From the NCBI RefSeq assembly GCF_014268595.2, contig NZ_CP077091.1, positions 5,952,501-6,016,500 of the forward strand: a DNA stretch of 64,000 nucleotides, in the 5' to 3' direction. The stretch comes from Pseudomonas hamedanensis. Its GTDB lineage: Bacteria > Pseudomonadota > Gammaproteobacteria > Pseudomonadales > Pseudomonadaceae. This document shows positions 1 to 64,000 of the stretch, piece by piece. The position numbers and the translations under genes are program-made. Each line of letters begins with the position of its first letter. The stretch's first letter is position 1. Below the pieces are notes generated by a model. That model saw only the letters and a program-made list of their open reading frames with translations, did no database searches and was not told where the DNA came from.

Positions 1-68
1 AAGTTTTCGAAGAATTCTTCAACAACTTCAACCACTTGCGCTTCCGATCTCTCGTTAGCGGGAGGCGA

Positions 69-96
69 ATTCTACAGCGTTACTCGCTGCTGTCAA
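69..96 (-). promoter_or_regulatory. rRNA operon promoter P2 (proximal)
   Basis: On the minus strand a perfect -35 TTGACA (91-96) is followed after 16 bp by TAGAAT (69-74) and a GC-rich CGCC discriminator. The pair lies downstream of a second, similar promoter, and both read towards the left edge. Tandem strong sigma70 promoters with GC-rich discriminators are typical of rrn operons, and in Pseudomonas an rRNA operon is known next to tyrS. The 16S gene itself is outside the window, so the rrn assignment is inferred. Confidence 0.72.
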
Positions 97-271
97 CACC
101 TCTTTTTCTCCGCTTTCGACCGAGAAGATCGAACCGTTGAAAGCGCTATACATCACTGCGATTCCAACTCCTTCCAGGCTTCGATGATCTGAAGCAAGCC
201 GCTGTCGAAAACTGCGTAACTCTTTGAATATCAAGGAGTTTTCCGTTTCGACTGCGCCGGAAGTGGGGCGA

Positions 272-299
272 ATTATAGACTTCCAGAATCTGCCGTCAA
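272..299 (-). promoter_or_regulatory. rRNA operon promoter P1 (distal)
   Basis: Minus-strand TTGACG (294-299), a 16-bp spacer and consensus TATAAT (272-277), then a CGCC discriminator. The 30 bases upstream are AT-rich and could serve as an UP element; they overlap the end of tyrS, whose stop is only 15 bp from the -35. Spacing and discriminator match the promoter at 69-96, supporting a tandem rrn promoter pair reading out of the window. Confidence 0.75.
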
Positions 300-314
300 C
301 CCCTATTTTCAACT

Positions 315-1514
315 TTATTCGGATTTCAATGTGATACGGGCAAAAGCCTTCTTGCCAGCCTGGCAAACATGAGTCGCGCCCAGTACATATATAAAGGAGC
401 GATCAACCACTTCACCATCAACACGCACACCACCCGCAGCCAGCAGATCACGTGCCGCTGCCGAGTTCTTCACCAAGCCTGCTTTATTAAGGACAGCCGC
501 AATCGGCATATCTTCAGTCGAAGCCAGCTCGATCTCTGGCAAGTCATCCGGCAGCTCGCCATCCTTCATCCGGTTACCCGCACCACGGTGAGCGTTGGCC
601 GCAGCCTCCTCGCCATGGAAACGGGCAACGATCTCTTCAGCCAGCTTGATTTTGATGTCACGGGGATTGGCACCCGCCTCAACGTCAGCCCGGAACGCAT
701 TGATCTCATCCATCGAGCGGAAGCTGAGCAATTCGAAGTAACGCCACATCAGCGCATCCGGAATCGAAACCAGCTTGCTGTACATGACGCCCGGAGCTTC
801 CTGAATACCGACGTAGTTACCCAGGGATTTGGACATCTTCTTGACGCCATCCAACCCTTCAAGCAATGGCATGGTCAGAATGCACTGAGCCTCTTGACCA
901 TAACCACGCTGAAGCTCACGCCCCATCAGCAGATTGAACTTCTGATCGGTACCACCCAACTCGACATCCGCACGCAGAGCGACCGAGTCATAACCCTGCA
1001 CCAGCGGATAGAGGAACTCATGGATAGCGATGGGCTGATTTGTGGTGTAACGCTTGTCGAAGTCATCGCGCTCCAGCATGCGCGCGACGGTGTACTGCGA
1101 AGTCAGGCGAATGAAGTCCGCCGGCCCCATCTGGTCCATCCAGGTCGAATTGAACGCAACTTCGGTTTTCGCCGGATCAAGAATCTTGAACACCTGGGTC
1201 TTGTAGGTCTCGGCGTTTTCGAGCACCTGCTCGCGAGTCAACGGAGGACGCGTGGCGCTTTTGCCACTGGGATCACCGATCATCCCGGTGAAGTCACCTA
1301 TAAGGAAGATCACCTGATGCCCCAAGTCCTGGAACTGGCGCAGCTTATTAATAAGCACGGTATGCCCCAGGTGCAGATCCGGTGCGGTTGGATCGAAACC
1401 AGCCTTGATACGCAGCGGCTGGCCGCGCTTGAGCTTCTCGATCAGCTCGGACTCGACCAATAGTTCTTCCGCACCACGTTTAATCAGCGCTAGCTGCTCT
1501 TCAACCGACTTCAT
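315..1514 (-). CDS. tyrS: tyrosine--tRNA ligase
   Basis: Class I aminoacyl-tRNA synthetase that charges tRNA-Tyr in the cytoplasm. The 399-residue product has the HIGH-type signature HLGH at residues 48-51, the KMSKS loop at 226-230, and a C-terminal S4-like RNA-binding domain (around residues 335-395). The ATG at 1514 is chosen because it gives the usual family N-terminus beginning MKSVEEQL; an in-frame upstream extension to 1571 has no conserved sequence. It is divergent from the M23 peptidase gene. Its end abuts the rRNA promoter region, so readthrough could reach the rrn operon. Confidence 0.97.
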
Positions 1515-1726
1515 AACAGACCCGCAAGGCTCAGATTCAAAGGGACCCAACCATACAAGATCGCGCACCAATTACAAGTTTTGCCCGGCGCGCGGACACC
1601 AATCCACAGACAGGAGGTCTGTAGACTTGCTTCAGAGATGATTTGGTTATATTTTATACAGTTATTTCATCTTCATCATGTCATTCATCTTTTCCAATTC
1701 ATCTTTTTTCAAAGTCAAAATTACCT

Positions 1727-3151
1727 ATGACCACAGAACCGTCTAAAGCGCCTCCGCTTTACCCGAAGACCCACCTGCTTGCCGCAAGTGGAATCGCCGC
1801 CCTTCTCAGCCTGGCGCTGCTGGTATTTCCCTCTAGCGATGTCGAAGCCAAAAAGACGACTCTGAGTCTTGAGCTGGAAAGTCCTGCTGAACAACTGACA
1901 CAAGACCAAGACGCTGCCGACGCAGCCCAAGCCACAAACGAACCCGCAACGTCACCGTTCGCACAAATCGAAAACAGCGACGAAAACGCCGCGCAAACCG
2001 CTGAAACCGCGCCGGCACCTGCTGCGCTTGCAGAAAAGCCGAAAGAGCCAGGCCATCGCGAAGTAGTCGTTTCCAAAGGCGATACGCTGTCCACCCTGTT
2101 TGAAAAGGTCGGCCTGCCAGCGGCGTCCGTCCATGAAGTGCTGGCAAGCGATAAGCAGGCCAAGCAATTCAGCCAGCTCAAACGCGGTCAGAAACTCGAA
2201 TTCGAACTGAGCCCTGAAGGCCAGTTGACCAGCCTGCACAGCAAAGTCAGCGACGTTGAAACCATCACCCTGACCAAGAACGACAAGGGTTATTCGTTCA
2301 ACCGTGTGACCGCCAAGCCAACTGTTCGCACTGCTTACGTCCACGGCGTTATCAACAGCTCGCTGTCGCAGTCCGCTGCGCGCGCCGGCCTCTCTCACAG
2401 CCTGACGATGGATATGGCCAGCGTCTTCGGCTACGACGTCGACTTCGCTCAAGACATTCGTCAGGGTGACGAATTCGATGTGATCTACGAGCAGAAAGTC
2501 ATCAACGGCAAAGCAGTCGGCACCGGCCCGATCCTGTCCGCTCGCTTCACCAACCGCGGCAAGACCTACACCGCCGTTCGCTATACCAACAAACAAGGCA
2601 ACAGCAGCTATTACACTGCCGATGGCAACAGCATGCGCAAGGCCTTCATCCGTACGCCGGTTGACTTCGCCCGCATCAGCTCGAAGTTCTCCATGGGCCG
2701 CAAACACCCGATCCTCAACAAGATCCGCGCCCACAAAGGCGTCGATTACGCAGCGCCACGGGGCACGCCGATCAAGGCTGCCGGTGACGGAAAAGTGCTG
2801 TTGGCCGGCCGTCGTGGTGGTTACGGCAACACTGTGATCATTCAGCACGGCAACACTTATCGCACGCTCTACGGTCACATGCAGGGTTTCGCCAAAGGCG
2901 TGAAAACCGGCGGTACCGTCAAGCAAGGTCAAGTCATTGGCTACATCGGTACTACGGGCCTGTCCACCGGCCCGCATCTGCATTACGAGTTCCAGGTCAA
3001 CGGCGTTCACGTCGATCCGCTGGGCCAGAAGCTGCCGATGGCCGATCCAATCGCCAAGTCGGAACGAGCGCGCTTCCTGGCGCAGAGCCAGCCGTTGATG
3101 GCGCGCATGGACCAAGAGAAGGCCACCTTGCTGGCTTCGAGCAAGCGCTAA
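1727..3151 (+). CDS. M23-family peptidoglycan DD-metalloendopeptidase with LysM/OapA-like domain
   Basis: Predicted envelope-anchored murein endopeptidase of 474 residues. The start ATG at 1727 is followed by a short cytoplasmic stretch and one membrane segment (about residues 13-34). A low-complexity Ala/Glu/Thr linker comes next, then a LysM/OapA-like region (about residues 110-155). The C-terminal zinc peptidase domain carries HKGVD (zinc His and Asp) and HLHYEF (HxH). These residues match active LytM/MepM-type enzymes rather than the degenerate NlpD/EnvC class. A longer in-frame reading begins at 1643 but adds a Ser/His-rich stretch unlike the family. anmK starts 3 bp after the stop, so the two are probably co-transcribed and both act on murein metabolism. 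Confidence 0.9.
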   Translation: MTTEPSKAPPLYPKTHLLAASGIAALLSLALLVFPSSDVEAKKTTLSLELESPAEQLTQDQDAADAAQATNEPATSPFAQIENSDENAAQTAETAPAPAALAEKPKEPGHREVVVSKGDTLSTLFEKVGLPAASVHEVLASDKQAKQFSQLKRGQKLEFELSPEGQLTSLHSKVSDVETITLTKNDKGYSFNRVTAKPTVRTAYVHGVINSSLSQSAARAGLSHSLTMDMASVFGYDVDFAQDIRQGDEFDVIYEQKVINGKAVGTGPILSARFTNRGKTYTAVRYTNKQGNSSYYTADGNSMRKAFIRTPVDFARISSKFSMGRKHPILNKIRAHKGVDYAAPRGTPIKAAGDGKVLLAGRRGGYGNTVIIQHGNTYRTLYGHMQGFAKGVKTGGTVKQGQVIGYIGTTGLSTGPHLHYEFQVNGVHVDPLGQKLPMADPIAKSERARFLAQSQPLMARMDQEKATLLASSKR

Positions 3152-4246
<1,095 letters not shown>

Positions 4247-4257
4247 TCGCCAGACAC

Positions 4258-4295
4258 AAAAACGCCGCAGAACCGTAAGGCTCTGCGGCGTTTTG
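4258..4295. terminator. bidirectional intrinsic terminator between anmK and erpA
   Basis: An 11-bp perfect stem (4261-4271 with 4282-4292) and 10-nt loop is flanked by an A-run on the left and a T-run on the right, so it can stop transcription from both converging genes. Confidence 0.88.
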
Positions 4296-4315
4296 TTATC
4301 TGCGGTGGAATGCGT

Positions 4316-4666
4316 TCAGATCGAGAATGACGACCCGCAACCACACGTCGTGGTGGCGTTCGGGTTCTTGATCACGAAGCGCGAACCTTCCAGACCTTCC
4401 TGATAATCCACCTCGGCACCGGCCAGGTACTGGAAGCTCATCGGGTCGACCACCAGACTTACACCTTCCCGTTCGACGATAGTGTCGTCATCGGCCACGT
4501 CTTCATCGAAGGTAAAACCGTACTGAAACCCTGAACAACCGCCGCCCGTAACGAATACGCGCAGCTTCAAGCGATCATTCCCCTCTTCATCGACCAGGCT
4601 CTTCACCTTGTGCGCAGCACCTTGAGTGAATTGCAAAGCCGTGGGGGTGAAGGATTCGACGCTCAT
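4316..4666 (-). CDS. erpA: iron-sulfur cluster insertion protein ErpA
   Basis: A-type carrier that hands [Fe-S] clusters to target enzymes in the cytoplasm. The 116-residue product has the three conserved cysteines of the HesB/IscA family: one in GGGCSGFQY and two in the C-terminal CGCG motif. The start ATG at 4666 gives the standard N-terminus. It stands alone on the minus strand, convergent with anmK across a terminator; an inverted repeat upstream (4695-4718) may be an operator. Confidence 0.95.
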
Positions 4667-4694
4667 GCTGACTATCTCCCGGCGTTACGCCGCC

Positions 4695-4718
4695 ATAATG
4701 CGTGATGACGCGCATTAT
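4695..4718. promoter_or_regulatory. inverted repeat upstream of erpA, possible operator
   Basis: ATAATGCG (4695-4702) and its exact inverse CGCATTAT (4711-4718) are separated by 8 bp, 29 bp upstream of the erpA start. The size and position suit a dimeric regulator, but no known consensus (IscR, Fur) can be assigned by eye. Confidence 0.35.
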
Positions 4719-4753
4719 CCGCTTGTCCTAGAAAATTGGTCAACTATTAGAAA

Positions 4754-4834
4754 AGCAGCGGCAAGCTTCAAGCGGTGAGCTTCAAGCTTGCGACTGATCT
4801 CTTGTAGCTTGTGGCTTGAAGCTCGTTGCTGCTT
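4754..4834. repeat. AGCTTCAAGC-type palindromic intergenic repeat
   Basis: Nested copies of GCTTCAAGC/GCTTGAAGC are arranged as a large imperfect palindrome, AGCAGCGGCAAGC at the left mirrored by GCTCGTTGCTGCT at the right. It ends immediately before the argC stop codon. A related element lies at 45,014-45,119 and a fragment near 28,078-28,100. It could fold in the argC transcript 3' end. Confidence 0.7.
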
Positions 4835-5869
4835 CTAAGGAAGCATGCCGGCGTGGGACAGACCAAAGCGCTCGTCCAGCCCGAACAGAATGTTCATGTT
4901 CTGCACCGCCTGCCCTGAGGCGCCCTTGACCAGATTGTCGATCACCGAGAGCACCACCACCAGATCGCCATCCTGCGGCCGATGCACGGCAATACGGCAG
5001 ACGTTGGCGCCACGCACACTCCGGGTTTCCGGGTGGCTGCCCGCTGGCATTACGTCGACGAACGGTTCGTTGGCATAACGTTTTTCAAACAGCGCCTGCA
5101 GGTCCACCGAACGATCGGTGACGGTTGTGTAGAGCGTGGAGTGAATGCCACGAATCATTGGCGTCAGGTGTGGCACGAAAGTCAGCCCTACGTCCTTGCC
5201 CGCCGCACGACGCAAGCCCTGGCGAATTTCCGGCAGGTGACGGTGACCCTTCACCGCGTAGGCCTTCATGCTTTCCGACGTCTCGGAGTACAACGAGCCC
5301 ACAGCCGCACCGCGACCGGCACCGCTGACGCCGGATTTGCAATCGGCGATCAGACGCGAAGTATCCGCCAGACCGGCTTCGAGCAAAGGCAGGAAGCCCA
5401 ATTGCGTAGCGGTTGGATAGCAACCCGGGACAGCGATCAGGCGCGCTTGGCGAATCTGTTCGCGATTGACTTCCGGCAGACCATAAACAGCTTCATCCAG
5501 CAGCTCCGGCGCGCCATGCGGCTGGCCGTACCACTTGGCCCACTCTTCGGCGTCTTGCAGGCGGAAATCGGCTGACAGGTCGATCACCTTGGTGCCTGCT
5601 GCCAACAGTTCGCCGGCCAAAGCATGAGCGACGCCATGCGGTGTAGCGAAGAACACCACATCGCAAGCGCCCAGGGTCTTGATGTCCGGCACGCTGAAGG
5701 CCAGACCGTCATAGTGGCCACGCAGGTTCGGGTACATGTCAGCCACGGCCAGACCGGCCTCGGATCGGGAAGTGATGACCACCACCTCTGCCTGCGGATG
5801 TTGTGCCAACAGACGCAGCAGTTCGACACCGGTGTAACCCGTGCCGCCGACAATACCGACCTTGACCAT
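4835..5869 (-). CDS. argC: N-acetyl-gamma-glutamyl-phosphate reductase
   Basis: Third step of arginine biosynthesis: NADPH-dependent reduction of N-acetylglutamyl-phosphate to the semialdehyde. The 344-residue product has the N-terminal Rossmann motif GGTGYTG (about residues 7-13), the catalytic cysteine in VPGCYPT (about residue 150) and a later GHRHLPE histidine segment. The start at 5869 is set by GVGG-type N-terminus conservation and an upstream GAGGGCAGG ribosome binding site; an in-frame extension to 5941 is not conserved. Divergent from hemJ. Confidence 0.96.
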
Positions 5870-6003
5870 AAACCTGCCCTCAACGAACCCACTGGAAAGC
5901 CGTCGATAATAGGGGCCGCGCGCGGCTGCGACAACCGTCAAGGTGACGCGCGGACGCTCAAGCCTCTACTATCTGGCTACCGTGAATGAGGGAATAACCA
6001 AAA

Positions 6004-6432
6004 ATGCTCTATCTATGGCTCAAAGCGTTTCATATCGTCAGCGTCGTGTGCTGGTTCGCCGGGCTGTTCTACCTGCCGCGACTGTTCGTTTACCACGCAC
6101 AAAGCGAAGACTCGATCAGTAAGGAACGCTTCAGCATCATGGAGCGCAAACTGTATCGCGGGATCATGGGGCCGGCGATGATCGCCACGCTGATCTTCGG
6201 TGGCTGGCTGATCTACCTGAACCCGAGCATTTTCAGCCAGGGCGGCTGGATACACGCCAAGCTGATTCTCGTCGTCTTGCTGATCGGCTACCACCACATG
6301 TGTGGTGCACAGGTAAAACGTTTCGCCCGTGGCGAGAACACCCGCAGCCATGTCTTTTATCGCTGGTTCAATGAGGTGCCGGTTCTGCTATTGCTGGCTA
6401 TCGTAATTCTGGTCGTGGTCAAGCCGTTCTAA
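6004..6432 (+). CDS. hemJ: protoporphyrinogen IX oxidase HemJ
   Basis: Small integral membrane protein of 142 residues with four predicted transmembrane helices. HemJ is the haem-dependent, non-HemG/HemY oxidase for the penultimate step of haem synthesis. The conserved N-terminal LKAFHIVSVVCWFAGL segment contains the histidine regarded as a haem ligand in the family, and RxLYRGIM and WFNEVP are also typical. It is followed 33 bp later by a nitronate monooxygenase-like gene on the same strand. Confidence 0.92.
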   Translation: MLYLWLKAFHIVSVVCWFAGLFYLPRLFVYHAQSEDSISKERFSIMERKLYRGIMGPAMIATLIFGGWLIYLNPSIFSQGGWIHAKLILVVLLIGYHHMCGAQVKRFARGENTRSHVFYRWFNEVPVLLLLAIVILVVVKPF

Positions 6433-6465
6433 CTTCAATACGTACAGATCTCTGGGGTGTCCATC

Positions 6466-7434
6466 ATGTCGCTGCCCGCTCTGCTCGAACAACGTCTGCG
6501 TTTGCCTGTGGTGGCCGCGCCGATGTTCCTGATTTCCAATCCCGAGCTGGTGCTCGCCTGCTGCCGTAACGGCGTGGTCGGCAGCTTTCCGGCGCTGAAC
6601 CAACGCGAAAGCAGCGGTTTCAAGGCATGGCTGGAACAGATCGAGGCGGGGCTGGCGACGCTGGACAATCCGGCGCCTTATGCCGTGAACCTGATCGTGC
6701 ACCACAGCAACCCGCGCTTGCAGGCGGATCTGGAGATCTGCGTCGAGCACCGTGTACCGATCGTGATTACCAGCCTCGGTGCGGTGAAAGAGCTGGTCGA
6801 TGCAGTTCATAGCTACGGTGGTCTGGTGTTCCACGATGTAACCACGCGCCGGCACGCCGAAAAAGCCGCCGAGGCCGGTGTCGATGGTTTGATCGCGGTC
6901 GCCGCCGGCGCTGGTGGCCATGCCGGCACCTGGAGCCCGTTCGCACTGATTGCCGAAATCCGTGAATTCTTCGACAAGACCTTATTGCTTGCCGGATGTT
7001 TGAACCACGGCCACGAGATTCTCGCCGCGCAACTGCTCGGCGCAGATTTGGCCTACTTCGGTACACGCTTTATCGGCACCCGCGAAAGCCATGCGCCTGA
7101 CGCCTATAAAGAAATGCTGCTGACAGCCAAGGCGGCGGACATCATTCATACTCCGGCGGTGTCAGGGGTTCCGGCCAGTTTCATGCGCCAGAGCCTGGAG
7201 GCCGCGGGGTTCGACATGGCCGCGCTGCAAGGCAAGGGCGAAGTGAATTTCGGCGACAAGCTCAAACCGATCAACGACGAAGCCAAAGCCTGGAAGACAG
7301 TATGGTCAGCTGGCCAAGGCGTCGGGCAGATTAGTGATCTGCCAAGCGTGGATCAATTGATCGCTCGCCTCGATGCCGAGTACCGCCAGGCGCAGGAACG
7401 CGCAGCGCAATTGCCGCAACGCTGGCCACGTTAA
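6466..7434 (+). CDS. nitronate monooxygenase family protein (FMN TIM barrel)
   Basis: Predicted FMN-dependent oxidation of alkyl nitronates, a detoxification activity; the exact substrate cannot be read from sequence. The 322-residue product begins with the family's PVVAAPMFLISNPELV strand and has the glycine-rich phosphate-binding segment AAGAGGHAGT with the conserved histidine, then a C-terminal GTRFIGT strand. The ATG at 6466 is preferred over a GTG nine bases upstream because a GGGG ribosome-binding stretch (6454-6457) is better spaced. Enoyl-ACP reductase FabK-like activity is a less likely alternative. Confidence 0.85.
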   Translation: MSLPALLEQRLRLPVVAAPMFLISNPELVLACCRNGVVGSFPALNQRESSGFKAWLEQIEAGLATLDNPAPYAVNLIVHHSNPRLQADLEICVEHRVPIVITSLGAVKELVDAVHSYGGLVFHDVTTRRHAEKAAEAGVDGLIAVAAGAGGHAGTWSPFALIAEIREFFDKTLLLAGCLNHGHEILAAQLLGADLAYFGTRFIGTRESHAPDAYKEMLLTAKAADIIHTPAVSGVPASFMRQSLEAAGFDMAALQGKGEVNFGDKLKPINDEAKAWKTVWSAGQGVGQISDLPSVDQLIARLDAEYRQAQERAAQLPQRWPR

Positions 7435-7510
7435 TCATGCCAGGCCGATTGCCTGGATCGGCCTGACACTGACTCCCTTTGAATCTACTCGCGACAAGGA
7501 TGCCCCGGCC

Positions 7511-8461
7511 ATGAGCGAACCCCGCTACAAGATCGTATTCGACGGAGCTTTACAGCCCGGTGTCGACCTCGCTACCGCCAAGCTCAACCTGGCCGATCTG
7601 TTCAAAACCGATGTCGCCGCCATCGAGCGCCTGTTCAATGGCCGTGCGGTCGCCCTCAAGCGTGACCTGTCACACAGCGACGCCCAGACCTATCTGCAAG
7701 CGCTGAGCAAAACCGGGATCGCTGCACGGATCGAAACGCAAACAGCCATTGAACTGAACCTGGCGGATGTTCACGAAAACACCGCCGCCGTGGCCGAACC
7801 AGACTCACCTTATGCACCACCGCGCGCCAGCGTCGGTGAAAGCCTTCCTGAATTCGCGACGCTCAAACCATTGAGTGTCGAAGGCCGGATCGGACGCCTG
7901 CGCTTTCTTGCCTGGACCATGGTCTTGAGCCTGGTGACCTTGCCCATCGTCGGCGTGTTCGCCCTGCTGGCCCTTGGGCTGGTCAGCGGCGACTCGACCA
8001 CCGGGCTGATTATCGGCGCGATTCTCGCGTGCTTCCTGTTTATCGGCTTCCTGATCGTCAGCATTCTGTTCAGCGTTCAACGTCTGCACGATATCGGCTG
8101 GTCGGGCTGGCTCTGGCTGTTGAACCTGGTGCCGTTCGTGGGCAGCTTCTTTCCTCTGGTCATCATGGTCGTCCCGGGCAATACCGGCGCCAACCGCTAT
8201 GGCCCGCCACCTCCACCCAACAGCACGGCGGTAAAAGTGCTGTGTTCGTTGTGGATTGTGTTTTTCGCACTGATCTTTGCCGGCGGATTACTCGGTGGCT
8301 TCACGGCCGTTCAGGAGGAATACGAAAGCAGCCTGGAAAGCAGCTATGACAGTGGCGCGGTGAGCACTGATGAAATCGAGATCGAAGTCGAACCGCCGGT
8401 GAATTCCGCCGACGATGCAGCCGAAGCGGCGCAGGCCCCTGTAGACTCTGCGAAAGAATGA
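7511..8461 (+). CDS. DUF805 membrane protein
   Basis: Function unknown. The 316-residue protein has a soluble N-terminal domain (about 1-85), a Pro-rich link with YAPPRA, and a DUF805 membrane domain (about 125-275). DUF805 hallmarks GRIGRLRF, RLHDIGWSG and GNTGANRYGPPP are all present, with about four hydrophobic helices. The tail is acidic (repeated Glu/Asp/Ala). The N-terminal part, MSEPRYKIVFDGALQPG, resembles a domain often placed before DUF805 in Pseudomonas. It lies between the nitronate monooxygenase and SDR genes with 60-80 bp gaps, so an operon is possible. Confidence 0.82.
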   Translation: MSEPRYKIVFDGALQPGVDLATAKLNLADLFKTDVAAIERLFNGRAVALKRDLSHSDAQTYLQALSKTGIAARIETQTAIELNLADVHENTAAVAEPDSPYAPPRASVGESLPEFATLKPLSVEGRIGRLRFLAWTMVLSLVTLPIVGVFALLALGLVSGDSTTGLIIGAILACFLFIGFLIVSILFSVQRLHDIGWSGWLWLLNLVPFVGSFFPLVIMVVPGNTGANRYGPPPPPNSTAVKVLCSLWIVFFALIFAGGLLGGFTAVQEEYESSLESSYDSGAVSTDEIEIEVEPPVNSADDAAEAAQAPVDSAKE

Positions 8462-8522
8462 ACAGCGCTCCCCGCCGTGACACCCGCGTCGCCGGCGCGG
8501 AGCTGTTGCGATGGAGAATTGC

Positions 8523-9311
8523 ATGACCCGTTACGCTCTGATCACTGGCGCTTCCAGCGGCATCGGCCTGGCCATGGCCGAAGCGCTGGCCCGGCGTGGC
8601 CGCAGCCTGATTCTGGTGGCACGACAGCGTGATCAGCTGGAAAGTATTGCCATCGAACTGACCCAGCGCTTCGACGTCGAGGTACTGTTTCGCGCCTGCG
8701 ATCTGGGCGAGCCCTTGCGTTTGTCCGGGTTCCTGCTGGAACTGGAAGAAGGCGACCGGCAGATCGATCTGTTGGTCAATTGTGCCGGTATCGGCACCTG
8801 CGGCCCTTTTCTGGCGCAGGACTGGATGACCGAGCAGGATCTGATCGAAGTGAACATTCTCGCCCTCACCCGCCTGTGCCATGCCATCGGCAACAGCATG
8901 GCACTGCAAGGCGGCGGGCAGATTCTCAATGTCGCCTCGATGGCGGCGTTCAATCCGGGGCCGTGGATGAGCACCTATCACGCCAGCAAGGCCTATGTGC
9001 TGCATTTTTCCGAAGCGTTGCGGATCGAGCTGAAAAAATGTGCGGTCAAGGTCTCGGTGCTGTGCCCTGGCCCGACACGCACGGCATTTTTCCGCACCGC
9101 GCAAATGGACAGCGACAAACTCAACGACAGCCACAAACTGATGAGTCCCGAAGAAGTCGCGCTGTATACCGTACGCGCCCTCGACAAAAACCGCGCAATC
9201 ATTATCCCGGGTCGACGCAATCGTTGGGTCGCCTTCGTCTCGCGATTCGGCTCGCGCTGGCTCAATCGGACCCTCGCCGGCATGGCTAACAAGTCTTACT
9301 GCCCGCGCTGA
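8523..9311 (+). CDS. short-chain dehydrogenase/reductase
   Basis: NAD(P)-dependent oxidoreductase of the classical SDR family, substrate unknown. The 262-residue protein has the cofactor motif TGASSGIG near residues 8-15, NCAG, an active-site serine in NVASMA, and the catalytic YHASK. The ATG at 8523 has GGAG six bases upstream. The C-terminal RNRWVAFVSRFGSRWLNR segment is basic and amphipathic, as in SDRs that sit on membranes. It is followed by a HIT-family gene on the same strand. Confidence 0.9.
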   Translation: MTRYALITGASSGIGLAMAEALARRGRSLILVARQRDQLESIAIELTQRFDVEVLFRACDLGEPLRLSGFLLELEEGDRQIDLLVNCAGIGTCGPFLAQDWMTEQDLIEVNILALTRLCHAIGNSMALQGGGQILNVASMAAFNPGPWMSTYHASKAYVLHFSEALRIELKKCAVKVSVLCPGPTRTAFFRTAQMDSDKLNDSHKLMSPEEVALYTVRALDKNRAIIIPGRRNRWVAFVSRFGSRWLNRTLAGMANKSYCPR

Positions 9312-9391
9312 ATCGCCCTACAGCAAAACACTGGGAGGGTTGATCTCCCGTGGGTACACTCAAGCCAGTCCAAACAACGGAGAAAACAGCA

Positions 9392-9730
9392 GTGGATACT
9401 CTGTTCACCAAGATCATCAACCGGGAAATCCCGGCCAACATCATTTACGAGGACGACCAGGTTCTGGCCTTCCACGATATCGCCCCTCAGGCACCGGTGC
9501 ATTTCCTGGTGATCCCGAAGAAACCTGTGCGTACTCTCAATGACCTGACCGAGGACGACAAGGCATTGGCCGGGCACATCCTGTTCACGGCGCAGCGTCT
9601 CGCGCTGGAGCTGGGCTGCGAGGAAGGCTTCCGCGTGGTGATGAACTGCAATGAACTTGGTGGACAGACCGTCTATCACATTCATATGCACGTGCTGGGT
9701 CAGCGCCAGATGAACTGGCCGCCGGGCTGA
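9392..9730 (+). CDS. HIT-family (HINT-like) nucleotide hydrolase
   Basis: Histidine-triad protein of 112 residues, a purine nucleoside phosphoramidase-like hydrolase acting in the cytoplasm. The triad HIHMHVLG is near the C-terminus, and the N-terminal TLFTKIINREIPANIIYEDD is standard for this family. A GTG start at 9392 with GGAG at 9379-9382 gives the usual length; an upstream in-frame ATG region at 9350 adds unconserved residues. A REP pair follows 13 bp after the stop. Confidence 0.92.
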   Translation: MDTLFTKIINREIPANIIYEDDQVLAFHDIAPQAPVHFLVIPKKPVRTLNDLTEDDKALAGHILFTAQRLALELGCEEGFRVVMNCNELGGQTVYHIHMHVLGQRQMNWPPG

Positions 9731-9743
9731 TTCACGGCAAAAC

Positions 9744-9833
9744 TGTGGGAGCGAGCTTGCTCGCGAAGGCGTCGGCAGATTCGAAACCTCCATTGCCTGA
9801 CACTCCGCTTTCGCGAGCAAGCTCGCTCCCACA
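9744..9833. repeat. REPIN (inverted REP pair, GGGAGCGAGC flavour)
   Basis: A 24-nt REP (9744-9767) is followed by its exact inverse (9810-9833) around a 42-nt spacer. Each arm has its own small palindrome GCGAGC..GCTCGC. It lies between the HIT gene and coq7. No REP-associated transposase (RAYT) is in the window. Confidence 0.92.
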
Positions 9834-9925
9834 AAAAAGCATGACACCGCGACCAATGACCCAACGCAAACCCTCGTCGGCCGATTCGGTTAAACTGGCC
9901 ACCGAGATATCTCCCGGAGGTCAGC

Positions 9926-10573
9926 ATGACTACCCAACGTCACTATTCGCCCATTGACCGTCTTCTGCTGCAAGCCGATGCCGCGATGCGCACCCTGTTG
10001 CCCTTCAGCGGCCAGCCGTACCGCCCGTCGCCCGCCATCCTGCAGCCGGACACGCCGATGAGCGATGAAGACACCCGTCACGTCGCTGGCCTGATGCGCA
10101 TCAACCATACCGGTGAAGTCTGCGCCCAGGCGCTGTATCAGGGGCAGGCGCTGACCGCCAAGCTGCCCCAGGTGCGCGAGGCCATGGAACATGCGGCCGA
10201 AGAAGAAATCGATCATCTGGTCTGGTGCGAACAGCGCATCCATCAGTTGGGCAGCCATACCAGTGTCTTGAATCCGCTGTTTTACGGCATGTCGTTCGGG
10301 ATTGGCGCGGTGGCGGGACTGATCAGCGACAAGGTCAGTCTGGGGTTTGTCGCGGCGACCGAGCATCAGGTGTGCAAGCACCTGAATGAACATCTGGAGC
10401 AATTGCCCGCCGAGGATGAGAAGTCCCGGGCGATTCTGGAGCAGATGCGCATCGATGAAGAACATCATGCGGAAAGTGCACTGGATGCAGGCGGTTTTCG
10501 TTTTCCGGCGCCGGTGAAATTCGGGATGAGTTTGTTGGCGAAGGTGATGACCAAGAGTACTTATCGGATCTGA
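9926..10573 (+). CDS. coq7: 3-demethoxyubiquinol 3-hydroxylase
   Basis: Di-iron hydroxylase of ubiquinone biosynthesis, peripheral at the inner membrane. The 215-residue product shows the two repeated carboxylate-bridged di-iron signatures: E in [17 protein letters not shown], and the second-half pair around [11 protein letters not shown] and DEEHHAE. The NHTGE segment is typical. The ATG at 9926 follows a CCGGAGG ribosome binding site. A REP and a strong terminator follow. Confidence 0.95.
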
Positions 10574-10598
10574 GATCTCGATTGCTATAAATGGCCTC

Positions 10599-10622
10599 TT
10601 CGCGAGCAGGCTCGCTCCTACA
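10599..10622. repeat. single REP element
   Basis: One 24-nt REP arm, TTCGCGAGCAGGCTCGCTCC.., without a partner. Its sequence mixes the two flavours seen elsewhere (C in GCTCGC, T in CTAC). Confidence 0.8.
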
Positions 10623-10642
10623 GGGGTCTGTGTTGGAGCAAT

Positions 10643-10678
10643 AAAAAAGGCGACTGCCGTGAGGGAGTCGCCTTTTTT
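10643..10678. terminator. bidirectional intrinsic terminator between coq7 and speD
   Basis: A six-A run, a 7-bp GGCGACT/AGTCGCC stem with a 10-nt loop, and a six-T run. Complementary A and T runs extend the stem, so it can serve both converging genes. Confidence 0.9.
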
Positions 10679-10690
10679 GTGCCTGGAATC

Positions 10691-11485
10691 TTAAGTCGGC
10701 ATGTTGCGCGCGTAGAAGATTTCGAGCATTTCGTGTTTCACACGATCAGTTACCTGAGCACGCTGCTCAGAGGACAGATTGCTGGTGGCGTCGCCGAACA
10801 GGTAGTTATCCAGTTCAAAGTTCTTCAGCAGCATTTTGGTGTGGAACAGGTTTTCCTGGTACACGTTCACGTCGGTCATCTGGTACGCGTCGCGGGTGTC
10901 TTCGGACAGGTAGTTCTGGATCGAGTTGATCTCGTGGTCGATGAAGTGCTTGTTGCCTTCAACGTCACGGGTAAAGCCGCGCACACGGTAATCCACGGTC
11001 ACGATGTCCGAATCGAACTGGTGAATGAGGAAGTTGAGCGCCTTGAGCGGTGAAATGACACCACAGGTCGACACGTCGATATCCACACGGAAGGTTGCGA
11101 TACCGTCGTCCGGATGGATTTCCGGGTAGGTGTGCACCGTGATGTGGCTCTTGTCGAGGTGGGCCAGGATAATTTCGGGCAACGGGCCCGGCGATTCTTC
11201 GATCTGGCTTTCGGTCGGGGTTACCGGCTCTTCCGAAATCAGAATCGTGACGCTGGCGCCCTGGGGTTCATAGTCCTGACTGGCGATGTTCAGGATGTTG
11301 GCACCAATGATCTCGACAACTTCTGTGAGAATCTGCGTCAGGCGTTTCGCGTTGTACTCTTGATTGATGTACTCGACGTAGGCCTGCTGGTCTTGCGGGG
11401 TTTCCGCGTAGCAGATGTCATAGATGTTGAAGCTCAAGGTCTTTGTCAGGTTATTGAACCCGTGGAGCTTGAGTTTGCTTTTCAC
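10691..11485 (-). CDS. speD: S-adenosylmethionine decarboxylase proenzyme
   Basis: Supplies decarboxylated AdoMet for spermidine synthesis. The 264-residue product is the longer proteobacterial SpeD form. The self-cleavage site is in [14 protein letters not shown], where the serine would become the pyruvoyl group of the large chain. The conserved cysteine of the active site is in [13 protein letters not shown] start at 11485 gives the expected N-terminus KSKLKLHGF; an extension to 11527 is not conserved. The gene stands alone, convergent with coq7 across a terminator. Confidence 0.95.
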
Positions 11486-11722
11486 CGTTAAAAACTCTCT
11501 ATGTATGCGGCGCGGCCGCGTGATCAAGCATGCCCGTCAAATGCGAACAACGCACCTGCGTAGGACGGTTAACACCTCTTCGCGATGGCGATTTTGGTTA
11601 TCTGTTCAGGCGAATGACCCGTCGGCTGACCGATCACTGCCCTGAAAAAAGTGGCGCATTATGCAGACGTCAGCGGGGGATCGCCAGAGTCTGCACTGCT
11701 TTTATGATAGTTGAATGTCGGA

Positions 11723-12145
11723 TCAACCGAGTTCGACGATTTCGTAGTCGTGGGTGATCGCCACGCCAGCCGCGCCGAGCATGATCGAGGCCGAGCAATA
11801 CTTCTCGGCGGACAGCTCGATGGCGCGTTTGACCTGAGCTTCTTTCAGACCGCGGCCCTTGACCACAAAGTGCATGTGGATCTTGGTAAACACCTTCGGA
11901 TCTTCAGTCGCACGCTCGGCTTCGAGGAAGGCTTCACAGCTTTCAACGGCTTGGCGGGACTTCTTCAGAATGCTGACCACGTCGAAGTTGCTGCAACCGC
12001 CGACGCCCAGCAGCAACATTTCCATCGGGCGAACCCCAAGGTTACGGCCACCGGCGTCCGGCGGACCATCCATCACCACGACATGACCGCTACCGGATTC
12101 GCCGAGGAACATGGCTTCGCCAGCCCATTGGATGCGTGCCTTCAT
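11723..12145 (-). CDS. OsmC/YhfA-family protein
   Basis: Member of the OsmC-like family of thiol-dependent (hydro)peroxide-reducing or related proteins; substrate unknown. The 140-residue length fits the short YhfA-like branch. Two conserved cysteines are visible, in GVGGCSNFDV and EKYCSAS, matching the redox pair of the family. The start at 12145 gives the conserved KARIQWAGE N-terminus. Divergent from vfr, 236 bp away. Confidence 0.9.
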   Translation of the reverse strand: MKARIQWAGEAMFLGESGSGHVVVMDGPPDAGGRNLGVRPMEMLLLGVGGCSNFDVVSILKKSRQAVESCEAFLEAERATEDPKVFTKIHMHFVVKGRGLKEAQVKRAIELSAEKYCSASIMLGAAGVAITHDYEIVELG

Positions 12146-12381
12146 CGCCCAGACTCCACTGTAAAAAAAGGGTCGCCAGCTTAGCACAGCGGCTTGGCCT
12201 GACAGCGACCGACGTCCTAGGACCGCTACCTCTAAGCTGTAGGTAATTTCTCGAATTTCCGACGAAGTGTCTGGTAAGCTGGCGCCAATTCGCTGGCGCA
12301 CCTGTCAGTCAGCGTCACGACCGCCTACGGCGCCTCATAAAAAAATCAAACATCACCGTGCAGTTTTTTCGGGATACAACC

Positions 12382-13026
12382 ATGGTTGCTATTACCCCCA
12401 CATCCAAAATCAAGAATCTCGACAAGCTGTTGATGCATTGCCAGCGCCGTCGCCATGCGGCCAAGAGCAACATTATCTGCGCCGGTGACCGCTCCGATAC
12501 GCTGTACTTCATTATCAAGGGCTCGGTCACCATCCTGATCGAAGACGACGATGGCCGCGAAATGATCATTGCGTACCTGAACGCCGGTGATTTCTTCGGT
12601 GAGCTGGGCCTGTTCGAACAGGCGGGCCAGGAACAACAACGCAGTGCCTGGGTACGGGCCAAGGTCGAATGCGAAACGGCGGAAATCAGTTACACCAAGT
12701 TCCGCGAACTGTCGCAGCAGGATCCAGACATTCTTTACGTCCTCAGCGGACAAATCGCACAGCGCCTGCGCAACACCACGCGCAAGGTCGGCGATCTGGC
12801 GTTCTTCGACGTCACCGGTCGAGTCGCTCGCTGCCTGCTGGAACTGTGCAAACAGCCGGACGCCATGACTCACCCGGACGGCATGCAGATCAAAGTGACC
12901 CGTCAGGAAATCGGCCGGATCGTCGGTTGTTCGCGAGAGATGGTCGGTCGCGTGCTCAAGGATCTTGAGGAACGCAACCTGGTCGACGTGAAAGGCAAGA
13001 CCATGGTGGTCTACGGGACACGCTAA
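12382..13026 (+). CDS. vfr: cAMP-activated global regulator Vfr (CRP family)
   Basis: CRP-type transcription factor of 214 residues. The N-terminal cyclic-nucleotide-binding barrel includes the phosphate-binding cassette [11 protein letters not shown] and a downstream RSAWVRA segment. The C-terminal winged helix-turn-helix has [20 protein letters not shown], whose recognition helix is that of E. coli CRP and P. aeruginosa Vfr. The ATG at 12382 matches the Vfr N-terminus MVAIT. Its stop codon overlaps that of the converging lipoate-ligase-like gene. Confidence 0.96.
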
Positions 13027-13724
13027 GCGCTGTAGATCCGCGCCAGCATCAAGCGAAATAATTCATCCAGACGCGCCAAGGCCTGTGGCGCGTTGAATTT
13101 CTCATGCAGGGCGATGTGGCTTTCAGCCCTCACCCGCTGCTCCAGACCGCAGGCCTCATTGAAGCGATTGACCGCTGCGACCAATGCCTGGCGCTCGTCA
13201 TCGATCAACATCGCACCGTGCACCAGCCCGACCGGACGCTGACCGCCCTGACTCTGGCGCCAGCGCTGGGCGGTGCCGACCATCTTGCGCCCGTCCAGAT
13301 TGACGTTGAAACGACCGTCGCAAAAGGCGCCGTCGACTTCGCCCACCGACGAGGTGCCGCCCAATTCATCCAGTAACTGACAGATCGGATCGCAGAGACG
13401 GCGGTAGCCGGTTTCGATGCGATTCAAGTCGCCTTCGCTGCGCGGCGGCGCATACACCAAGGCAATATTGATCGTTGAAGCGGACTGCGGCACCGGCTCA
13501 CCGCCGGTTTCGCGCAGCAGTACCGGCCAACCGGCGGCGGCGGAGACTTCGCAGGCGTGGTCGAATTCAGGGAGGCGATTGAGGCGGCGCGGCATGACCA
13601 GCGCGCGATCGGTGGGTTGCCAGAACAGCAGGCCGAATTCGGCGTCGCCGGCGCAGATCGAGGCCAACAAGTCTTGTTCGGCTTGCAGGCCGGATTCGAT
13701 GGTCAGGGGGGTTGGCAGCGACAT
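13023..13724 (-). CDS. lipoate--protein ligase A-like protein
   Basis: Protein of 233 residues from the BPL/LplA/LipB fold. Visible family features are the [30 protein letters not shown] stretch, equivalent to the lipoate-binding RRxxGGGAV loop but with Thr-Gly-Gly, and [20 protein letters not shown], where the lysine corresponds to the ligand-contacting lysine. Whether it ligates lipoate or octanoate cannot be told. It lies between vfr and trpC in a spot where P. aeruginosa has trpC directly beside vfr. Its TAG stop shares bases with the vfr TAA. Confidence 0.78.
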
Positions 13725-13770
13725 GGAGGGCTCCGGCAGATTTTCGATCTTTAGGGATTTTGAAGGCCTC

Positions 13771-13836
13771 ATCGCGAGCAGGCTCACTCCTACAGGGGGA
13801 ACGCGTTTCAAATGTAGGAGTGAGCCTGCTCGCGAT
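13771..13836. repeat. REPIN (inverted REP pair, GTAGGAGTGAGCC flavour)
   Basis: Two 24-nt inverse arms (13771-13794 and 13813-13836) around an 18-nt spacer, the shortest spacer type here. It lies between the lipoate-ligase-like gene and the end of trpC. Confidence 0.92.
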
Positions 13837-13845
13837 GGCGTCGAC

Positions 13846-14685
13846 TCAGTCGAGGGTCGACCCGCTTATCACCGGACCGCCGCGCTCCGGGAAGAACAGG
13901 CGCTGCAATTCAATGCCCGGGTTTTCCGCGCGCATGAACGCTTCGCCGACCAGGAACGCGTAGACGTCGCTGATTTCCATCAACTCGACATCGGCGCGAT
14001 TGAGAATGCCGCTTTCGGTGATTACCAATCGATCCCGCGGAATTCGCGGCAGCAGGTCGAGGGTGGTCTCCAGGCTGACATCGAAGGTGTGCAGATTACG
14101 GTTGTTAACCCCGACCAGCGGCGTGTCGAGGGTTTTCAACGCGCGCTCAAGTTCGTCGCCGTCGTGCACTTCCACCAGCACATCGAGACCGACGCCTTTG
14201 GCCACGGCTGCCAGCTCGGCCATTTTCACATCGTCGAGTGCGGAGACGATCAACAGCACGCAATCGGCGCCCAAGGCTCGGGCTTCAACGATCTGGTACG
14301 GATTGATCATGAAATCCTTGCGGATGACCGGCAGTTTGCACGCGGCACGGGCCTGTTGCAGGTAAGCATCGGCGCCCTGGAAGTAATCGACATCGGTCAG
14401 CACGGACAGGCAGGTCGCCCCGCCCTTCTCGTAGCTTTTGGCGAGGTCGGCGGGTACGAAATCCTCGCGGATCACGCCTTTGCTCGGTGAGGCCTTTTTG
14501 ATTTCGGCAATCACCGCAGGCTGTTTTTTCTTCGCCTGCGCCAGCAACGCTTGAGCAAAACCACGGGGCGCATCGGCCGCCCGGGCCAGGTTTTCCAGCT
14601 CACTGAGGCTTACACGGGCACTGCGCTCGGCAACTTCCTCGACTTTGCGCGCAAGGATCTTCTCCAGAACCGTCGGTACGCTCAT
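13846..14685 (-). CDS. trpC: indole-3-glycerol phosphate synthase
   Basis: TIM-barrel enzyme closing the indole ring in tryptophan synthesis. The 279-residue product has the family motif [11 protein letters not shown] (catalytic Lys region), [11 protein letters not shown] and GVNNRNL. It is a stand-alone TrpC without the TrpF fusion of enterics, as usual in Pseudomonas. Its start overlaps the trpD stop by 4 bp (ATGA), so translation is probably coupled within trpGDC. Confidence 0.97.
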
Positions 14686-15731
14686 CCCTCATTCTCCACT
14701 TTGAATACCGCGGTAAAGGCACCCAGCTCCTCGAGTTTTTCCCGAGCGAGGCCGGTGTGCAGGGCATCGTGCGCAAGCTCTACGCCCTGTTTCAAACTGT
14801 TCGTCATGTCGGCGGCATACAGCGCGGCACCGGCGTTAAGCACAATCATCTCGGCCGCTTTCTGGCCGTTTTCGGTCTTGCGCTTGCCCAGCGCATCGCG
14901 GATCAACGCCAGCGACGCTTCCGGCCCTTCGACCGACAGGCCGTGCAGGCTCTGGCTTTTCATGCCCAGATCTTCCGGCTCGACCCAATATTCAGTGATC
15001 TCGTTATTCTTCAGCTCGGCGACGAAGGTCGGCGCGGCGAGGCTGAACTCGTCCAGGCCGTCCTTCGAATGCACCACCAGCACATGTTTGCTGCCCAATC
15101 GCTGCAAGACTTCGGCCAATGGCCGGCACAGCGCCTGGGTGAACACGCCCACCACCTGATGTTTCACACCGGCCGGATTCGTAAGCGGGCCAAGCATGTT
15201 GAACAGTGTCCGCAGGCCCAGGTCGCGGCGCGGGCCGGCGGCGTACTTCATGGCTTTGTGATGGGTCTGGGCGAACATGAAACCGATGCCGACGTTGTCG
15301 ATACAACGGGCAACCTGAACCGGGGTCAGGTTCAGGTAGATGCCGGCGGCTTCCAGCAAATCGGCACTGCCGCTCTTGCCGGAGACTGCGCGGTTGCCGT
15401 GCTTGGCCACGGTGCAACCGGCCGCAGCGACAACAAAAGAGGAAGCGGTCGACACGTTGAAGATGTTCGCGCCGTCGCCGCCGGTGCCGACCACGTCGAC
15501 CACGCCGTCGAGGGTTTTCAGCTCGACCTGATCGGCCAGCTCGCGCATCACCGACACGGCGCCGACGATTTCGTCGATGCTCTCGCTCTTCATGCGCATG
15601 GCCATCATGAACGCACCGATCTGCGCGTCGCTGCATTGGCCGGTCATGATTTCGCGCATTACATCACGCATTTCATCGGTGCTGAGGTCGAGGTGATCGA
15701 CGATACGGCTCAGGGCTGTCTTGATATTCAT
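14682..15731 (-). CDS. trpD: anthranilate phosphoribosyltransferase
   Basis: Transfers phosphoribose from PRPP to anthranilate. The 349-residue protein has the PRPP-binding glycine-rich [14 protein letters not shown], the [15 protein letters not shown] strand-loop, and an N-terminal helical domain starting DLSTDEM. It is not fused to TrpG. It begins 10 bp downstream of the trpG stop and overlaps trpC by 4 bp. Confidence 0.97.
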
Positions 15732-15740
15732 GGAAAGTCC

Positions 15741-16334
15741 TTAGCGCGTGCCGCCGGTTTGTTTGAGGAAATTGGCAAACAGTTCATGGCCCTGCTCGGT
15801 GAGGATCGACTCGGGATGAAACTGTACGCCCTCGATGTTCAGGGTTTTGTGACGCAGGCCCATGATCTCATCGACCGAGCCGTCGTCGTGTTGCGTCCAC
15901 GCGGTCAGCTCCAGGCAATCGGGCAAAGTCTGGTGCTTGACGATCAGCGAGTGGTAGCGGGTGACGGTCAGCGGATGATTGAGGCCGGCAAAAACGCCCT
16001 TGTCCTCGTGGAATACCGGGCTAGTCTTACCGTGCATCACTTGACGCGCGCGTACGACATCGCCACCAAAGGCCTGGCCGATCGACTGATGGCCCAGGCA
16101 GACGCCGAGGATCGGCAGTTTGCCGGCGAAGTATTTGATCGCGTCGATGGAGACGCCGGCTTCGGTCGGCGTGCGAGGACCGGGGGACACCACGATGCGC
16201 TCAGGGTTGAGCGCTTCGATCTGAGCAATCGTCAATTCATCGTTGCGCACGACTTTGACCTCGGCCCCCAGCTCGCCGAGGTATTGCACAACGTTGTAAG
16301 TAAAGGAGTCGTAGTTGTCGATCATCAGCAACAT
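15741..16334 (-). CDS. trpG: anthranilate synthase component II (glutamine amidotransferase)
   Basis: Class I glutaminase subunit feeding ammonia to TrpE. The 197-residue product has the oxyanion motif SPGPRTP, the nucleophile elbow GVCLGHQ with the catalytic Cys, and the C-terminal HPES with catalytic His and Glu. The start [11 protein letters not shown] at 16334 is the family N-terminus. It is first in trpGDC and is preceded by a Trp-rich leader peptide ORF at 16499-16585. Its partner trpE lies 2.5 kb away, beyond estP. Confidence 0.97.
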
Positions 16335-16475
16335 GGCGTTTCGAACCTCTTGAATTCTGACTTGGAGACAGCCTTCAGATGACTTGCCCGCAGGGCGCTG
16401 CACGATGTCGGACGCCGGAACAGACGGCGACACAGCGGCATTTCAAACAGACAAGGAAGGCAAAGCGATACAGAT

Positions 16476-16488
16476 CCGGCGGGGCCGG
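16476..16488 (-). promoter_or_regulatory. GC hairpin after the trpGDC leader peptide (candidate attenuator)
   Basis: On the minus strand CCGGC-CCC-GCCGG begins about 10 nt after the leader peptide stop codon. A matching hairpin occurs at the same place after the trpE leader (20350-20363). The downstream U-run is poor, so simple intrinsic termination is not obvious. Confidence 0.4.
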
Positions 16489-16498
16489 CGGAAAAGAT

Positions 16499-16585
16499 TC
16501 AGGCGCGCCAACGCCAGCGGGCGTGTGCCTTGATGACTTGATCCAGAAGTTTGCTGGTGATCAACACGGGGAAGGTCTCGTTCAT
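16499..16585 (-). CDS. trpL: trpGDC leader peptide
   Basis: Short 28-residue ORF starting with ATG at 16585 (GGAA ribosome-binding sequence just upstream) and ending in ARWRWRA, with two Trp codons two residues apart near the stop. It lies 165 bp upstream of trpG on the same strand. Its last 22 residues match 15 of 22 of the C-terminus of gph just upstream of trpE. Trp-codon leaders before trp genes are the hallmark of attenuation, which has been described for Pseudomonas trpE and trpGDC. The rest of the 16,335-16,742 gap must hold the divergent trpG and estP promoters; I could not place them. Confidence 0.72.
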   Translation of the reverse strand: MNETFPVLITSKLLDQVIKAHARWRWRA

Positions 16586-16742
16586 ACGTTCCGGCACAGT
16601 AACTTAGCTGGGCAGAGCGTGCAATATGACCTTGGCTGCAAGGGATAAAACCAGACAGGGATTGGCGATCGATGGCAAAAGGCCGGAAGTTTTTGGTACT
16701 GTCGTTTCGTTCACCTACAACAATAAATAAACGGACTTGCTC

Positions 16743-18650
16743 ATGAATAAAAAGACGTTGTTTGCACCCATGGCCGGCTGCCTGCTCGCGCTGGCCTGCG
16801 CCCAGGCGAATGCGGCGCCCAACCCCTATTCGAATTTCATTGTGTTTGGCGACAGCCTCAATGACGCCGGGACGTTCGCCGACAGCGGCGGGCCGGCAGG
16901 CGCCACCGAGCGTTACACCAACCGCACCGGGCCGCTGTATCAGGATGGCAGCGGCGAACTGTATTCGTTGAATTCCACCCAACTGCTGGGCGGCCGCCTG
17001 GGCTTCACGGCGGATCAGACAGCGTCGTCGAGTTCAGCCGTGCGCGCCGACAACGGCCAGGTCGACGGCAGCAACTGGGCGGTCGGCGGTTATCGCACCG
17101 ACCAGATTCTCGACTCGATCACTACGCAATCGGCCACGGGCGAACGTACCCGCGCCGGCTACTTGCCGTCGAACGGTTTGCGTGCCGACCCGAACGCCCT
17201 CTATTACATTTCCGGCGGCGGCAACGACTTCCTGCAAGGCCGTGTCCTCAGTCTGCCCCAGGCCAGTGCCGCTGCCGATCGCCTGGCTGACAGCGTGCAA
17301 ACCCTGCAAACCGCCGGCGCCAAATACGTGATGGTCTGGCTGTTGCCCGACGTTGGCTTGACCCCGGCCCTGAACGGCACGCCGCTGCAGGCATTCAGCA
17401 GTACCCTCGCCAACCAGTTCAACAGCCAGTTGGTGACGCGTCTGCAAGGCATCGACGCCGAAATCATCCCGTTGAATATTCCGGCGCTGCTCTCGGAGGC
17501 TTTTGCCGATCCGGGACGCTTTGGCCTGGCCACTGACCAGAACCTCACCGCGACCTGTTTCAGCGGCAACGGCTGCCCCGAAAACGCCCGTTACGGGATC
17601 AACAGTGCCACGCCGGATCCGACCAAGTTGATCTACAACGACGGCGTGCACCCAACCGAGTCCGGGCAGAAGCTGATCGCCGATTACGCTTATTCCTTGC
17701 TGGCAGCGCCGTGGGAATTAAGCCTGCTGACGGAAATGGCCCACGGCACCGTGCGTGCACATCAGGATGAATTGCGTAACCAGTGGCAGGCGGACTGGGA
17801 GAACTGGCAAGCGGTCGGCCAATGGCGCGCCCTTGTCTCTGCAGGCGGCCAGCACCTGGATGTCGACAGCCAAAGCAGCGGCGCCAGCGCCGATGGCAGC
17901 GGTTATAACCTCAACGTCGGCGGCAGCTATCGCCTCAACGATGCCTGGCGTGTGGGCGTGGCAGCAGGTTTCTACCGGCAGAACCTGGAGGCCGGGCACA
18001 ACGACTCGGACTACAAACTCAACAGCTACATGGGCACCGCATTCGCCCAGTTCCAGCAGAACCGCTGGTGGGCTGATGCCGCACTGACCGGCGGCAAACT
18101 CGACTACGACAACCTCAAGCGCAAGTTTGACCTCGGCGCCAGCGAGGGTGCGGAGAAAGGCGATACCGACGGCAGCCTGTGGGCGTTCAGCACCCGTATC
18201 GGTTATGACATTGCCCAGCCGGGCAGCGAATGGCACCTGTCGCCGTTCGTCAGCGCCGACTACGCCAGCGTCGATGTCGACGGTTACTCGGAAAAGAGCA
18301 ATCGCGCCACCGCGCTGAGCTTCGATGACCAGAGTCGCGATTCGAAACGCCTGGGCCTGGGTATTCAGGGCAAGTACAACTTCACCGCGCAAACCCAGGT
18401 GTACGGCGAATACGCGCATGAGCGGGAGTACGAAGATGACGTGCAGAAGGTCAACATCGCGCTTAACACTTTGCCGGCCAATGACTTCACGCTTGAAGGC
18501 TACACACCGGCGAGCCACCTGAACCGCTTGAGCCTGGGAGTCAGTCACAAGCTGACGACGGATCTGGCGTTGCGCGCTGGTTATACGCTGCGCAAGGACG
18601 ATGACTTCAAGCAGCAGGGCTTGAATGTCGGGGTTGTGCTGGATTTCTGA
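16743..18650 (+). CDS. estP: GDSL-type esterase autotransporter
   Basis: Outer-membrane-anchored esterase of 635 residues. A signal peptide (about residues 1-24, ending AQANA) precedes a GDSL lipase passenger: block [10 protein letters not shown] with the nucleophilic serine, block III GGGND, and block V DGVHPTE with catalytic Asp and His. The C-terminal third (about 365-635) is an autotransporter beta-barrel ending in an aromatic-terminated VGVVLDF strand. It resembles P. putida EstP and P. aeruginosa EstA. It sits between trpGDC and trpE, both on the opposite strand, as in P. putida. A strong terminator follows. Confidence 0.93.
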
Positions 18651-18661
18651 GTTGCAGACGC

Positions 18662-18697
18662 AAAAAAGCGGCGCCCTCACAGGCGCCGCTTTTTTTT
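18662..18697. terminator. intrinsic terminator after estP
   Basis: A-run, an 8-bp stem GCGGCGCC/GGCGCCGC with 6-nt loop, and an eight-T run. The stem begins about 15 bp after the estP stop. Confidence 0.92.
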
Positions 18698-18715
18698 GCC
18701 CCGACACAATCCAAA

Positions 18716-18805
18716 TGTAGGAGTGAGCCTGCTCGCGATTGCGGTGGGTCAGTCAACGAATATGTTGAATATTAGTCCGCAATCGCGAGCAGGCTCACTC
18801 CTACA
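18716..18805. repeat. REPIN (GTAGGAGTGAGCC flavour)
   Basis: Inverse 24-nt arms at 18716-18739 and 18782-18805; the 42-nt spacer starts TGCGG and ends CCGCA, extending the stem. It lies between estP and trpE. Confidence 0.92.
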
Positions 18806-18821
18806 AGGGTTTTGTGTTGGC

Positions 18822-20303
18822 TCAGGCTTGCGGGGTTTGTTCGGCAAGGGCCACGGCGCGGAACATCGCGCGGCGCTTGTTCAGGGTTTCTTCCCATTCC
18901 AGCGCCGGCACCGAGTCGGCGACGATGCCGCCACCGGCCTGCACGTGCAGTTCACCGTTCTTGATCACCGCCGTGCGGATCGCAATGGCCGTGTCCATGT
19001 TGCCGTTCCAGGCGAAGTAACCGACTGCGCCGCCATACACGCCACGCTTGACCGGCTCGAGTTCGTCGATGATTTCCATCGCGCGAATCTTCGGCGCGCC
19101 GGACAAAGTGCCCGCCGGCAGAATCGCCCGCAGCGCGTCCATCGCAGTCAGGCCGGCCTTCAACTGGCCGGTGACGTTGGAGACGATGTGCATCACGTTG
19201 GAATAACGCTCAATGACCATCTTCTCGGTGAGCTTCACCGAGCCGATTTCCGAGACGCGCCCGGTGTCGTTGCGGCCCAGGTCGATCAGCATTAAATGCT
19301 CGGCGATCTCTTTGTCGTCCGACAGCAAGTCTTGTTCCAGCGCCACATCGGCTTCTTCGGTGGCGCCACGCGGGCGCGTACCGGCAATCGGACGCACGGT
19401 GATCAGGTTGTCTTCGACCCGCACCAGCACTTCCGGCGAACTGCCGACGACGTGGAAATCGCCGAAGTTGAAGAAGTACATGTATGGCGTCGGGTTGAAG
19501 CAACGCAGGGCACGGTACAGATCGATCGGCGCTGCCTTGAAATCGATCGACATGCGCTGCGACGGCACCACCTGCATGCAGTCACCGGCAAGGATGTATT
19601 CCTTGATGGTGTCGACGGCTTTTTCGTAATCGTCCTGAGTGAAACTCGAACGAAACACCGGATCGGCCGACTGCTGCTTGCTGAAATCCAGGCCACGACG
19701 CGGGGTGATCGGCTGGCGCAGTTTTTCCAACAGCGTCTGCAGTTGCGCCTGCCCCTGCTCGAAGGCATCGGCCTGGGCCGGATCGGCGAGGACGATTGCG
19801 TGCATCTTGCCGGCGAGGTTGTCGAACACCACGACCGCGTCGGACACCATGAGCAGAATATCCGGAACGCCCAGCGGATCCGGGTTCGGGCACGTGCCCA
19901 GGCGCTTCTCGACATACCGCACGCAGTCGTAACCGAAGTAACCGACCAGACCACCATTGAAGCGCGGCAGACCGGCGATGGTCGGCACGTTGTAGCGCGC
20001 CTTGAAGGTTTCGACAAAGGCCAGCGGATCATCGACATCGTGACTTTCGGTCTCGACGCCATCAACGGTGATGCTCACGTGATGGTCGTGGACCCGCAGC
20101 ACGGTGCGGCACGGCAAACCGATGATCGAGTAACGGCCCCATTTCTCGCCGCCCTGCACCGATTCGAGCAGGTAGGAGTTGGGCTGGTCGGCCAGTTTCA
20201 GGTAGATCGACAGCGGCGTGTCGAAGTCGGCCAGGGTTTCGCAGGCCAGCGGGATGCGGTTGTAGCCGTCAGCGGCCAGACGCAGGAATTCTTCGCGGAT
20301 CAT
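18822..20303 (-). CDS. trpE: anthranilate synthase component I
   Basis: Chorismate-utilising enzyme making anthranilate with TrpG. The 493-residue protein has the LLES tryptophan feedback element near the N-terminus, and the chorismate-binding C-terminal half with [18 protein letters not shown] and GGIVADS. It is separated from trpGDC and follows rpe-gph on the same strand with 69 bp between gph and trpE. That gap and the end of gph carry a leader-peptide-like segment and a GC hairpin. Confidence 0.97.
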
Positions 20304-20349
20304 AAGGTGCCTCGTGGTGTGAGGTGCAATCAGTCAGTCAGGCAAACGC

Positions 20350-20363
20350 GCCGGCAGGCCGGC
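20350..20363 (-). promoter_or_regulatory. GC hairpin after gph stop (candidate trpE attenuator)
   Basis: GCCGG-CCTG-CCGGC on the minus strand, about 10 nt after the gph stop and about 46 nt before trpE. It is positioned like the hairpin after the trpGDC leader. It is followed by CGCGUUUG, only a weak U-tract. Confidence 0.4.
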
Positions 20364-20372
20364 CAGAATCAG

Positions 20373-20441
20373 TCAGGCGCGCCAACGCCAGCGGGCCAGG
20401 GCCTTGATGACTTTCATCCAGAGTTTGCGGGTGACCACCAC
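20373..20441 (-). CDS. putative trpE leader peptide nested in the 3' end of gph
   Basis: In the gph reading frame the last 22 codons from a GTG at 20441 (an ATG at 20417 is also possible) end in ARWRWRA. This segment aligns with the free-standing trpGDC leader at 15 of 22 residues, including TxKL, VIKA and the WRW motif. GGAA lies 10 bases before the GTG. Independent initiation is an inference; ribosomes finishing gph could serve the same sensing role. Confidence 0.5.
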   Translation of the reverse strand: MVVTRKLWMKVIKALARWRWRA

Positions 20442-21191
20442 GATGGCGTTTCCAGAAGGGGGTTGAGCAGCGTCGGGCAACGTTATCTCAGCGGCCGTGA
20501 CGAGGCAACCGGGAATTAGTTTGCGCAGATCGTCGATCACCAGTGCCGGCGATTCCTCGGCAATTGGCCGGCCATGGTTATAGCCGTAACTCAGTGCCAC
20601 ACACTTGACCCCCGCCGCTTTCGCCGCCAGCACGTCACTGCGCGAGTCACCGACGAACAAGGATTGCGAGGCCGGAATGTTGGCCATTTTCATCACGAAG
20701 AACAGCGCGGCCGGGTCAGGTTTCTTCTGCGGCAGGGTGTCGCCGCCGATGATCCACTTGAAGTAACGGCCGATTTTCATCTGATCCAGCAGCGGCGCGA
20801 CGAAACGCTCCGGCTTGTTGGTGATCAACGCCATGGCCACGCCTTGTTTGTGCAGCCACTTGAGGGTGTCGCGCACACCGGGATACACCACGGTCAGCTC
20901 ATGGCTGGCGCCGTAGGCCTCCATGAAAATCTCCAGCGCACGCTCGGCCTCGGTGTCATCCACCGCCGTGTGATCGATGCCACCGGCCAGCGCGCGACGC
21001 ACCAGCACCGGTGCGCCATTGCCAACCCATTCGCGCACCGCCGCGATGCCCGCAGGCGGGCGGCCGAGGGTGAGCAGCATGCGATCCACCGCCACCGCCA
21101 GATCGGGAACAGAATCGATCAGGGTGCCATCCAGATCGAACATCACCAACCGTGGCAGCTGCCCTGGGAACAACTGCTCAAAACCGCTCAT
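20373..21191 (-). CDS. gph: phosphoglycolate phosphatase
   Basis: HAD-family hydrolase removing 2-phosphoglycolate. The 272-residue product has motif [10 protein letters not shown] with the nucleophilic Asp, TNKPERF (motif II region), KKPDP (motif III Lys) and GDSRSD (motif IV). The HAD domain seems complete by about residue 225. The rest is a Pro/Val linker followed by a 22-residue segment homologous to the trpGDC leader peptide, so the C-terminus may be there for trpE control. The start overlaps the rpe stop by 4 bp; rpe-gph-trpE forms an operon. Confidence 0.95.
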
Positions 21192-21862
21192 GGCCGCGCC
21201 AGTGCCAGTTCGGAACGCATCTTGTCGATGACTTCCTGATAGTTTGGCGCGTTGAAAATGGCCGAACCGGCGACAAAGGTGTCAGCGCCAGCGGCAGCGA
21301 TTTCGCGGATGTTGTTGACGTTGACGCCGCCGTCGATTTCCAGGCGGATGTCACGGCCCGAAGCGTCGATGATCGCCCGCGCTTCACGCAGTTTGTCGAG
21401 GGTGCCGGGAATGAACTTCTGCCCGCCGAAGCCTGGGTTGACGCTCATCAGCAAAACCATGTCGACCTTGTCGATCACGTACTTGAGCACGTCCAGCGGG
21501 GTCGCCGGGTTGAACACCAGGCCGGACTTGCAGCCACCTTCACGGATCAGTTGCAGCGAGCGGTCGACGTGCAGCGTGGCTTCCGGGTGAAAGGTGATGT
21601 ACGTCGCGCCGGCCTCGATGAAATCGCCAACGATGCGATCCACCGGGCTGACCATCAGGTGCGCGTCGATCGGCGCGGTGACGCCGTACTTGCGCAGTGC
21701 GGCGCAGACCATCGGGCCGATGGTCAGGTTCGGCACGTAGTGGTTGTCCATGACGTCGAAATGGACGAAGTCGGCGCCGGCGGCGAGAACGTTGTCCACT
21801 TCCTCGCCGAGGCGGGCGAAGTCGGCGGAGAGGATCGACGGAGCAATTACGAAGGGCTGCAT
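21188..21862 (-). CDS. rpe: ribulose-phosphate 3-epimerase
   Basis: Pentose-phosphate pathway epimerase interconverting ribulose-5-P and xylulose-5-P. The 224-residue TIM barrel has [10 protein letters not shown] at the N-terminus, the metal-binding [21 protein letters not shown] and DGGVN. The start at 21862 gives the family N-terminus; an extension to 21928 is unconserved. It leads the rpe-gph-trpE run and overlaps gph by 4 bp. Confidence 0.97.
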
Positions 21863-21976
21863 GACGCACCTGTGCTGAGCTAAATCACGATGGCGCGCAT
21901 TGTATACCTCAAGTTTGTGCGCACGCACCGTGACCGCGATGATTGGGTTGTGCCATGAGTCCTCAGCGACTGTGCC

Positions 21977-23125
21977 TCAGTAGGCCGCGCGGTAGATCTT
22001 CTCGATGTCGGCGGCGCTGAGCTTGCGCGGATTGTTGCGCATCAGGCGCTCGATCCCGGCGGCTTCCACGGCCATCGCCGGGATCGCCTCTTCCGGCACG
22101 CCGAAGCTGCGCAGCCCGGCGGGGATTTCTACCGCCGCGCACAAGTCCGTCATCGCCTGCACGGCTTTGTCCGCCGCCTCGTTCGCGCTCAGATGAGCGG
22201 TCTTCACGCCCATGGCTTCGGCAATATCCTGCATGCGTTCGACGCAGGCCATTTTGTTCCAGGTCATGACATAGGGCAGCAGCAAGGCGTTACTGACGCC
22301 GTGGGCAATGTTGAAACGCCCGCCCAGCGGATAGGCCAACGCATGCACTGCACCCACCCCGGCGTTGCCGAACGCCATGCCGGCCATCAGGCTGGCGGTG
22401 GCCATGTCTTCGCGCGCTTGCAGGTTGGCGCCGTTGGCGTAAGCCTTGGGCAAGGCGCTGGCAATCAGTTTGATCGCACCAATGGCGAGGGAATCGGTGA
22501 TCGGCGAGGCATTCACCGACAGATAGGATTCGATGGCGTGCACCAGCGCATCGACGCCACTGGCCGCGGTGACGCTGCGCGGACAGGTCAGGGTCATTTG
22601 CGGGCTGACCAGTGCGACGTCCGGCAGCAGGAAATCGCTGACGATGCCTTTCTTCAGTTGCGCAACCTTGTCCGAAAGAATCGCGACGTTGGTCACCTCC
22701 GAGCCGGTGCCGGCGGTGGTCGGGATGGCGATCAGCGGCGGGCCTTTGCGCGGCACCTGATCGACGCCGAACAGGTCCTCAAGTGCGCCGTGGTAACCGG
22801 CGTACGCGGCGACACTTTTGGCGATGTCGATGGCGCTGCCGCCACCGAGGCCGATCAAACCGTCATGCCCGCCTTCGCGGTAGGCGCGCATGCAGTCCTC
22901 GACGATGGCGATCTCCGGGTCGGGCAGCACGCGGTCGAAAATCTCGTACTCGCGCCCACCGAGTTGTACCAGCGCCAGCTCGACGGTGCCGGACTTGACC
23001 AGCGCGGCGTCGGTGACGATCAGCGGGTTGTCGATGTCCAGCCGGGTGAGCTCTGCCGCCAGTTGTTCGATGGCTGCGGCGCCGGTGATCAGTTTGTGAG
23101 CGATTTTGAACTGGGACAGACTCAT
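21977..23125 (-). CDS. iron-containing alcohol dehydrogenase
   Basis: Group III (Fe-dependent) alcohol dehydrogenase of 382 residues, substrate not determinable. GGGSAIDIAK binds the NAD(P) pyrophosphate, and the metal ligands are visible in the series D..H (SGVDALVHAIE), HALAYPLG and HGVSNA. The start at 23125 is chosen from family N-termini; a longer reading to 23161 is weakly supported. It stands 114 bp before rpe and is separated from the ABC operon by a large palindromic repeat. Confidence 0.9.
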   Translation of the reverse strand: MSLSQFKIAHKLITGAAAIEQLAAELTRLDIDNPLIVTDAALVKSGTVELALVQLGGREYEIFDRVLPDPEIAIVEDCMRAYREGGHDGLIGLGGGSAIDIAKSVAAYAGYHGALEDLFGVDQVPRKGPPLIAIPTTAGTGSEVTNVAILSDKVAQLKKGIVSDFLLPDVALVSPQMTLTCPRSVTAASGVDALVHAIESYLSVNASPITDSLAIGAIKLIASALPKAYANGANLQAREDMATASLMAGMAFGNAGVGAVHALAYPLGGRFNIAHGVSNALLLPYVMTWNKMACVERMQDIAEAMGVKTAHLSANEAADKAVQAMTDLCAAVEIPAGLRSFGVPEEAIPAMAVEAAGIERLMRNNPRKLSAADIEKIYRAAY

Positions 23126-23235
23126 GGTGCGCAGCCTCTTATAGATAGGGGAGCTGGGCACAAGATTAGCTGGGGATTTGGGGTTGTCTGCTATTCAGGG
23201 TGTGAATGACCGAGAACGTTCACTACTCCGCTCAC

Positions 23236-23350
23236 TGATCGTTCCCACGCTCCGCGTGGTAACGCAGCCGGGGACGCTCTGCGTCCCATCCACGAGCTGG
23301 AACGCGGAGCGTCCCGAGAGGCATTCCCACGCGGAGCGTGGGAACGATCA
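23236..23350. repeat. long palindromic repeat (CGTTCCCACGCTCCGCGTGG family)
   Basis: Outer arms TGATCGTTCCCACGCTCCGCG and its inverse at the right end enclose a second inverted pair, GGGACGC..CTGCGTCCC and GCGGAGCGTCCC. The 115-bp element can form a cruciform. It begins right at the stop of the last permease gene and may act as a 3' transcript structure. It differs from the REP elements elsewhere. Confidence 0.85.
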
Positions 23351-23353
23351 GCG

Positions 23354-24178
23354 TCAGATTTGGGCGGTACGCAGTTTCTCGCTTCGGCCACGCAGCCATT
23401 CCAGGGTCAGCAGCAAGATCACCGAGAAGGCAATCAGCAACGTCGCGGCAGCGGCGATAGTCGGACTGAGGTTCTCGCGAATCCCGCTGAACATCTGCCG
23501 AGGCAAGGTCGCCTGCTCGGGCCCTGCCAGAAACAGCGTCACCACCACTTCATCAAACGAAGTGGCAAAGGCAAACAGCGCCCCGGAAATCACCCCCGGC
23601 GCGATCAGCGGCAAGGTCACCCGGCGAAACGCGGTCAGCGGCGAAGCCCCAAGGCTGGCAGCCGCTCGCACCAGATTGTGATTAAAGCCCTGCAACGTCG
23701 CCGACACGGTGATGATCACAAACGGCACACCCAGTACCGCGTGCACGACGATTAGCGAGAAGAAACTATTGCCAAGGCCCAGCGGCGCGAAGAACAGATA
23801 ACTCGCCACACCGATGATCACTACCGGTACCACCATCGGCGAAATCACCAGCGCCATCACCAGCGATTTGCCCGGGAAGTCCCCGCGAGTCAGGCCGATG
23901 GCCGCCAGGGTGCCGAAAATCATCGCCAGCACGGTCGCGGCCGGAGCAACGATGATGCTGTTCTTCAGGGCGCGCATCCATTCCGCCGAGGCAAAGAAGT
24001 CGTGGTACCACTGCAGCGAAAAACCCTGCAGGGGGTAGACCAGAAAACTTCCCGAGTTGAACGACAGCGGCACGATCACCAGCACCGGCAGAATCAGGAA
24101 CAACAGGATCAGGCCGCAGAGGATCCGCAGGCTGTAGAACCACACCCGTTCAACGGGCGACATGTAAGGACTCAGCAT
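23354..24178 (-). CDS. ABC transporter permease (PotC/PotI type)
   Basis: Inner-membrane permease subunit of 274 residues with six predicted helices and the cytoplasmic EAA loop AAASLGASPLTAFRRVTLPLI (ATPase contact). The family is that of spermidine/putrescine and related importers. It is the last gene of a leftward ATPase - binding protein - permease - permease cluster, 12 bp after the preceding permease. Substrate assignment rests on family similarity only. Confidence 0.9.
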   Translation of the reverse strand: MLSPYMSPVERVWFYSLRILCGLILLFLILPVLVIVPLSFNSGSFLVYPLQGFSLQWYHDFFASAEWMRALKNSIIVAPAATVLAMIFGTLAAIGLTRGDFPGKSLVMALVISPMVVPVVIIGVASYLFFAPLGLGNSFFSLIVVHAVLGVPFVIITVSATLQGFNHNLVRAAASLGASPLTAFRRVTLPLIAPGVISGALFAFATSFDEVVVTLFLAGPEQATLPRQMFSGIRENLSPTIAAAATLLIAFSVILLLTLEWLRGRSEKLRTAQI

Positions 24179-24190
24179 TGCAAATTCCCC

Positions 24191-25438
24191 TTAGCTCAGG
24201 CGCAGGCGACTGGCGCCCACCAGCCAGCTGTAGATCAGATAAAGCACCACGGTCGCCAGCAAGAGCAGACCGCCCAGCGCGGTGGCCATGCCCCAGTTGA
24301 TGCTGGTGTTGGTGTAGAAGGCGACGAAGTAGCTGACCATTTGGTCGTTCGGGCTGCCGAGCAGCGCCGGGGTGATGTAGTAGCCGATGGCGAGGATGAA
24401 CACCAACAGGCACCCGGCGCCGACGCCGGCGTAGGTCTGCGGGAAGTACACCCGCCAGAAACTGGCGAACGGATGGCAGCCGAGGGAAATCGCCGCGCGC
24501 ATGTAGGTTGGCGAGATGCCTTTCATCACGCTGTAGATCGGCAGAATCATGAACGGCAGCAGAATGTGCACCATCGAGATGTAGACGCCGGTACGGTTGA
24601 ACACCAACTCCAGCGGCTTATCAATGATGCCCATCGCCAGCAATGCGCTGTTGATCAGACCGCCGGATTGCAGCAACACGATCCACGCGGCAACGCGCAC
24701 CAGAATCGAAGTCCAGAACGGCAGCAACACCAGAATCATCAGCAGGTTGCTCTGTCGCGATGGCAGGTTCGCCAGCAGGTACGCCAATGGATAAGCCAGC
24801 AACAGGCAGATCACGGTGATGACCAGCCCCATCCAGAAGGTGCGGGCAAAGATGTCGAGGTAGATTGCCTGGTCCGGGGTCGCCGGGGCGAGCTCGCCGA
24901 GGTCATCGATTCGGTGGTCGACCGCCGCGAGCAAGTAATACGGGGTGATGCTATTGGTGTTGCGCTTGACCGCTTGCCAGTAGGCCGGATCGCCCCAACG
25001 CTCGTCCAGCGCTTCGAGCGCTTCTTTATAGGAGGCCGGTTCGCTGGCGAACGGCAGCGCACGAGCGGTTTTGGTCAGCAGGCTGCGGTAGCCGGCCAAC
25101 TCCATGTTCAAGCGCTTGGACAGATCGCCCAGCGTCTGGTTTTTGCGGGCTTCGGCGAGGTCTTCGCTGGCAGCCTTGTACACCGGTTCGGCGGGCAGAC
25201 CGCGGCCGTCCCAACCCGCGATGGCCGTAACGGTGCGCGGCATGCCGCCGACCACTTCCGGGTTGCCGACGCTTTTATAGAGCAGCGCCACGATCGGCAC
25301 CAGAAACACCAGCAACAGAAACAGCACCAGCGGCGCAATCAGCGCCTGCGCTTTCCAGCGGTTGACCCGCTCGGCGTGCTTGAGCTTCTGCTTCAAGGTG
25401 GGGCTGGCGCCCTCGTTCAGGGGAACGGCGATGGCCAT
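24191..25438 (-). CDS. ABC transporter permease (PotB/PotH type)
   Basis: Permease subunit of 415 residues, longer than the usual 280-310. After the first membrane helix (about residues 32-54) there is an insertion of about 150 residues, predicted periplasmic, with AGYRSLLTKTARALPFASEPASYKE. The remaining helices and the EAA loop AISLGCHPFASFWRVYFPQ follow. Start at 25438; the long upstream reading to 25675 crosses a repeat and is not coding. Such an insertion is known in some Pseudomonas polyamine-type permeases. Confidence 0.88.
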   Translation of the reverse strand: MAIAVPLNEGASPTLKQKLKHAERVNRWKAQALIAPLVLFLLLVFLVPIVALLYKSVGNPEVVGGMPRTVTAIAGWDGRGLPAEPVYKAASEDLAEARKNQTLGDLSKRLNMELAGYRSLLTKTARALPFASEPASYKEALEALDERWGDPAYWQAVKRNTNSITPYYLLAAVDHRIDDLGELAPATPDQAIYLDIFARTFWMGLVITVICLLLAYPLAYLLANLPSRQSNLLMILVLLPFWTSILVRVAAWIVLLQSGGLINSALLAMGIIDKPLELVFNRTGVYISMVHILLPFMILPIYSVMKGISPTYMRAAISLGCHPFASFWRVYFPQTYAGVGAGCLLVFILAIGYYITPALLGSPNDQMVSYFVAFYTNTSINWGMATALGGLLLLATVVLYLIYSWLVGASRLRLS

Positions 25439-25510
25439 GACGTACTCCGCAAATCTTTTGATCGTTACAGAGGTGGCGAGCCACCTCTGTTGTATTGAAA
25501 CACCGCTAAC

Positions 25511-25659
25511 TGTGGGAGCGAGCCTTGTGGCGAGGGGATTTATCCCCGTTCGGCTGCGCAGCAGTCGTAAAACCTGAGAATGCGGTTTATCTGACCCACC
25601 GAGCGGGTATGGCTTTGGGGCTGCTTCGCAACCCGACGGGGATAAATCCCCTCGCCACA
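25511..25659. repeat. palindromic repeat (GAGGGGATTTATCCCCG family) within the ABC operon
   Basis: TGTGGGAGCGAGCC..TGGCGAGGGGATTTATCCCCGT at the left is mirrored by ACGGGGATAAATCCCCTCGCCACA at the right, about 149 bp in total. It sits in the 260-bp gap between the binding-protein gene and the permeases. This may stabilise the upstream binding-protein mRNA, a common use of such hairpins. Confidence 0.85.
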
Positions 25660-25698
25660 CATTCACCCTTGCCATTTCCCGTACAGGTAAGAAAGTGG

Positions 25699-26742
25699 TT
25701 ATTTCGCAGCCCAGGAATTAAAGCGCTGTTCCAGCTGCTCGCCGTTGTCAGCCCAGAAGCTGACGTCGATCTGCACCTGGTTGGCGATGTTTTCCGGGGT
25801 GGTCGGCATGTCTTTCAGAACATCCTTGGCCAGCAGCGGCACTGCCTGAGTGTTGGCCGGGCCGTAGGCGATGTTTTCCGAATAGGTCTTCTGCTGCTGC
25901 GGCTGCACCGAGAAGGCGATGAATTTCTTCGCCGCTTCGGCGCGCTTGGCGTCCAGGCCTTTAGGGATCGCCCAGGCGTCGAAGTCGTAGATGCCGCCGT
26001 TCCACACCACTTTCAGGTTGGATTCTTTCTGCACGGCGGCGATACGACCGTTATAGGCCGAGCTCATGACCACATCACCAGAAGCGAGGTATTGCGGCGG
26101 TTGCGCGCCGGCTTCCCACCATTGAATGCTTGGCTTGAGTTCATCGAGTTTTTTGAACGCGCGATCCTGACCGTCCTTGCCGGCCAGCACCTTGTAGACG
26201 TCTTTTGGCGCCACGCCATCGGCCATCAACGCGAATTCAAGGGTGTACTTGGCGCCTTTACGCAGGCCACGCTTGCCCGGGAATTGCTTGGTGTCCCAGA
26301 AATCCGCCCAACTGGTCGGTGCGGTTTTCAGCTTGTCGGCGTTGTAAGCAAGCACAGTCGACCAGACGAAGAAACCCACGCCGCACGGCTGAATCGCGCC
26401 TTTGACGTAGTCTTCGGTCTTGCCGAACAGGGCTGGGTCGAGTTGCTCGAACATGTCTTCGTCGCAACCACGGGACAGCTCTGGCGATTCAACTTCTACC
26501 AAGTCCCAGGACACGCTCTTGGTGTCGACCATGGCTTTGACCTTGGCCATTTCGCCGTTGTACTCGCCGGCAACAATCTTCCCATTGCCTGCTGCTTCCC
26601 ACGGGGCATAGAAGGCTTTGACTTGCGCCGCCTTGTTCGCCCCGCCAAACGACACCACGGTCAAATCCGGGCCGGCGGCCATCGCGCCGGTCGCACCCAT
26701 CAGGCCCAGAGTCAGGGCGGTGAACTTCAGGGATCTCAACAT
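25699..26742 (-). CDS. ABC transporter periplasmic substrate-binding protein (polyamine type)
   Basis: Predicted secreted binding protein of 347 residues. A signal peptide (about 1-22, ending GAMAA) is followed by a PotD/SBP_bac_8-like fold starting DLTVVSFGGANKAAQ. YNADKL, SSAYNGR and FDAWAIPKG are typical strands lining the cleft. Two cysteines in the mature part (RGCDED and QPCGVG) could form a disulfide. It sits between the ATPase and the permeases. Ligand class is inferred from family resemblance. Confidence 0.9.
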   Translation of the reverse strand: MLRSLKFTALTLGLMGATGAMAAGPDLTVVSFGGANKAAQVKAFYAPWEAAGNGKIVAGEYNGEMAKVKAMVDTKSVSWDLVEVESPELSRGCDEDMFEQLDPALFGKTEDYVKGAIQPCGVGFFVWSTVLAYNADKLKTAPTSWADFWDTKQFPGKRGLRKGAKYTLEFALMADGVAPKDVYKVLAGKDGQDRAFKKLDELKPSIQWWEAGAQPPQYLASGDVVMSSAYNGRIAAVQKESNLKVVWNGGIYDFDAWAIPKGLDAKRAEAAKKFIAFSVQPQQQKTYSENIAYGPANTQAVPLLAKDVLKDMPTTPENIANQVQIDVSFWADNGEQLEQRFNSWAAK

Positions 26743-26790
26743 TTATTGTTCTCTCCACGTGCAGGGTTGGTGTTGGTATTGCCGGGGCGC

Positions 26791-27915
26791 TTAGTGCGCC
26801 TCTAAAAGAGGATCGAGCGCGCGAACGTGCTCGACCTGCCAGCCAAGCGGAACCACGTCACCGACGCTGAGCGCTGGATCGAGCTCGGCAATCGGTTGTT
26901 TCACGAAGAAGTCGGTCTTGCCGCAGACTTCCAGGCGCACCCGGACGTGGTCGCCCAGATAGATGAATTCCGCCACCCTCCCTGAGAAGCGGTTGACACA
27001 TTGATCGCTGGAGCCGTTGAGGCTGACGCGTTCAGGACGAATCGACAGCGTGACTGGCTCACCGGTCTGGCCGACGTTGACCGCCAGCGCCTCGACCTTT
27101 TCGCCGCGGCCCAACTCGACCACGCAGCGCTCGCCGCTCTGGCTGAGCAGGCGCCCGTTGAGGCGATTGTTCTCGCCGATGAAATTGGCGACGAAGGTGT
27201 TTTTCGGTTCTTCGTAAAGCGTGCGCGGCGGCGCAATCTGCTGGATCTCGCCCTGATGGAACACCGCGACACGATCCGACATGGTCAGCGCTTCACCCTG
27301 GTCGTGGGTCACATAGACCACGGTTACGCCGAGGCGCTGGTGCAGGTGTTTGATCTCCATCTGCATGTGTTCGCGCAGTTGTTTGTCGAGCGCGCCCAAC
27401 GGTTCGTCCATCAACACCAGTTGCGGTTCGAACACCAGCGCACGGGCCAGCGCCACACGTTGCTGCTGCCCACCGGACAACTGCGCCGGATAGCGCGAAG
27501 CGAACGCGTCGAGCTGGACCATGCTGAGGACTTTCTTCACCCGGTCGCTGACGTCGCTTTTGTTCAGGCCACGGACGGTCAGCGGGAAGGCGAGGTTCTC
27601 GGCCACGGTCATGTGCGGGAACAATGCGTAGTTCTGAAACACCATGCCGATGTCGCGCTTGTGCGGTGGCACGTTGTTGATCGAGCGCCCGGCCAGGAGG
27701 ATTTCCCCGGCAGTTGGCGTTTCGAAACCGGCGAGCATCATCAGGCTGGTGGTCTTGCCGGAACCGGACGGCCCGAGCAGGGTAAGGAACTCGCCTTTGC
27801 GAATGTCCAGGTTGAGGTCTTTGACGATCAGGTTCTCGCCGTCGTAGCTCTTCTGCACTCCACGAAAGCTGACCAGCACATCACTGGCCCCTGCGTTTGA
27901 ATCGACCTGGCTCAT
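26791..27915 (-). CDS. ABC transporter ATP-binding protein (PotA type)
   Basis: ATPase subunit of 374 residues energising the importer. Walker A GPSGSGKTT, the Q-loop, signature LSGGQQQRVALARAL, Walker B LVLMDEP and the switch THDQGEA are intact. A C-terminal TOBE domain (about 285-365) is present. It is the first gene of the four-gene transport operon; an inverted repeat and a REPIN occupy the 338-bp gap upstream (27,916-28,253). Confidence 0.93.
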   Translation of the reverse strand: MSQVDSNAGASDVLVSFRGVQKSYDGENLIVKDLNLDIRKGEFLTLLGPSGSGKTTSLMMLAGFETPTAGEILLAGRSINNVPPHKRDIGMVFQNYALFPHMTVAENLAFPLTVRGLNKSDVSDRVKKVLSMVQLDAFASRYPAQLSGGQQQRVALARALVFEPQLVLMDEPLGALDKQLREHMQMEIKHLHQRLGVTVVYVTHDQGEALTMSDRVAVFHQGEIQQIAPPRTLYEEPKNTFVANFIGENNRLNGRLLSQSGERCVVELGRGEKVEALAVNVGQTGEPVTLSIRPERVSLNGSSDQCVNRFSGRVAEFIYLGDHVRVRLEVCGKTDFFVKQPIAELDPALSVGDVVPLGWQVEHVRALDPLLEAH

Positions 27916-28026
27916 ACCCGCACCTTTGTTGTTGATGACTGCTTGTTCATCAAGCCTAGTGGCTGGCAGCGGCCACGCAAATCGGGGCGCAGGAGAGAAT
28001 CGCTTAAGCGCGATGGAAGATTGGGG

Positions 28027-28042
28027 GTAGGGATTGCCCTAC
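28027..28042. promoter_or_regulatory. inverted repeat upstream of the ABC operon, possible operator
   Basis: GTAGGG-ATTG-CCCTAC, a 6-bp perfect dyad about 112 bp upstream of the ATPase start with no U-run to suggest a terminator. A NarL-type regulator gene lies next to it, so it could be a regulator site; this is inference. Confidence 0.3.
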
Positions 28043-28146
28043 AAGGATGGCGCTAATGGATAAGGCAGTGGCGAGTGGCGAGCTGCAAGCCGCAAGCAAG
28101 GGCAAAAGCGTCTGTCGTGAATGGATATGCCCGCACGCAAATCCCC

Positions 28147-28235
28147 TGTAGGAGTGAGCCTGCTCGCGATAGCGGTAGGTCAGTCGCTGAATTGTTTTCA
28201 GAAAGGACGCTATCGCGAGCAGGCTCACTCCTACA
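28147..28235. repeat. REPIN (GTAGGAGTGAGCC flavour)
   Basis: Inverse 24-nt arms at 28147-28170 and 28212-28235 with a 41-nt spacer. It lies between the response regulator gene and the ABC operon. Fragments of an AGCTGCAAGC-type repeat lie just left of it (28,078-28,100). Confidence 0.92.
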
Positions 28236-28253
28236 ATTTGATCGCGGTGATGC

Positions 28254-28883
28254 TCAGAGGAGTTTATGTTCCATCGCATATTTGACCAGTTCGGCCAGTG
28301 AAGTGATGTTGAGCTTCTGCATCAGCCTTGCCTTGTGCGTGCTGATGGTCTTGCTGCTCAGAGCCAGTTGCTGGGCGATGTCGTTGACGTTGGCGCCCTG
28401 GGCCAGGCGTTCGAACACCGAGAACTCGCGCTCGGACAACAGCGAATGCAGTGGCCGGGTATCGGTCAACCCGACTTCGAAGACCATGCGATCGGCCAGA
28501 TCCGGATCGATGTAACGCCCGCCTGCCGCCACTTTACGAATGGCTGTGAGCAACAGCGCCGGATCGCTGTCTTTAGTCGCATACCCGGCCGCGCCGACCT
28601 TTAATGCGCGCGCGGCCATCTGCGCTTCGTCATGCATCGACAACACCAGAATCGCCGGCGGGTTGTTCAGTGCGCGGATGCGCGGAATCGCTTCCAAACC
28701 ATTGACCCCAGGCATGGAGATGTCCAGCAACACCACTTCACAAGGCACGCTGCGCAGGGTTTCGAGCAGTTGCTCACCATTGCTCGCCTCACCCACCACT
28801 TGCAGGTCCTTGGCCAGGCCAATCAATTGCTTGATGCCCTCGCGAACGATGGTGTGGTCTTCGGCTACCAGTACACGGATCAC
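28254..28883 (-). CDS. NarL/FixJ-family response regulator
   Basis: Two-component regulator of 209 residues. The receiver domain has acidic ED at residues 8-9, phospho-acceptor D54 in LLDISMPG and a conserved Lys in ATKDSD. The C-terminal LuxR-type helix-turn-helix is SEREFSVFERLAQGANVNDIAQQL..KTISTHKARLMQKL. It follows the sensor kinase gene by 84 bp on the same strand, so it is the likely partner. Target genes may include the ABC importer directly downstream (inference from position). Confidence 0.93.
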   Translation of the reverse strand: MIRVLVAEDHTIVREGIKQLIGLAKDLQVVGEASNGEQLLETLRSVPCEVVLLDISMPGVNGLEAIPRIRALNNPPAILVLSMHDEAQMAARALKVGAAGYATKDSDPALLLTAIRKVAAGGRYIDPDLADRMVFEVGLTDTRPLHSLLSEREFSVFERLAQGANVNDIAQQLALSSKTISTHKARLMQKLNITSLAELVKYAMEHKLL

Positions 28884-28917
28884 AGTCTTCTCCAGATTTC
28901 AGGTACACACCCATTCC

Positions 28918-28941
28918 TGTAGGAGTGAGCCTGCTCGCGAT
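28918..28941. repeat. single REP inside the two-component operon
   Basis: One 24-nt arm TGTAGGAGTGAGCCTGCTCG.. in the 84-bp gap between sensor and regulator genes, with no inverted partner. Confidence 0.85.
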
Positions 28942-28967
28942 AGCGTCAGCCCAAACACCACAGACTT

Positions 28968-31364
28968 TCAGACCTCACTCACCGGCACCCGCACCACCAG
29001 ACTGGTGCCCTCCCCCGGCTCACTCACAAGCTCCAGCCGCCCGCCCATGATCAACACCCGCTCACGCATGCCAACCAATCCAAACGACGTCGGCCGCCCC
29101 TCGGCAACGACAAATCCTACGCCATCGTCGCTGACCGTCAGGCACAATTCATCGCCCGCAAGCTCCAGCGTCAATTCCACGGTATGCGCCTGGGCATGAC
29201 GCATCACATTGGTCAGCGCCTCCTGCAGGATCCGGAACAGCCCCACCGCTTTGGCATCGCTAAGCGCCGGCAGGTTATCCGGCACCCGCACCAGACACGG
29301 AATCTGCGTGCGCGCTTCAAAACGACGCGCCTGCCACTCGATTGCCGAGGCAATCCCGGCATCGAGAATCGGCGGACGCAATGCCGTTGCTACATCACGG
29401 ACCAACTGAAACAGCTGCGCGATCAGGCGCTTCATGCTGTTGAGCCGTTCGTTCAGACCCGGATCGAGTTGCGCGTAAGCCAGTTCGCACATCGACGTTT
29501 CCAGTTTCAGCACGGTCAGCATCTGCCCCAGTTCATCATGGACCTCGCGAGCGATGCGCGCCTTCTCTTCTTCGCGCACGCTCTCAAGGTGCGCCGACAG
29601 CTCGCGCAATTGCTCGCGCGAGGCGGCCAGCTCCAGTTCGATGCGTTTGCTTTCGCTGATGTCCCAGACGATGCCGTCCCACACGTAAGCGCCATCTTCC
29701 AGCTGCCGGGTGATCGCCTTGATCTCGGCCCAGCGCTGTTCGCCATGGCTCGTGACGATGCGGCCCTGCCACGACCAGTCGCTGTCGGTGTCCAGTGCCT
29801 GATCCTGGGTGCGGTGATAACTGGCCTTGTCGTCGGGGTGCACCAGACTGCGCAGGCCCATGTCACGATGGGCGATGACTGCGGGCGCGTAGCCGACCAG
29901 ACTTTCGCTGCCTTCGCTGATGTAGGCAAAATCGATCTGTCCGGTGACCGGCGCCCGCTCCAGTCGAAACACCAGGCCGGGGACGTTGGCGGCGATGCCT
30001 TGCAGCCGCGCTTCACTTTCCTGCAATGCGGCAAGTGCGCGTCGGCGGTCGGTGACGTCGGTGAGGTAGACCACCAGGTATTCGCTGTCGCGAAAACGCA
30101 GAAAGCTCAGGGATACGTCCGCTGGCAAGACGCTGCCATCGGCGCGCAGGCAACTGGTTTCGAAGCTCAGCGGCCCCTCTTCACTGGCCCGCGCACGCTT
30201 CCAGAGATTGAGCCAGCGGTCCATGTGCAGGCCGGGTTCGAAGTCGATCAGCGGCCGCTCGATCAACCCGCCCGAGGGATAACCGAGCATGTTTTCCGCC
30301 GCCCGATTGGCGTAGCGCACATGACTGTCCCAGTTGACCCAAAGGATGCCGACAGTGCTTTGATCGATGGAAAACTGCGTCAGCCGCAACGCCTCTTCGC
30401 TGGCCGCCCGTAGCGCAATGTCTTCGCGTGCACTGAGCAAGCGCTGCTCGAGACTGTGCTGCTGGCGCCGCTGCCAGAACACGATCGCCACGCAACTGAG
30501 GAGCATCACCGCGAACAACAGGCTGAGGTTTTGCCAGAATCCCGGTGATTCGGCGAGCCGTGGGTATTTCGGCTGTAGCCATTGGTTATGCAGTTGCTCC
30601 AGATCCTTGGCCGGGATTGCGCGCAAGGCACTCTGGACGATGCCGGCCAACTCCGGCCAGTCGCGCCGCGAGGCCACACGCAGCAATTGCGGCAGGCCGA
30701 TATCACCGACCACCACCAGTTCGGCGAATTCCGGCTCTACCGACAGGCGCCCCAACTGCGCTTCGTCGACCACCGCGTACGCCGCCTGCTGACTCAACAG
30801 CAATTGCAACGCCTGGCGTTCCAGCGGCACGCCTTGCAGATTCAGATGCGGATAGTTACTGCGCAGATAATCGGCGGTGGTGCTCGGCATGCGCACGGCG
30901 ACGCGGGTCTGGCTGTCGAGTTTTTCCAGATCGACCGTGCCACTGCTTTTCTGGTCGCTGACCACCAGTTGCGGCACGCGCATGTACGGATCGGAAAACT
31001 GCCAGAGGCGCAGCGCGCCCGGGGTCTGGCTCAGACCCGGGGCGATGTCGATTTCGCCTTCGCGCAAAGCGGCCTCCAGTTGCCCGAGATCCTGAAAGTT
31101 GCGCCAGCTCAGTTCCACGCCCAGGGTTCTGGCGAGCAATTTCATCAGCTCGACGTTGGCCCCGGACAATCGCTGCAAGCGTCGATCGTAAGTCGCGTAG
31201 GGCGCCTGCAAGACCAGGCCGACGCGCAACTCAGGGTGCTGCGCCAGCCATTGCTGCTGGTCTGGCGTCAGTTGCGCGACATGTGCCGGTGGCGCAGGCG
31301 CCGCCCAGCCCATCAAGGGAAGCCACAAACAGCCGATAACCCACAGGCAGCAAAATCGCTTCAT
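28968..31364 (-). CDS. sensor histidine kinase with periplasmic SBP domain and PAS domains
   Basis: Membrane sensor kinase of 798 residues. Order: signal/first helix (about 1-22), periplasmic amino-acid-binding-like domain (SBP_bac_3, about 30-255, starting LTPDQQQWLAQHPELRVG), transmembrane helix (about 275-295), two PAS domains (about 325-450 and 455-575), HisKA_3 dimerisation domain with the phospho-accepting His in REVHDELGQ (about residue 605), then a catalytic domain with EALTNVMRHA and DDGVGF. The ATG at 31364 begins the signal sequence. Paired with the regulator at 28254. Its input domain resembles that of the GGDEF/EAL protein at 56804. Confidence 0.9.
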   Translation of the reverse strand: MKRFCCLWVIGCLWLPLMGWAAPAPPAHVAQLTPDQQQWLAQHPELRVGLVLQAPYATYDRRLQRLSGANVELMKLLARTLGVELSWRNFQDLGQLEAALREGEIDIAPGLSQTPGALRLWQFSDPYMRVPQLVVSDQKSSGTVDLEKLDSQTRVAVRMPSTTADYLRSNYPHLNLQGVPLERQALQLLLSQQAAYAVVDEAQLGRLSVEPEFAELVVVGDIGLPQLLRVASRRDWPELAGIVQSALRAIPAKDLEQLHNQWLQPKYPRLAESPGFWQNLSLLFAVMLLSCVAIVFWQRRQQHSLEQRLLSAREDIALRAASEEALRLTQFSIDQSTVGILWVNWDSHVRYANRAAENMLGYPSGGLIERPLIDFEPGLHMDRWLNLWKRARASEEGPLSFETSCLRADGSVLPADVSLSFLRFRDSEYLVVYLTDVTDRRRALAALQESEARLQGIAANVPGLVFRLERAPVTGQIDFAYISEGSESLVGYAPAVIAHRDMGLRSLVHPDDKASYHRTQDQALDTDSDWSWQGRIVTSHGEQRWAEIKAITRQLEDGAYVWDGIVWDISESKRIELELAASREQLRELSAHLESVREEEKARIAREVHDELGQMLTVLKLETSMCELAYAQLDPGLNERLNSMKRLIAQLFQLVRDVATALRPPILDAGIASAIEWQARRFEARTQIPCLVRVPDNLPALSDAKAVGLFRILQEALTNVMRHAQAHTVELTLELAGDELCLTVSDDGVGFVVAEGRPTSFGLVGMRERVLIMGGRLELVSEPGEGTSLVVRVPVSEV

Positions 31365-31438
31365 TGAAGTCTCGTACACTGACAAATTCTGACCAACCCA
31401 TTAGGCTGCCGGGATACATTTCTGGCCTGGAATAACCG

Positions 31439-32428
31439 ATGCCCTCTGTCTATCGCCTGGCAATGCCAGCATTGTGCCTGTCGCTGATCCTGCCTTGTGC
31501 GTTTTCCGTCAGCGCCGCTGATCCGGCACCTGCCCCCGCGGCGGAAAAACCCGCCGAAGAACAACCCGTCGAACGTCAGCCACTGCTTGAGCGTAGTCAG
31601 GAAGAAGCGGCGGCACTGCAACGTAAGGTGCCGGCGCAGGAACAGCAACAACTGCAAGCAGGCAGCGAGACGTTTCTGGCCCTGTGGAAGCAGGCCAACA
31701 CCGCCGAACCGAAAGGCGCGGTGATCATCGTCCCCGGTGCCGGCGAAACCGCTGACTGGCCGCAGGCTATCGGCCCGTTGCGGCAAAAACTGCCGAACGC
31801 GCAGTGGAGCAGCCTGAGCATCACCCTGCCTGACGTGCAAGGCGACGCCATCGCCCCGCGCGTGGTCGAACCCGCCGCCGCGCCGAAAGCCCCGGAAACC
31901 GCAAGCAAGGACGCCACCACCGCGCAGCCGATCGAACAAGCCGCTGGCGGTGAAGCGGAAGTCGCCGAACAGGTGGTGGCCGAAACTGTCGAGGAACACG
32001 CCAAAGCCGATGCCGAGCGCATTTTTGCGCGGATCGATGCGGCCATCGCCTACGCCGAACAGCAGAGTGCGCGCAGCATCGTCGTGCTCGGTCATGGCAC
32101 CGGGGCCTATTGGGCGGCGCGCTTTTTGAGCGAACGGCAAACTGCGCAGGTGGAAAAACTGGTCATGGTCGATGCACAGACGCCGGCCAAGGCCCTGCCG
32201 CCGCTGGCGGAACTGACGCCGACATTGAAGCTGCCGACGGTGGATATTTTCTACATGGACAAAGCGCTGGATCGCAACGCGGCGCTGGAGCGCATGCAGG
32301 CGAGCAAGCGCTTGAAGACCTCGGCATTCAGCCAGGTGGCGCTGAAGGTGTTGCCGGACAAGAACGCTGAGCAGGAGCAATTGTTTCGGCGGGTGCGGGG
32401 CTGGTTGAGTCCTCAAGCTGTTGACTGA
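31439..32428 (+). CDS. DUF3530 family protein (alpha/beta-hydrolase-like)
   Basis: Predicted exported protein of 329 residues. A signal peptide (about 1-27, ending VSA) is followed by a long Ala/Pro/Glu linker, then a DUF3530 domain. GAVIIVPGAGETADWP is the oxyanion-like strand and VLGHGTGAYWAARFL resembles a hydrolase elbow, but the nucleophile position is a threonine in GHGTG rather than serine, so activity is uncertain. Divergent from the sensor kinase across 74 bp. Confidence 0.8.
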   Translation: MPSVYRLAMPALCLSLILPCAFSVSAADPAPAPAAEKPAEEQPVERQPLLERSQEEAAALQRKVPAQEQQQLQAGSETFLALWKQANTAEPKGAVIIVPGAGETADWPQAIGPLRQKLPNAQWSSLSITLPDVQGDAIAPRVVEPAAAPKAPETASKDATTAQPIEQAAGGEAEVAEQVVAETVEEHAKADAERIFARIDAAIAYAEQQSARSIVVLGHGTGAYWAARFLSERQTAQVEKLVMVDAQTPAKALPPLAELTPTLKLPTVDIFYMDKALDRNAALERMQASKRLKTSAFSQVALKVLPDKNAEQEQLFRRVRGWLSPQAVD

Positions 32429-32449
32429 CTTTCAGACCGAGTCGCCTGC

Positions 32450-32520
32450 TTCGCGAGCAAGCTCGCTCCCACATTGAATTGTGTACATAGATCCAATGTG
32501 GGAGCGAGCTTGCTCGCGAA
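32450..32520. repeat. REPIN (GGGAGCGAGC flavour)
   Basis: Inverse arms at 32450-32473 and 32497-32520 around a 23-nt spacer. It lies between the convergent DUF3530 and djlA genes. Confidence 0.92.
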
Positions 32521-32551
32521 GGGGCCAGCACAAACGATATCCATCTACCGC

Positions 32552-33319
32552 CTAACGAAAATCCCGCCGCTCCCGAATCAGCGTATAGGCGTTATGCAAT
32601 TCGCGCGTACGCTCCGTCGCCTCGCGCACCTGCGCCGCCGTCGCGCCACTGCCGGCAATCTTGTCGGGGTGATGGCGACTGAGCAGACGCCGATACGCCC
32701 GCTTGATCTGCGCCGGCTCACTGCCCGCCGACACCCCGAGCAGTTTCAGCGCTTCCTGATAACTCACCGCCGCGCTGAGGATGGGCCGTTTACCCGGCTC
32801 GTAATCGCTGGCCAGCGCTTGCACCTGCTGCGGCGTCCAGCCCAGCCACTTGCCCCACTGCGCCAGCAACTCCCGCTCGCTGACCCCGGCACGACCGTCG
32901 GCCCAGACCATCCGCCAACAAGCGCGCAACACGCCTTCCGCCGCGTGGGGCTGTGCACTCAGGCGGCGCAGATAACCTCGCAAATGATCGCTGCCTGACT
33001 TGCCACGATTGAACGCGGCGATCGCCCGACGTGTCGCCGGCTCGCTCATTTCCAGCGCGCGCATCTCATTGCGCGCCTGCTGAATGTGCCCATCGGTGAC
33101 GCGTCCGTCGCTCTTGGCCAGACGCCCAAGCAACACGAACAACAATTCGTCGTTGCGCAGCATCGGCCGACCGCCGAGTCTTTCCCGCAAATGCCCCCAG
33201 CTCTGCAGGTGCAGGCGCCGGTCCAGCGCCTGCCCCAACAATGCCCCAAGCATGGCCCCCGGAATGCTGGCAATGGCAAAACCCGCTCCGGCTCCAATCA
33301 GAGTCCCTGGCCACAACAT
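32552..33319 (-). CDS. djlA: DnaJ-like co-chaperone DjlA
   Basis: Membrane-anchored Hsp40 of 255 residues. The N-terminal segment (about 5-30) is Gly/Ala-rich and hydrophobic with GxxxG-type spacing, typical of the DjlA membrane anchor. A TerB-like helical domain follows (about 50-170). A C-terminal J domain (about 190-255) has the essential HPD in RHHPDKI. It stimulates DnaK and is linked to envelope stress responses in enterics. One base separates it from murU upstream on the same strand. Confidence 0.9.
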   Translation of the reverse strand: MLWPGTLIGAGAGFAIASIPGAMLGALLGQALDRRLHLQSWGHLRERLGGRPMLRNDELLFVLLGRLAKSDGRVTDGHIQQARNEMRALEMSEPATRRAIAAFNRGKSGSDHLRGYLRRLSAQPHAAEGVLRACWRMVWADGRAGVSERELLAQWGKWLGWTPQQVQALASDYEPGKRPILSAAVSYQEALKLLGVSAGSEPAQIKRAYRRLLSRHHPDKIAGSGATAAQVREATERTRELHNAYTLIRERRDFR

Positions 33320-33320
33320 G

Positions 33321-35008
<1,688 letters not shown>

Positions 35009-35138
35009 TGCAAGGGTCTCCGACGGCGCTAGCCGTCAAGCGGGTCATGCTTTATTATCCAGCATCTTTTTCAGACCATCGAGAGGCGTGCGGCCCACAC
35101 CGCGGGCAGATGGCACGCAGGAAGCCCGGACTAATAAG

Positions 35139-37958
35139 ATGGCATTGAAATCCCCCGCGTTTCGTAAAAAATTTCCGTTGTTGGTAACCGGCAGTCTGCT
35201 GGCTATGCAACCTCTGGCCAGTCCATTCGTTGTTGCCGCCGAGCAGTATGACTGCTCCGTCTCGGCGACGGGTGGCTGGGACTGTGCACCCAAATCACCC
35301 GCCGCGGCGTTGCCGCCGCGTCCGGTGCATGACGGCAGTGCGATCAGTTCCACTGGCGAGGCTCCAGCCGACAGCGGCTCGGTTGCCGACACAGGGCCGA
35401 AAACGGCGCTGGTCACCGAAGCCAAGGGCCGTGGCCTGAAATCCCGTAGCGAAGACTACAGTCACCTCGACTGGGTTCCGCGCGAGAAGCTCACCGCCGC
35501 CCAACTGGCCGAGACCGGTCCTTATTGCTCCGGTGCCTATATCGAACCGGTTCGTCCTGGCATGAATGACAAGACGAACAAAAGCGATGCTCCGACCTTT
35601 ATCGGCGCAAAAGCCTCGCGCTATAACACCGATGATCAAGTCGGTACGCTGGCCGGCGACGTCGTCCTGCGCCAAGGCAGCATGCAGGTCGAATCCGACG
35701 AGGCCAGCCTGTACCAGGCCGAGAGCCGCGCCGAGCTCAACGGTGACGTGCGCATCCGCGACAACGGCGCGCTGATCGTCGGCGACCACGCCGATGTCCA
35801 GCTCGACACCGGTGAAGCCAAGGTCGACAACGCCGAATACGTGATGCACAAATCGCGCATCCGCGGTAGCGCGCTGTACGCCAAGCGCGCCGAAAACGCG
35901 ATCATCCGCTTGAAGGACGGCACGTACACCACGTGCGAACCGAACAGCAATGCGTGGCAGCTCAAAGGCAACAACATCACGTTGAACCCGGCCACCGGTT
36001 TCGGTACCGCGACCAACGTGACCTTGCGCGTCAAAGACATTCCGATTCTGTACACGCCGTACATTTACTTCCCGATCGACGACCGTCGCCAGTCGGGCTT
36101 CCTGCCGCCGACCATCGGTTCGGGCACAGACACCGGCTTCATGCTGGTCACGCCTTATTACTTCAACCTGGCACCGAACTACGACGCCACGTTGTATCCA
36201 CGTTACATGAGCAAGCGCGGCATGTTGGTGGAAGGCGAGTTCCGTTACCTGACCAAGTCGAGTGAAGGTCAGTTTGGTGCGGCGTACCTCAATGACGAGG
36301 ACGATGATCGCAAGCGCCAGTCGGATTACAGCGAGACTCGCTACATGTACAACTGGCAGCACAAGGGCGGTCTCGACTCCCGTGTGTTCACAGAAGTTGA
36401 CTACACCAAGATCAGCGATCCGTATTACTTCCAGGATCTGCAGACCGATCAGATAGGCGTGAAAAGCAGCGACTTCGTTAACCAGCAGGGCGCGATCTCC
36501 TATCGCGGCGACAGCTACACCGCTCGCTTGAATGCTCAGCAGTACCAATTGGCCACCGTTTCGAGCATTACCCCGTATGGCCGCTTGCCGCAAATCACTT
36601 TCAACGGTCAGCTGCCGTACCACCCGGAAGGTCTGGATTTCGATTATGAAACCGAGATCGTGCGGTTTGATCGCGATCTGAGAACCGGCAATTTCCTCGA
36701 CGAAAACGGCGGCCCGGTCAATGCAGACGGCACAGTCGGCACGCCGCGTCTGGACACCAACGTTTCAGGCCTTGCGCGTGCCAATGGCAACCGCTTGAAT
36801 CTGAAACCAGGTGTCAGCCTGCCGATGAACTGGACCTACGGGTTCCTGAAGCCCTCGCTCAAATACCAGTACACCCAGTACGACCTGGACCTCGATGCTC
36901 AGGGCAAAGACGACCTCGTGAAGAACCGCAACGGTGCTTCCGCACTGGGCGAGTCGTTCAGCAGTTCGCAGAACCGTGGGGTTCCCATTGCCAGCATCGA
37001 CAGCGGCCTGTACTTCGACCGCAACACGTCGTTCTTTGGCAAGAACTATCGTCAGACCCTGGAACCGCGCCTGTTCTACCTCTATGTCCCAGAGAAAGAC
37101 CAGAACGATATTCCTGTGTTCGACACCAGCGAATACACCTTTAACTATGCGTCGCTGTTCCGTGACAACCGCTTCGCTGGCTCCGACCGTGTCGGTGACG
37201 AGAACAAACTGTCGCTGGGCGTGACCAGCCGCTGGATCGAAGACGACGGCTTTGAACGTCAACGCGTCAGCGTCGGCCAGGCCCTGTACTTCAAGGATCG
37301 CAAGGTTCAACTGCCAGGCATCGTGTTTGATGATCGTGACGACGCCAAGTCCAACGTTTCGCCTTACGCACTCGAATACGAATACCGCTGGAACCGCGAC
37401 TGGCGCACCACCGCCGACTACAACTGGGATCCGGACAGCCACAGCCCACGCTCTGGCAGTGCGATGTTCCATTACCAGCCTGAAGACAACCCGAACAAGG
37501 TCATCAACGCCGGTTATCGCTATCGCAACGACCAGATCCGTTATGACCAGACGACGGGCAAATGGCAAATGGGTGGCGACTATGGCACCCCGGGCTCGGC
37601 CGACTACGTGAAGGACTACTACAAGATCAAGCAGCATGACTTCTCGGTCATCTGGCCGATCGTTCCGCAGTGGAACGCAATCAGCCGCTGGCAGTACGAC
37701 TACAACCGCAACCGTACGCTGGAAGCCTTCGGTGGTTTCGAGTACGACAACTGCTGCTGGAAACTGCGCCTGATCAACCGTTACTGGGTTTCCTATGACG
37801 AGTTCAGCCAGGACGCTCCGCAAAACGAAAAAGGCGACCATGGCGTCTTCCTCCAAATTGTTCTGAAGGGACTCGGCGGCCTGACTGGCGCCAAAGTAGA
37901 GAGCTTCCTCGACAAAGGCATTCAAGGTTATCGTGAACGTGAAGACCAAGCTTTCTGA
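35139..37958 (+). CDS. lptD: LPS-assembly protein LptD
   Basis: Outer-membrane beta-barrel that inserts lipopolysaccharide into the outer leaflet with LptE. The 939-residue product has a signal peptide (about 1-33), an extended N-terminal region longer than in E. coli, an OstA/jellyroll domain (about 150-290: [17 protein letters not shown]), and a C-terminal barrel with the conserved CC pair in DNCCWKLR (about residue 870). Start ATG at 35139; a longer reading to 34905 overlaps amgK antisense. Its end overlaps surA by 20 bp. Confidence 0.95.
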
Positions 37959-39255
37959 TTGTCTGCGCCCGGTGCTGCTGGGCGCGCTGTTCCTGGGTAC
38001 GGCGGCCAACGCCGCCGTACAGTCCATCGACAAAGTGGTAGCGATCGTCGACAACGACGTGGTCATGCAGAGCCAACTGGACCAGCGCGTTCATGAAGTT
38101 CAGCAAACCATCGCCAAGCGCGGTGGCGGCTTGCCGCCTCCGGGCGTGCTGGATCAACAGGTGCTCGAGCGCCTGATCGTTGAAAACCTGCAACTGCAGA
38201 TCGGCGAGCGTTCCGGCATCCGCATCACCGATGAAGAACTGAACCAGGCTGTCGGCACCATCGCGCAGCGCAACAACATGACGGTTGATCAGTTTCGTGC
38301 TGCGCTGGCTCGCGATGGCCTGAACTATGACGACGCCCGCGACCAGATCAAGCGCGAAATGATCATCAGCCGTGTGCGTCAGCGTCGCGTGGCAGAACGC
38401 ATTCAGGTCTCCGAGCAGGAAGTGAAAAACTTCCTCGCCTCTGACCTGGGCAAGATGCAACTGTCCGAAGAACTGCACCTGGCCAACATCCTGATTCCGA
38501 CACCGGAAAGCGCCAACTCTGATGCCATTCAGAGCGCCGCGCGTCAGGCCATGGAGGTTTACCAGCAGCTCAAGCAAGGCGCCGACTTCGGTCAGATGGC
38601 CGTTGCCAAATCCGGCAGCGACAATGCGCTGGAAGGCGGCGACATGGGCTGGCGTAAAGCCGCACAACTGCCACCGCCGTTCGATCGCGAGCTGAGCAGC
38701 ATGGCCGTTGGCGACATCACTCAGCCTGCACGTACGCCGGGCGGTTTCATCATTCTGAAGCTGCTGGGCAAGCGTGGCGGCGAAGCGCAGATGCGCGATG
38801 AAGTGCATGTACGCCACATCCTGGTCAAGCCAAGTCCGATTCGCGATGAAGCCAAGACCAAGGCGCTGGTGCAGTCGCTGTATGACCGCATCACCGCTGG
38901 TGAAGATTTTGCCGAGCTGGCGAAAAACTACTCGGAAGATCCGGGTTCTGCCCTCAACGGCGGCGACCTGAACTGGATCGACCCGAACGTGCTGGTGCCG
39001 GAATTCCGCGAAGTGATGGCCTCGACCCCGCAAGGTCAGCTGTCCAGGCCCTTCCAGACCCAATACGGCTGGCACGTGCTGGAAGTCCTTGGCCGTCGCG
39101 CCACCGACAGCACTGAACAGGCCCGTGAGCAGCAGGCAATGACCGTACTGCGTAACCGCAAATACGACGAAGAGCTGCAAACCTGGCTGCGTCAGATCCG
39201 TGACGAAGCGTACGTAGAGATCAAACTCCCTGGTGCAGACCAGGCAGCGCAGTGA
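37939..39255 (+). CDS. surA: periplasmic chaperone/peptidyl-prolyl isomerase SurA
   Basis: Chaperone for outer-membrane proteins, including LptD encoded just upstream. The 438-residue product has a signal peptide (about 1-24, ending ANA), an N-terminal chaperone domain, two parvulin domains (about 175-275 and 285-385; [10 protein letters not shown] and [10 protein letters not shown] starts) and a C-terminal helix. GTG at 37939 gives MKTKLSDCL; another GTG at 37933 adds two residues. Both lie inside the lptD end, implying coupling. It overlaps pdxA by 4 bp. Confidence 0.93.
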
Positions 39256-40241
39256 AACCCAAGCGTTTCGCGCTGACACCCGGCGAACCGGCCGGCATCG
39301 GTCCCGACCTGTGCCTGCTGCTCGCCTCGCAAGCCCAGCCTCATCCCCTGATTGCCATCACCAGCCGCGACCTGCTTCTTGAGCGGGCCGCGCAGCTGGG
39401 ACTGGCCGTCAATTTGCTGGATGTCGGGCCGGACCGCTGGCCGGACGCTCCGGCACCGGCCAACAGTCTTTACGTCTGGGATACATTGCTCAGCGCACCG
39501 GTCGTCGCTGGGCAACTGGACAAGGCCAACGCGGCTTTCGTCCTCGAAACCCTGACTCGCGCCGGCAATGGCTGCCTGAACGGCGACTTCGCCGGGATGA
39601 TCACCGCGCCCGTCCATAAAGGCGTGATCAACGAGTCCGGCATCGCCTTCTCCGGTCACACCGAATTTCTCGCTGACCTGACCCACACCGCCCAAGTGGT
39701 GATGATGCTTGCGACCCGCGGTTTGCGCGTGGCCCTGGTCACCACCCACCTGCCCTTGCGCGAGATTGCCGACGCGATCACGCCAGAGCGACTGGAACGA
39801 GTCACGCGGATTCTGCACGCAGACCTGCAAAACAAATTCGGCATCGCCCGGCCCCGCATTCTGGTCTGCGGCCTCAACCCGCACGCTGGCGAAGGCGGAC
39901 ACCTGGGCCATGAAGAAATCGACATCATCGAACCGACATTAGAGCGCCTGCGCGGCGAGGGCATGGACCTCCGTGGCCCGCTGCCTGCCGACACTCTGTT
40001 TACCCCCAAATATCTGGAGCACTGCGACGCAGTGCTGGCGATGTACCACGACCAGGGCTTGCCCGTGCTCAAATACAAAGGCTTCGGCGCTGCGGTCAAC
40101 GTGACGCTGGGCCTGCCGATCATCCGCACGTCCGTCGACCATGGCACTGCCCTGGATCTGGCCGGCAGCGGCAAGATCGACACCGGCAGCCTGCAAGTCG
40201 CCCTGGAAACCGCCTACCAGATGGCCGAGACCCGTTTATGA
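39252..40241 (+). CDS. pdxA: 4-hydroxythreonine-4-phosphate dehydrogenase
   Basis: NAD-dependent enzyme of pyridoxal-5'-phosphate synthesis. The 329-residue product begins (GTG) with [13 protein letters not shown], the family substrate-binding loop. Metal-binding histidines are in GHTEFLAD and [15 protein letters not shown], and TAPVHKG is typical. It overlaps surA and rsmA by 4 bp each, in the conserved lptD-surA-pdxA-rsmA-apaG-apaH order. Confidence 0.96.
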
Positions 40242-41056
40242 CCGAGCAATACCAACACAAGGCGCGCAAACGCTTTGGCCAGAATTTCCTGCACGATGCC
40301 GGCGTTATCGACCGCATCCTGCGCTCCATCCACGCCAAGCCTGACGACCGCCTGCTGGAAATCGGTCCAGGCCAAGGTGCACTGACCCAAGGCTTGCTCG
40401 GCTCCGGCGCACAACTTGACGTGGTGGAACTGGACAAGGATCTGATCCCGATCCTCAATCAGCAATTTGCCGGCATGAACAACTTCAACCTGCATCAGGG
40501 CGATGCACTGAAGTTTGACTTCAACACGCTCAACGCCGCACCGAACAGCCTGCGCGTGGTGGGCAACCTGCCGTACAACATTTCCACGCCGCTGATTTTC
40601 CATCTGCTGAACAACGCCGGGATCATCCGCGACATGCACTTCATGCTGCAGAAAGAAGTGGTCGAGCGGCTGGCCGCAGGCCCGGGTGGCGGTGACTGGG
40701 GTCGCCTGTCGATCATGGTTCAGTACCATTGCCGCGTTGAGCATCTGTTCAACGTCGGGCCGGGCGCATTCAACCCGCCGCCGAAGGTCGACTCGGCGAT
40801 CGTTCGTCTGGTGCCGCACGCGGTGCTGCCGCACCCGGCCAAGGACCACAAGTTGCTGGAGCGCGTTGTACGCGAGGCGTTCAACCAGCGGCGCAAAACC
40901 CTGCGCAACACCCTCAAGCAATTGCTCAGCAATGCCGAGATCGAAGCCGCCGGCGTTGATGGCAGCCTGCGTCCGGAACAGCTGGACCTGGCCGCGTTCG
41001 TGCGCCTGGCCGACCAGCTCGCGATACAAGTCCCGGCTGCCCCTGCCGCCGACTGA
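40238..41056 (+). CDS. rsmA: 16S rRNA (adenine1518/1519-N6) dimethyltransferase
   Basis: KsgA/RsmA methylates two adenines of the 16S 3' hairpin late in 30S assembly. The 272-residue product has [10 protein letters not shown] at the N-terminus, SAM motif [12 protein letters not shown], and the catalytic [17 protein letters not shown] is a further family signature. The ATG overlaps the pdxA stop. A long hairpin lies 15 bp after its stop. Confidence 0.96.
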
Positions 41057-41070
41057 CAGACGATGAACGC

Positions 41071-41107
41071 TATCGGGCAGGACGCCACTCTGGTTTACTG
41101 CCCGATA
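41071..41107. repeat. 10-bp inverted repeat between rsmA and apaG
   Basis: TATCGGGCAG (41071-41080) and its perfect inverse CTGCCCGATA (41098-41107) enclose 17 nt. No U-run follows, so it is not a clear terminator. Could be an mRNA processing structure or a dimeric operator ahead of apaG. Confidence 0.5.
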
Positions 41108-41168
41108 CTTGCCTAGACTGATTCTCCATCAGCTACGCCCCGCGTTCCGCTTCGTTAAGGCCTTTTGC

Positions 41169-41549
41169 ATGTCCGATTCCCGTTACCAGGTCGATGTCAG
41201 CGTCGTTACCCGCTATCTGACCGAACAATCGCAACCCGAGCACAGCCGCTTCGCCTTCGCCTACACCATCACCGTGCAGAACAACGGCCAGCTCCCGGCC
41301 AAGCTGTTGTCGCGGCATTGGGTGATTACCGATGGTGACGGCCATGTCGAAGAAGTACGCGGTGAAGGTGTCGTCGGTCAGCAGCCACTGATCGCCGCTG
41401 GCGAGAGCCACACGTATACCAGCGGCACGGTGATGACCTCCAAGGTCGGCACCATGCAGGGCACCTATCAAATGCTCGCCGACGACGGAAAACGTTTCGA
41501 CGCGATCATCAAACCGTTTCGCCTCGCTGTGCCTGGGGCCCTGCACTGA
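41169..41549 (+). CDS. apaG: ApaG (DUF525) protein
   Basis: Fibronectin-III-like fold protein of 126 residues, function unclear though genetically tied to ApaH in many proteobacteria. Family segments [23 protein letters not shown] and [12 protein letters not shown] are visible. Start ATG at 41169 matches family N-termini. It abuts apaH with a shared base (TGATGG). Confidence 0.95.
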
Positions 41550-42430
41550 TGGCGACGTACGCTGTCGGTGACCTGCAGGGCTGCCTCGAACCGCTCAAGT
41601 GCCTGCTCAAGCAAGTCGCCTTCGACCCGGCGCTCGATCAGCTGTGGCTGGTCGGCGATCTGGTCAACCGTGGCCCGCAGTCGCTGGAAACCCTGCGCTT
41701 TCTCTATGGCATGCGCGGGTCTCTGGTGTGCGTGCTCGGCAACCACGACCTGCACCTGCTGGCCGCAGCGAAGAACATCGAGCGCTTGAAAAAAAGCGAC
41801 ACTTTGCGCGAGATCATCGAGGCGCCCGACGGCCCGGTGCTGATGGAATGGTTGCGCCAGCAAAAGCTGATGCATTACGACGAAATGCGCGATGTCGCCA
41901 TGGTCCACGCTGGCATCCCGCCGCAATGGTCGCTGCGCCGTGCCTTGAAGTGCGCCGCCGAAGTCGAGACCGCACTGCGCGACGATAATGTGTTCCCCGC
42001 TTACCTCGACGGCATGTATGGCAACGAGCCGACGAAATGGGACAACGACCTCAAAGGCATCGAGCGTCTGCGTGTAATCACCAATTACTTCACGCGCATG
42101 CGCTTTTGCACCGCCGAGGGCAAGCTTGATCTCAAAAGCAAGGAAGGCCTCGACAGCGCCCCGCCCGGCTACAAGCCGTGGTTTCAGCACAAGGAGCGCA
42201 AGACCCGCGGCCTGCGCATCATCTTCGGTCACTGGGCAGCGCTCGAGGGCAATATTCACGAGCCGGGTATTTCGGCGCTGGACACCGGATGCGTATGGGG
42301 TGGCAGCCTTACCTTGATGAACGTCGACAGTGGCGAACGCCTGTCGTGCAAATGCGACGAGCATGGTGGGCTTGCGTCCTCCGTCGCACCACTTATCCCC
42401 GAATCTTCGCCAGTCGGCGCGCCGCGTTAG
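41549..42430 (+). CDS. apaH: bis(5'-nucleosyl)-tetraphosphatase, symmetrical
   Basis: Hydrolyses Ap4A to two ADP and also removes Np4-type caps from RNA in E. coli. The 293-residue metallophosphatase has [14 protein letters not shown] and GNHD motifs, then VHAGIPP and FGHWAALEG. It follows apaG directly; the pair ends the lptD-to-apaH gene run. The tail after about residue 270 is not family-conserved. Confidence 0.95.
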
Positions 42431-42463
42431 ACTGCACTTTCAGTTGAGCAACAGGAATACGCA

Positions 42464-42793
42464 ATGACCGAATTCAAACGAATCCCTCCAGAACAGGCCC
42501 AGGCCCTGCGTGAGAAAGGGGCTGTGGTAGTTGACGTTCGTGACCCTCAGACCTATGCCGCGAATCACATTCCCGGATCTCACCACCTGGACAACCATTC
42601 GATCGCCGACTTTATCCGCAACGCCGACCTTGATGCACCGGTAGTAGTGGTCTGCTATCACGGCAATTCCAGCCAGAGCGCTGCCGGCTACCTGATCAGC
42701 CAAGGCTTCACCGACGTCTACAGCATGGACGGCGGCTTCGAGCTGTGGCGTGCGACTTATCCGTCGGAAACCGCGCAAGAAGCTGCCGAATAA
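42464..42793 (+). CDS. glpE: thiosulfate sulfurtransferase GlpE (rhodanese)
   Basis: Single-domain rhodanese of 109 residues moving sulfane sulfur to cyanide or other acceptors. The active-site cysteine loop is [12 protein letters not shown], and [20 protein letters not shown] is the CH2-type N-terminal motif. It lies 33 bp after apaH. The 296 bp between it and prkA hold a GC hairpin near 42,810-42,829 and no clear gene. Confidence 0.93.
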
Positions 42794-43089
42794 TTTTTTT
42801 GTCACGCGAAGGCCCCGGCTCCCGCGGGCCTGCGCGGAGCAGACGAACGGTCTGCCACAACTAATTACGTATCTCGCCTTTACCTCTCAAATTCCCAACT
42901 ATCCTTAAGCGCAGGCCATCCAAATCAGGGGAGAGCCGGTACACCGGCGCACGGGTCATCGGGAGTAGCTTTCGCGGTTTGTCGACCGTGGGAGAATTCT
43001 GGGGGGTAAACAGCAGCTGCCACAGCGACTGCTGCCAGCATCGACTGACTGATCCGGCGTCGGCTCCACGTATCGAGCGAGGTGACGTC

Positions 43090-45012
43090 ATGAGTATCTT
43101 TAGCCACTTCCAACAACGCTTCGAGTCCACGCGCCAGGAGGAACTCTCGCTGCAAGAGTACCTGGAGCTGTGCAAGCAGGATCGCAGCGCCTACGTATCC
43201 GCCGCCGAGCGTCTATTGATGGCGATCGGCGAACCGGAACTGCTCGACACTTCGACCAATTCGAGGCTGTCGCGCATCTTCTCCAACAAGGTGATCCGCC
43301 GCTATCCGGCCTTTGAAGACTTCCACGGGATGGAAGAATGCATCGACCAGATCGTCTCGTATTTCCGCCACGCCGCCCAGGGCCTGGAAGAGAAGAAACA
43401 GATTCTTTATCTGCTCGGCCCCGTCGGTGGCGGTAAATCGTCCCTGGCCGAGAAGCTGAAACAGTTGATGGAAAAAGTACCCTTCTACGCAATCAAGGGC
43501 TCGCCGGTCTTCGAGTCGCCCCTGGGTCTGTTCAACGCCACCGAAGATGGCGCGATCCTCGAGGAAGACTTCGGCATTCCCCGGCGCTATCTCAATACCA
43601 TCATGTCGCCTTGGGCGACCAAGCGCCTGGCCGAATTCGGCGGCGACATCAGCCAGTTCCGCGTGGTCAAGCTGTATCCGTCGATCCTGAACCAGATTGC
43701 CGTGGCCAAGACCGAGCCGGGCGACGAAAACAACCAGGACATCTCGGCGCTGGTCGGCAAGGTCGATATTCGTAAACTCGAGGAATTCCCACAGAACGAC
43801 GCCGACGCCTACAGCTACTCCGGTGCGCTGTGCCGGGCCAACCAGGGCCTGATGGAGTTCGTCGAAATGTTCAAGGCACCGATCAAGGTGCTGCACCCAT
43901 TGCTGACCGCCACCCAAGAGGGCAACTACAACAGTACCGAAGGCCTCGGCGCGATTCCGTTCACCGGGATCCTGCTGGCTCACTCCAACGAATCGGAGTG
44001 GCACACCTTCCGCAACAACAAGAACAACGAAGCGTTCATCGACCGGATCTACATCGTCAAGGTGCCGTACTGCCTGCGCGTCAGCGATGAAGTGAAGATC
44101 TACGACAAACTGCTCTTCAACAGCTCGCTGTCCAAGGCCCATTGCGCGCCGGACACCCTGAAGATGCTGGCGCAGTTCACCGTGCTGTCACGCCTCAAGG
44201 AGCCGGACAACTCCAACATCTATTCGAAGATGCGCGTCTACGACGGCGAAAACCTCAAGGACACCGATCCGAAAGCCAAGTCGATTCAGGAATACCGCGA
44301 CTCGGCCGGCGTCGACGAGGGCATGAACGGTCTGTCGACCCGCTTCGCCTTCAAGATTCTGTCCAAGGTCTTCAACTTTGACCCGCACGAAATCGCCGCC
44401 AACCCGGTGCACCTGCTCTATGTGCTGGAGCAGCAAATCGAACAGGAACAGTTCCAGGCCGAGACCCGTGAACGTTATCTGCGCTATCTGAAAGAATACC
44501 TGGCACCGCGCTACATCGAGTTCATCGGCAAGGAAATCCAGACCGCGTACCTGGAATCCTACAGCGAGTACGGCCAGAATATTTTCGATCGTTACGTGCT
44601 GTACGCGGACTTCTGGATTCAGGATCAGGAATACCGCGATCCGGAAACCGGCGAAATCCTCAACCGCGTGGCCCTGAACGAAGAACTGGAAAAAATCGAA
44701 AAACCGGCCGGCATCAGCAATCCGAAGGATTTCCGCAACGAAATCGTCAACTTCGTGCTGCGCGCCCGAGCCAACAACAACGGCAAGAACCCGACCTGGC
44801 TCAGCTACGAAAAACTGCGGGTGGTCATCGAGAAGAAAATGTTCTCGAACACCGAGGACCTGCTGCCAGTCATCAGCTTCAACGCCAAGGCCAGCAAAGA
44901 GGATCAACAGAAACACAACGACTTCGTTACACGCATGGTCGAACGTGGCTACACCGACAAACAGGTACGACTTCTGTCCGAATGGTACCTGCGGGTCCGC
45001 AAGTCGCAGTGA
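43090..45012 (+). CDS. prkA: PrkA-family serine protein kinase (YeaG)
   Basis: AAA+ domain protein with a C-terminal kinase-like region, 640 residues. The Walker A motif GPVGGGKSS is near residue 115; the PrkA AAA domain spans about 20-380 and the PrkA C-terminal domain about 385-635. In enterics YeaG is tied to nitrogen starvation and stationary-phase stress. The ATG at 43090 gives the standard MSIFSHFQQRFE. It is the first gene of a prkA-yeaH-spoVR trio. Confidence 0.95.
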   Translation: MSIFSHFQQRFESTRQEELSLQEYLELCKQDRSAYVSAAERLLMAIGEPELLDTSTNSRLSRIFSNKVIRRYPAFEDFHGMEECIDQIVSYFRHAAQGLEEKKQILYLLGPVGGGKSSLAEKLKQLMEKVPFYAIKGSPVFESPLGLFNATEDGAILEEDFGIPRRYLNTIMSPWATKRLAEFGGDISQFRVVKLYPSILNQIAVAKTEPGDENNQDISALVGKVDIRKLEEFPQNDADAYSYSGALCRANQGLMEFVEMFKAPIKVLHPLLTATQEGNYNSTEGLGAIPFTGILLAHSNESEWHTFRNNKNNEAFIDRIYIVKVPYCLRVSDEVKIYDKLLFNSSLSKAHCAPDTLKMLAQFTVLSRLKEPDNSNIYSKMRVYDGENLKDTDPKAKSIQEYRDSAGVDEGMNGLSTRFAFKILSKVFNFDPHEIAANPVHLLYVLEQQIEQEQFQAETRERYLRYLKEYLAPRYIEFIGKEIQTAYLESYSEYGQNIFDRYVLYADFWIQDQEYRDPETGEILNRVALNEELEKIEKPAGISNPKDFRNEIVNFVLRARANNNGKNPTWLSYEKLRVVIEKKMFSNTEDLLPVISFNAKASKEDQQKHNDFVTRMVERGYTDKQVRLLSEWYLRVRKSQ

Positions 45013-45013
45013 G

Positions 45014-45119
45014 GCAGCTGCAAGCTATAAGCCACAAGCTGCAAGAAACAAGCGCTCAACCCCGGATTCAGGGGACTTCGCTTTTACTTGCAGCTTGCAG
45101 CTCACAACTTGAAGCTGCC
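45014..45119. repeat. AGCTGCAAGC-type repeat between prkA and yeaH
   Basis: Interleaved copies of AGCTGCAAG and CTTGCAGCT form an imperfect palindrome occupying almost the whole intergenic gap. It is related to the element at 4,754-4,834. Confidence 0.75.
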
Positions 45120-45132
45120 CGGAGGGCCACCT

Positions 45133-46404
45133 ATGAGCTATGTGATCGACCGACGCCTCAATGGCAAGAACAAGAGCACGGTGAACCGCCAGCGTTTCCT
45201 GCGGCGTTATCGTGACCACATCAAGAAGGCCGTCGAAGAGGCGGTCAGCCGGCGTTCCATTACCGACATGGAACACGGTGAACAGATCAGCATTCCCGGT
45301 CGCGACATCGACGAACCGGTGTTGCACCATGGCCGCGGCGGCAAGCAGACCGTGGTTCATCCCGGCAACAAGGAATTCACTGCCGGCGAACACATCGCGC
45401 GGCCACCGGGTGGTGGCGGCGGGCGAGGTCCGGGCAAGGCCGGCAATTCCGGCGAAGGCATGGACGAGTTCGTCTTCCAGATCACCCAGGAGGAATTTCT
45501 CGAATTCATGTTCGAGGACCTGGAACTGCCGAATCTGGTCAAACGCAACCTCACCGGAACGGACACTTTCAAGACCGTGCGTGCCGGGATCAGCAACGAG
45601 GGCAACCCGTCTCGTATCAATATCATCCGGACCTTGCGTTCCGCCCACGCGCGCCGTATCGCCCTGTCTGGCAGCAGCCGGGCAAAACTGCGTGAAGCCA
45701 AGGAAGAACTGGCTCGCCTCAAACGCGAAGAGCCAGACAACTTCGGCGATATTCAGGAACTGGAAACTGAAATAGAAAAACTCAGCGCGCGTATTCACCG
45801 GGTGCCGTTTCTCGACACCTTCGATCTGAAATACAACTTGTTGGTCAAGCAGCCCAATCCCAGCTCCAAAGCGGTGATGTTCTGCCTGATGGACGTTTCC
45901 GGCTCGATGACCCAGGCGACCAAAGACATCGCCAAGCGTTTTTTCATCCTGTTGTACCTGTTCCTCAAGCGCAATTACGACAAAATCGACGTGGTATTCA
46001 TCCGCCACCACACCAGCGCCCGGGAAGTCGACGAAGAGGAATTTTTCTACTCGCGGGAGACCGGCGGCACCATCGTTTCCAGTGCCCTGAAGCTGATGCA
46101 GGAGATCATGGCCGAGCGCTACCCGAGCAACGAGTGGAACATCTACGCCGCGCAGGCCTCCGACGGCGACAACTGGAACGACGACTCGCCGATCTGCCGC
46201 GATATCCTCATCAACCAGATCATGCCGTTTGTCCAGTACTACACTTATGTGGAGATTACCCCGCGCGAACACCAGGCGTTGTGGTACGAATACGAACGCA
46301 TCGCCGAAGCCTTCTCTGACACTTTTGCCCAGCAGCAACTGGTCTCGGCCGGAGATATCTATCCGGTCTTCCGTGAACTCTTCCAGCGCAGGTTAGTGAC
46401 ATGA
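45133..46404 (+). CDS. yeaH: DUF444 family protein (YeaH/YhbH)
   Basis: Protein of 423 residues with an N-terminal DUF444 segment ([14 protein letters not shown]) and a C-terminal von Willebrand factor A-like domain. [16 protein letters not shown] carries the DxSxS MIDAS metal motif. A Gly-rich stretch lies at about 95-110. In this conserved trio it is thought to work with PrkA, but its biochemical role is not established. It overlaps spoVR by 4 bp. Confidence 0.93.
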
Positions 46405-47963
46405 CCGCCAAAGAGCAGAAGCGCCAACCCATCTCCACCGGCTCCGAATGGACGTTCGAGCTGATCCAGACCTACGACCGTGAAATTGCCCGTATCGCGG
46501 CCCGTTATGCGCTGGATACCTATCCCAACCAGATCGAAGTGATCACCGCCGAGCAAATGATGGACGCCTACGCCTCGGTGGGCATGCCGCTGGGCTATCA
46601 CCACTGGTCCTACGGCAAGCACTTCCTCAGCACCGAAAAATCCTACAGCCGCGGGCAGATGGGGCTGGCGTACGAAATCGTGATCAACTCCGATCCGTGC
46701 ATCGCCTACCTGATGGAGGAAAACACCATCTGCATGCAGGCGTTGGTGGTGGCCCACGCCTGCTATGGCCATAACAGCTTTTTCAAGGGTAATTACCTGT
46801 TTCGCACCTGGACGGACGCCAGCTCGATCATCGACTACCTGGTGTTTGCCAAGCAGTACATCATGCAGTGCGAAGAGCGCCACGGCATTGACGCGGTGGA
46901 AGACCTGCTCGACTCCTGCCATGCGCTGATGAATTACGGTGTCGACCGCTACAAGCGGCCGTATCCGATCTCCGCCGAGGAAGAACGTCGGCGGCAAAAG
47001 GATCGCGAGGAACATCTGCAGAAGCAGATCAATGACCTGTGGCGCACCATCCCAAAGGGTGCCGACAAATACAGCGACAAGGACAACGCCCGTTTCCCGG
47101 CCGAGCCGCAGGAAAACATCCTGTACTTCATCGAAAAGCACGCGCCGCTGCTGGAGCCGTGGCAGCGCGAGATCGTGCGGATCGTGCGCAAGATCGCCCA
47201 GTATTTCTATCCACAGCGCCAGACCCAGGTGATGAACGAAGGCTGGGCAACGTTCTGGCATTACACGCTGATGAATGACCTGTATGACGAGGGACTGGTC
47301 ACTGACGGCTTCATGATGGAGTTCCTCACGTCGCATACCAGCGTGGTATTCCAGCCGGGGTTCGACAGTCCTTACTACAGCGGCATCAACCCCTACGCGC
47401 TGGGCTTTGCCATGTACCGCGATATTCGGCGCATGTGCGAAGAGCCCACCGAGGAAGACCGCCACTGGTTCCCCGACATCGCCGGCTCCGACTGGCTGTC
47501 GACCATCAAGTTCGCCATGAGCAGCTTCAAGGATGAAAGCTTCATCCTGCAGTACCTGTCGCCCAAAGTGATTCGCGACCTGAAGCTGTTCAGCATTCTC
47601 GACGACGACCAGAAAGATGACCTGCTGGTGCCGGCAATCCATGATGAAACCGGCTACCGGATCATCCGCGAAACCTTGGCGGCGCAGTACAACCTCGGCA
47701 ATCGTGAGCCGAACGTGCAGATCTACAGCATCGACCGGCGCGGCGACCGCTCTTTGACCTTGCGGCACCAGCAGCACGACCGCAAGCCGTTGGGAGACTC
47801 TACTGACGAGGTACTCAAACACCTGCACCGCTTGTGGGGCTTCGACATTCATCTGGAAACCCTGCAGGGCGACCAGATCATGAAAACCCATCACGTGCCG
47901 CCGCGCAGTGAACACAGCGAGGGGGATTACGGCCGGCTCGACCTCGCCGTGATTCATCTTTGA
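46401..47963 (+). CDS. spoVR: SpoVR family protein (YcgB)
   Basis: Protein of 520 residues of the SpoVR family, named for a Bacillus spore cortex gene but common in non-spore-formers. Conserved features: the N-terminal [32 protein letters not shown], and [21 protein letters not shown], whose His/Glu pattern looks metallopeptidase-like. The start overlaps the yeaH stop, so it is translated with it. Its molecular function is unknown. Confidence 0.93.
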
Positions 47964-48026
47964 GCAGGTTCCGGCCTCCGAAAGTCTGACGCAAGGGTTA
48001 TCCTGTCGGACTGACGGAGGTTTTTT

Positions 48027-49256
48027 ATGCAGGTTTACAAGGTTGGCGGCGCGGTACGTGACCGTCTGTTGGGATTACCGGTCACTGACGTGGACCGGGT
48101 CGTGGTCGGCGCCACCACGGAAGAAATGCTCGCCCTCGGATATCGGCCGGTCGGTGCAGATTTCCCGGTGTTTCTGCACCCAAAAACCGGAGAGGAGTAC
48201 GCCCTCGCCCGCACGGAGCGCAAAAGCGGTCGCGGCTACGGTGGTTTCACTTTTTACGCCAGCCCGCAAGTCACGCTGGAAGAAGACCTGATCCGCCGCG
48301 ACCTGACCATCAACGCCATGGCCGAGGACGATGAGCTCAATCTGACCGATCCGTACCATGGCCAGCGCGATCTGGAAGCTCGCATCCTGCGCCACGTTTC
48401 TCCGGCGTTCGCCGAAGATCCCTTGCGGGTGTTGCGCGTTGCCCGCTTCGCAGCGCGTTACGCCGGGCTGGGCTTTACGGTCGCCGACGAGACAATGGAA
48501 CTGATGCGCCAGCTCAGCGAGTCCAGCGAACTGCAAGCGCTGACCGCCGAACGCAGTTGGAAGGAAATTTCCCGGGCACTGATGGAGAATCATCCGCAGG
48601 TATTCGTCGAGGTGTTGCGCGACTGTGGTGCGTTAAAAGTGCTGATGCCGGAAGTCGACGCCTTGTTCGGTGTGCCGCAGCCGGAGACGCATCACCCGGA
48701 AATCGACACAGGCGTGCATACGTTAAGCGTGCTGGAGCAGTCCGCCTTGCACAAGCAGCCGCTGACCGTGCGCTGGGCCTGCCTTCTGCATGATCTGGGT
48801 AAAGGCCTGACACCCGAAGAACAATGGCCGCGGCACATCGCCCATGAACACACCGGATTGAGGCTGATCAAAGCGGTCAACGAACGCTTCAAGGCTCCCA
48901 AGGATTGTCAGGAACTGGCGCTGCTGGTCGGGAAATATCACACCCACGGTCATCGGGCGCTGGAATTGAAGGCCTCGACGTTGCTGGAGTTGCTGCAGAG
49001 TTTCGATGTCTATCGTCGGCCGCAGCGCTTCGAGGAATTTATCGCCGCGTGCGAGATGGACGCTCGTGGCCGTAAGGGTTTGGAGCAGCGCAGTTATCCA
49101 CAGGCGGATTATTTGCGCGGAGCCGCCGTCGCAGCGCGCGGGGTTGCGGTGCAGCCGTTACTGGAAAAGGGATTCAAGGGGCCTGAGCTGGGTGAAGCGC
49201 TGAAGCGTGAACGGCTCAAGGCTTTGAAGGCTTACAAAGAAGCGGCGTCGATTTAA
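48027..49256 (+). CDS. cca: CCA tRNA nucleotidyltransferase
   Basis: Adds or repairs the 3' CCA of tRNAs. The 409-residue class II enzyme has [13 protein letters not shown] with metal aspartates in [16 protein letters not shown], and an HD-domain region (CLLHDLGKG, with HEHTGLR) that in E. coli gives phosphohydrolase activity. The ATG at 48027 follows CGGAGG. It is followed by a REPIN. Confidence 0.95.
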
Positions 49257-49262
49257 AAAAGC

Positions 49263-49327
49263 ATCGCGAGCAGGCTCACTCCTACAGGGGAATGCACTCC
49301 AAGTGTAGGAGTGAGCCTGCTCGCGAT
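49263..49327. repeat. REPIN (GTAGGAGTGAGCC flavour)
   Basis: Inverse arms at 49263-49286 and 49304-49327 around a 17-nt spacer, between the convergent cca and folK genes. Confidence 0.92.
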
Positions 49328-49340
49328 GGCGCCCTAGAGA

Positions 49341-49859
49341 TCACCGCGAATCCAAAGGTGTCAGTTGCACACCCCGCCATTCGAATGCAACCGGCGCCAA
49401 CACCTGATCGATCTTCGCCTCGGCCCATAATGTCGCGAAGCTCTTTCCCACGCCCGGATGCACCCGATCCGGCGCGATCAACGACAGCGGCCACAAGACA
49501 AAAGCGTTCTTCAGGATTTCCGCCCGCGGCAAAATCAATCCATCGAAGTTTCCCACCAGATCGCCGTACAGCAGCACGTCGATATCCAGCGGCAAGCCCT
49601 TGCGGTCCGGCGCGTAACGACCGTTATCCGCCTCGATGAATTTAAGCCGCCGATCCAGCTCCATCAACGGCAGGTCGGTGTACGCCGAGACCACGAAATT
49701 GAAGAACGGCCCGCTCTTGATCCCCACCGGCTGGCTTTCAAACACCGCCGAACAGCGGATATCCACCAGAAACGTGGCCAGCGCATCGAGACCGGCGCGC
49801 AAATGGGTTTCGCGCTCGATATTGCTACCGAGCCCGAGATAGACCTGAGTCAGCGACAT
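49341..49859 (-). CDS. folK: 6-hydroxymethyl-7,8-dihydropterin pyrophosphokinase
   Basis: Folate pathway kinase, 172 residues. YLGLGSNI begins the protein, and the PLDIDVLLYGD motif supplies the two metal-binding aspartates. SQPVG and FFNFVV are typical. It overlaps the end of folB by 10 bp on the same strand, so folB-folK form an operon of consecutive pathway steps. Confidence 0.95.
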   Translation of the reverse strand: MSLTQVYLGLGSNIERETHLRAGLDALATFLVDIRCSAVFESQPVGIKSGPFFNFVVSAYTDLPLMELDRRLKFIEADNGRYAPDRKGLPLDIDVLLYGDLVGNFDGLILPRAEILKNAFVLWPLSLIAPDRVHPGVGKSFATLWAEAKIDQVLAPVAFEWRGVQLTPLDSR

Positions 49860-50206
49860 CCGCGCTCGATCTCCACACCCACGCCGCCCTTCGCAGCCGG
49901 CACGGCACCGGGCTTGGTCAGTTTCAGGCGCACCCAGGTGATCTTGAACTCACTCATCAGCACTTCAACCAGACGCTCGGCAAACGTCTCGACCAGTTGA
50001 AACCGGGCCTGTTCGGCAAACGCCTGGATACGCATGGAGACACTGGCGTAATCGAGCGCCAGAGTCAGGTCGTCACCGGCCGCGGCCGGGCGATTGTCCC
50101 AGGCGAAGCTCAGATCAAGACGCAGGCACTGTCGGATGTCGCGCTCCCAGTCGTAGGCACCGATCACGGTGTCGACTTCCAGGCCCTCGATAAACACTCT
50201 GTCCAA
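49850..50206 (-). CDS. folB: dihydroneopterin aldolase
   Basis: Converts dihydroneopterin to 6-hydroxymethyl-dihydropterin, directly before FolK. The 118-residue product begins [20 protein letters not shown], typical of FolB. A TTG start at 50206 is chosen because GGAGAG is correctly spaced upstream and it gives the family N-terminus; the reading from 50230 adds eight unconserved residues. Divergent from plsY across 74 bp. Confidence 0.92.
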
Positions 50207-50280
50207 GCACTTCTCTCCGCTGCACGACAAGGGCGCAATGCGCCGTTAGAATCAGGGCGTCCTCGCCCGGAATAGTTAGC

Positions 50281-50850
50281 ATGTTTTGGTTACTGGCGAC
50301 TCTCGCCTACCTGCTCGGCTCGCTGTCCTTCGCCATTTTGCTCAGCCGCCTGACCGGACATCCGGATCCGCGAATGAGTGGCTCGGGTAATGCCGGCGCC
50401 ACCAACATGCTGCGCCTGGCCGGTCGCAAACTGGCGATCCTGACCCTGCTCGGTGATTTGTGCAAAGGCCTGCTGCCGGTGCTGATCGCCGCAGCCGCGG
50501 GCCTTTCGTTGCAGGATCAGGCCTGGATCGGCGTATGCGCCGTGATCGGTCACCTGTTCCCGCTGTACTTCCGCTTTCGGGGCGGCAAGGGCGTTGCCAC
50601 CGCCGCCGGCATGCTGCTGGGCCTGTATCCGCCCGCTGCGCTACTGGCCGTATGCGCCTGGCTGCTGACGTTCTACCTGACGCGGACCAGCTCGCTGGCG
50701 GCATTGATCGCCACGCCGCTGACCCTGCCATTGCTGGCCTGGCAGGAACCGGAGGCGCTGTTGCCGATGAGCGCGCTGACATTGCTGATCGTCTGGCGTC
50801 ACCGCGGCAATCTACGCGACCTGTTTGCCGGGCGCGAACGGCATTTTTAA
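50281..50850 (+). CDS. plsY: acyl-phosphate:glycerol-3-phosphate acyltransferase
   Basis: Inner-membrane enzyme for the first acylation of glycerol-3-P in phospholipid synthesis. The 189-residue protein has about five helices and the three conserved loops: [23 protein letters not shown] and a C-terminal RHRGNLRDL. It is convergent with tsaD with a 23-bp gap that shows no clear terminator. Confidence 0.95.
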
Positions 50851-50873
50851 ATACCGTTCACGGGCGCCGTCTT

Positions 50874-51899
50874 TTACAAGGCCGACAATTGCTCCATTGG
50901 CCAGCGCGCCTGCACGCTGATCGCCAGGCTTTCCTGCTGACCGGCCTGCAGACGCTGGCAACCGGCGAAGGCAATCATCGCGCCGTTGTCGGTGCAGAAC
51001 TCGGGACGCGCGTAGAACACATCGCCTTTCAGATCGCCCAGCATTTTCTCCAGCGACACACGCAGCGCCTTATTGGCGCTGACGCCGCCAGCAATCACCA
51101 GGCGCTTCATGCCCGCTTGTTTCAGGGCGCGCTTGCACTTGATGGTCAAAGTCTCCACCACGGCCTGCTGGAACGCCAGCGCGATGTCGCAACGGGCTTG
51201 TTCGCCGTCGTCCCCGGCGCTGACACATTGCTGCCAGGTGTTGAGGGCAAAGGTTTTCAAGCCGCTGAAGCTGAAATCCAGGCCAGGACGGTCGCACATC
51301 GGCCGCGGAAAGGTGAAACGTCCAGCGACGCCCTTCTCGGCCAGTTTGGCGATTTCCGGCCCGCCCGGATAATTGAGGCCCATCATCTTCGCGGTTTTGT
51401 CGAAGGCTTCGCCGGCCGCGTCGTCAAGGGTTTCGCCGAGCAGGCTGTATTGACCGATGCCATCGACCTGAACGAGCTGCGTATGACCACCCGAAACCAA
51501 CAAAGCGACGAACGGGAATTCAGGCGGTTTCGGCTCAAGCATCGGCGCCAGCAAGTGGCCTTCCATGTGGTGCACACCGAGCGCCGGAATCCCCCAGGCA
51601 AACGCCAGTGCCTGCGCGCAGGACGCACCGACCAGCAGCGCGCCGACCAGGCCGGGACCGGCGGTATAGGCGATCGCATCGATCTCGGTCGGCACGCAGT
51701 CGGCCTCGGCCAACACCTGACGGATCAAGGGCAGCATGCGTTTGACGTGGTCACGCGAGGCCAGCTCCGGCACCACACCGCCATAGACGCGGTGCAAGTC
51801 GATCTGGCTGAACAGCGCATCGGCCAGCAGGCCGCGCTCGCTATCGTATAAAGCGACGCCGGTTTCGTCGCAGGAGGTTTCTAATCCCAGTACTAGCAT
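50874..51899 (-). CDS. tsaD: tRNA N6-adenosine threonylcarbamoyltransferase
   Basis: Catalytic subunit for t6A37 formation in ANN-decoding tRNAs. The 341-residue ASKHA protein begins [15 protein letters not shown] and has the metal-binding [14 protein letters not shown] and the C-terminal [10 protein letters not shown]. It is divergent from rpsU across 199 bp, an arrangement seen in many gammaproteobacteria. Confidence 0.96.
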
Positions 51900-52098
51900 G
51901 GGTTTGCGCCTTGTTTAGGCTGAATTCGAAGGCGCGCATAATAGTCGCCACGTGATGCCCCGACCAGCGGTTTTCGATCAGAGGCTTTGCATTCCGAGCG
52001 ATGAGGGGTTAACATCCGCAACCCTTAAAAACCGACGTCTTCAAGTGCTCTTTTGCCGCGAGGATGTTGACCCCGGTAATGAATGAAGGTAGCTCTGG

Positions 52099-52314
52099 AT
52101 GCCAGCCGTCAAAGTAAAAGAGAACGAACCCTTCGACGTAGCTCTGCGTCGTTTCAAGCGCTCCTGCGAAAAAGCCGGTGTACTGGCTGAAGTTCGTAGC
52201 CGCGAATTTTACGAGAAGCCAACTTCTGAGCGTAAGCGCAAGGCAGCAGCTGCTGTCAAGCGTCACGCAAAGAAAGTTCAGCGCGAACAGCGCCGCGCCG
52301 TTCGTCTGTACTAA
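52099..52314 (+). CDS. rpsU: 30S ribosomal protein S21
   Basis: Small basic ribosomal protein of 71 residues, [20 protein letters not shown].., identical in layout to other gammaproteobacterial S21. It stands first in the macromolecular-synthesis cluster rpsU-dnaG-rpoD. A stem-loop follows 32 bp later and could limit readthrough into dnaG. Confidence 0.97.
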
Positions 52315-52346
52315 TACACAGACGTTCGTAGCAAGCTTCTTGCCTA

Positions 52347-52367
52347 AGCCCGGCCCTCAGCCGGGCT
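52347..52367 (+). terminator. stem-loop between rpsU and dnaG
   Basis: AGCCCGG (52347-52353) and CCGGGCT (52361-52367) form a 7-bp perfect stem with 7-nt loop. No U-run follows, so termination may be partial, as between rpsU and dnaG in E. coli. Confidence 0.55.
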
Positions 52368-52800
52368 AATGGCATTTGCGTAAAACGCTTGATGCTTCAC
52401 CGTCGAAGCCGCCGATGCGACCGAGACAAATCTGCTTCACCGCGTCAGGCCTGGCTCTTTTGCCAGCGGTGCACGTCTTTTCTGACGAGCCTTTCAAGGC
52501 TACTGACGAGCACACCCACTGATTCCTCTTACGACGATCAGCCCAAGGCACCTGCATGCGTGCCCGTTTTATTGAGCTATCCGAGGCCTGCAACCGGCCG
52601 TCAGCGGATTCAGCGCAACACTTTCAAATAGTCGAAGACTGATAGGTACTAACGTCAGTGGATTTTCGGCAGATACACTTCCCGACAGCGATCACGCAGA
52701 CGACACCGGTCGAGCCGCACTTTTTGTGCGTTTCCAACAATCGCCCGCGTCCTACAGCCTGTCGCAACGGACTTATTGCAGCGCAGAAGACGAGAACGCC
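52368..52800. other. rpsU-dnaG intergenic region
   Basis: About 430 bp with no convincing gene on either strand. It presumably contains the dnaG promoter; I see no consensus strong enough to place it. Confidence 0.5.
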
Positions 52801-54765
52801 ATGGCCGGGCTGATTCCCCAGAGCTTCATTGACGACCTGCTGAACCGCACCGACATCGTCGACGTGGTCAGCTCGCGCGTGCAATTGAAGAAGGCCGGCA
52901 AGAACTACACCGCCTGTTGCCCGTTCCATAAAGAGAAAACCCCGTCCTTCAGCGTCAGCCCGGACAAGCAGTTCTACTACTGCTTCGGCTGCGGCGCTGG
53001 CGGCAACGCCCTCGGCTTTCTCATGGATCACGACAACCTGGACTTCCCCCAGGCTGTCGAAGACCTGGCGAAAGCCGCCGGCATGGAAATTCCCCGCGAA
53101 GAAAGCGGCCGCGAACGCAAGCCACGCCAGCCGACCGACTCGCCGCTGTATCCGCTGCTTACCGCCGCCGCCGACTTTTACCGGCAGGCACTCAAAAGCC
53201 ATCCGTCGCGCAAGGCCGCGGTGGACTACCTCAAGGGCCGCGGCCTGACTGGCGAGATCGCCCGGGATTTTGGCCTGGGTTTTGCGCCACCGGGCTGGGA
53301 CAACCTGCTCAAGCATCTGAGCAGCGATACACTGCAGCAGAAGGCGATGATCGAGGCCGGCCTGCTGATCGAGAACGCCGAAACCGGCAAGCGCTACGAC
53401 CGCTTCCGTGATCGCGTGATGTTCCCGATCCGCGACACCCGGGGGCGCATCATCGCTTTCGGTGGCCGCGTACTGGGCGACGACAAGCCCAAGTACCTGA
53501 ACTCACCGGAAACCCCGGTATTCCATAAAGGCCAGGAACTCTACGGCCTTTATGAAGCGCGCAAGAACAACCGCAACCTCGACGAAATTATTGTCGTCGA
53601 GGGCTATATGGACGTCATCGCCCTCGCCCAGCAAGGCTTGAAGAATGCCGTCGCCACGCTGGGCACCGCGACCAGCGAAGAACATTTGAAGCGCCTGTTT
53701 CGCGTCGTGCCCAACGTGCTGTTCTGCTTCGACGGCGACCAGGCCGGCCGCAATGCCGCGTGGCGTGCGCTGGAAGCGACACTGCCGTGCCTTCAGGACG
53801 GGCGCCGCGCGCGATTCCTGTTTCTGCCCGAGGGCGAAGACCCGGACACCCTGGTTCGTGCCGAAGGCACCGATGCCTTCAAGGCGCGCATCAATCAACA
53901 TGCGCAACCGCTGGCCGATTATTTTTTCCAGCAACTGACCGAAGAAGCCGATCCGCGCTCGCTCGAAGGCAAGGCCCACATGGCCACCCTCGCGGCGCCG
54001 CTGATCGACAAGGTACCCGGGGCAAACCTGCGTATCCTGATGCGCCAGCGCCTGACCGAAATCACCGGCCTGAGCAGCGAGACCGTCAGTCAGCTTGCCC
54101 AGAGTGCGCCGCAGGAAGCACCGCCCGCCTACGATCCGGGCATCGATTACGATGCCATGCCGGATTACGGCGACTACCATCAGCCGCAGGCACAGGACAT
54201 GTATGTGCCGCAGCAGGAATGGACACCGAAGAAACCCGGCGCCGGCGGCAAGAAGTGGGACAAAAAACCCTGGGACAAGAATGGCAAGCGTGGCGGCGAT
54301 CGCGATCAGCAACGCCCGCGCACGCCGATCGGCGTCGAATCGCCAACCCTGACAGCCCTGAGAACATTGCTTCATCACCCGCAACTGGCCAGGCGCGTCG
54401 AAGACGCCGGGCACATTGCCGATGAAAATCAGACCAACGCCCAGTTGCTTGTGGCGTTGCTGGAAGCCGTACAGAAGAATCCCCAGCTAAACTCATTTCA
54501 GTTGATCGCACGATGGCACGGCACCGAACAGGGTCGCTTGCTCAAGGCACTGGCAGAAAAGGAGTGGCTGATTGACGGAGATAACCTTGAACAACAGTTT
54601 TTCGACACCATTACTAGCTTGTCAGCCCGCCAACGCGAGCGAAATCTGGAACAGTTGCTCAGGAAAGCGCGACAAAGCGAACTGAGCCTGGAAGAGAAAA
54701 ATCAACTGCGCGACCTTTTAAGTCGCAATGTTTCCGCATCAAACCCGACCTCAACTGGCGCGTGA
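52801..54765 (+). CDS. dnaG: DNA primase
   Basis: Makes RNA primers for replication. The 654-residue protein has an N-terminal zinc-binding domain with Cys-His-Cys-Cys spaced as CCPFHKEKTPSFS and YYCFGCGAGG, a TOPRIM core (VVEGYMDVIAL, FCFDGDQAGR), and a C-terminal helicase-binding domain. A Pro/Tyr/Gly/Lys-rich linker (about 455-515) separates core and C-terminal domain. ATG at 52801 gives MAGLIPQSFIDDLL; the longer reading is unconserved. Confidence 0.97.
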   Translation: MAGLIPQSFIDDLLNRTDIVDVVSSRVQLKKAGKNYTACCPFHKEKTPSFSVSPDKQFYYCFGCGAGGNALGFLMDHDNLDFPQAVEDLAKAAGMEIPREESGRERKPRQPTDSPLYPLLTAAADFYRQALKSHPSRKAAVDYLKGRGLTGEIARDFGLGFAPPGWDNLLKHLSSDTLQQKAMIEAGLLIENAETGKRYDRFRDRVMFPIRDTRGRIIAFGGRVLGDDKPKYLNSPETPVFHKGQELYGLYEARKNNRNLDEIIVVEGYMDVIALAQQGLKNAVATLGTATSEEHLKRLFRVVPNVLFCFDGDQAGRNAAWRALEATLPCLQDGRRARFLFLPEGEDPDTLVRAEGTDAFKARINQHAQPLADYFFQQLTEEADPRSLEGKAHMATLAAPLIDKVPGANLRILMRQRLTEITGLSSETVSQLAQSAPQEAPPAYDPGIDYDAMPDYGDYHQPQAQDMYVPQQEWTPKKPGAGGKKWDKKPWDKNGKRGGDRDQQRPRTPIGVESPTLTALRTLLHHPQLARRVEDAGHIADENQTNAQLLVALLEAVQKNPQLNSFQLIARWHGTEQGRLLKALAEKEWLIDGDNLEQQFFDTITSLSARQRERNLEQLLRKARQSELSLEEKNQLRDLLSRNVSASNPTSTGA

Positions 54766-54779
54766 GGTCATAGCTCAGG

Positions 54780-54785
54780 TATAAT
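54780..54785 (+). promoter_or_regulatory. possible -10 element for rpoD
   Basis: A consensus TATAAT lies 47 bp upstream of the rpoD start in the dnaG-rpoD gap. No good -35 is seen at 16-18 bp, so strength is uncertain. Confidence 0.4.
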
Positions 54786-54832
54786 CCTCGGCTTGTTTTT
54801 TGCCCGCCAAGACCTTCAGTGGATAGGGTGTT

Positions 54833-56677
<1,845 letters not shown>

Positions 56678-56683
56678 TACCAG

Positions 56684-56710
56684 AACCCCCGGCCCAGGCC
56701 GGGGGTTTTG
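56684..56710 (+). terminator. intrinsic terminator after rpoD
   Basis: ACCCCCGGCC/GGCCGGGGGT, a 10-bp stem with a 2-nt apex, followed by TTTTGTTTT, 7 bp after the rpoD stop. Confidence 0.93.
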
Positions 56711-56803
56711 TTTTGTGGCAGATTAAATACCGCGCACCACCCTCCCCGCCGATTACCCCGTCTACACTCGAAACAACCCTCCAAAAGCCATAACGAGAGC
56801 GTT

Positions 56804-59800
56804 ATGCACAGACTGGCGCCTGCGCTTTTTCTGCTGTCATTGATGATCTGGACCGCAACGGCTGACGCGCTGACTCTGACCGATGAAGAACGCAGCTGGC
56901 TGGCGGCCCATCCTGACCTGCGCCTGGGTGTGGACGCGTCGTGGCCACCGTTTGAGTTCCGTGATGACCAGAATCGCTATCAAGGCCTGGCCGCCGACTA
57001 CATCGACGTGATCCGCGAACGCCTGGCGATCAGGCTCACCCCTATCGAACCGGTGAGCTGGACGGTGGTGCTGGAGCAGGTCAAGAAGGGCAAGATCGAC
57101 TTGCTGCCCGGCATCATGTCCACCCCGGAGCGCCAGAACTACCTGGCGTTTACCCGCCCCTATCTCGACTTTCCGATCGTCATTCTTGCCCATGTCGGCG
57201 GGGCACAGCCGCGCAAACTCGATGATCTGTACGGTTTGAAAATTGCCGTGGTGGAAAACTACGCACCCCACGAATTGCTGCGCACGCACCATCCGGATCT
57301 GAATCTGGTAGCGATGCCCAACGTCAGCTCGGCCTTGCAGGCACTGGCCACCGACGAAGTGGACGCTGTCGTCGGCGACCTTGCCTCCAGCGTCTGGAGC
57401 CTGCGCCAGCTCAAACTCGACGGGTTGTACGTCAGCGGCGAAACCCCGTATCGCTATCAACTGGCGATGGCCGTGCCCCGCGACAACAAAGTACTGGTGG
57501 GGATTCTCGACAAAGTCCTCGCCGACATGACCCCCGCCGAAATCAGCAGTATTCAGGAGCACTGGGTCGGCAATGTCCTCGACCACCGTACGTTCTGGTC
57601 GGATCTATTGATTTATGGCCTGCCAGGTCTATTGCTGCTGATGACCATCCTTGCCGTGGTGATTCGCATCAACCGTCGTCTGAGCTCGGAAATAACCCGA
57701 CGCATCGACCTCGAACAGGAATTGCGCAGCAGCGAATATCACTATCGAGGCCTGGTCGAGAGCCTCTCGGCCATCGCCTGGGAAGCGCGCATGAGTGACT
57801 TCACCTACAGCTACGTTTCGCCCCACGCGGAAAATCTGCTTGGTTATCCACAATCCCATTGGCTGATTCCAGGCTTCTGGCACAACATCATCCACCCGGC
57901 CGACCTGACCCGCACGCAGAATTACTGCAAGCAAGCCTTGAGCGAGGGGCGCGATCATATCGTCGACTATCGCGTCATTACCGCCGATGGCCGCTGCCTG
58001 TGGGTGCGCGACATCGTCAGCCTGATCGAGCATGGTCACGAGCCGGTGATGCGCGGGCTGATGATCGACATCAGCGAAATCAAGCGCACGGAAGAGGCAC
58101 TGCGACTGTCGGAGCAGAAGTTCGCTTCGGTCTTCCAGCAATGTCCGGACATTCTGGTTATTGCGCGTTTGTCCGACGGCTGTTTGCTGGAGGTCAACGA
58201 GGCTTTCGAAGAGCAGATCGGCCTCACGGCTGAGCAAGTAGTTGGCCAAACCGCCACCAACCTGAATATCTGGGGGATTCCCGGGGTCGGGCCGGGGCTG
58301 TTGCAACGCTTGCAGGCGGGCAGCATCCGCAATCTGGAAATGCCCTTTCGCCGTAACAACGGCCAATTGTTCACCGGGCTGATTTCCGCCGAGCCATTCG
58401 ACCTCGACACCACGCCGGCGCTAGTGGTTGTGGTGCGCGACATCAGCCAACTCAAGGAAACCCAGCAACAGCTGCAAACCTCCGAAGAAAAGTTCGCCAA
58501 GGCCTTCCACGCCTCACCGGACGGCTTGCTGCTGTCGCGCCAGAGTGACGGCCTGCTGCTTGAGGTCAACGAAGGTTTCAGTCGCATCACCGGGTTCAAC
58601 AGCGCCATGTCGGTAGATCGCTCGACGCTTGACCTGGGCATCTGGGTCAACCTCAACGAACGCAAACAGATGCTCGACCTGCTGCAGCGCGACGGTTTCG
58701 TTCGAGACTTCAGTTGCCATATCCGCCGCAGCGACGGGCAGATTCGCCTGTGCGAAGTCTCCAGCCGCCCGCTGCCGATCGGCGACGAAGACTGCATGCT
58801 GACCATCGCTCGCGATATCACTGAACGCCACTTGATGCAGGAAAAACTGCAACAGGCCGCCACCGTGTTCGAGAGCACCGCCGAAGGCGTGCTGATTACC
58901 GACACCCAGCAACACATCAGCGCGGTCAACCGGGCGTTTACCGAGATTACCGGCTACAGCGAAAGCGAAGCGCTTGGACACACGCCCCGCCTGCTCGCCT
59001 CAGGCCTGCATGACAGCGCGTTTTACGCTGCGATGTGGCATCAATTGACCGACGAGGGTCACTGGCAGGGCGAGATTTCCAACCGGCGCAAGAACGGCGA
59101 GCTGTACCCGAGCTGGCTGACCATCAGCGCCGTGCGCAACCGTGACAAGTTCATCACTCACTTTGTCGCGGTGTTCGCCGACATCTCCAGCCTCAAACAT
59201 GCCCAGGCCAGGCTCGACTATCAGGCCCACCATGACCCGCTCACCGGCCTGCCGAACCGTACGCTGTTTGAAAGCCGCTTGTTGACGGCACTGAACAGCC
59301 AACAGGAAAACGGCAGCCAGGGCGCCGTGCTGTTTCTGGATCTGGACCGCTTCAAGCACATCAACGACAGCCTTGGCCATCCGGTTGGCGACCTGCTGCT
59401 CAAAGGCATCGCGGTGCGCTTGAAAGAGCAATTGCGTGACATCGACACGGTCGCTCGACTGGGCGGTGACGAATTCATCATCCTGCTGCCCGGTCTGCAA
59501 CAGGCCAGCGATGCCGACAACATCGCGACCAAACTGCTCAATTGCTTCAGCGCACCGTTCCAGGCTGGTGAACATGAGTTTTTCATCAGCGCCAGCATTG
59601 GCACCAGCCTCTATCCTCGCGATGGCTGCGATGTCGCTACTCTGGTGAAGAATGCGGACGCGGCGATGTACCGCTCCAAAGCCAAGGGCCGTAACCGCGT
59701 CGAAAGCTACACCCGCGACCTCACCGCCCAGGCCAGTGAACGCGTCGCCCTGGAACACGAACTGCGCCGGGCAATCGAGCGTGATGAACTGTTCCTCTAT

Positions 59801-60550
59801 TACCAGCCAAAAATCAGCCTCATCGACCACCGCCTGGTCGGCGCCGAAGCCTTGATCCGCTGGCGGCATCCAACGTTCGGCGAGGTCCCGCCGGAGCACT
59901 TCATTGCGTTGGCCGAAGAAAACGGCATGATCATGCAGATCGGCGACTGGGTCCTCGAAACCGCGTGCCGGCAGATGTTTGAGTGGAACCAGGTCTACGA
60001 CAGTCTCGGCCCGCTCTCGGTGAATCTCGCGGGTGCGCAATTGCGCCAGCCGAATTTGCTCGGGCGCATCGAGCAACTGCTCAGCGACAACCGCCTGCAG
60101 CCGGAATTACTGCAACTGGAAATTACCGAGAATTTCATCATGAGTCAGGCCGAAGAGGCACTGGCGGTCCTGCATCAACTCAAACGCCTCGGCGTACAAC
60201 TGGCAATCGACGACTTCGGCACCGGCTACTCCTCGTTGAGTTACCTCAAGCGCCTGCCCCTGGACATCCTGAAAATCGACCAGTCTTTCGTCCGCGGCCT
60301 GCCCGACGACCCCCACGACGCAGCGATTGTGCGCGCCATCATTGCGCTGGGACGGAGCATGCAATTCACCGTCATTGCCGAAGGCGTCGAAACCCAGGCA
60401 CAACAGCAATTCCTCGCCACTGAGGGCTGTGAACAGATCCAGGGCTACATCGTCAGCCTGCCGCTACCACCGGACGAATTCGCCGCAACGTTTCTGCAAG
60501 TAACCGTATCGGATTTTTCGGATAGCACAGCCGCGAAACCGTCGCTATAA
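56804..60550 (+). CDS. SBP-PAS-GGDEF-EAL membrane sensor, c-di-GMP turnover
   Basis: Large sensor of 1248 residues. Signal sequence (about 1-22), periplasmic SBP_bac_3 domain (about 25-255, LTDEERSWLAAHPDLRLGV), a transmembrane helix (about 265-290), about four PAS domains (310-800), a GGDEF domain (about 805-970) and an EAL domain (about 985-1235). GGDEF is intact with an RxxD inhibitory site five residues before it (RDID-TVARL-GGDEF). The EAL domain keeps EALIRW, the catalytic ELEITEN and DDFGTGYSS, so both cyclase and phosphodiesterase activity are possible. The ATG at 56804 begins the signal sequence. The tRNA gene follows 15 bp later. Confidence 0.92.
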   Translation: MHRLAPALFLLSLMIWTATADALTLTDEERSWLAAHPDLRLGVDASWPPFEFRDDQNRYQGLAADYIDVIRERLAIRLTPIEPVSWTVVLEQVKKGKIDLLPGIMSTPERQNYLAFTRPYLDFPIVILAHVGGAQPRKLDDLYGLKIAVVENYAPHELLRTHHPDLNLVAMPNVSSALQALATDEVDAVVGDLASSVWSLRQLKLDGLYVSGETPYRYQLAMAVPRDNKVLVGILDKVLADMTPAEISSIQEHWVGNVLDHRTFWSDLLIYGLPGLLLLMTILAVVIRINRRLSSEITRRIDLEQELRSSEYHYRGLVESLSAIAWEARMSDFTYSYVSPHAENLLGYPQSHWLIPGFWHNIIHPADLTRTQNYCKQALSEGRDHIVDYRVITADGRCLWVRDIVSLIEHGHEPVMRGLMIDISEIKRTEEALRLSEQKFASVFQQCPDILVIARLSDGCLLEVNEAFEEQIGLTAEQVVGQTATNLNIWGIPGVGPGLLQRLQAGSIRNLEMPFRRNNGQLFTGLISAEPFDLDTTPALVVVVRDISQLKETQQQLQTSEEKFAKAFHASPDGLLLSRQSDGLLLEVNEGFSRITGFNSAMSVDRSTLDLGIWVNLNERKQMLDLLQRDGFVRDFSCHIRRSDGQIRLCEVSSRPLPIGDEDCMLTIARDITERHLMQEKLQQAATVFESTAEGVLITDTQQHISAVNRAFTEITGYSESEALGHTPRLLASGLHDSAFYAAMWHQLTDEGHWQGEISNRRKNGELYPSWLTISAVRNRDKFITHFVAVFADISSLKHAQARLDYQAHHDPLTGLPNRTLFESRLLTALNSQQENGSQGAVLFLDLDRFKHINDSLGHPVGDLLLKGIAVRLKEQLRDIDTVARLGGDEFIILLPGLQQASDADNIATKLLNCFSAPFQAGEHEFFISASIGTSLYPRDGCDVATLVKNADAAMYRSKAKGRNRVESYTRDLTAQASERVALEHELRRAIERDELFLYYQPKISLIDHRLVGAEALIRWRHPTFGEVPPEHFIALAEENGMIMQIGDWVLETACRQMFEWNQVYDSLGPLSVNLAGAQLRQPNLLGRIEQLLSDNRLQPELLQLEITENFIMSQAEEALAVLHQLKRLGVQLAIDDFGTGYSSLSYLKRLPLDILKIDQSFVRGLPDDPHDAAIVRAIIALGRSMQFTVIAEGVETQAQQQFLATEGCEQIQGYIVSLPLPPDEFAATFLQVTVSDFSDSTAAKPSL

Positions 60551-60565
60551 TCCGCGGCCTACTGA

Positions 60566-60642
60566 GGGCCTATAGCTCAGTTGGTTAGAGCAGAGGACTC
60601 ATAATCCTTTGGTCCACGGTTCGAGTCCGTGTGGGCCCACCA
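60566..60642 (+). tRNA. ileX: tRNA-Ile2 (anticodon CAU, lysidine-modified)
   Basis: A 77-nt cloverleaf: acceptor GGGCCTA pairs with TGGGCCC (one G-U), D-loop AGCTCAGTTGGTTAGAGC, anticodon loop CTCATAA, T-arm GGTTCGAGTCC, encoded CCA. A CAT anticodon with this body is the minor Ile AUA tRNA, not elongator or initiator Met. Its 3' part is the attachment site of an integrated element and is repeated at 63,924. Confidence 0.93.
60598..60634. other. attL (within tRNA-Ile2)
   Basis: 37 bp from the anticodon loop to the start of the 3' acceptor strand, identical to 63924-63960. Confidence 0.88.
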
Positions 60643-60724
60643 AATTGAAAGCCGCGTATTACGTGGTTTTCGGCGTTTATGGCATTCGAAAAAGTCAGTC
60701 AGCTGGACTGCAAAAAATGCGTTC

Positions 60725-60757
60725 CGTCCAAAATTCGTCCAATTTCAATTTTGGACG
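60725..60757. promoter_or_regulatory. candidate integrase arm-type sites, left end
   Basis: CGTCCAA at 60725-60731 and 60736-60742 (11 bp apart, direct) plus an inverted TTGGACG at 60751-60757, just after the integrase stop. The same 11-bp-spaced pair occurs at the right end (63810-63827). Confidence 0.55.
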
Positions 60758-60762
60758 GACAT

Positions 60763-60985
60763 TTACCCTACCTCGGCGACCGCTGGTTTCGCCTCCAAAA
60801 GTGTGGCCAGCGGATTCAGATTGACGACCTTGGCCAAAGTCTCAGGGCTAAAGTGTGCGTACTTTTGAGTCATGGCCAACGTCGCATGCCCAAGCACCTT
60901 TGAAGCGCCAGGATGTCGCCGCCGTTCATCATGTAACGGGATGCGAAGGTGTGCCGCAAGACATGTGTCATCTGTCCATCGGCCC
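60763..60985 (-). pseudogene. tyrosine integrase, 3' remnant with frameshift
   Basis: Two frames together encode the catalytic end of a phage-type tyrosine recombinase: GQMTHVLRHTFASRYMMNGG (box with His and Arg) then LGHATLAMTQKYAHFSPETL (His and nucleophilic Tyr). A single base is missing at the A-run complementary to 60899-60901, which breaks LQ from KVLGH. Everything N-terminal of the HxLR box is absent. The protein ends about 120 bp from the tRNA. The stretch still reads open in one frame only because it is fused to an upstream small ORF. Confidence 0.88.
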
Positions 60986-61047
60986 CCCAGGCACAGGGCA
61001 GTAATCAGCATCACGATCAGCGCGAGCCGTAGCGGTGGAATCGTCAT
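60983..61047 (-). pseudogene. small membrane-protein ORF, 5' fragment fused to integrase remnant
   Basis: Begins ATG at 61047, MTIPPLRLALIVMLITALCL.., a hydrophobic helix, then runs into the integrase remnant out of its frame near 60,983. The start overlaps the stop of the preceding 42-residue ORF (ATGA), typical of compact phage operons. A deletion joining two genes explains it best. Its original function is unknown. Confidence 0.5.
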
Positions 61048-61172
61048 TTCAGACAAACCTCCACTTCAGCCAGGCGGCGGTTGTGCAGGCCTTGAACGAA
61101 GTGCTTGCGGCCCTGCGCGTCGGTCACATACGCCCACACCGCCGTCTTGCCGTCCGGTGCCTTTGCGCACAA
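61044..61172 (-). CDS. small phage-like ORF, function unknown
   Basis: 42 residues from a TTG at 61172, with a natural-looking sequence (PDGKTAVWAYVTDAQGRKHF). The stop overlaps the next ORF by ATGA, which supports real coding. There is no clear ribosome binding site and the 5' end may be truncated. I do not recognise the family. Confidence 0.4.
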   Translation of the reverse strand: MCAKAPDGKTAVWAYVTDAQGRKHFVQGLHNRRLAEVEVCLK

Positions 61173-61425
61173 TGAAAACTTAAGAAAGGAAATGAAGCGG
61201 ATCTACACAGGCGCTCACGGTCGGGTGAGTGCTATCCGTCAATCTGAATGCCACGGTTGGTGGGACCCACGGTTAAAAACACCCTCTAATACAAGTTTTC
61301 AGATTTAAAACGGTTCAAATTTCAGTGGGATTTACGAAAAGACCAGCATCTATAAATCCGCCAACGCCCCAGTGGGGCGCGGGTTGTAGGCCTGACGGAG
61401 ATTTTCATTTTTCTGTTCGAGGTAG
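61173..61425. other. AT-rich non-coding stretch in the island
   Basis: No convincing gene. It contains a CGCCCC-AGT-GGGGCG hairpin at 61365-61379 and AT-rich sequence at about 61,270-61,330, unlike the host chromosome on base composition. Confidence 0.5.
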
Positions 61426-61653
61426 GATAGGCTTTGTTTTCATTCTACGACGCGGGAGCGCTTTGGATTTTACAAAGCTTCGACATGGCAAGCGGGTAAG
61501 CGTACCCCGAGAGAAGGTCAATCAGCCTCGCCCGCGGGAGAGCGTTATGGGACGGTTGTCGGAACCCTGAGCCCAGAAGGTGTTTCGGTTCGGCTAGATG
61601 GAGAGTGCGCGACGATAATCCGGGCAATGCCGGAAGAACTCGACGATGAGTAG
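61426..61653 (+). pseudogene. 5'-truncated ORF remnant, function unknown
   Basis: Open for 75 codons without an ATG, GTG or TTG near its beginning, ending at TAG 61651-61653. The C-terminal part, GERYGTVVGTLSPEGVSVRLD, reads like a small beta-barrel (SH3/KOW-like) and ends in an acidic AMPEELDDE tail, so it appears to be a real gene end that lost its start. No family recognised. Confidence 0.35.
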
Positions 61654-61718
61654 TCAACAATCGAGGCTTTTGTTCAGCCTCCTTCATTGCGAAGAAGTGA
61701 ACAATCGGAAAGAGATCT

Positions 61719-61742
61719 AACTGGCCGCAGCTGCGGCCAGTT
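61719..61742. terminator. 24-bp perfect palindrome, likely bidirectional terminator
   Basis: AACTGGCCGCAG and its inverse, followed by TTCC on the right and preceded by AA on the left, 17 bp after the GNAT toxin stop. It fits termination of the toxin-antitoxin transcript. Confidence 0.65.
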
Positions 61743-61758
61743 TTCCGTGCACTCCCAA

Positions 61759-62277
61759 TCAGGTGAAAGGAAGCATCATCGTGATTGAGGACAGCTGCGG
61801 ACAGCGAATGAACCCTGCCTTCTCGTAAAGACCCACCAAGTTCTCATTCAGCGGATGCACAACGAGTGCGGTCGAGGCGACTTCTTCCGAGGCTGTAAGC
61901 GCACGAAGCACCGCGTCCTGAATCAGATCGAGCGACAGCCCAGTACCTTGGAGCGTCTTACATACTCCCATACGCCCCAAGATCGTGATCGGGTGCTGGT
62001 CGGGGGAGTTGCGCTGCGCCTTTTTGGGTACGACGTCTGCTCGCATGATCGTACCGTTCGACAACGTGTAGTAACCGACGACGGTATTCGTATCCTTGAT
62101 GCAAACAACAAGCACCGTGGCGGTCTTTGCGATCTGGGCCTTGATCGCTTTTTTCTTCAAGAACTCGTTGATAGAGTCCTCACCACATTCGAACGTATCC
62201 AAATCATGGGTTTCAGTCAGTTTTACTGGAGCGCTCAACTCCAGCGAGATGGCCTTTGCAGCAGTCTCTCTAAGCAT
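61759..62277 (-). CDS. GNAT-family toxin (TacT-like)
   Basis: Acetyltransferase of 172 residues; relatives (TacT, AtaT) block translation by acetylating the amino acid on charged tRNA. The acetyl-CoA loop is VCKTLQGTGLSLDLI (QGTG in place of the usual Q/RGxG), and a catalytic Tyr sits in GLYEKAGF. The N-terminal FECGEDSINEFLKKKA is typical of this toxin branch. ATG at 62277 has a strong AAGGAG. It overlaps the antitoxin end by 43 bp. Target tRNA cannot be read from sequence. Confidence 0.88.
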   Translation of the reverse strand: MLRETAAKAISLELSAPVKLTETHDLDTFECGEDSINEFLKKKAIKAQIAKTATVLVVCIKDTNTVVGYYTLSNGTIMRADVVPKKAQRNSPDQHPITILGRMGVCKTLQGTGLSLDLIQDAVLRALTASEEVASTALVVHPLNENLVGLYEKAGFIRCPQLSSITMMLPFT

Positions 62278-62543
62278 TTATTACTCCTTACGGGATTGTT
62301 CTGTAAGGCTTGTTCAAAGGCGTCGAAGTCATCGTCGGCAAGGACAAACAGGCGCTGATCAAGGATGACTTCCTCTGCCTTTTTACAAGCAGCATCCAGG
62401 ATGAAGCTGGTTCGGTCGCTTCCCGACATGGCAGCGGCCACATCGATCAAGTCTCGTTTCCTAAAATCGACCCGCATGTTGATCGGGACGGGTTTTGTTT
62501 TTTCTGCTGCTGCGGACTCCGCACGCAATAGAGATCTGGTCAT
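62235..62543 (-). CDS. DUF1778 antitoxin (TacA-like)
   Basis: Antitoxin of 102 residues. A ribbon-helix-helix N-terminal part (PINMRVDFRKRDLIDVAAAMSG) would bind DNA and autoregulate. The C-terminal FVLADDDFDAFEQAL..RLLQRPSRWS is the toxin-wrapping tail seen in this family. The ATG at 62543 is preceded by AAAGGAAAG. Upstream of and overlapping the GNAT gene, as in other tacAT loci. Confidence 0.88.
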   Translation of the reverse strand: MTRSLLRAESAAAEKTKPVPINMRVDFRKRDLIDVAAAMSGSDRTSFILDAACKKAEEVILDQRLFVLADDDFDAFEQALQNNPVRSNKCLERLLQRPSRWS

Positions 62544-62969
62544 GGTCTTTCCTTTGTTTTCACGGTTTTTTAGGTCTGGTTCACCTCAGCGATTTTCATA
62601 TTTCCGTTACTCGGCTGGTTGGACGATTCATGGCATAGCCTCACGCTTCTAGTTAGGGGACATTCCCTAAGATCTATACTGTCATCATGTGTATGAGATG
62701 TCTACACGTAACGCACATAGATACACAGCCTACGACGAGCGGTGGCCGGAGAAAGGAAGCATTGAGTAATGCGGATCGGATTGCGGGTTTTTTGGAGATG
62801 TAAGAGAAACGTGTCTCCTACCCTATGCCTTATTTTTCAACGTTCCGAGAACACTTAGGCCGTTTCATGAACTAGCTTTGAGAGTGGCCCGCGGGCCGCT
62901 AACCTGAGATGGAAGAAGGTCAGAAAAAATCTGGCTATGGCAGCGCCCTGGAGCGCGAAGGAGTGATAC
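62544..62969. other. intergenic region in the island
   Basis: Between the toxin-antitoxin operon and the membrane protein. It holds a possible 38-codon ORF (62687-62803) and a 12-bp palindrome GGCCCGCGGGCC at 62885-62896. The divergent promoters presumably lie here; I cannot place them. Confidence 0.5.
62687..62803 (+). CDS. possible 38-residue ORF, unknown
   Basis: ATG to TAA, basic and Thr/Arg-rich (TTSGGRRKEALSNADRI). No ribosome binding site stands out and no family is recognised; it may be the remnant of a regulator. Confidence 0.2.
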   Translation: MCMRCLHVTHIDTQPTTSGGRRKEALSNADRIAGFLEM

Positions 62970-63731
62970 TTGACGGCCGACCTCACTGTTCCCTTTTACC
63001 TGGACTGGAAATTTTGGTCTTTCGCCGTATCGTTCGCCGCGATAGTCCTTTCGCAAATGCCGCCGATCCACTTGCTCATTCGTCCACGTCGCTTAGATGT
63101 TGAGGTGCATAGTCGAATTCAGCTGATGCATCGAGTCGGTAACGCCAACGTAGGGCTCTTAGTGGGTATTACCAATTCGGGGGGACGCGCGCTGAGGATC
63201 AGATCGATGCGCGCTGACATAACGCGAGACGGACACCCGTTTGCCTCTTTGCCGTGCCTGTCTTACTTCGAGACCCCTTCGTCAACCTCCAGCGTCTTGT
63301 TCGTTCCGTTTTTATTACAACCCAACGAAAGCTGGTCGCACGGTGTCGGCTTTTTCAATCCGTTTGATCGACAGACGGAAAAAAACTATCGGTCTTGCAT
63401 TTCGCGTCTGAAAGCTGACATCCGTCACAAGCTGGATGCTCAACCTCCAGGAAGCAAGGAGTGGGTTGAAGCCGACCCTGATGCTGTTGCTCCATTCATG
63501 GAAATGTTCACCAAATTTTTCAATCTGGAGCCAGGCGAATACGCGGTGTCACTGACGGTTACGGCCGAACCTGGATCGGCTTCGTACTCGAAAAAATACA
63601 GGTTCACCATGTTCGAAAGCGACACCGAGGAATTACGAGCGCAGTCAGAAAGATATAAATTTGGGACGTTTATAGCGTTCGATGACCCGGAGGTAGCAAT
63701 AACCATCCCTCTTACCGAAGACACAAACTAG
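62970..63731 (+). CDS. single-pass membrane protein of unknown function (island cargo)
   Basis: 253 residues, not recognised. A TTG start at 62970 is supported by AAGGAG six bases upstream (62958-62963). One hydrophobic helix (about residues 14-36) is followed by RPRR, a positive-inside signal that would place the C-terminal domain in the cytoplasm. That domain (about 40-250) is rich in alternating hydrophobic strands (VGLLVGITNSGGRALRIRSM) and looks like a beta-sandwich, then a helical part (about 130-190) and a final strand region (YAVSLTVTAEPGSASYSKKYRF). It is intact and isolated in a decayed element beside a toxin-antitoxin pair, so it may be cargo under selection, for example phage exclusion; that is inference only. 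Confidence 0.75.
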   Translation: MTADLTVPFYLDWKFWSFAVSFAAIVLSQMPPIHLLIRPRRLDVEVHSRIQLMHRVGNANVGLLVGITNSGGRALRIRSMRADITRDGHPFASLPCLSYFETPSSTSSVLFVPFLLQPNESWSHGVGFFNPFDRQTEKNYRSCISRLKADIRHKLDAQPPGSKEWVEADPDAVAPFMEMFTKFFNLEPGEYAVSLTVTAEPGSASYSKKYRFTMFESDTEELRAQSERYKFGTFIAFDDPEVAITIPLTEDTN

Positions 63732-63809
63732 GACTCGAGATTCAGCGGTATCAAGACGGAGATCCATGTCAGTCGCAGGAAAATGCCTACCATCGACTTC
63801 TGATATGTC

Positions 63810-63827
63810 CGTCCAACATCCGTCCAA
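63810..63827. promoter_or_regulatory. candidate integrase arm-type sites, right end
   Basis: CGTCCAA at 63810-63816 and 63821-63827, direct and 11 bp apart as at the left end, about 97 bp inside attR. Confidence 0.55.
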
Positions 63828-63923
63828 AACGGGCGCAAATTTATCCTGCACATATGCACATACACGCTCCAGCAATGACGAGTTTACTGGCTTTAAGCAA
63901 TGGACCTTGGGCTTTTACTCGGG

Positions 63924-63960
63924 CTCATAATCCTTTGGTCCACGGTTCGAGTCCGTGTGG
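63924..63960. other. attR (partial tRNA-Ile2 copy)
   Basis: 37-bp exact copy of the tRNA 3' part, then CCCCCCAAA instead of GCCCACCAAA. It lacks the D-arm and 5' acceptor, so it is not a functional tRNA. It marks the chromosomal junction of the element. Confidence 0.88.
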
Positions 63961-64000
63961 CCCCCCAAACAAATAAAGGCTTATACTTGATGGCATAGGC

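What the first reader, a model, noticed from the sequence alone, without database searches (positions are those of the whole stretch)
60598..63960. Decayed tRNA-Ile2 element that kept its cargo
Seen directly: a 37-bp perfect repeat of the tRNA 3' half bounds 3.4 kb, with an integrase remnant next to the intact tRNA. Mobility genes are broken, while a toxin-antitoxin pair and a 253-residue membrane protein are intact. Selective retention of cargo after loss of mobility is a pattern often seen at defence loci.
Basis: partly seen in the sequence, partly recalled or inferred. Interest (0 to 1): 0.7.

Follow-up and report, generated by a model that had tools for sequence, protein, structure and literature searches.

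The report
Decayed prophage that kept its cargo
A 3.3-kb scar beside a tRNA gene in a Pseudomonas chromosome is what remains of a P2-like virus that once sat there; its own genes are broken, but a toxin-antitoxin pair and a rare membrane-anchored protein of unknown function, from the part of such viruses that often carries phage-defence genes, are still whole.

Summary
A 37-bp tRNA 3' half recurs perfectly 3,326 bp apart; related G019 has the empty site with one copy. The element is a collapsed phi3-like (P2-like) prophage: an integrase stub (about the last 72 of 354 codons, frameshifted) joined to an inverted lysis-gene scrap; G036 holds a 32-kb prophage at the same tRNA. Intact are a TacA/TacT-type pair and a 253-residue protein with one predicted membrane helix. 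A close copy of the latter (51 of the first 54 residues) lies at the right end of another such prophage, L083. In 80 related prophage loci that end is hypervariable (246 ORFs in 172 families; 297 structural ORFs in 12) and hits many PADLOC models. G015 shows an independent collapse with two defence-candidate genes kept. Not shown: that selection rather than position kept the cargo, or that either gene defends; neither matches PADLOC. Octamer pairs inferred to be integrase sites survive at both ends. New member of a known kind; the 253-residue family is the main lead.

The parts
60566..60642 (+). intact tRNA gene with CAT anticodon (called tRNA-Met by ARAGORN; tRNA-Ile2 by recalled likeness), the integration target
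60598..60634 (+). attL core, 37 bp, 3' half of the tRNA
60724..60758 (.). two copies of an octamer (one per strand), same spacing from the att core as in the G036 prophage; inferred integrase arm-type sites
60766..60983 (-). integrase stub, aligning to residues 282-353 of 354, with a frameshift
60990..61166 (-). fragment of the lysis region (endolysin C-terminus and start of the next gene), inverted relative to intact prophages and lying directly against the integrase stub
61424..61650 (+). frameshifted remnant of a small gene like the 70-aa ORF in the attR-side cargo slot of L118
61759..62277 (-). TacT-type GNAT toxin, 172 aa, open; one match in the genome
62235..62543 (-). TacA-type (DUF1778, ribbon-helix-helix) antitoxin, 102 aa, open, overlapping the toxin gene
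62768..63132 (+). stretch 82% identical to the right end of the phi3-like prophage contig L083 (includes the start of the 253-aa gene)
62970..63731 (+). 253-aa protein: one N-terminal membrane helix, then a beta sandwich with a helical insertion; no Pfam, NCBIfam, PHROG or PADLOC family above cut-off
63809..63827 (+). two tandem octamers 11 bp apart, 115 and 104 bp before the attR core, as in G036 (within 1 bp) and in 6 of 7 viral loci with a downstream att copy; inferred integrase arm-type sites
63924..63960 (+). attR core, perfect over 37 bp, differing from the tRNA just beyond

Best explanation
A phi3-like (P2-like) temperate phage integrated by its tyrosine integrase into the 3' half of a CAT-anticodon tRNA gene (probably tRNA-Ile2), duplicating the att core. 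Rearrangement and deletion then removed almost all of its roughly 32 kb, leaving the integrase 3' stub, an inverted scrap of the lysis genes, and the attR-side cargo slot. In that slot a small gene decayed, while a TacA/TacT-type pair and a 253-residue membrane-anchored protein stayed whole. Most likely mechanism of the survivors (inferred): TacT, a GNAT toxin held by TacA, acetylates charged tRNA and stops translation when TacA is lost, acting as an addiction or abortive-infection module; the 253-residue protein is a membrane-tethered, cytoplasm-facing accessory protein of the kind that prophages carry to exclude other phages. Shown: origin, decay and integrity. Inferred: functions, and that selection rather than position kept the cargo.
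For: att repeat, intact tRNA, empty site in G019. Integrase stub and flank about 90% identical to the G036 prophage at the same tRNA, and 87.5% to a G055 contig edge; phage phi3 carries the same tRNA piece next to its integrase. Lysis fragment matches 32-34 of the fetched loci. Copy of the 253-aa gene (51 of the first 54 residues alike) at the right end of prophage contig L083, itself 85.6% identical to the G036 prophage over 6.2 kb. That end is hypervariable and hits many defence models, against a structural-gene control. Independent parallel G015. Octamer pairs at conserved distances at both ends. TA identity. dN and dS against relatives: TacT 0.134 and 1.60, TacA 0.104 and 0.74, first 54 codons of the 253-aa gene 0.025 and 0.76.
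Against: No fetched prophage carries this TA pair in this slot: L083 lacks it in the part held, and the nearest TacAT found (G040) lies on another contig than its tRNA site, so TacAT may be a separate arrival. No own cargo protein matches PADLOC. The lysis stretch found no match among the public phage records. The dN and dS values cover phage evolution as well as time since decay. Of 9 cargo proteins tested from the 7 viral loci with a downstream att copy, 3 matched PADLOC, one of them weakly; the slot also holds non-defence cargo such as fimbrial and transporter proteins. The promoter scan found none in 60600-64000 where shuffles give 2.1, a weak test.
Confidence: 0.82

Rival explanations
1. 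Same origin, but the cargo survives because of position, not selection: genes beside attR are spared by any deletion that leaves both ends, and the remnant is simply still decaying.
For: Cargo lies beside attR here and in G015 and at the right end of L083; one small cargo gene here is already frameshifted. Recognising the element requires both ends, an ascertainment bias.
Against: Three genes (527 codons) are open while the integrase and small-gene remnants carry frameshifts; G015 likewise keeps long open cargo genes.
Confidence: 0.45
2. The pair and the 253-aa gene are not defence: TacAT is an addiction module that stabilises the element, and the 253-aa protein serves another lysogenic-conversion role.
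For: No PADLOC match; TacAT-like pairs also lie on Pseudomonas cerasi plasmids; the phage body that would profit is gone.
Against: The 253-aa family sits near AbiTii and TIR genes (L069) and an Mrr-type nuclease (L084), and in a prophage slot that hits many defence models.
Confidence: 0.35
3. A small non-autonomous element that can still move: both att cores and the octamer pairs remain, so an integrase from a related phage could excise it.
For: Perfect 37-bp cores; octamers at the same distances (within 1 bp) as in G036, and on the attR side as in 6 of 7 viral loci, L101 having one.
Against: No other genome listed has the same unit; the searches of the own genome found no spike and no intact phi3-type integrase; the attR flank has begun to drift.
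Confidence: 0.08
4. Not a prophage remnant but an unrelated integrative island that happens to carry phage-like scraps.
For: 25 of 149 genomes, own included, have two or more same-strand att copies on one contig, 1.3-79 kb apart, and only 6 of 149 have a phi3-type integrase at or near this tRNA, so other kinds of element use the site.
Against: Integrase, lysis scrap, octamers and the L083 match all belong to one phage kind.
Confidence: 0.05

Closest known systems
Pseudomonas phage phi3 (KT887559, Phitrevirus, Peduoviridae) and the G036 prophage
   Same: same tRNA target, homologous integrase, att core; G036 also shares the octamer pairs
   Different: phage genome or full-size prophage; phi3 lacks the octamers near its att (970 of 32,637 bp examined); the ORF beside its att is a group II intron maturase with HNH domain, not this cargo
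E. coli P2-like defence hotspot (Rousset et al. 2022, PMC9122126; passages and section 12 seen)
   Same: variable cargo slot in P2-like prophages that carries defence systems
   Different: there the slot lies between the replication gene A and portal gene Q; here it lies between a tail-spike-like gene and attR, and the carrier prophage is destroyed
TacA/TacT-type (GNAT-DUF1778) toxin-antitoxin systems
   Same: both proteins match a solved complex over most of their length (7f37: toxin 1.2e-32, antitoxin 1.9e-19)
   Different: activity and tRNA target untested
Collapsed prophage of G015 at the same tRNA
   Same: truncated integrase, two att copies 5.6 kb apart, attR-side cargo kept
   Different: single direct join between integrase and spike gene; different cargo (PDC-S39 and PDC-S67 models); no octamers

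Membership tests
phi3-like P2-like prophage (remnant) | integrase homologous to phi3/G036 beside the tRNA att site | tested here: met
   about 72 C-terminal codons, 82-84% identical to the G036 integrase
phi3-like P2-like prophage (remnant) | att core repeated at both ends | tested here: met
   37 bp perfect
phi3-like P2-like prophage (remnant) | P2-like structural genes (capsid, tail) | tested here: not met
   only lysis-gene scraps recognised in the element; spike search of the own genome empty (no positive control in that call); hence a remnant, not a prophage
TacAT-type toxin-antitoxin | DUF1778/TacA antitoxin directly upstream of a GNAT toxin | tested here: met
   PF08681 8.6e-21; GNAT; overlapping genes
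TacAT-type toxin-antitoxin | acetylation of aminoacyl-tRNA and neutralisation by TacA | not testable with these tools
   needs a bench assay
P2-like prophage defence hotspot | hypervariable slot of P2-like prophages that carries known defence genes | tested here: met
   for the slot, not for this cargo: 246 ORFs in 172 families against 297 structural ORFs in 12; 283 PADLOC models hit among 128 chosen cargo proteins against 2 among 32 structural ones
known anti-phage defence system (PADLOC) | own cargo protein matches a model | tested here: not met
   4 of 4 own proteins (three cargo, one integrase stub) without match at E up to 1
phage satellite | own integrase and replication/regulation module, helper dependence | tested here: not met
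   integrase broken; no replication family among the 7 ORFs scanned; helper dependence not tested

The most novel reading that the evidence does not exclude
The 253-residue family is an undescribed membrane-anchored anti-phage effector that travels in phi3-like prophage ends, other prophages and an integron; phi3-like Pseudomonas prophages carry a separate attR-side defence hotspot; and these prophages repeatedly collapse to 'integrase stub + cargo between two att sites', turning viral cargo into resident immunity that a later related phage might still move.
Probability: 0.3. Interest if true: 0.65.

Novelty: new member of a known kind. Interest (0 to 1): 0.4.

Why it matters
It catches prophage-to-resident conversion in mid-course, with a second independent case (G015) at the same tRNA, a full-size relative (G036) and an empty site (G019) for comparison. 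The attR-side slot of these prophages is a large, mostly unnamed pool of cargo that includes many candidate defence genes, and the 253-residue protein is a compact, testable member that no family library used here names.

Tried and rejected

Limits: PADLOC results for the 128 cargo proteins come as counts per model, not per protein; many of the models hit overlap (AAA-ATPases), so 283 models is not 283 systems. The 128 were picked by hand from 211 representatives, longer ones first, and leave out some of 190 aa or more. The control had 32 representatives of 297 structural ORFs, fewer and less diverse. The 80 viral loci are the best 80 of 427, and not all reach attR: 7 have an att copy downstream. 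G001 also has a phi3-type integrase, near its second att copy rather than at the tRNA; it is not in my count of six.

Full report
What was checked. The window lies at 5952501-6016500 of a complete 6,045,338-bp genome; that it is Pseudomonas is inferred from named relatives and phages. A 37-bp piece of the tRNA 3' half at 60598-60634 recurs perfectly at 63924-63960, and a genome-wide pattern search finds only these two copies. The tRNA at 60566-60642 is intact; ARAGORN calls it Met by its CAT anticodon. I read it as Ile2 by recalled likeness only.

The site is a landing place. In G019 the left match ends and the right match begins at a single att copy: an empty site. The distance from the tRNA to the downstream Lrp-type gene could be estimated in 111 of 149 genomes searched: 21 under 1.2 kb, 24 from 1.2 to 3 kb, 34 from 3 to 8 kb, 32 of 8 kb or more, up to 60.6 kb; own 4,354 bp. 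The att pattern occurs in 116 of 149 genomes; two or more same-strand copies lie on one contig in 25 of 149, own included, 1.3 to 79 kb apart. Contents differ: a HamB-like helicase in G003, a methyltransferase in G120, and a cytosine methylase with a methyl-directed restriction enzyme in G081.

What the element was. The first 340 bp inside the tRNA are about 90% identical to the left end of a 32-kb att-bounded prophage in G036 at the same tRNA. The integrase stub aligns to residues 282-353 of 354, in two frames. Next to it, within 8 bp, is a scrap of the lysis region (173 alignment columns, 8 mismatches and one gap against L112), inverted relative to G036 and matching 32-34 of the fetched loci. 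Public phage records did not match it. Phage phi3 (Peduoviridae, Phitrevirus) carries the same tRNA piece next to its integrase. A phi3-type integrase reaches E 1e-20 in 21 of 149 genomes; it lies within about 1.3 kb of this tRNA in 6 of 149: about full length in G036, G055 (contig edge) and G116; truncated in own, G015 and G031.

Both ends survive. An octamer found four times in the window lies only at the two ends of the element: one per strand 126 and 153 bp from the start of the left att core, and two in tandem 115 and 104 bp before the right one. G036 has the same arrangement within 1 bp, plus one copy inside. Of seven viral loci with a downstream att copy, six have the tandem pair and one has a single copy. 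phi3 lacks them near its att, and G015 has none. I infer integrase arm-type sites.

The cargo. TacA (102 aa) and TacT (172 aa) are open and match a solved TA complex. TacT has one match in this genome. The 253-residue protein has relatives in 5 of 398 genus genomes including own, 12 loci of genome contigs, 3 of viral contigs and 1 plasmid record; these overlap (L072 is G336, L081 is G222) and L070 and L071 look alike. Some are broken or short: G222/L081 has a stop, and L077 and L080 have ORFs of 181 and 165 aa. Contexts include an integron integrase (L073), AbiTii and TIR genes (L069), an Mrr-type nuclease (L084) and other viral contigs; several neighbours tested had no family. The model (mean pLDDT 86.4) shows a helix at 13-29, then a beta sandwich with a helical insertion. 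Basic residues after the helix suggest that the domain faces the cytoplasm (inference).

Where the cargo comes from. Contig L083 is the right end of a prophage 85.6% identical to that of G036 over 6.2 kb, and it stops inside a copy of the 253-aa gene (51 of the first 54 residues alike; DNA 82% over 365 bp). It contains no att copy, so the place of the gene between the tail-spike-like gene and attR is read from gene order and from own. In 80 such loci (best 80 of 427) the stretch after the spike gene holds 246 ORFs of 120 aa or more in 172 families, whereas 297 upstream ORFs of 190 aa or more fall into 12. At E up to 1e-8, 283 PADLOC models were hit among 128 chosen cargo proteins, including AriA in 9, AbiLi in 7 and PtuA-type in 7 members; among 32 structural representatives 2 models were hit, 1 member each. 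The slot also holds fimbrial, antirepressor and transporter proteins. Of 9 cargo proteins from the seven loci with an att copy, 3 matched PADLOC. The frameshifted small gene at 61424-61650 resembles a 70-aa gene in the same slot of L118.

An independent parallel. In G015, at the same tRNA, integrase residues 75-342 abut spike residues 96-323 on the opposite strand, so the phage body is gone. Between two att copies 5.6 kb apart remain a 609-aa gene (PDC-S39 model, 2.6e-108), a 208-aa gene without match and a 208-aa gene (PDC-S67 model, 3.2e-42). That 'PDC' means phage-defence candidate is recalled.

How it most likely works. Integration, collapse, survival of the cargo. The TA pair would act by translation arrest when TacA is lost (recalled for TacT-type toxins; inferred here). 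The 253-aa protein would act at the inner membrane against incoming phages (inferred from location and family context only). Whether selection kept them is open: they sit beside attR, and detection needs both ends. Differences from relatives are mostly synonymous, but that comparison spans time before the collapse.

Known or new. P2-like prophages with defence hotspots are known (PMC9122126, passages and section 12 seen); there the E. coli slot lies between genes A and Q, and a Vibrionaceae one between repressor and integrase. An attR-side slot of phi3-like phages was not found in the passages and listings seen. I file the element as a new member of a known kind.

Noticed in passing
L173 (G015:C1:446900-453000): Second collapsed phi3-like prophage at the same tRNA: integrase joined to a tail-spike gene, with PDC-S39 and PDC-S67 genes kept between two att copies.
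   Followed up: partly
L053 (G031:C11:681000-688200): Truncated phi3-type integrase beside the same tRNA with a 297-aa gene without PADLOC match next to it; the att pattern was not found in G031 at up to 3 mismatches.
   Followed up: partly
L083, L090-L168, region after the tail-spike gene: Hypervariable cargo slot of phi3-like prophages, 172 families among 246 ORFs.
   Followed up: partly
L073:8422-10744: The 254-aa homologue lies beside an integron integrase (TIGR02249, 1.2e-111), so the family may also travel as a cassette; attC sites not examined.
   Followed up: no
L040:8524-11324: G036 prophage has two similar 317/318-aa ORFs in its cargo slot, with repeated pieces of the spike gene near them.
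   Followed up: no
window 61719-61742: 24-bp palindrome between the small-gene remnant and the end of TacT; terminator-like on the minus strand, but such sites are as many as chance gives in this region.
   Followed up: no
L175, L176, L178, L181: Four other species carry a similar-looking 250-270-aa ORF in att-bounded elements at this tRNA (judged by eye, not compared).
   Followed up: no
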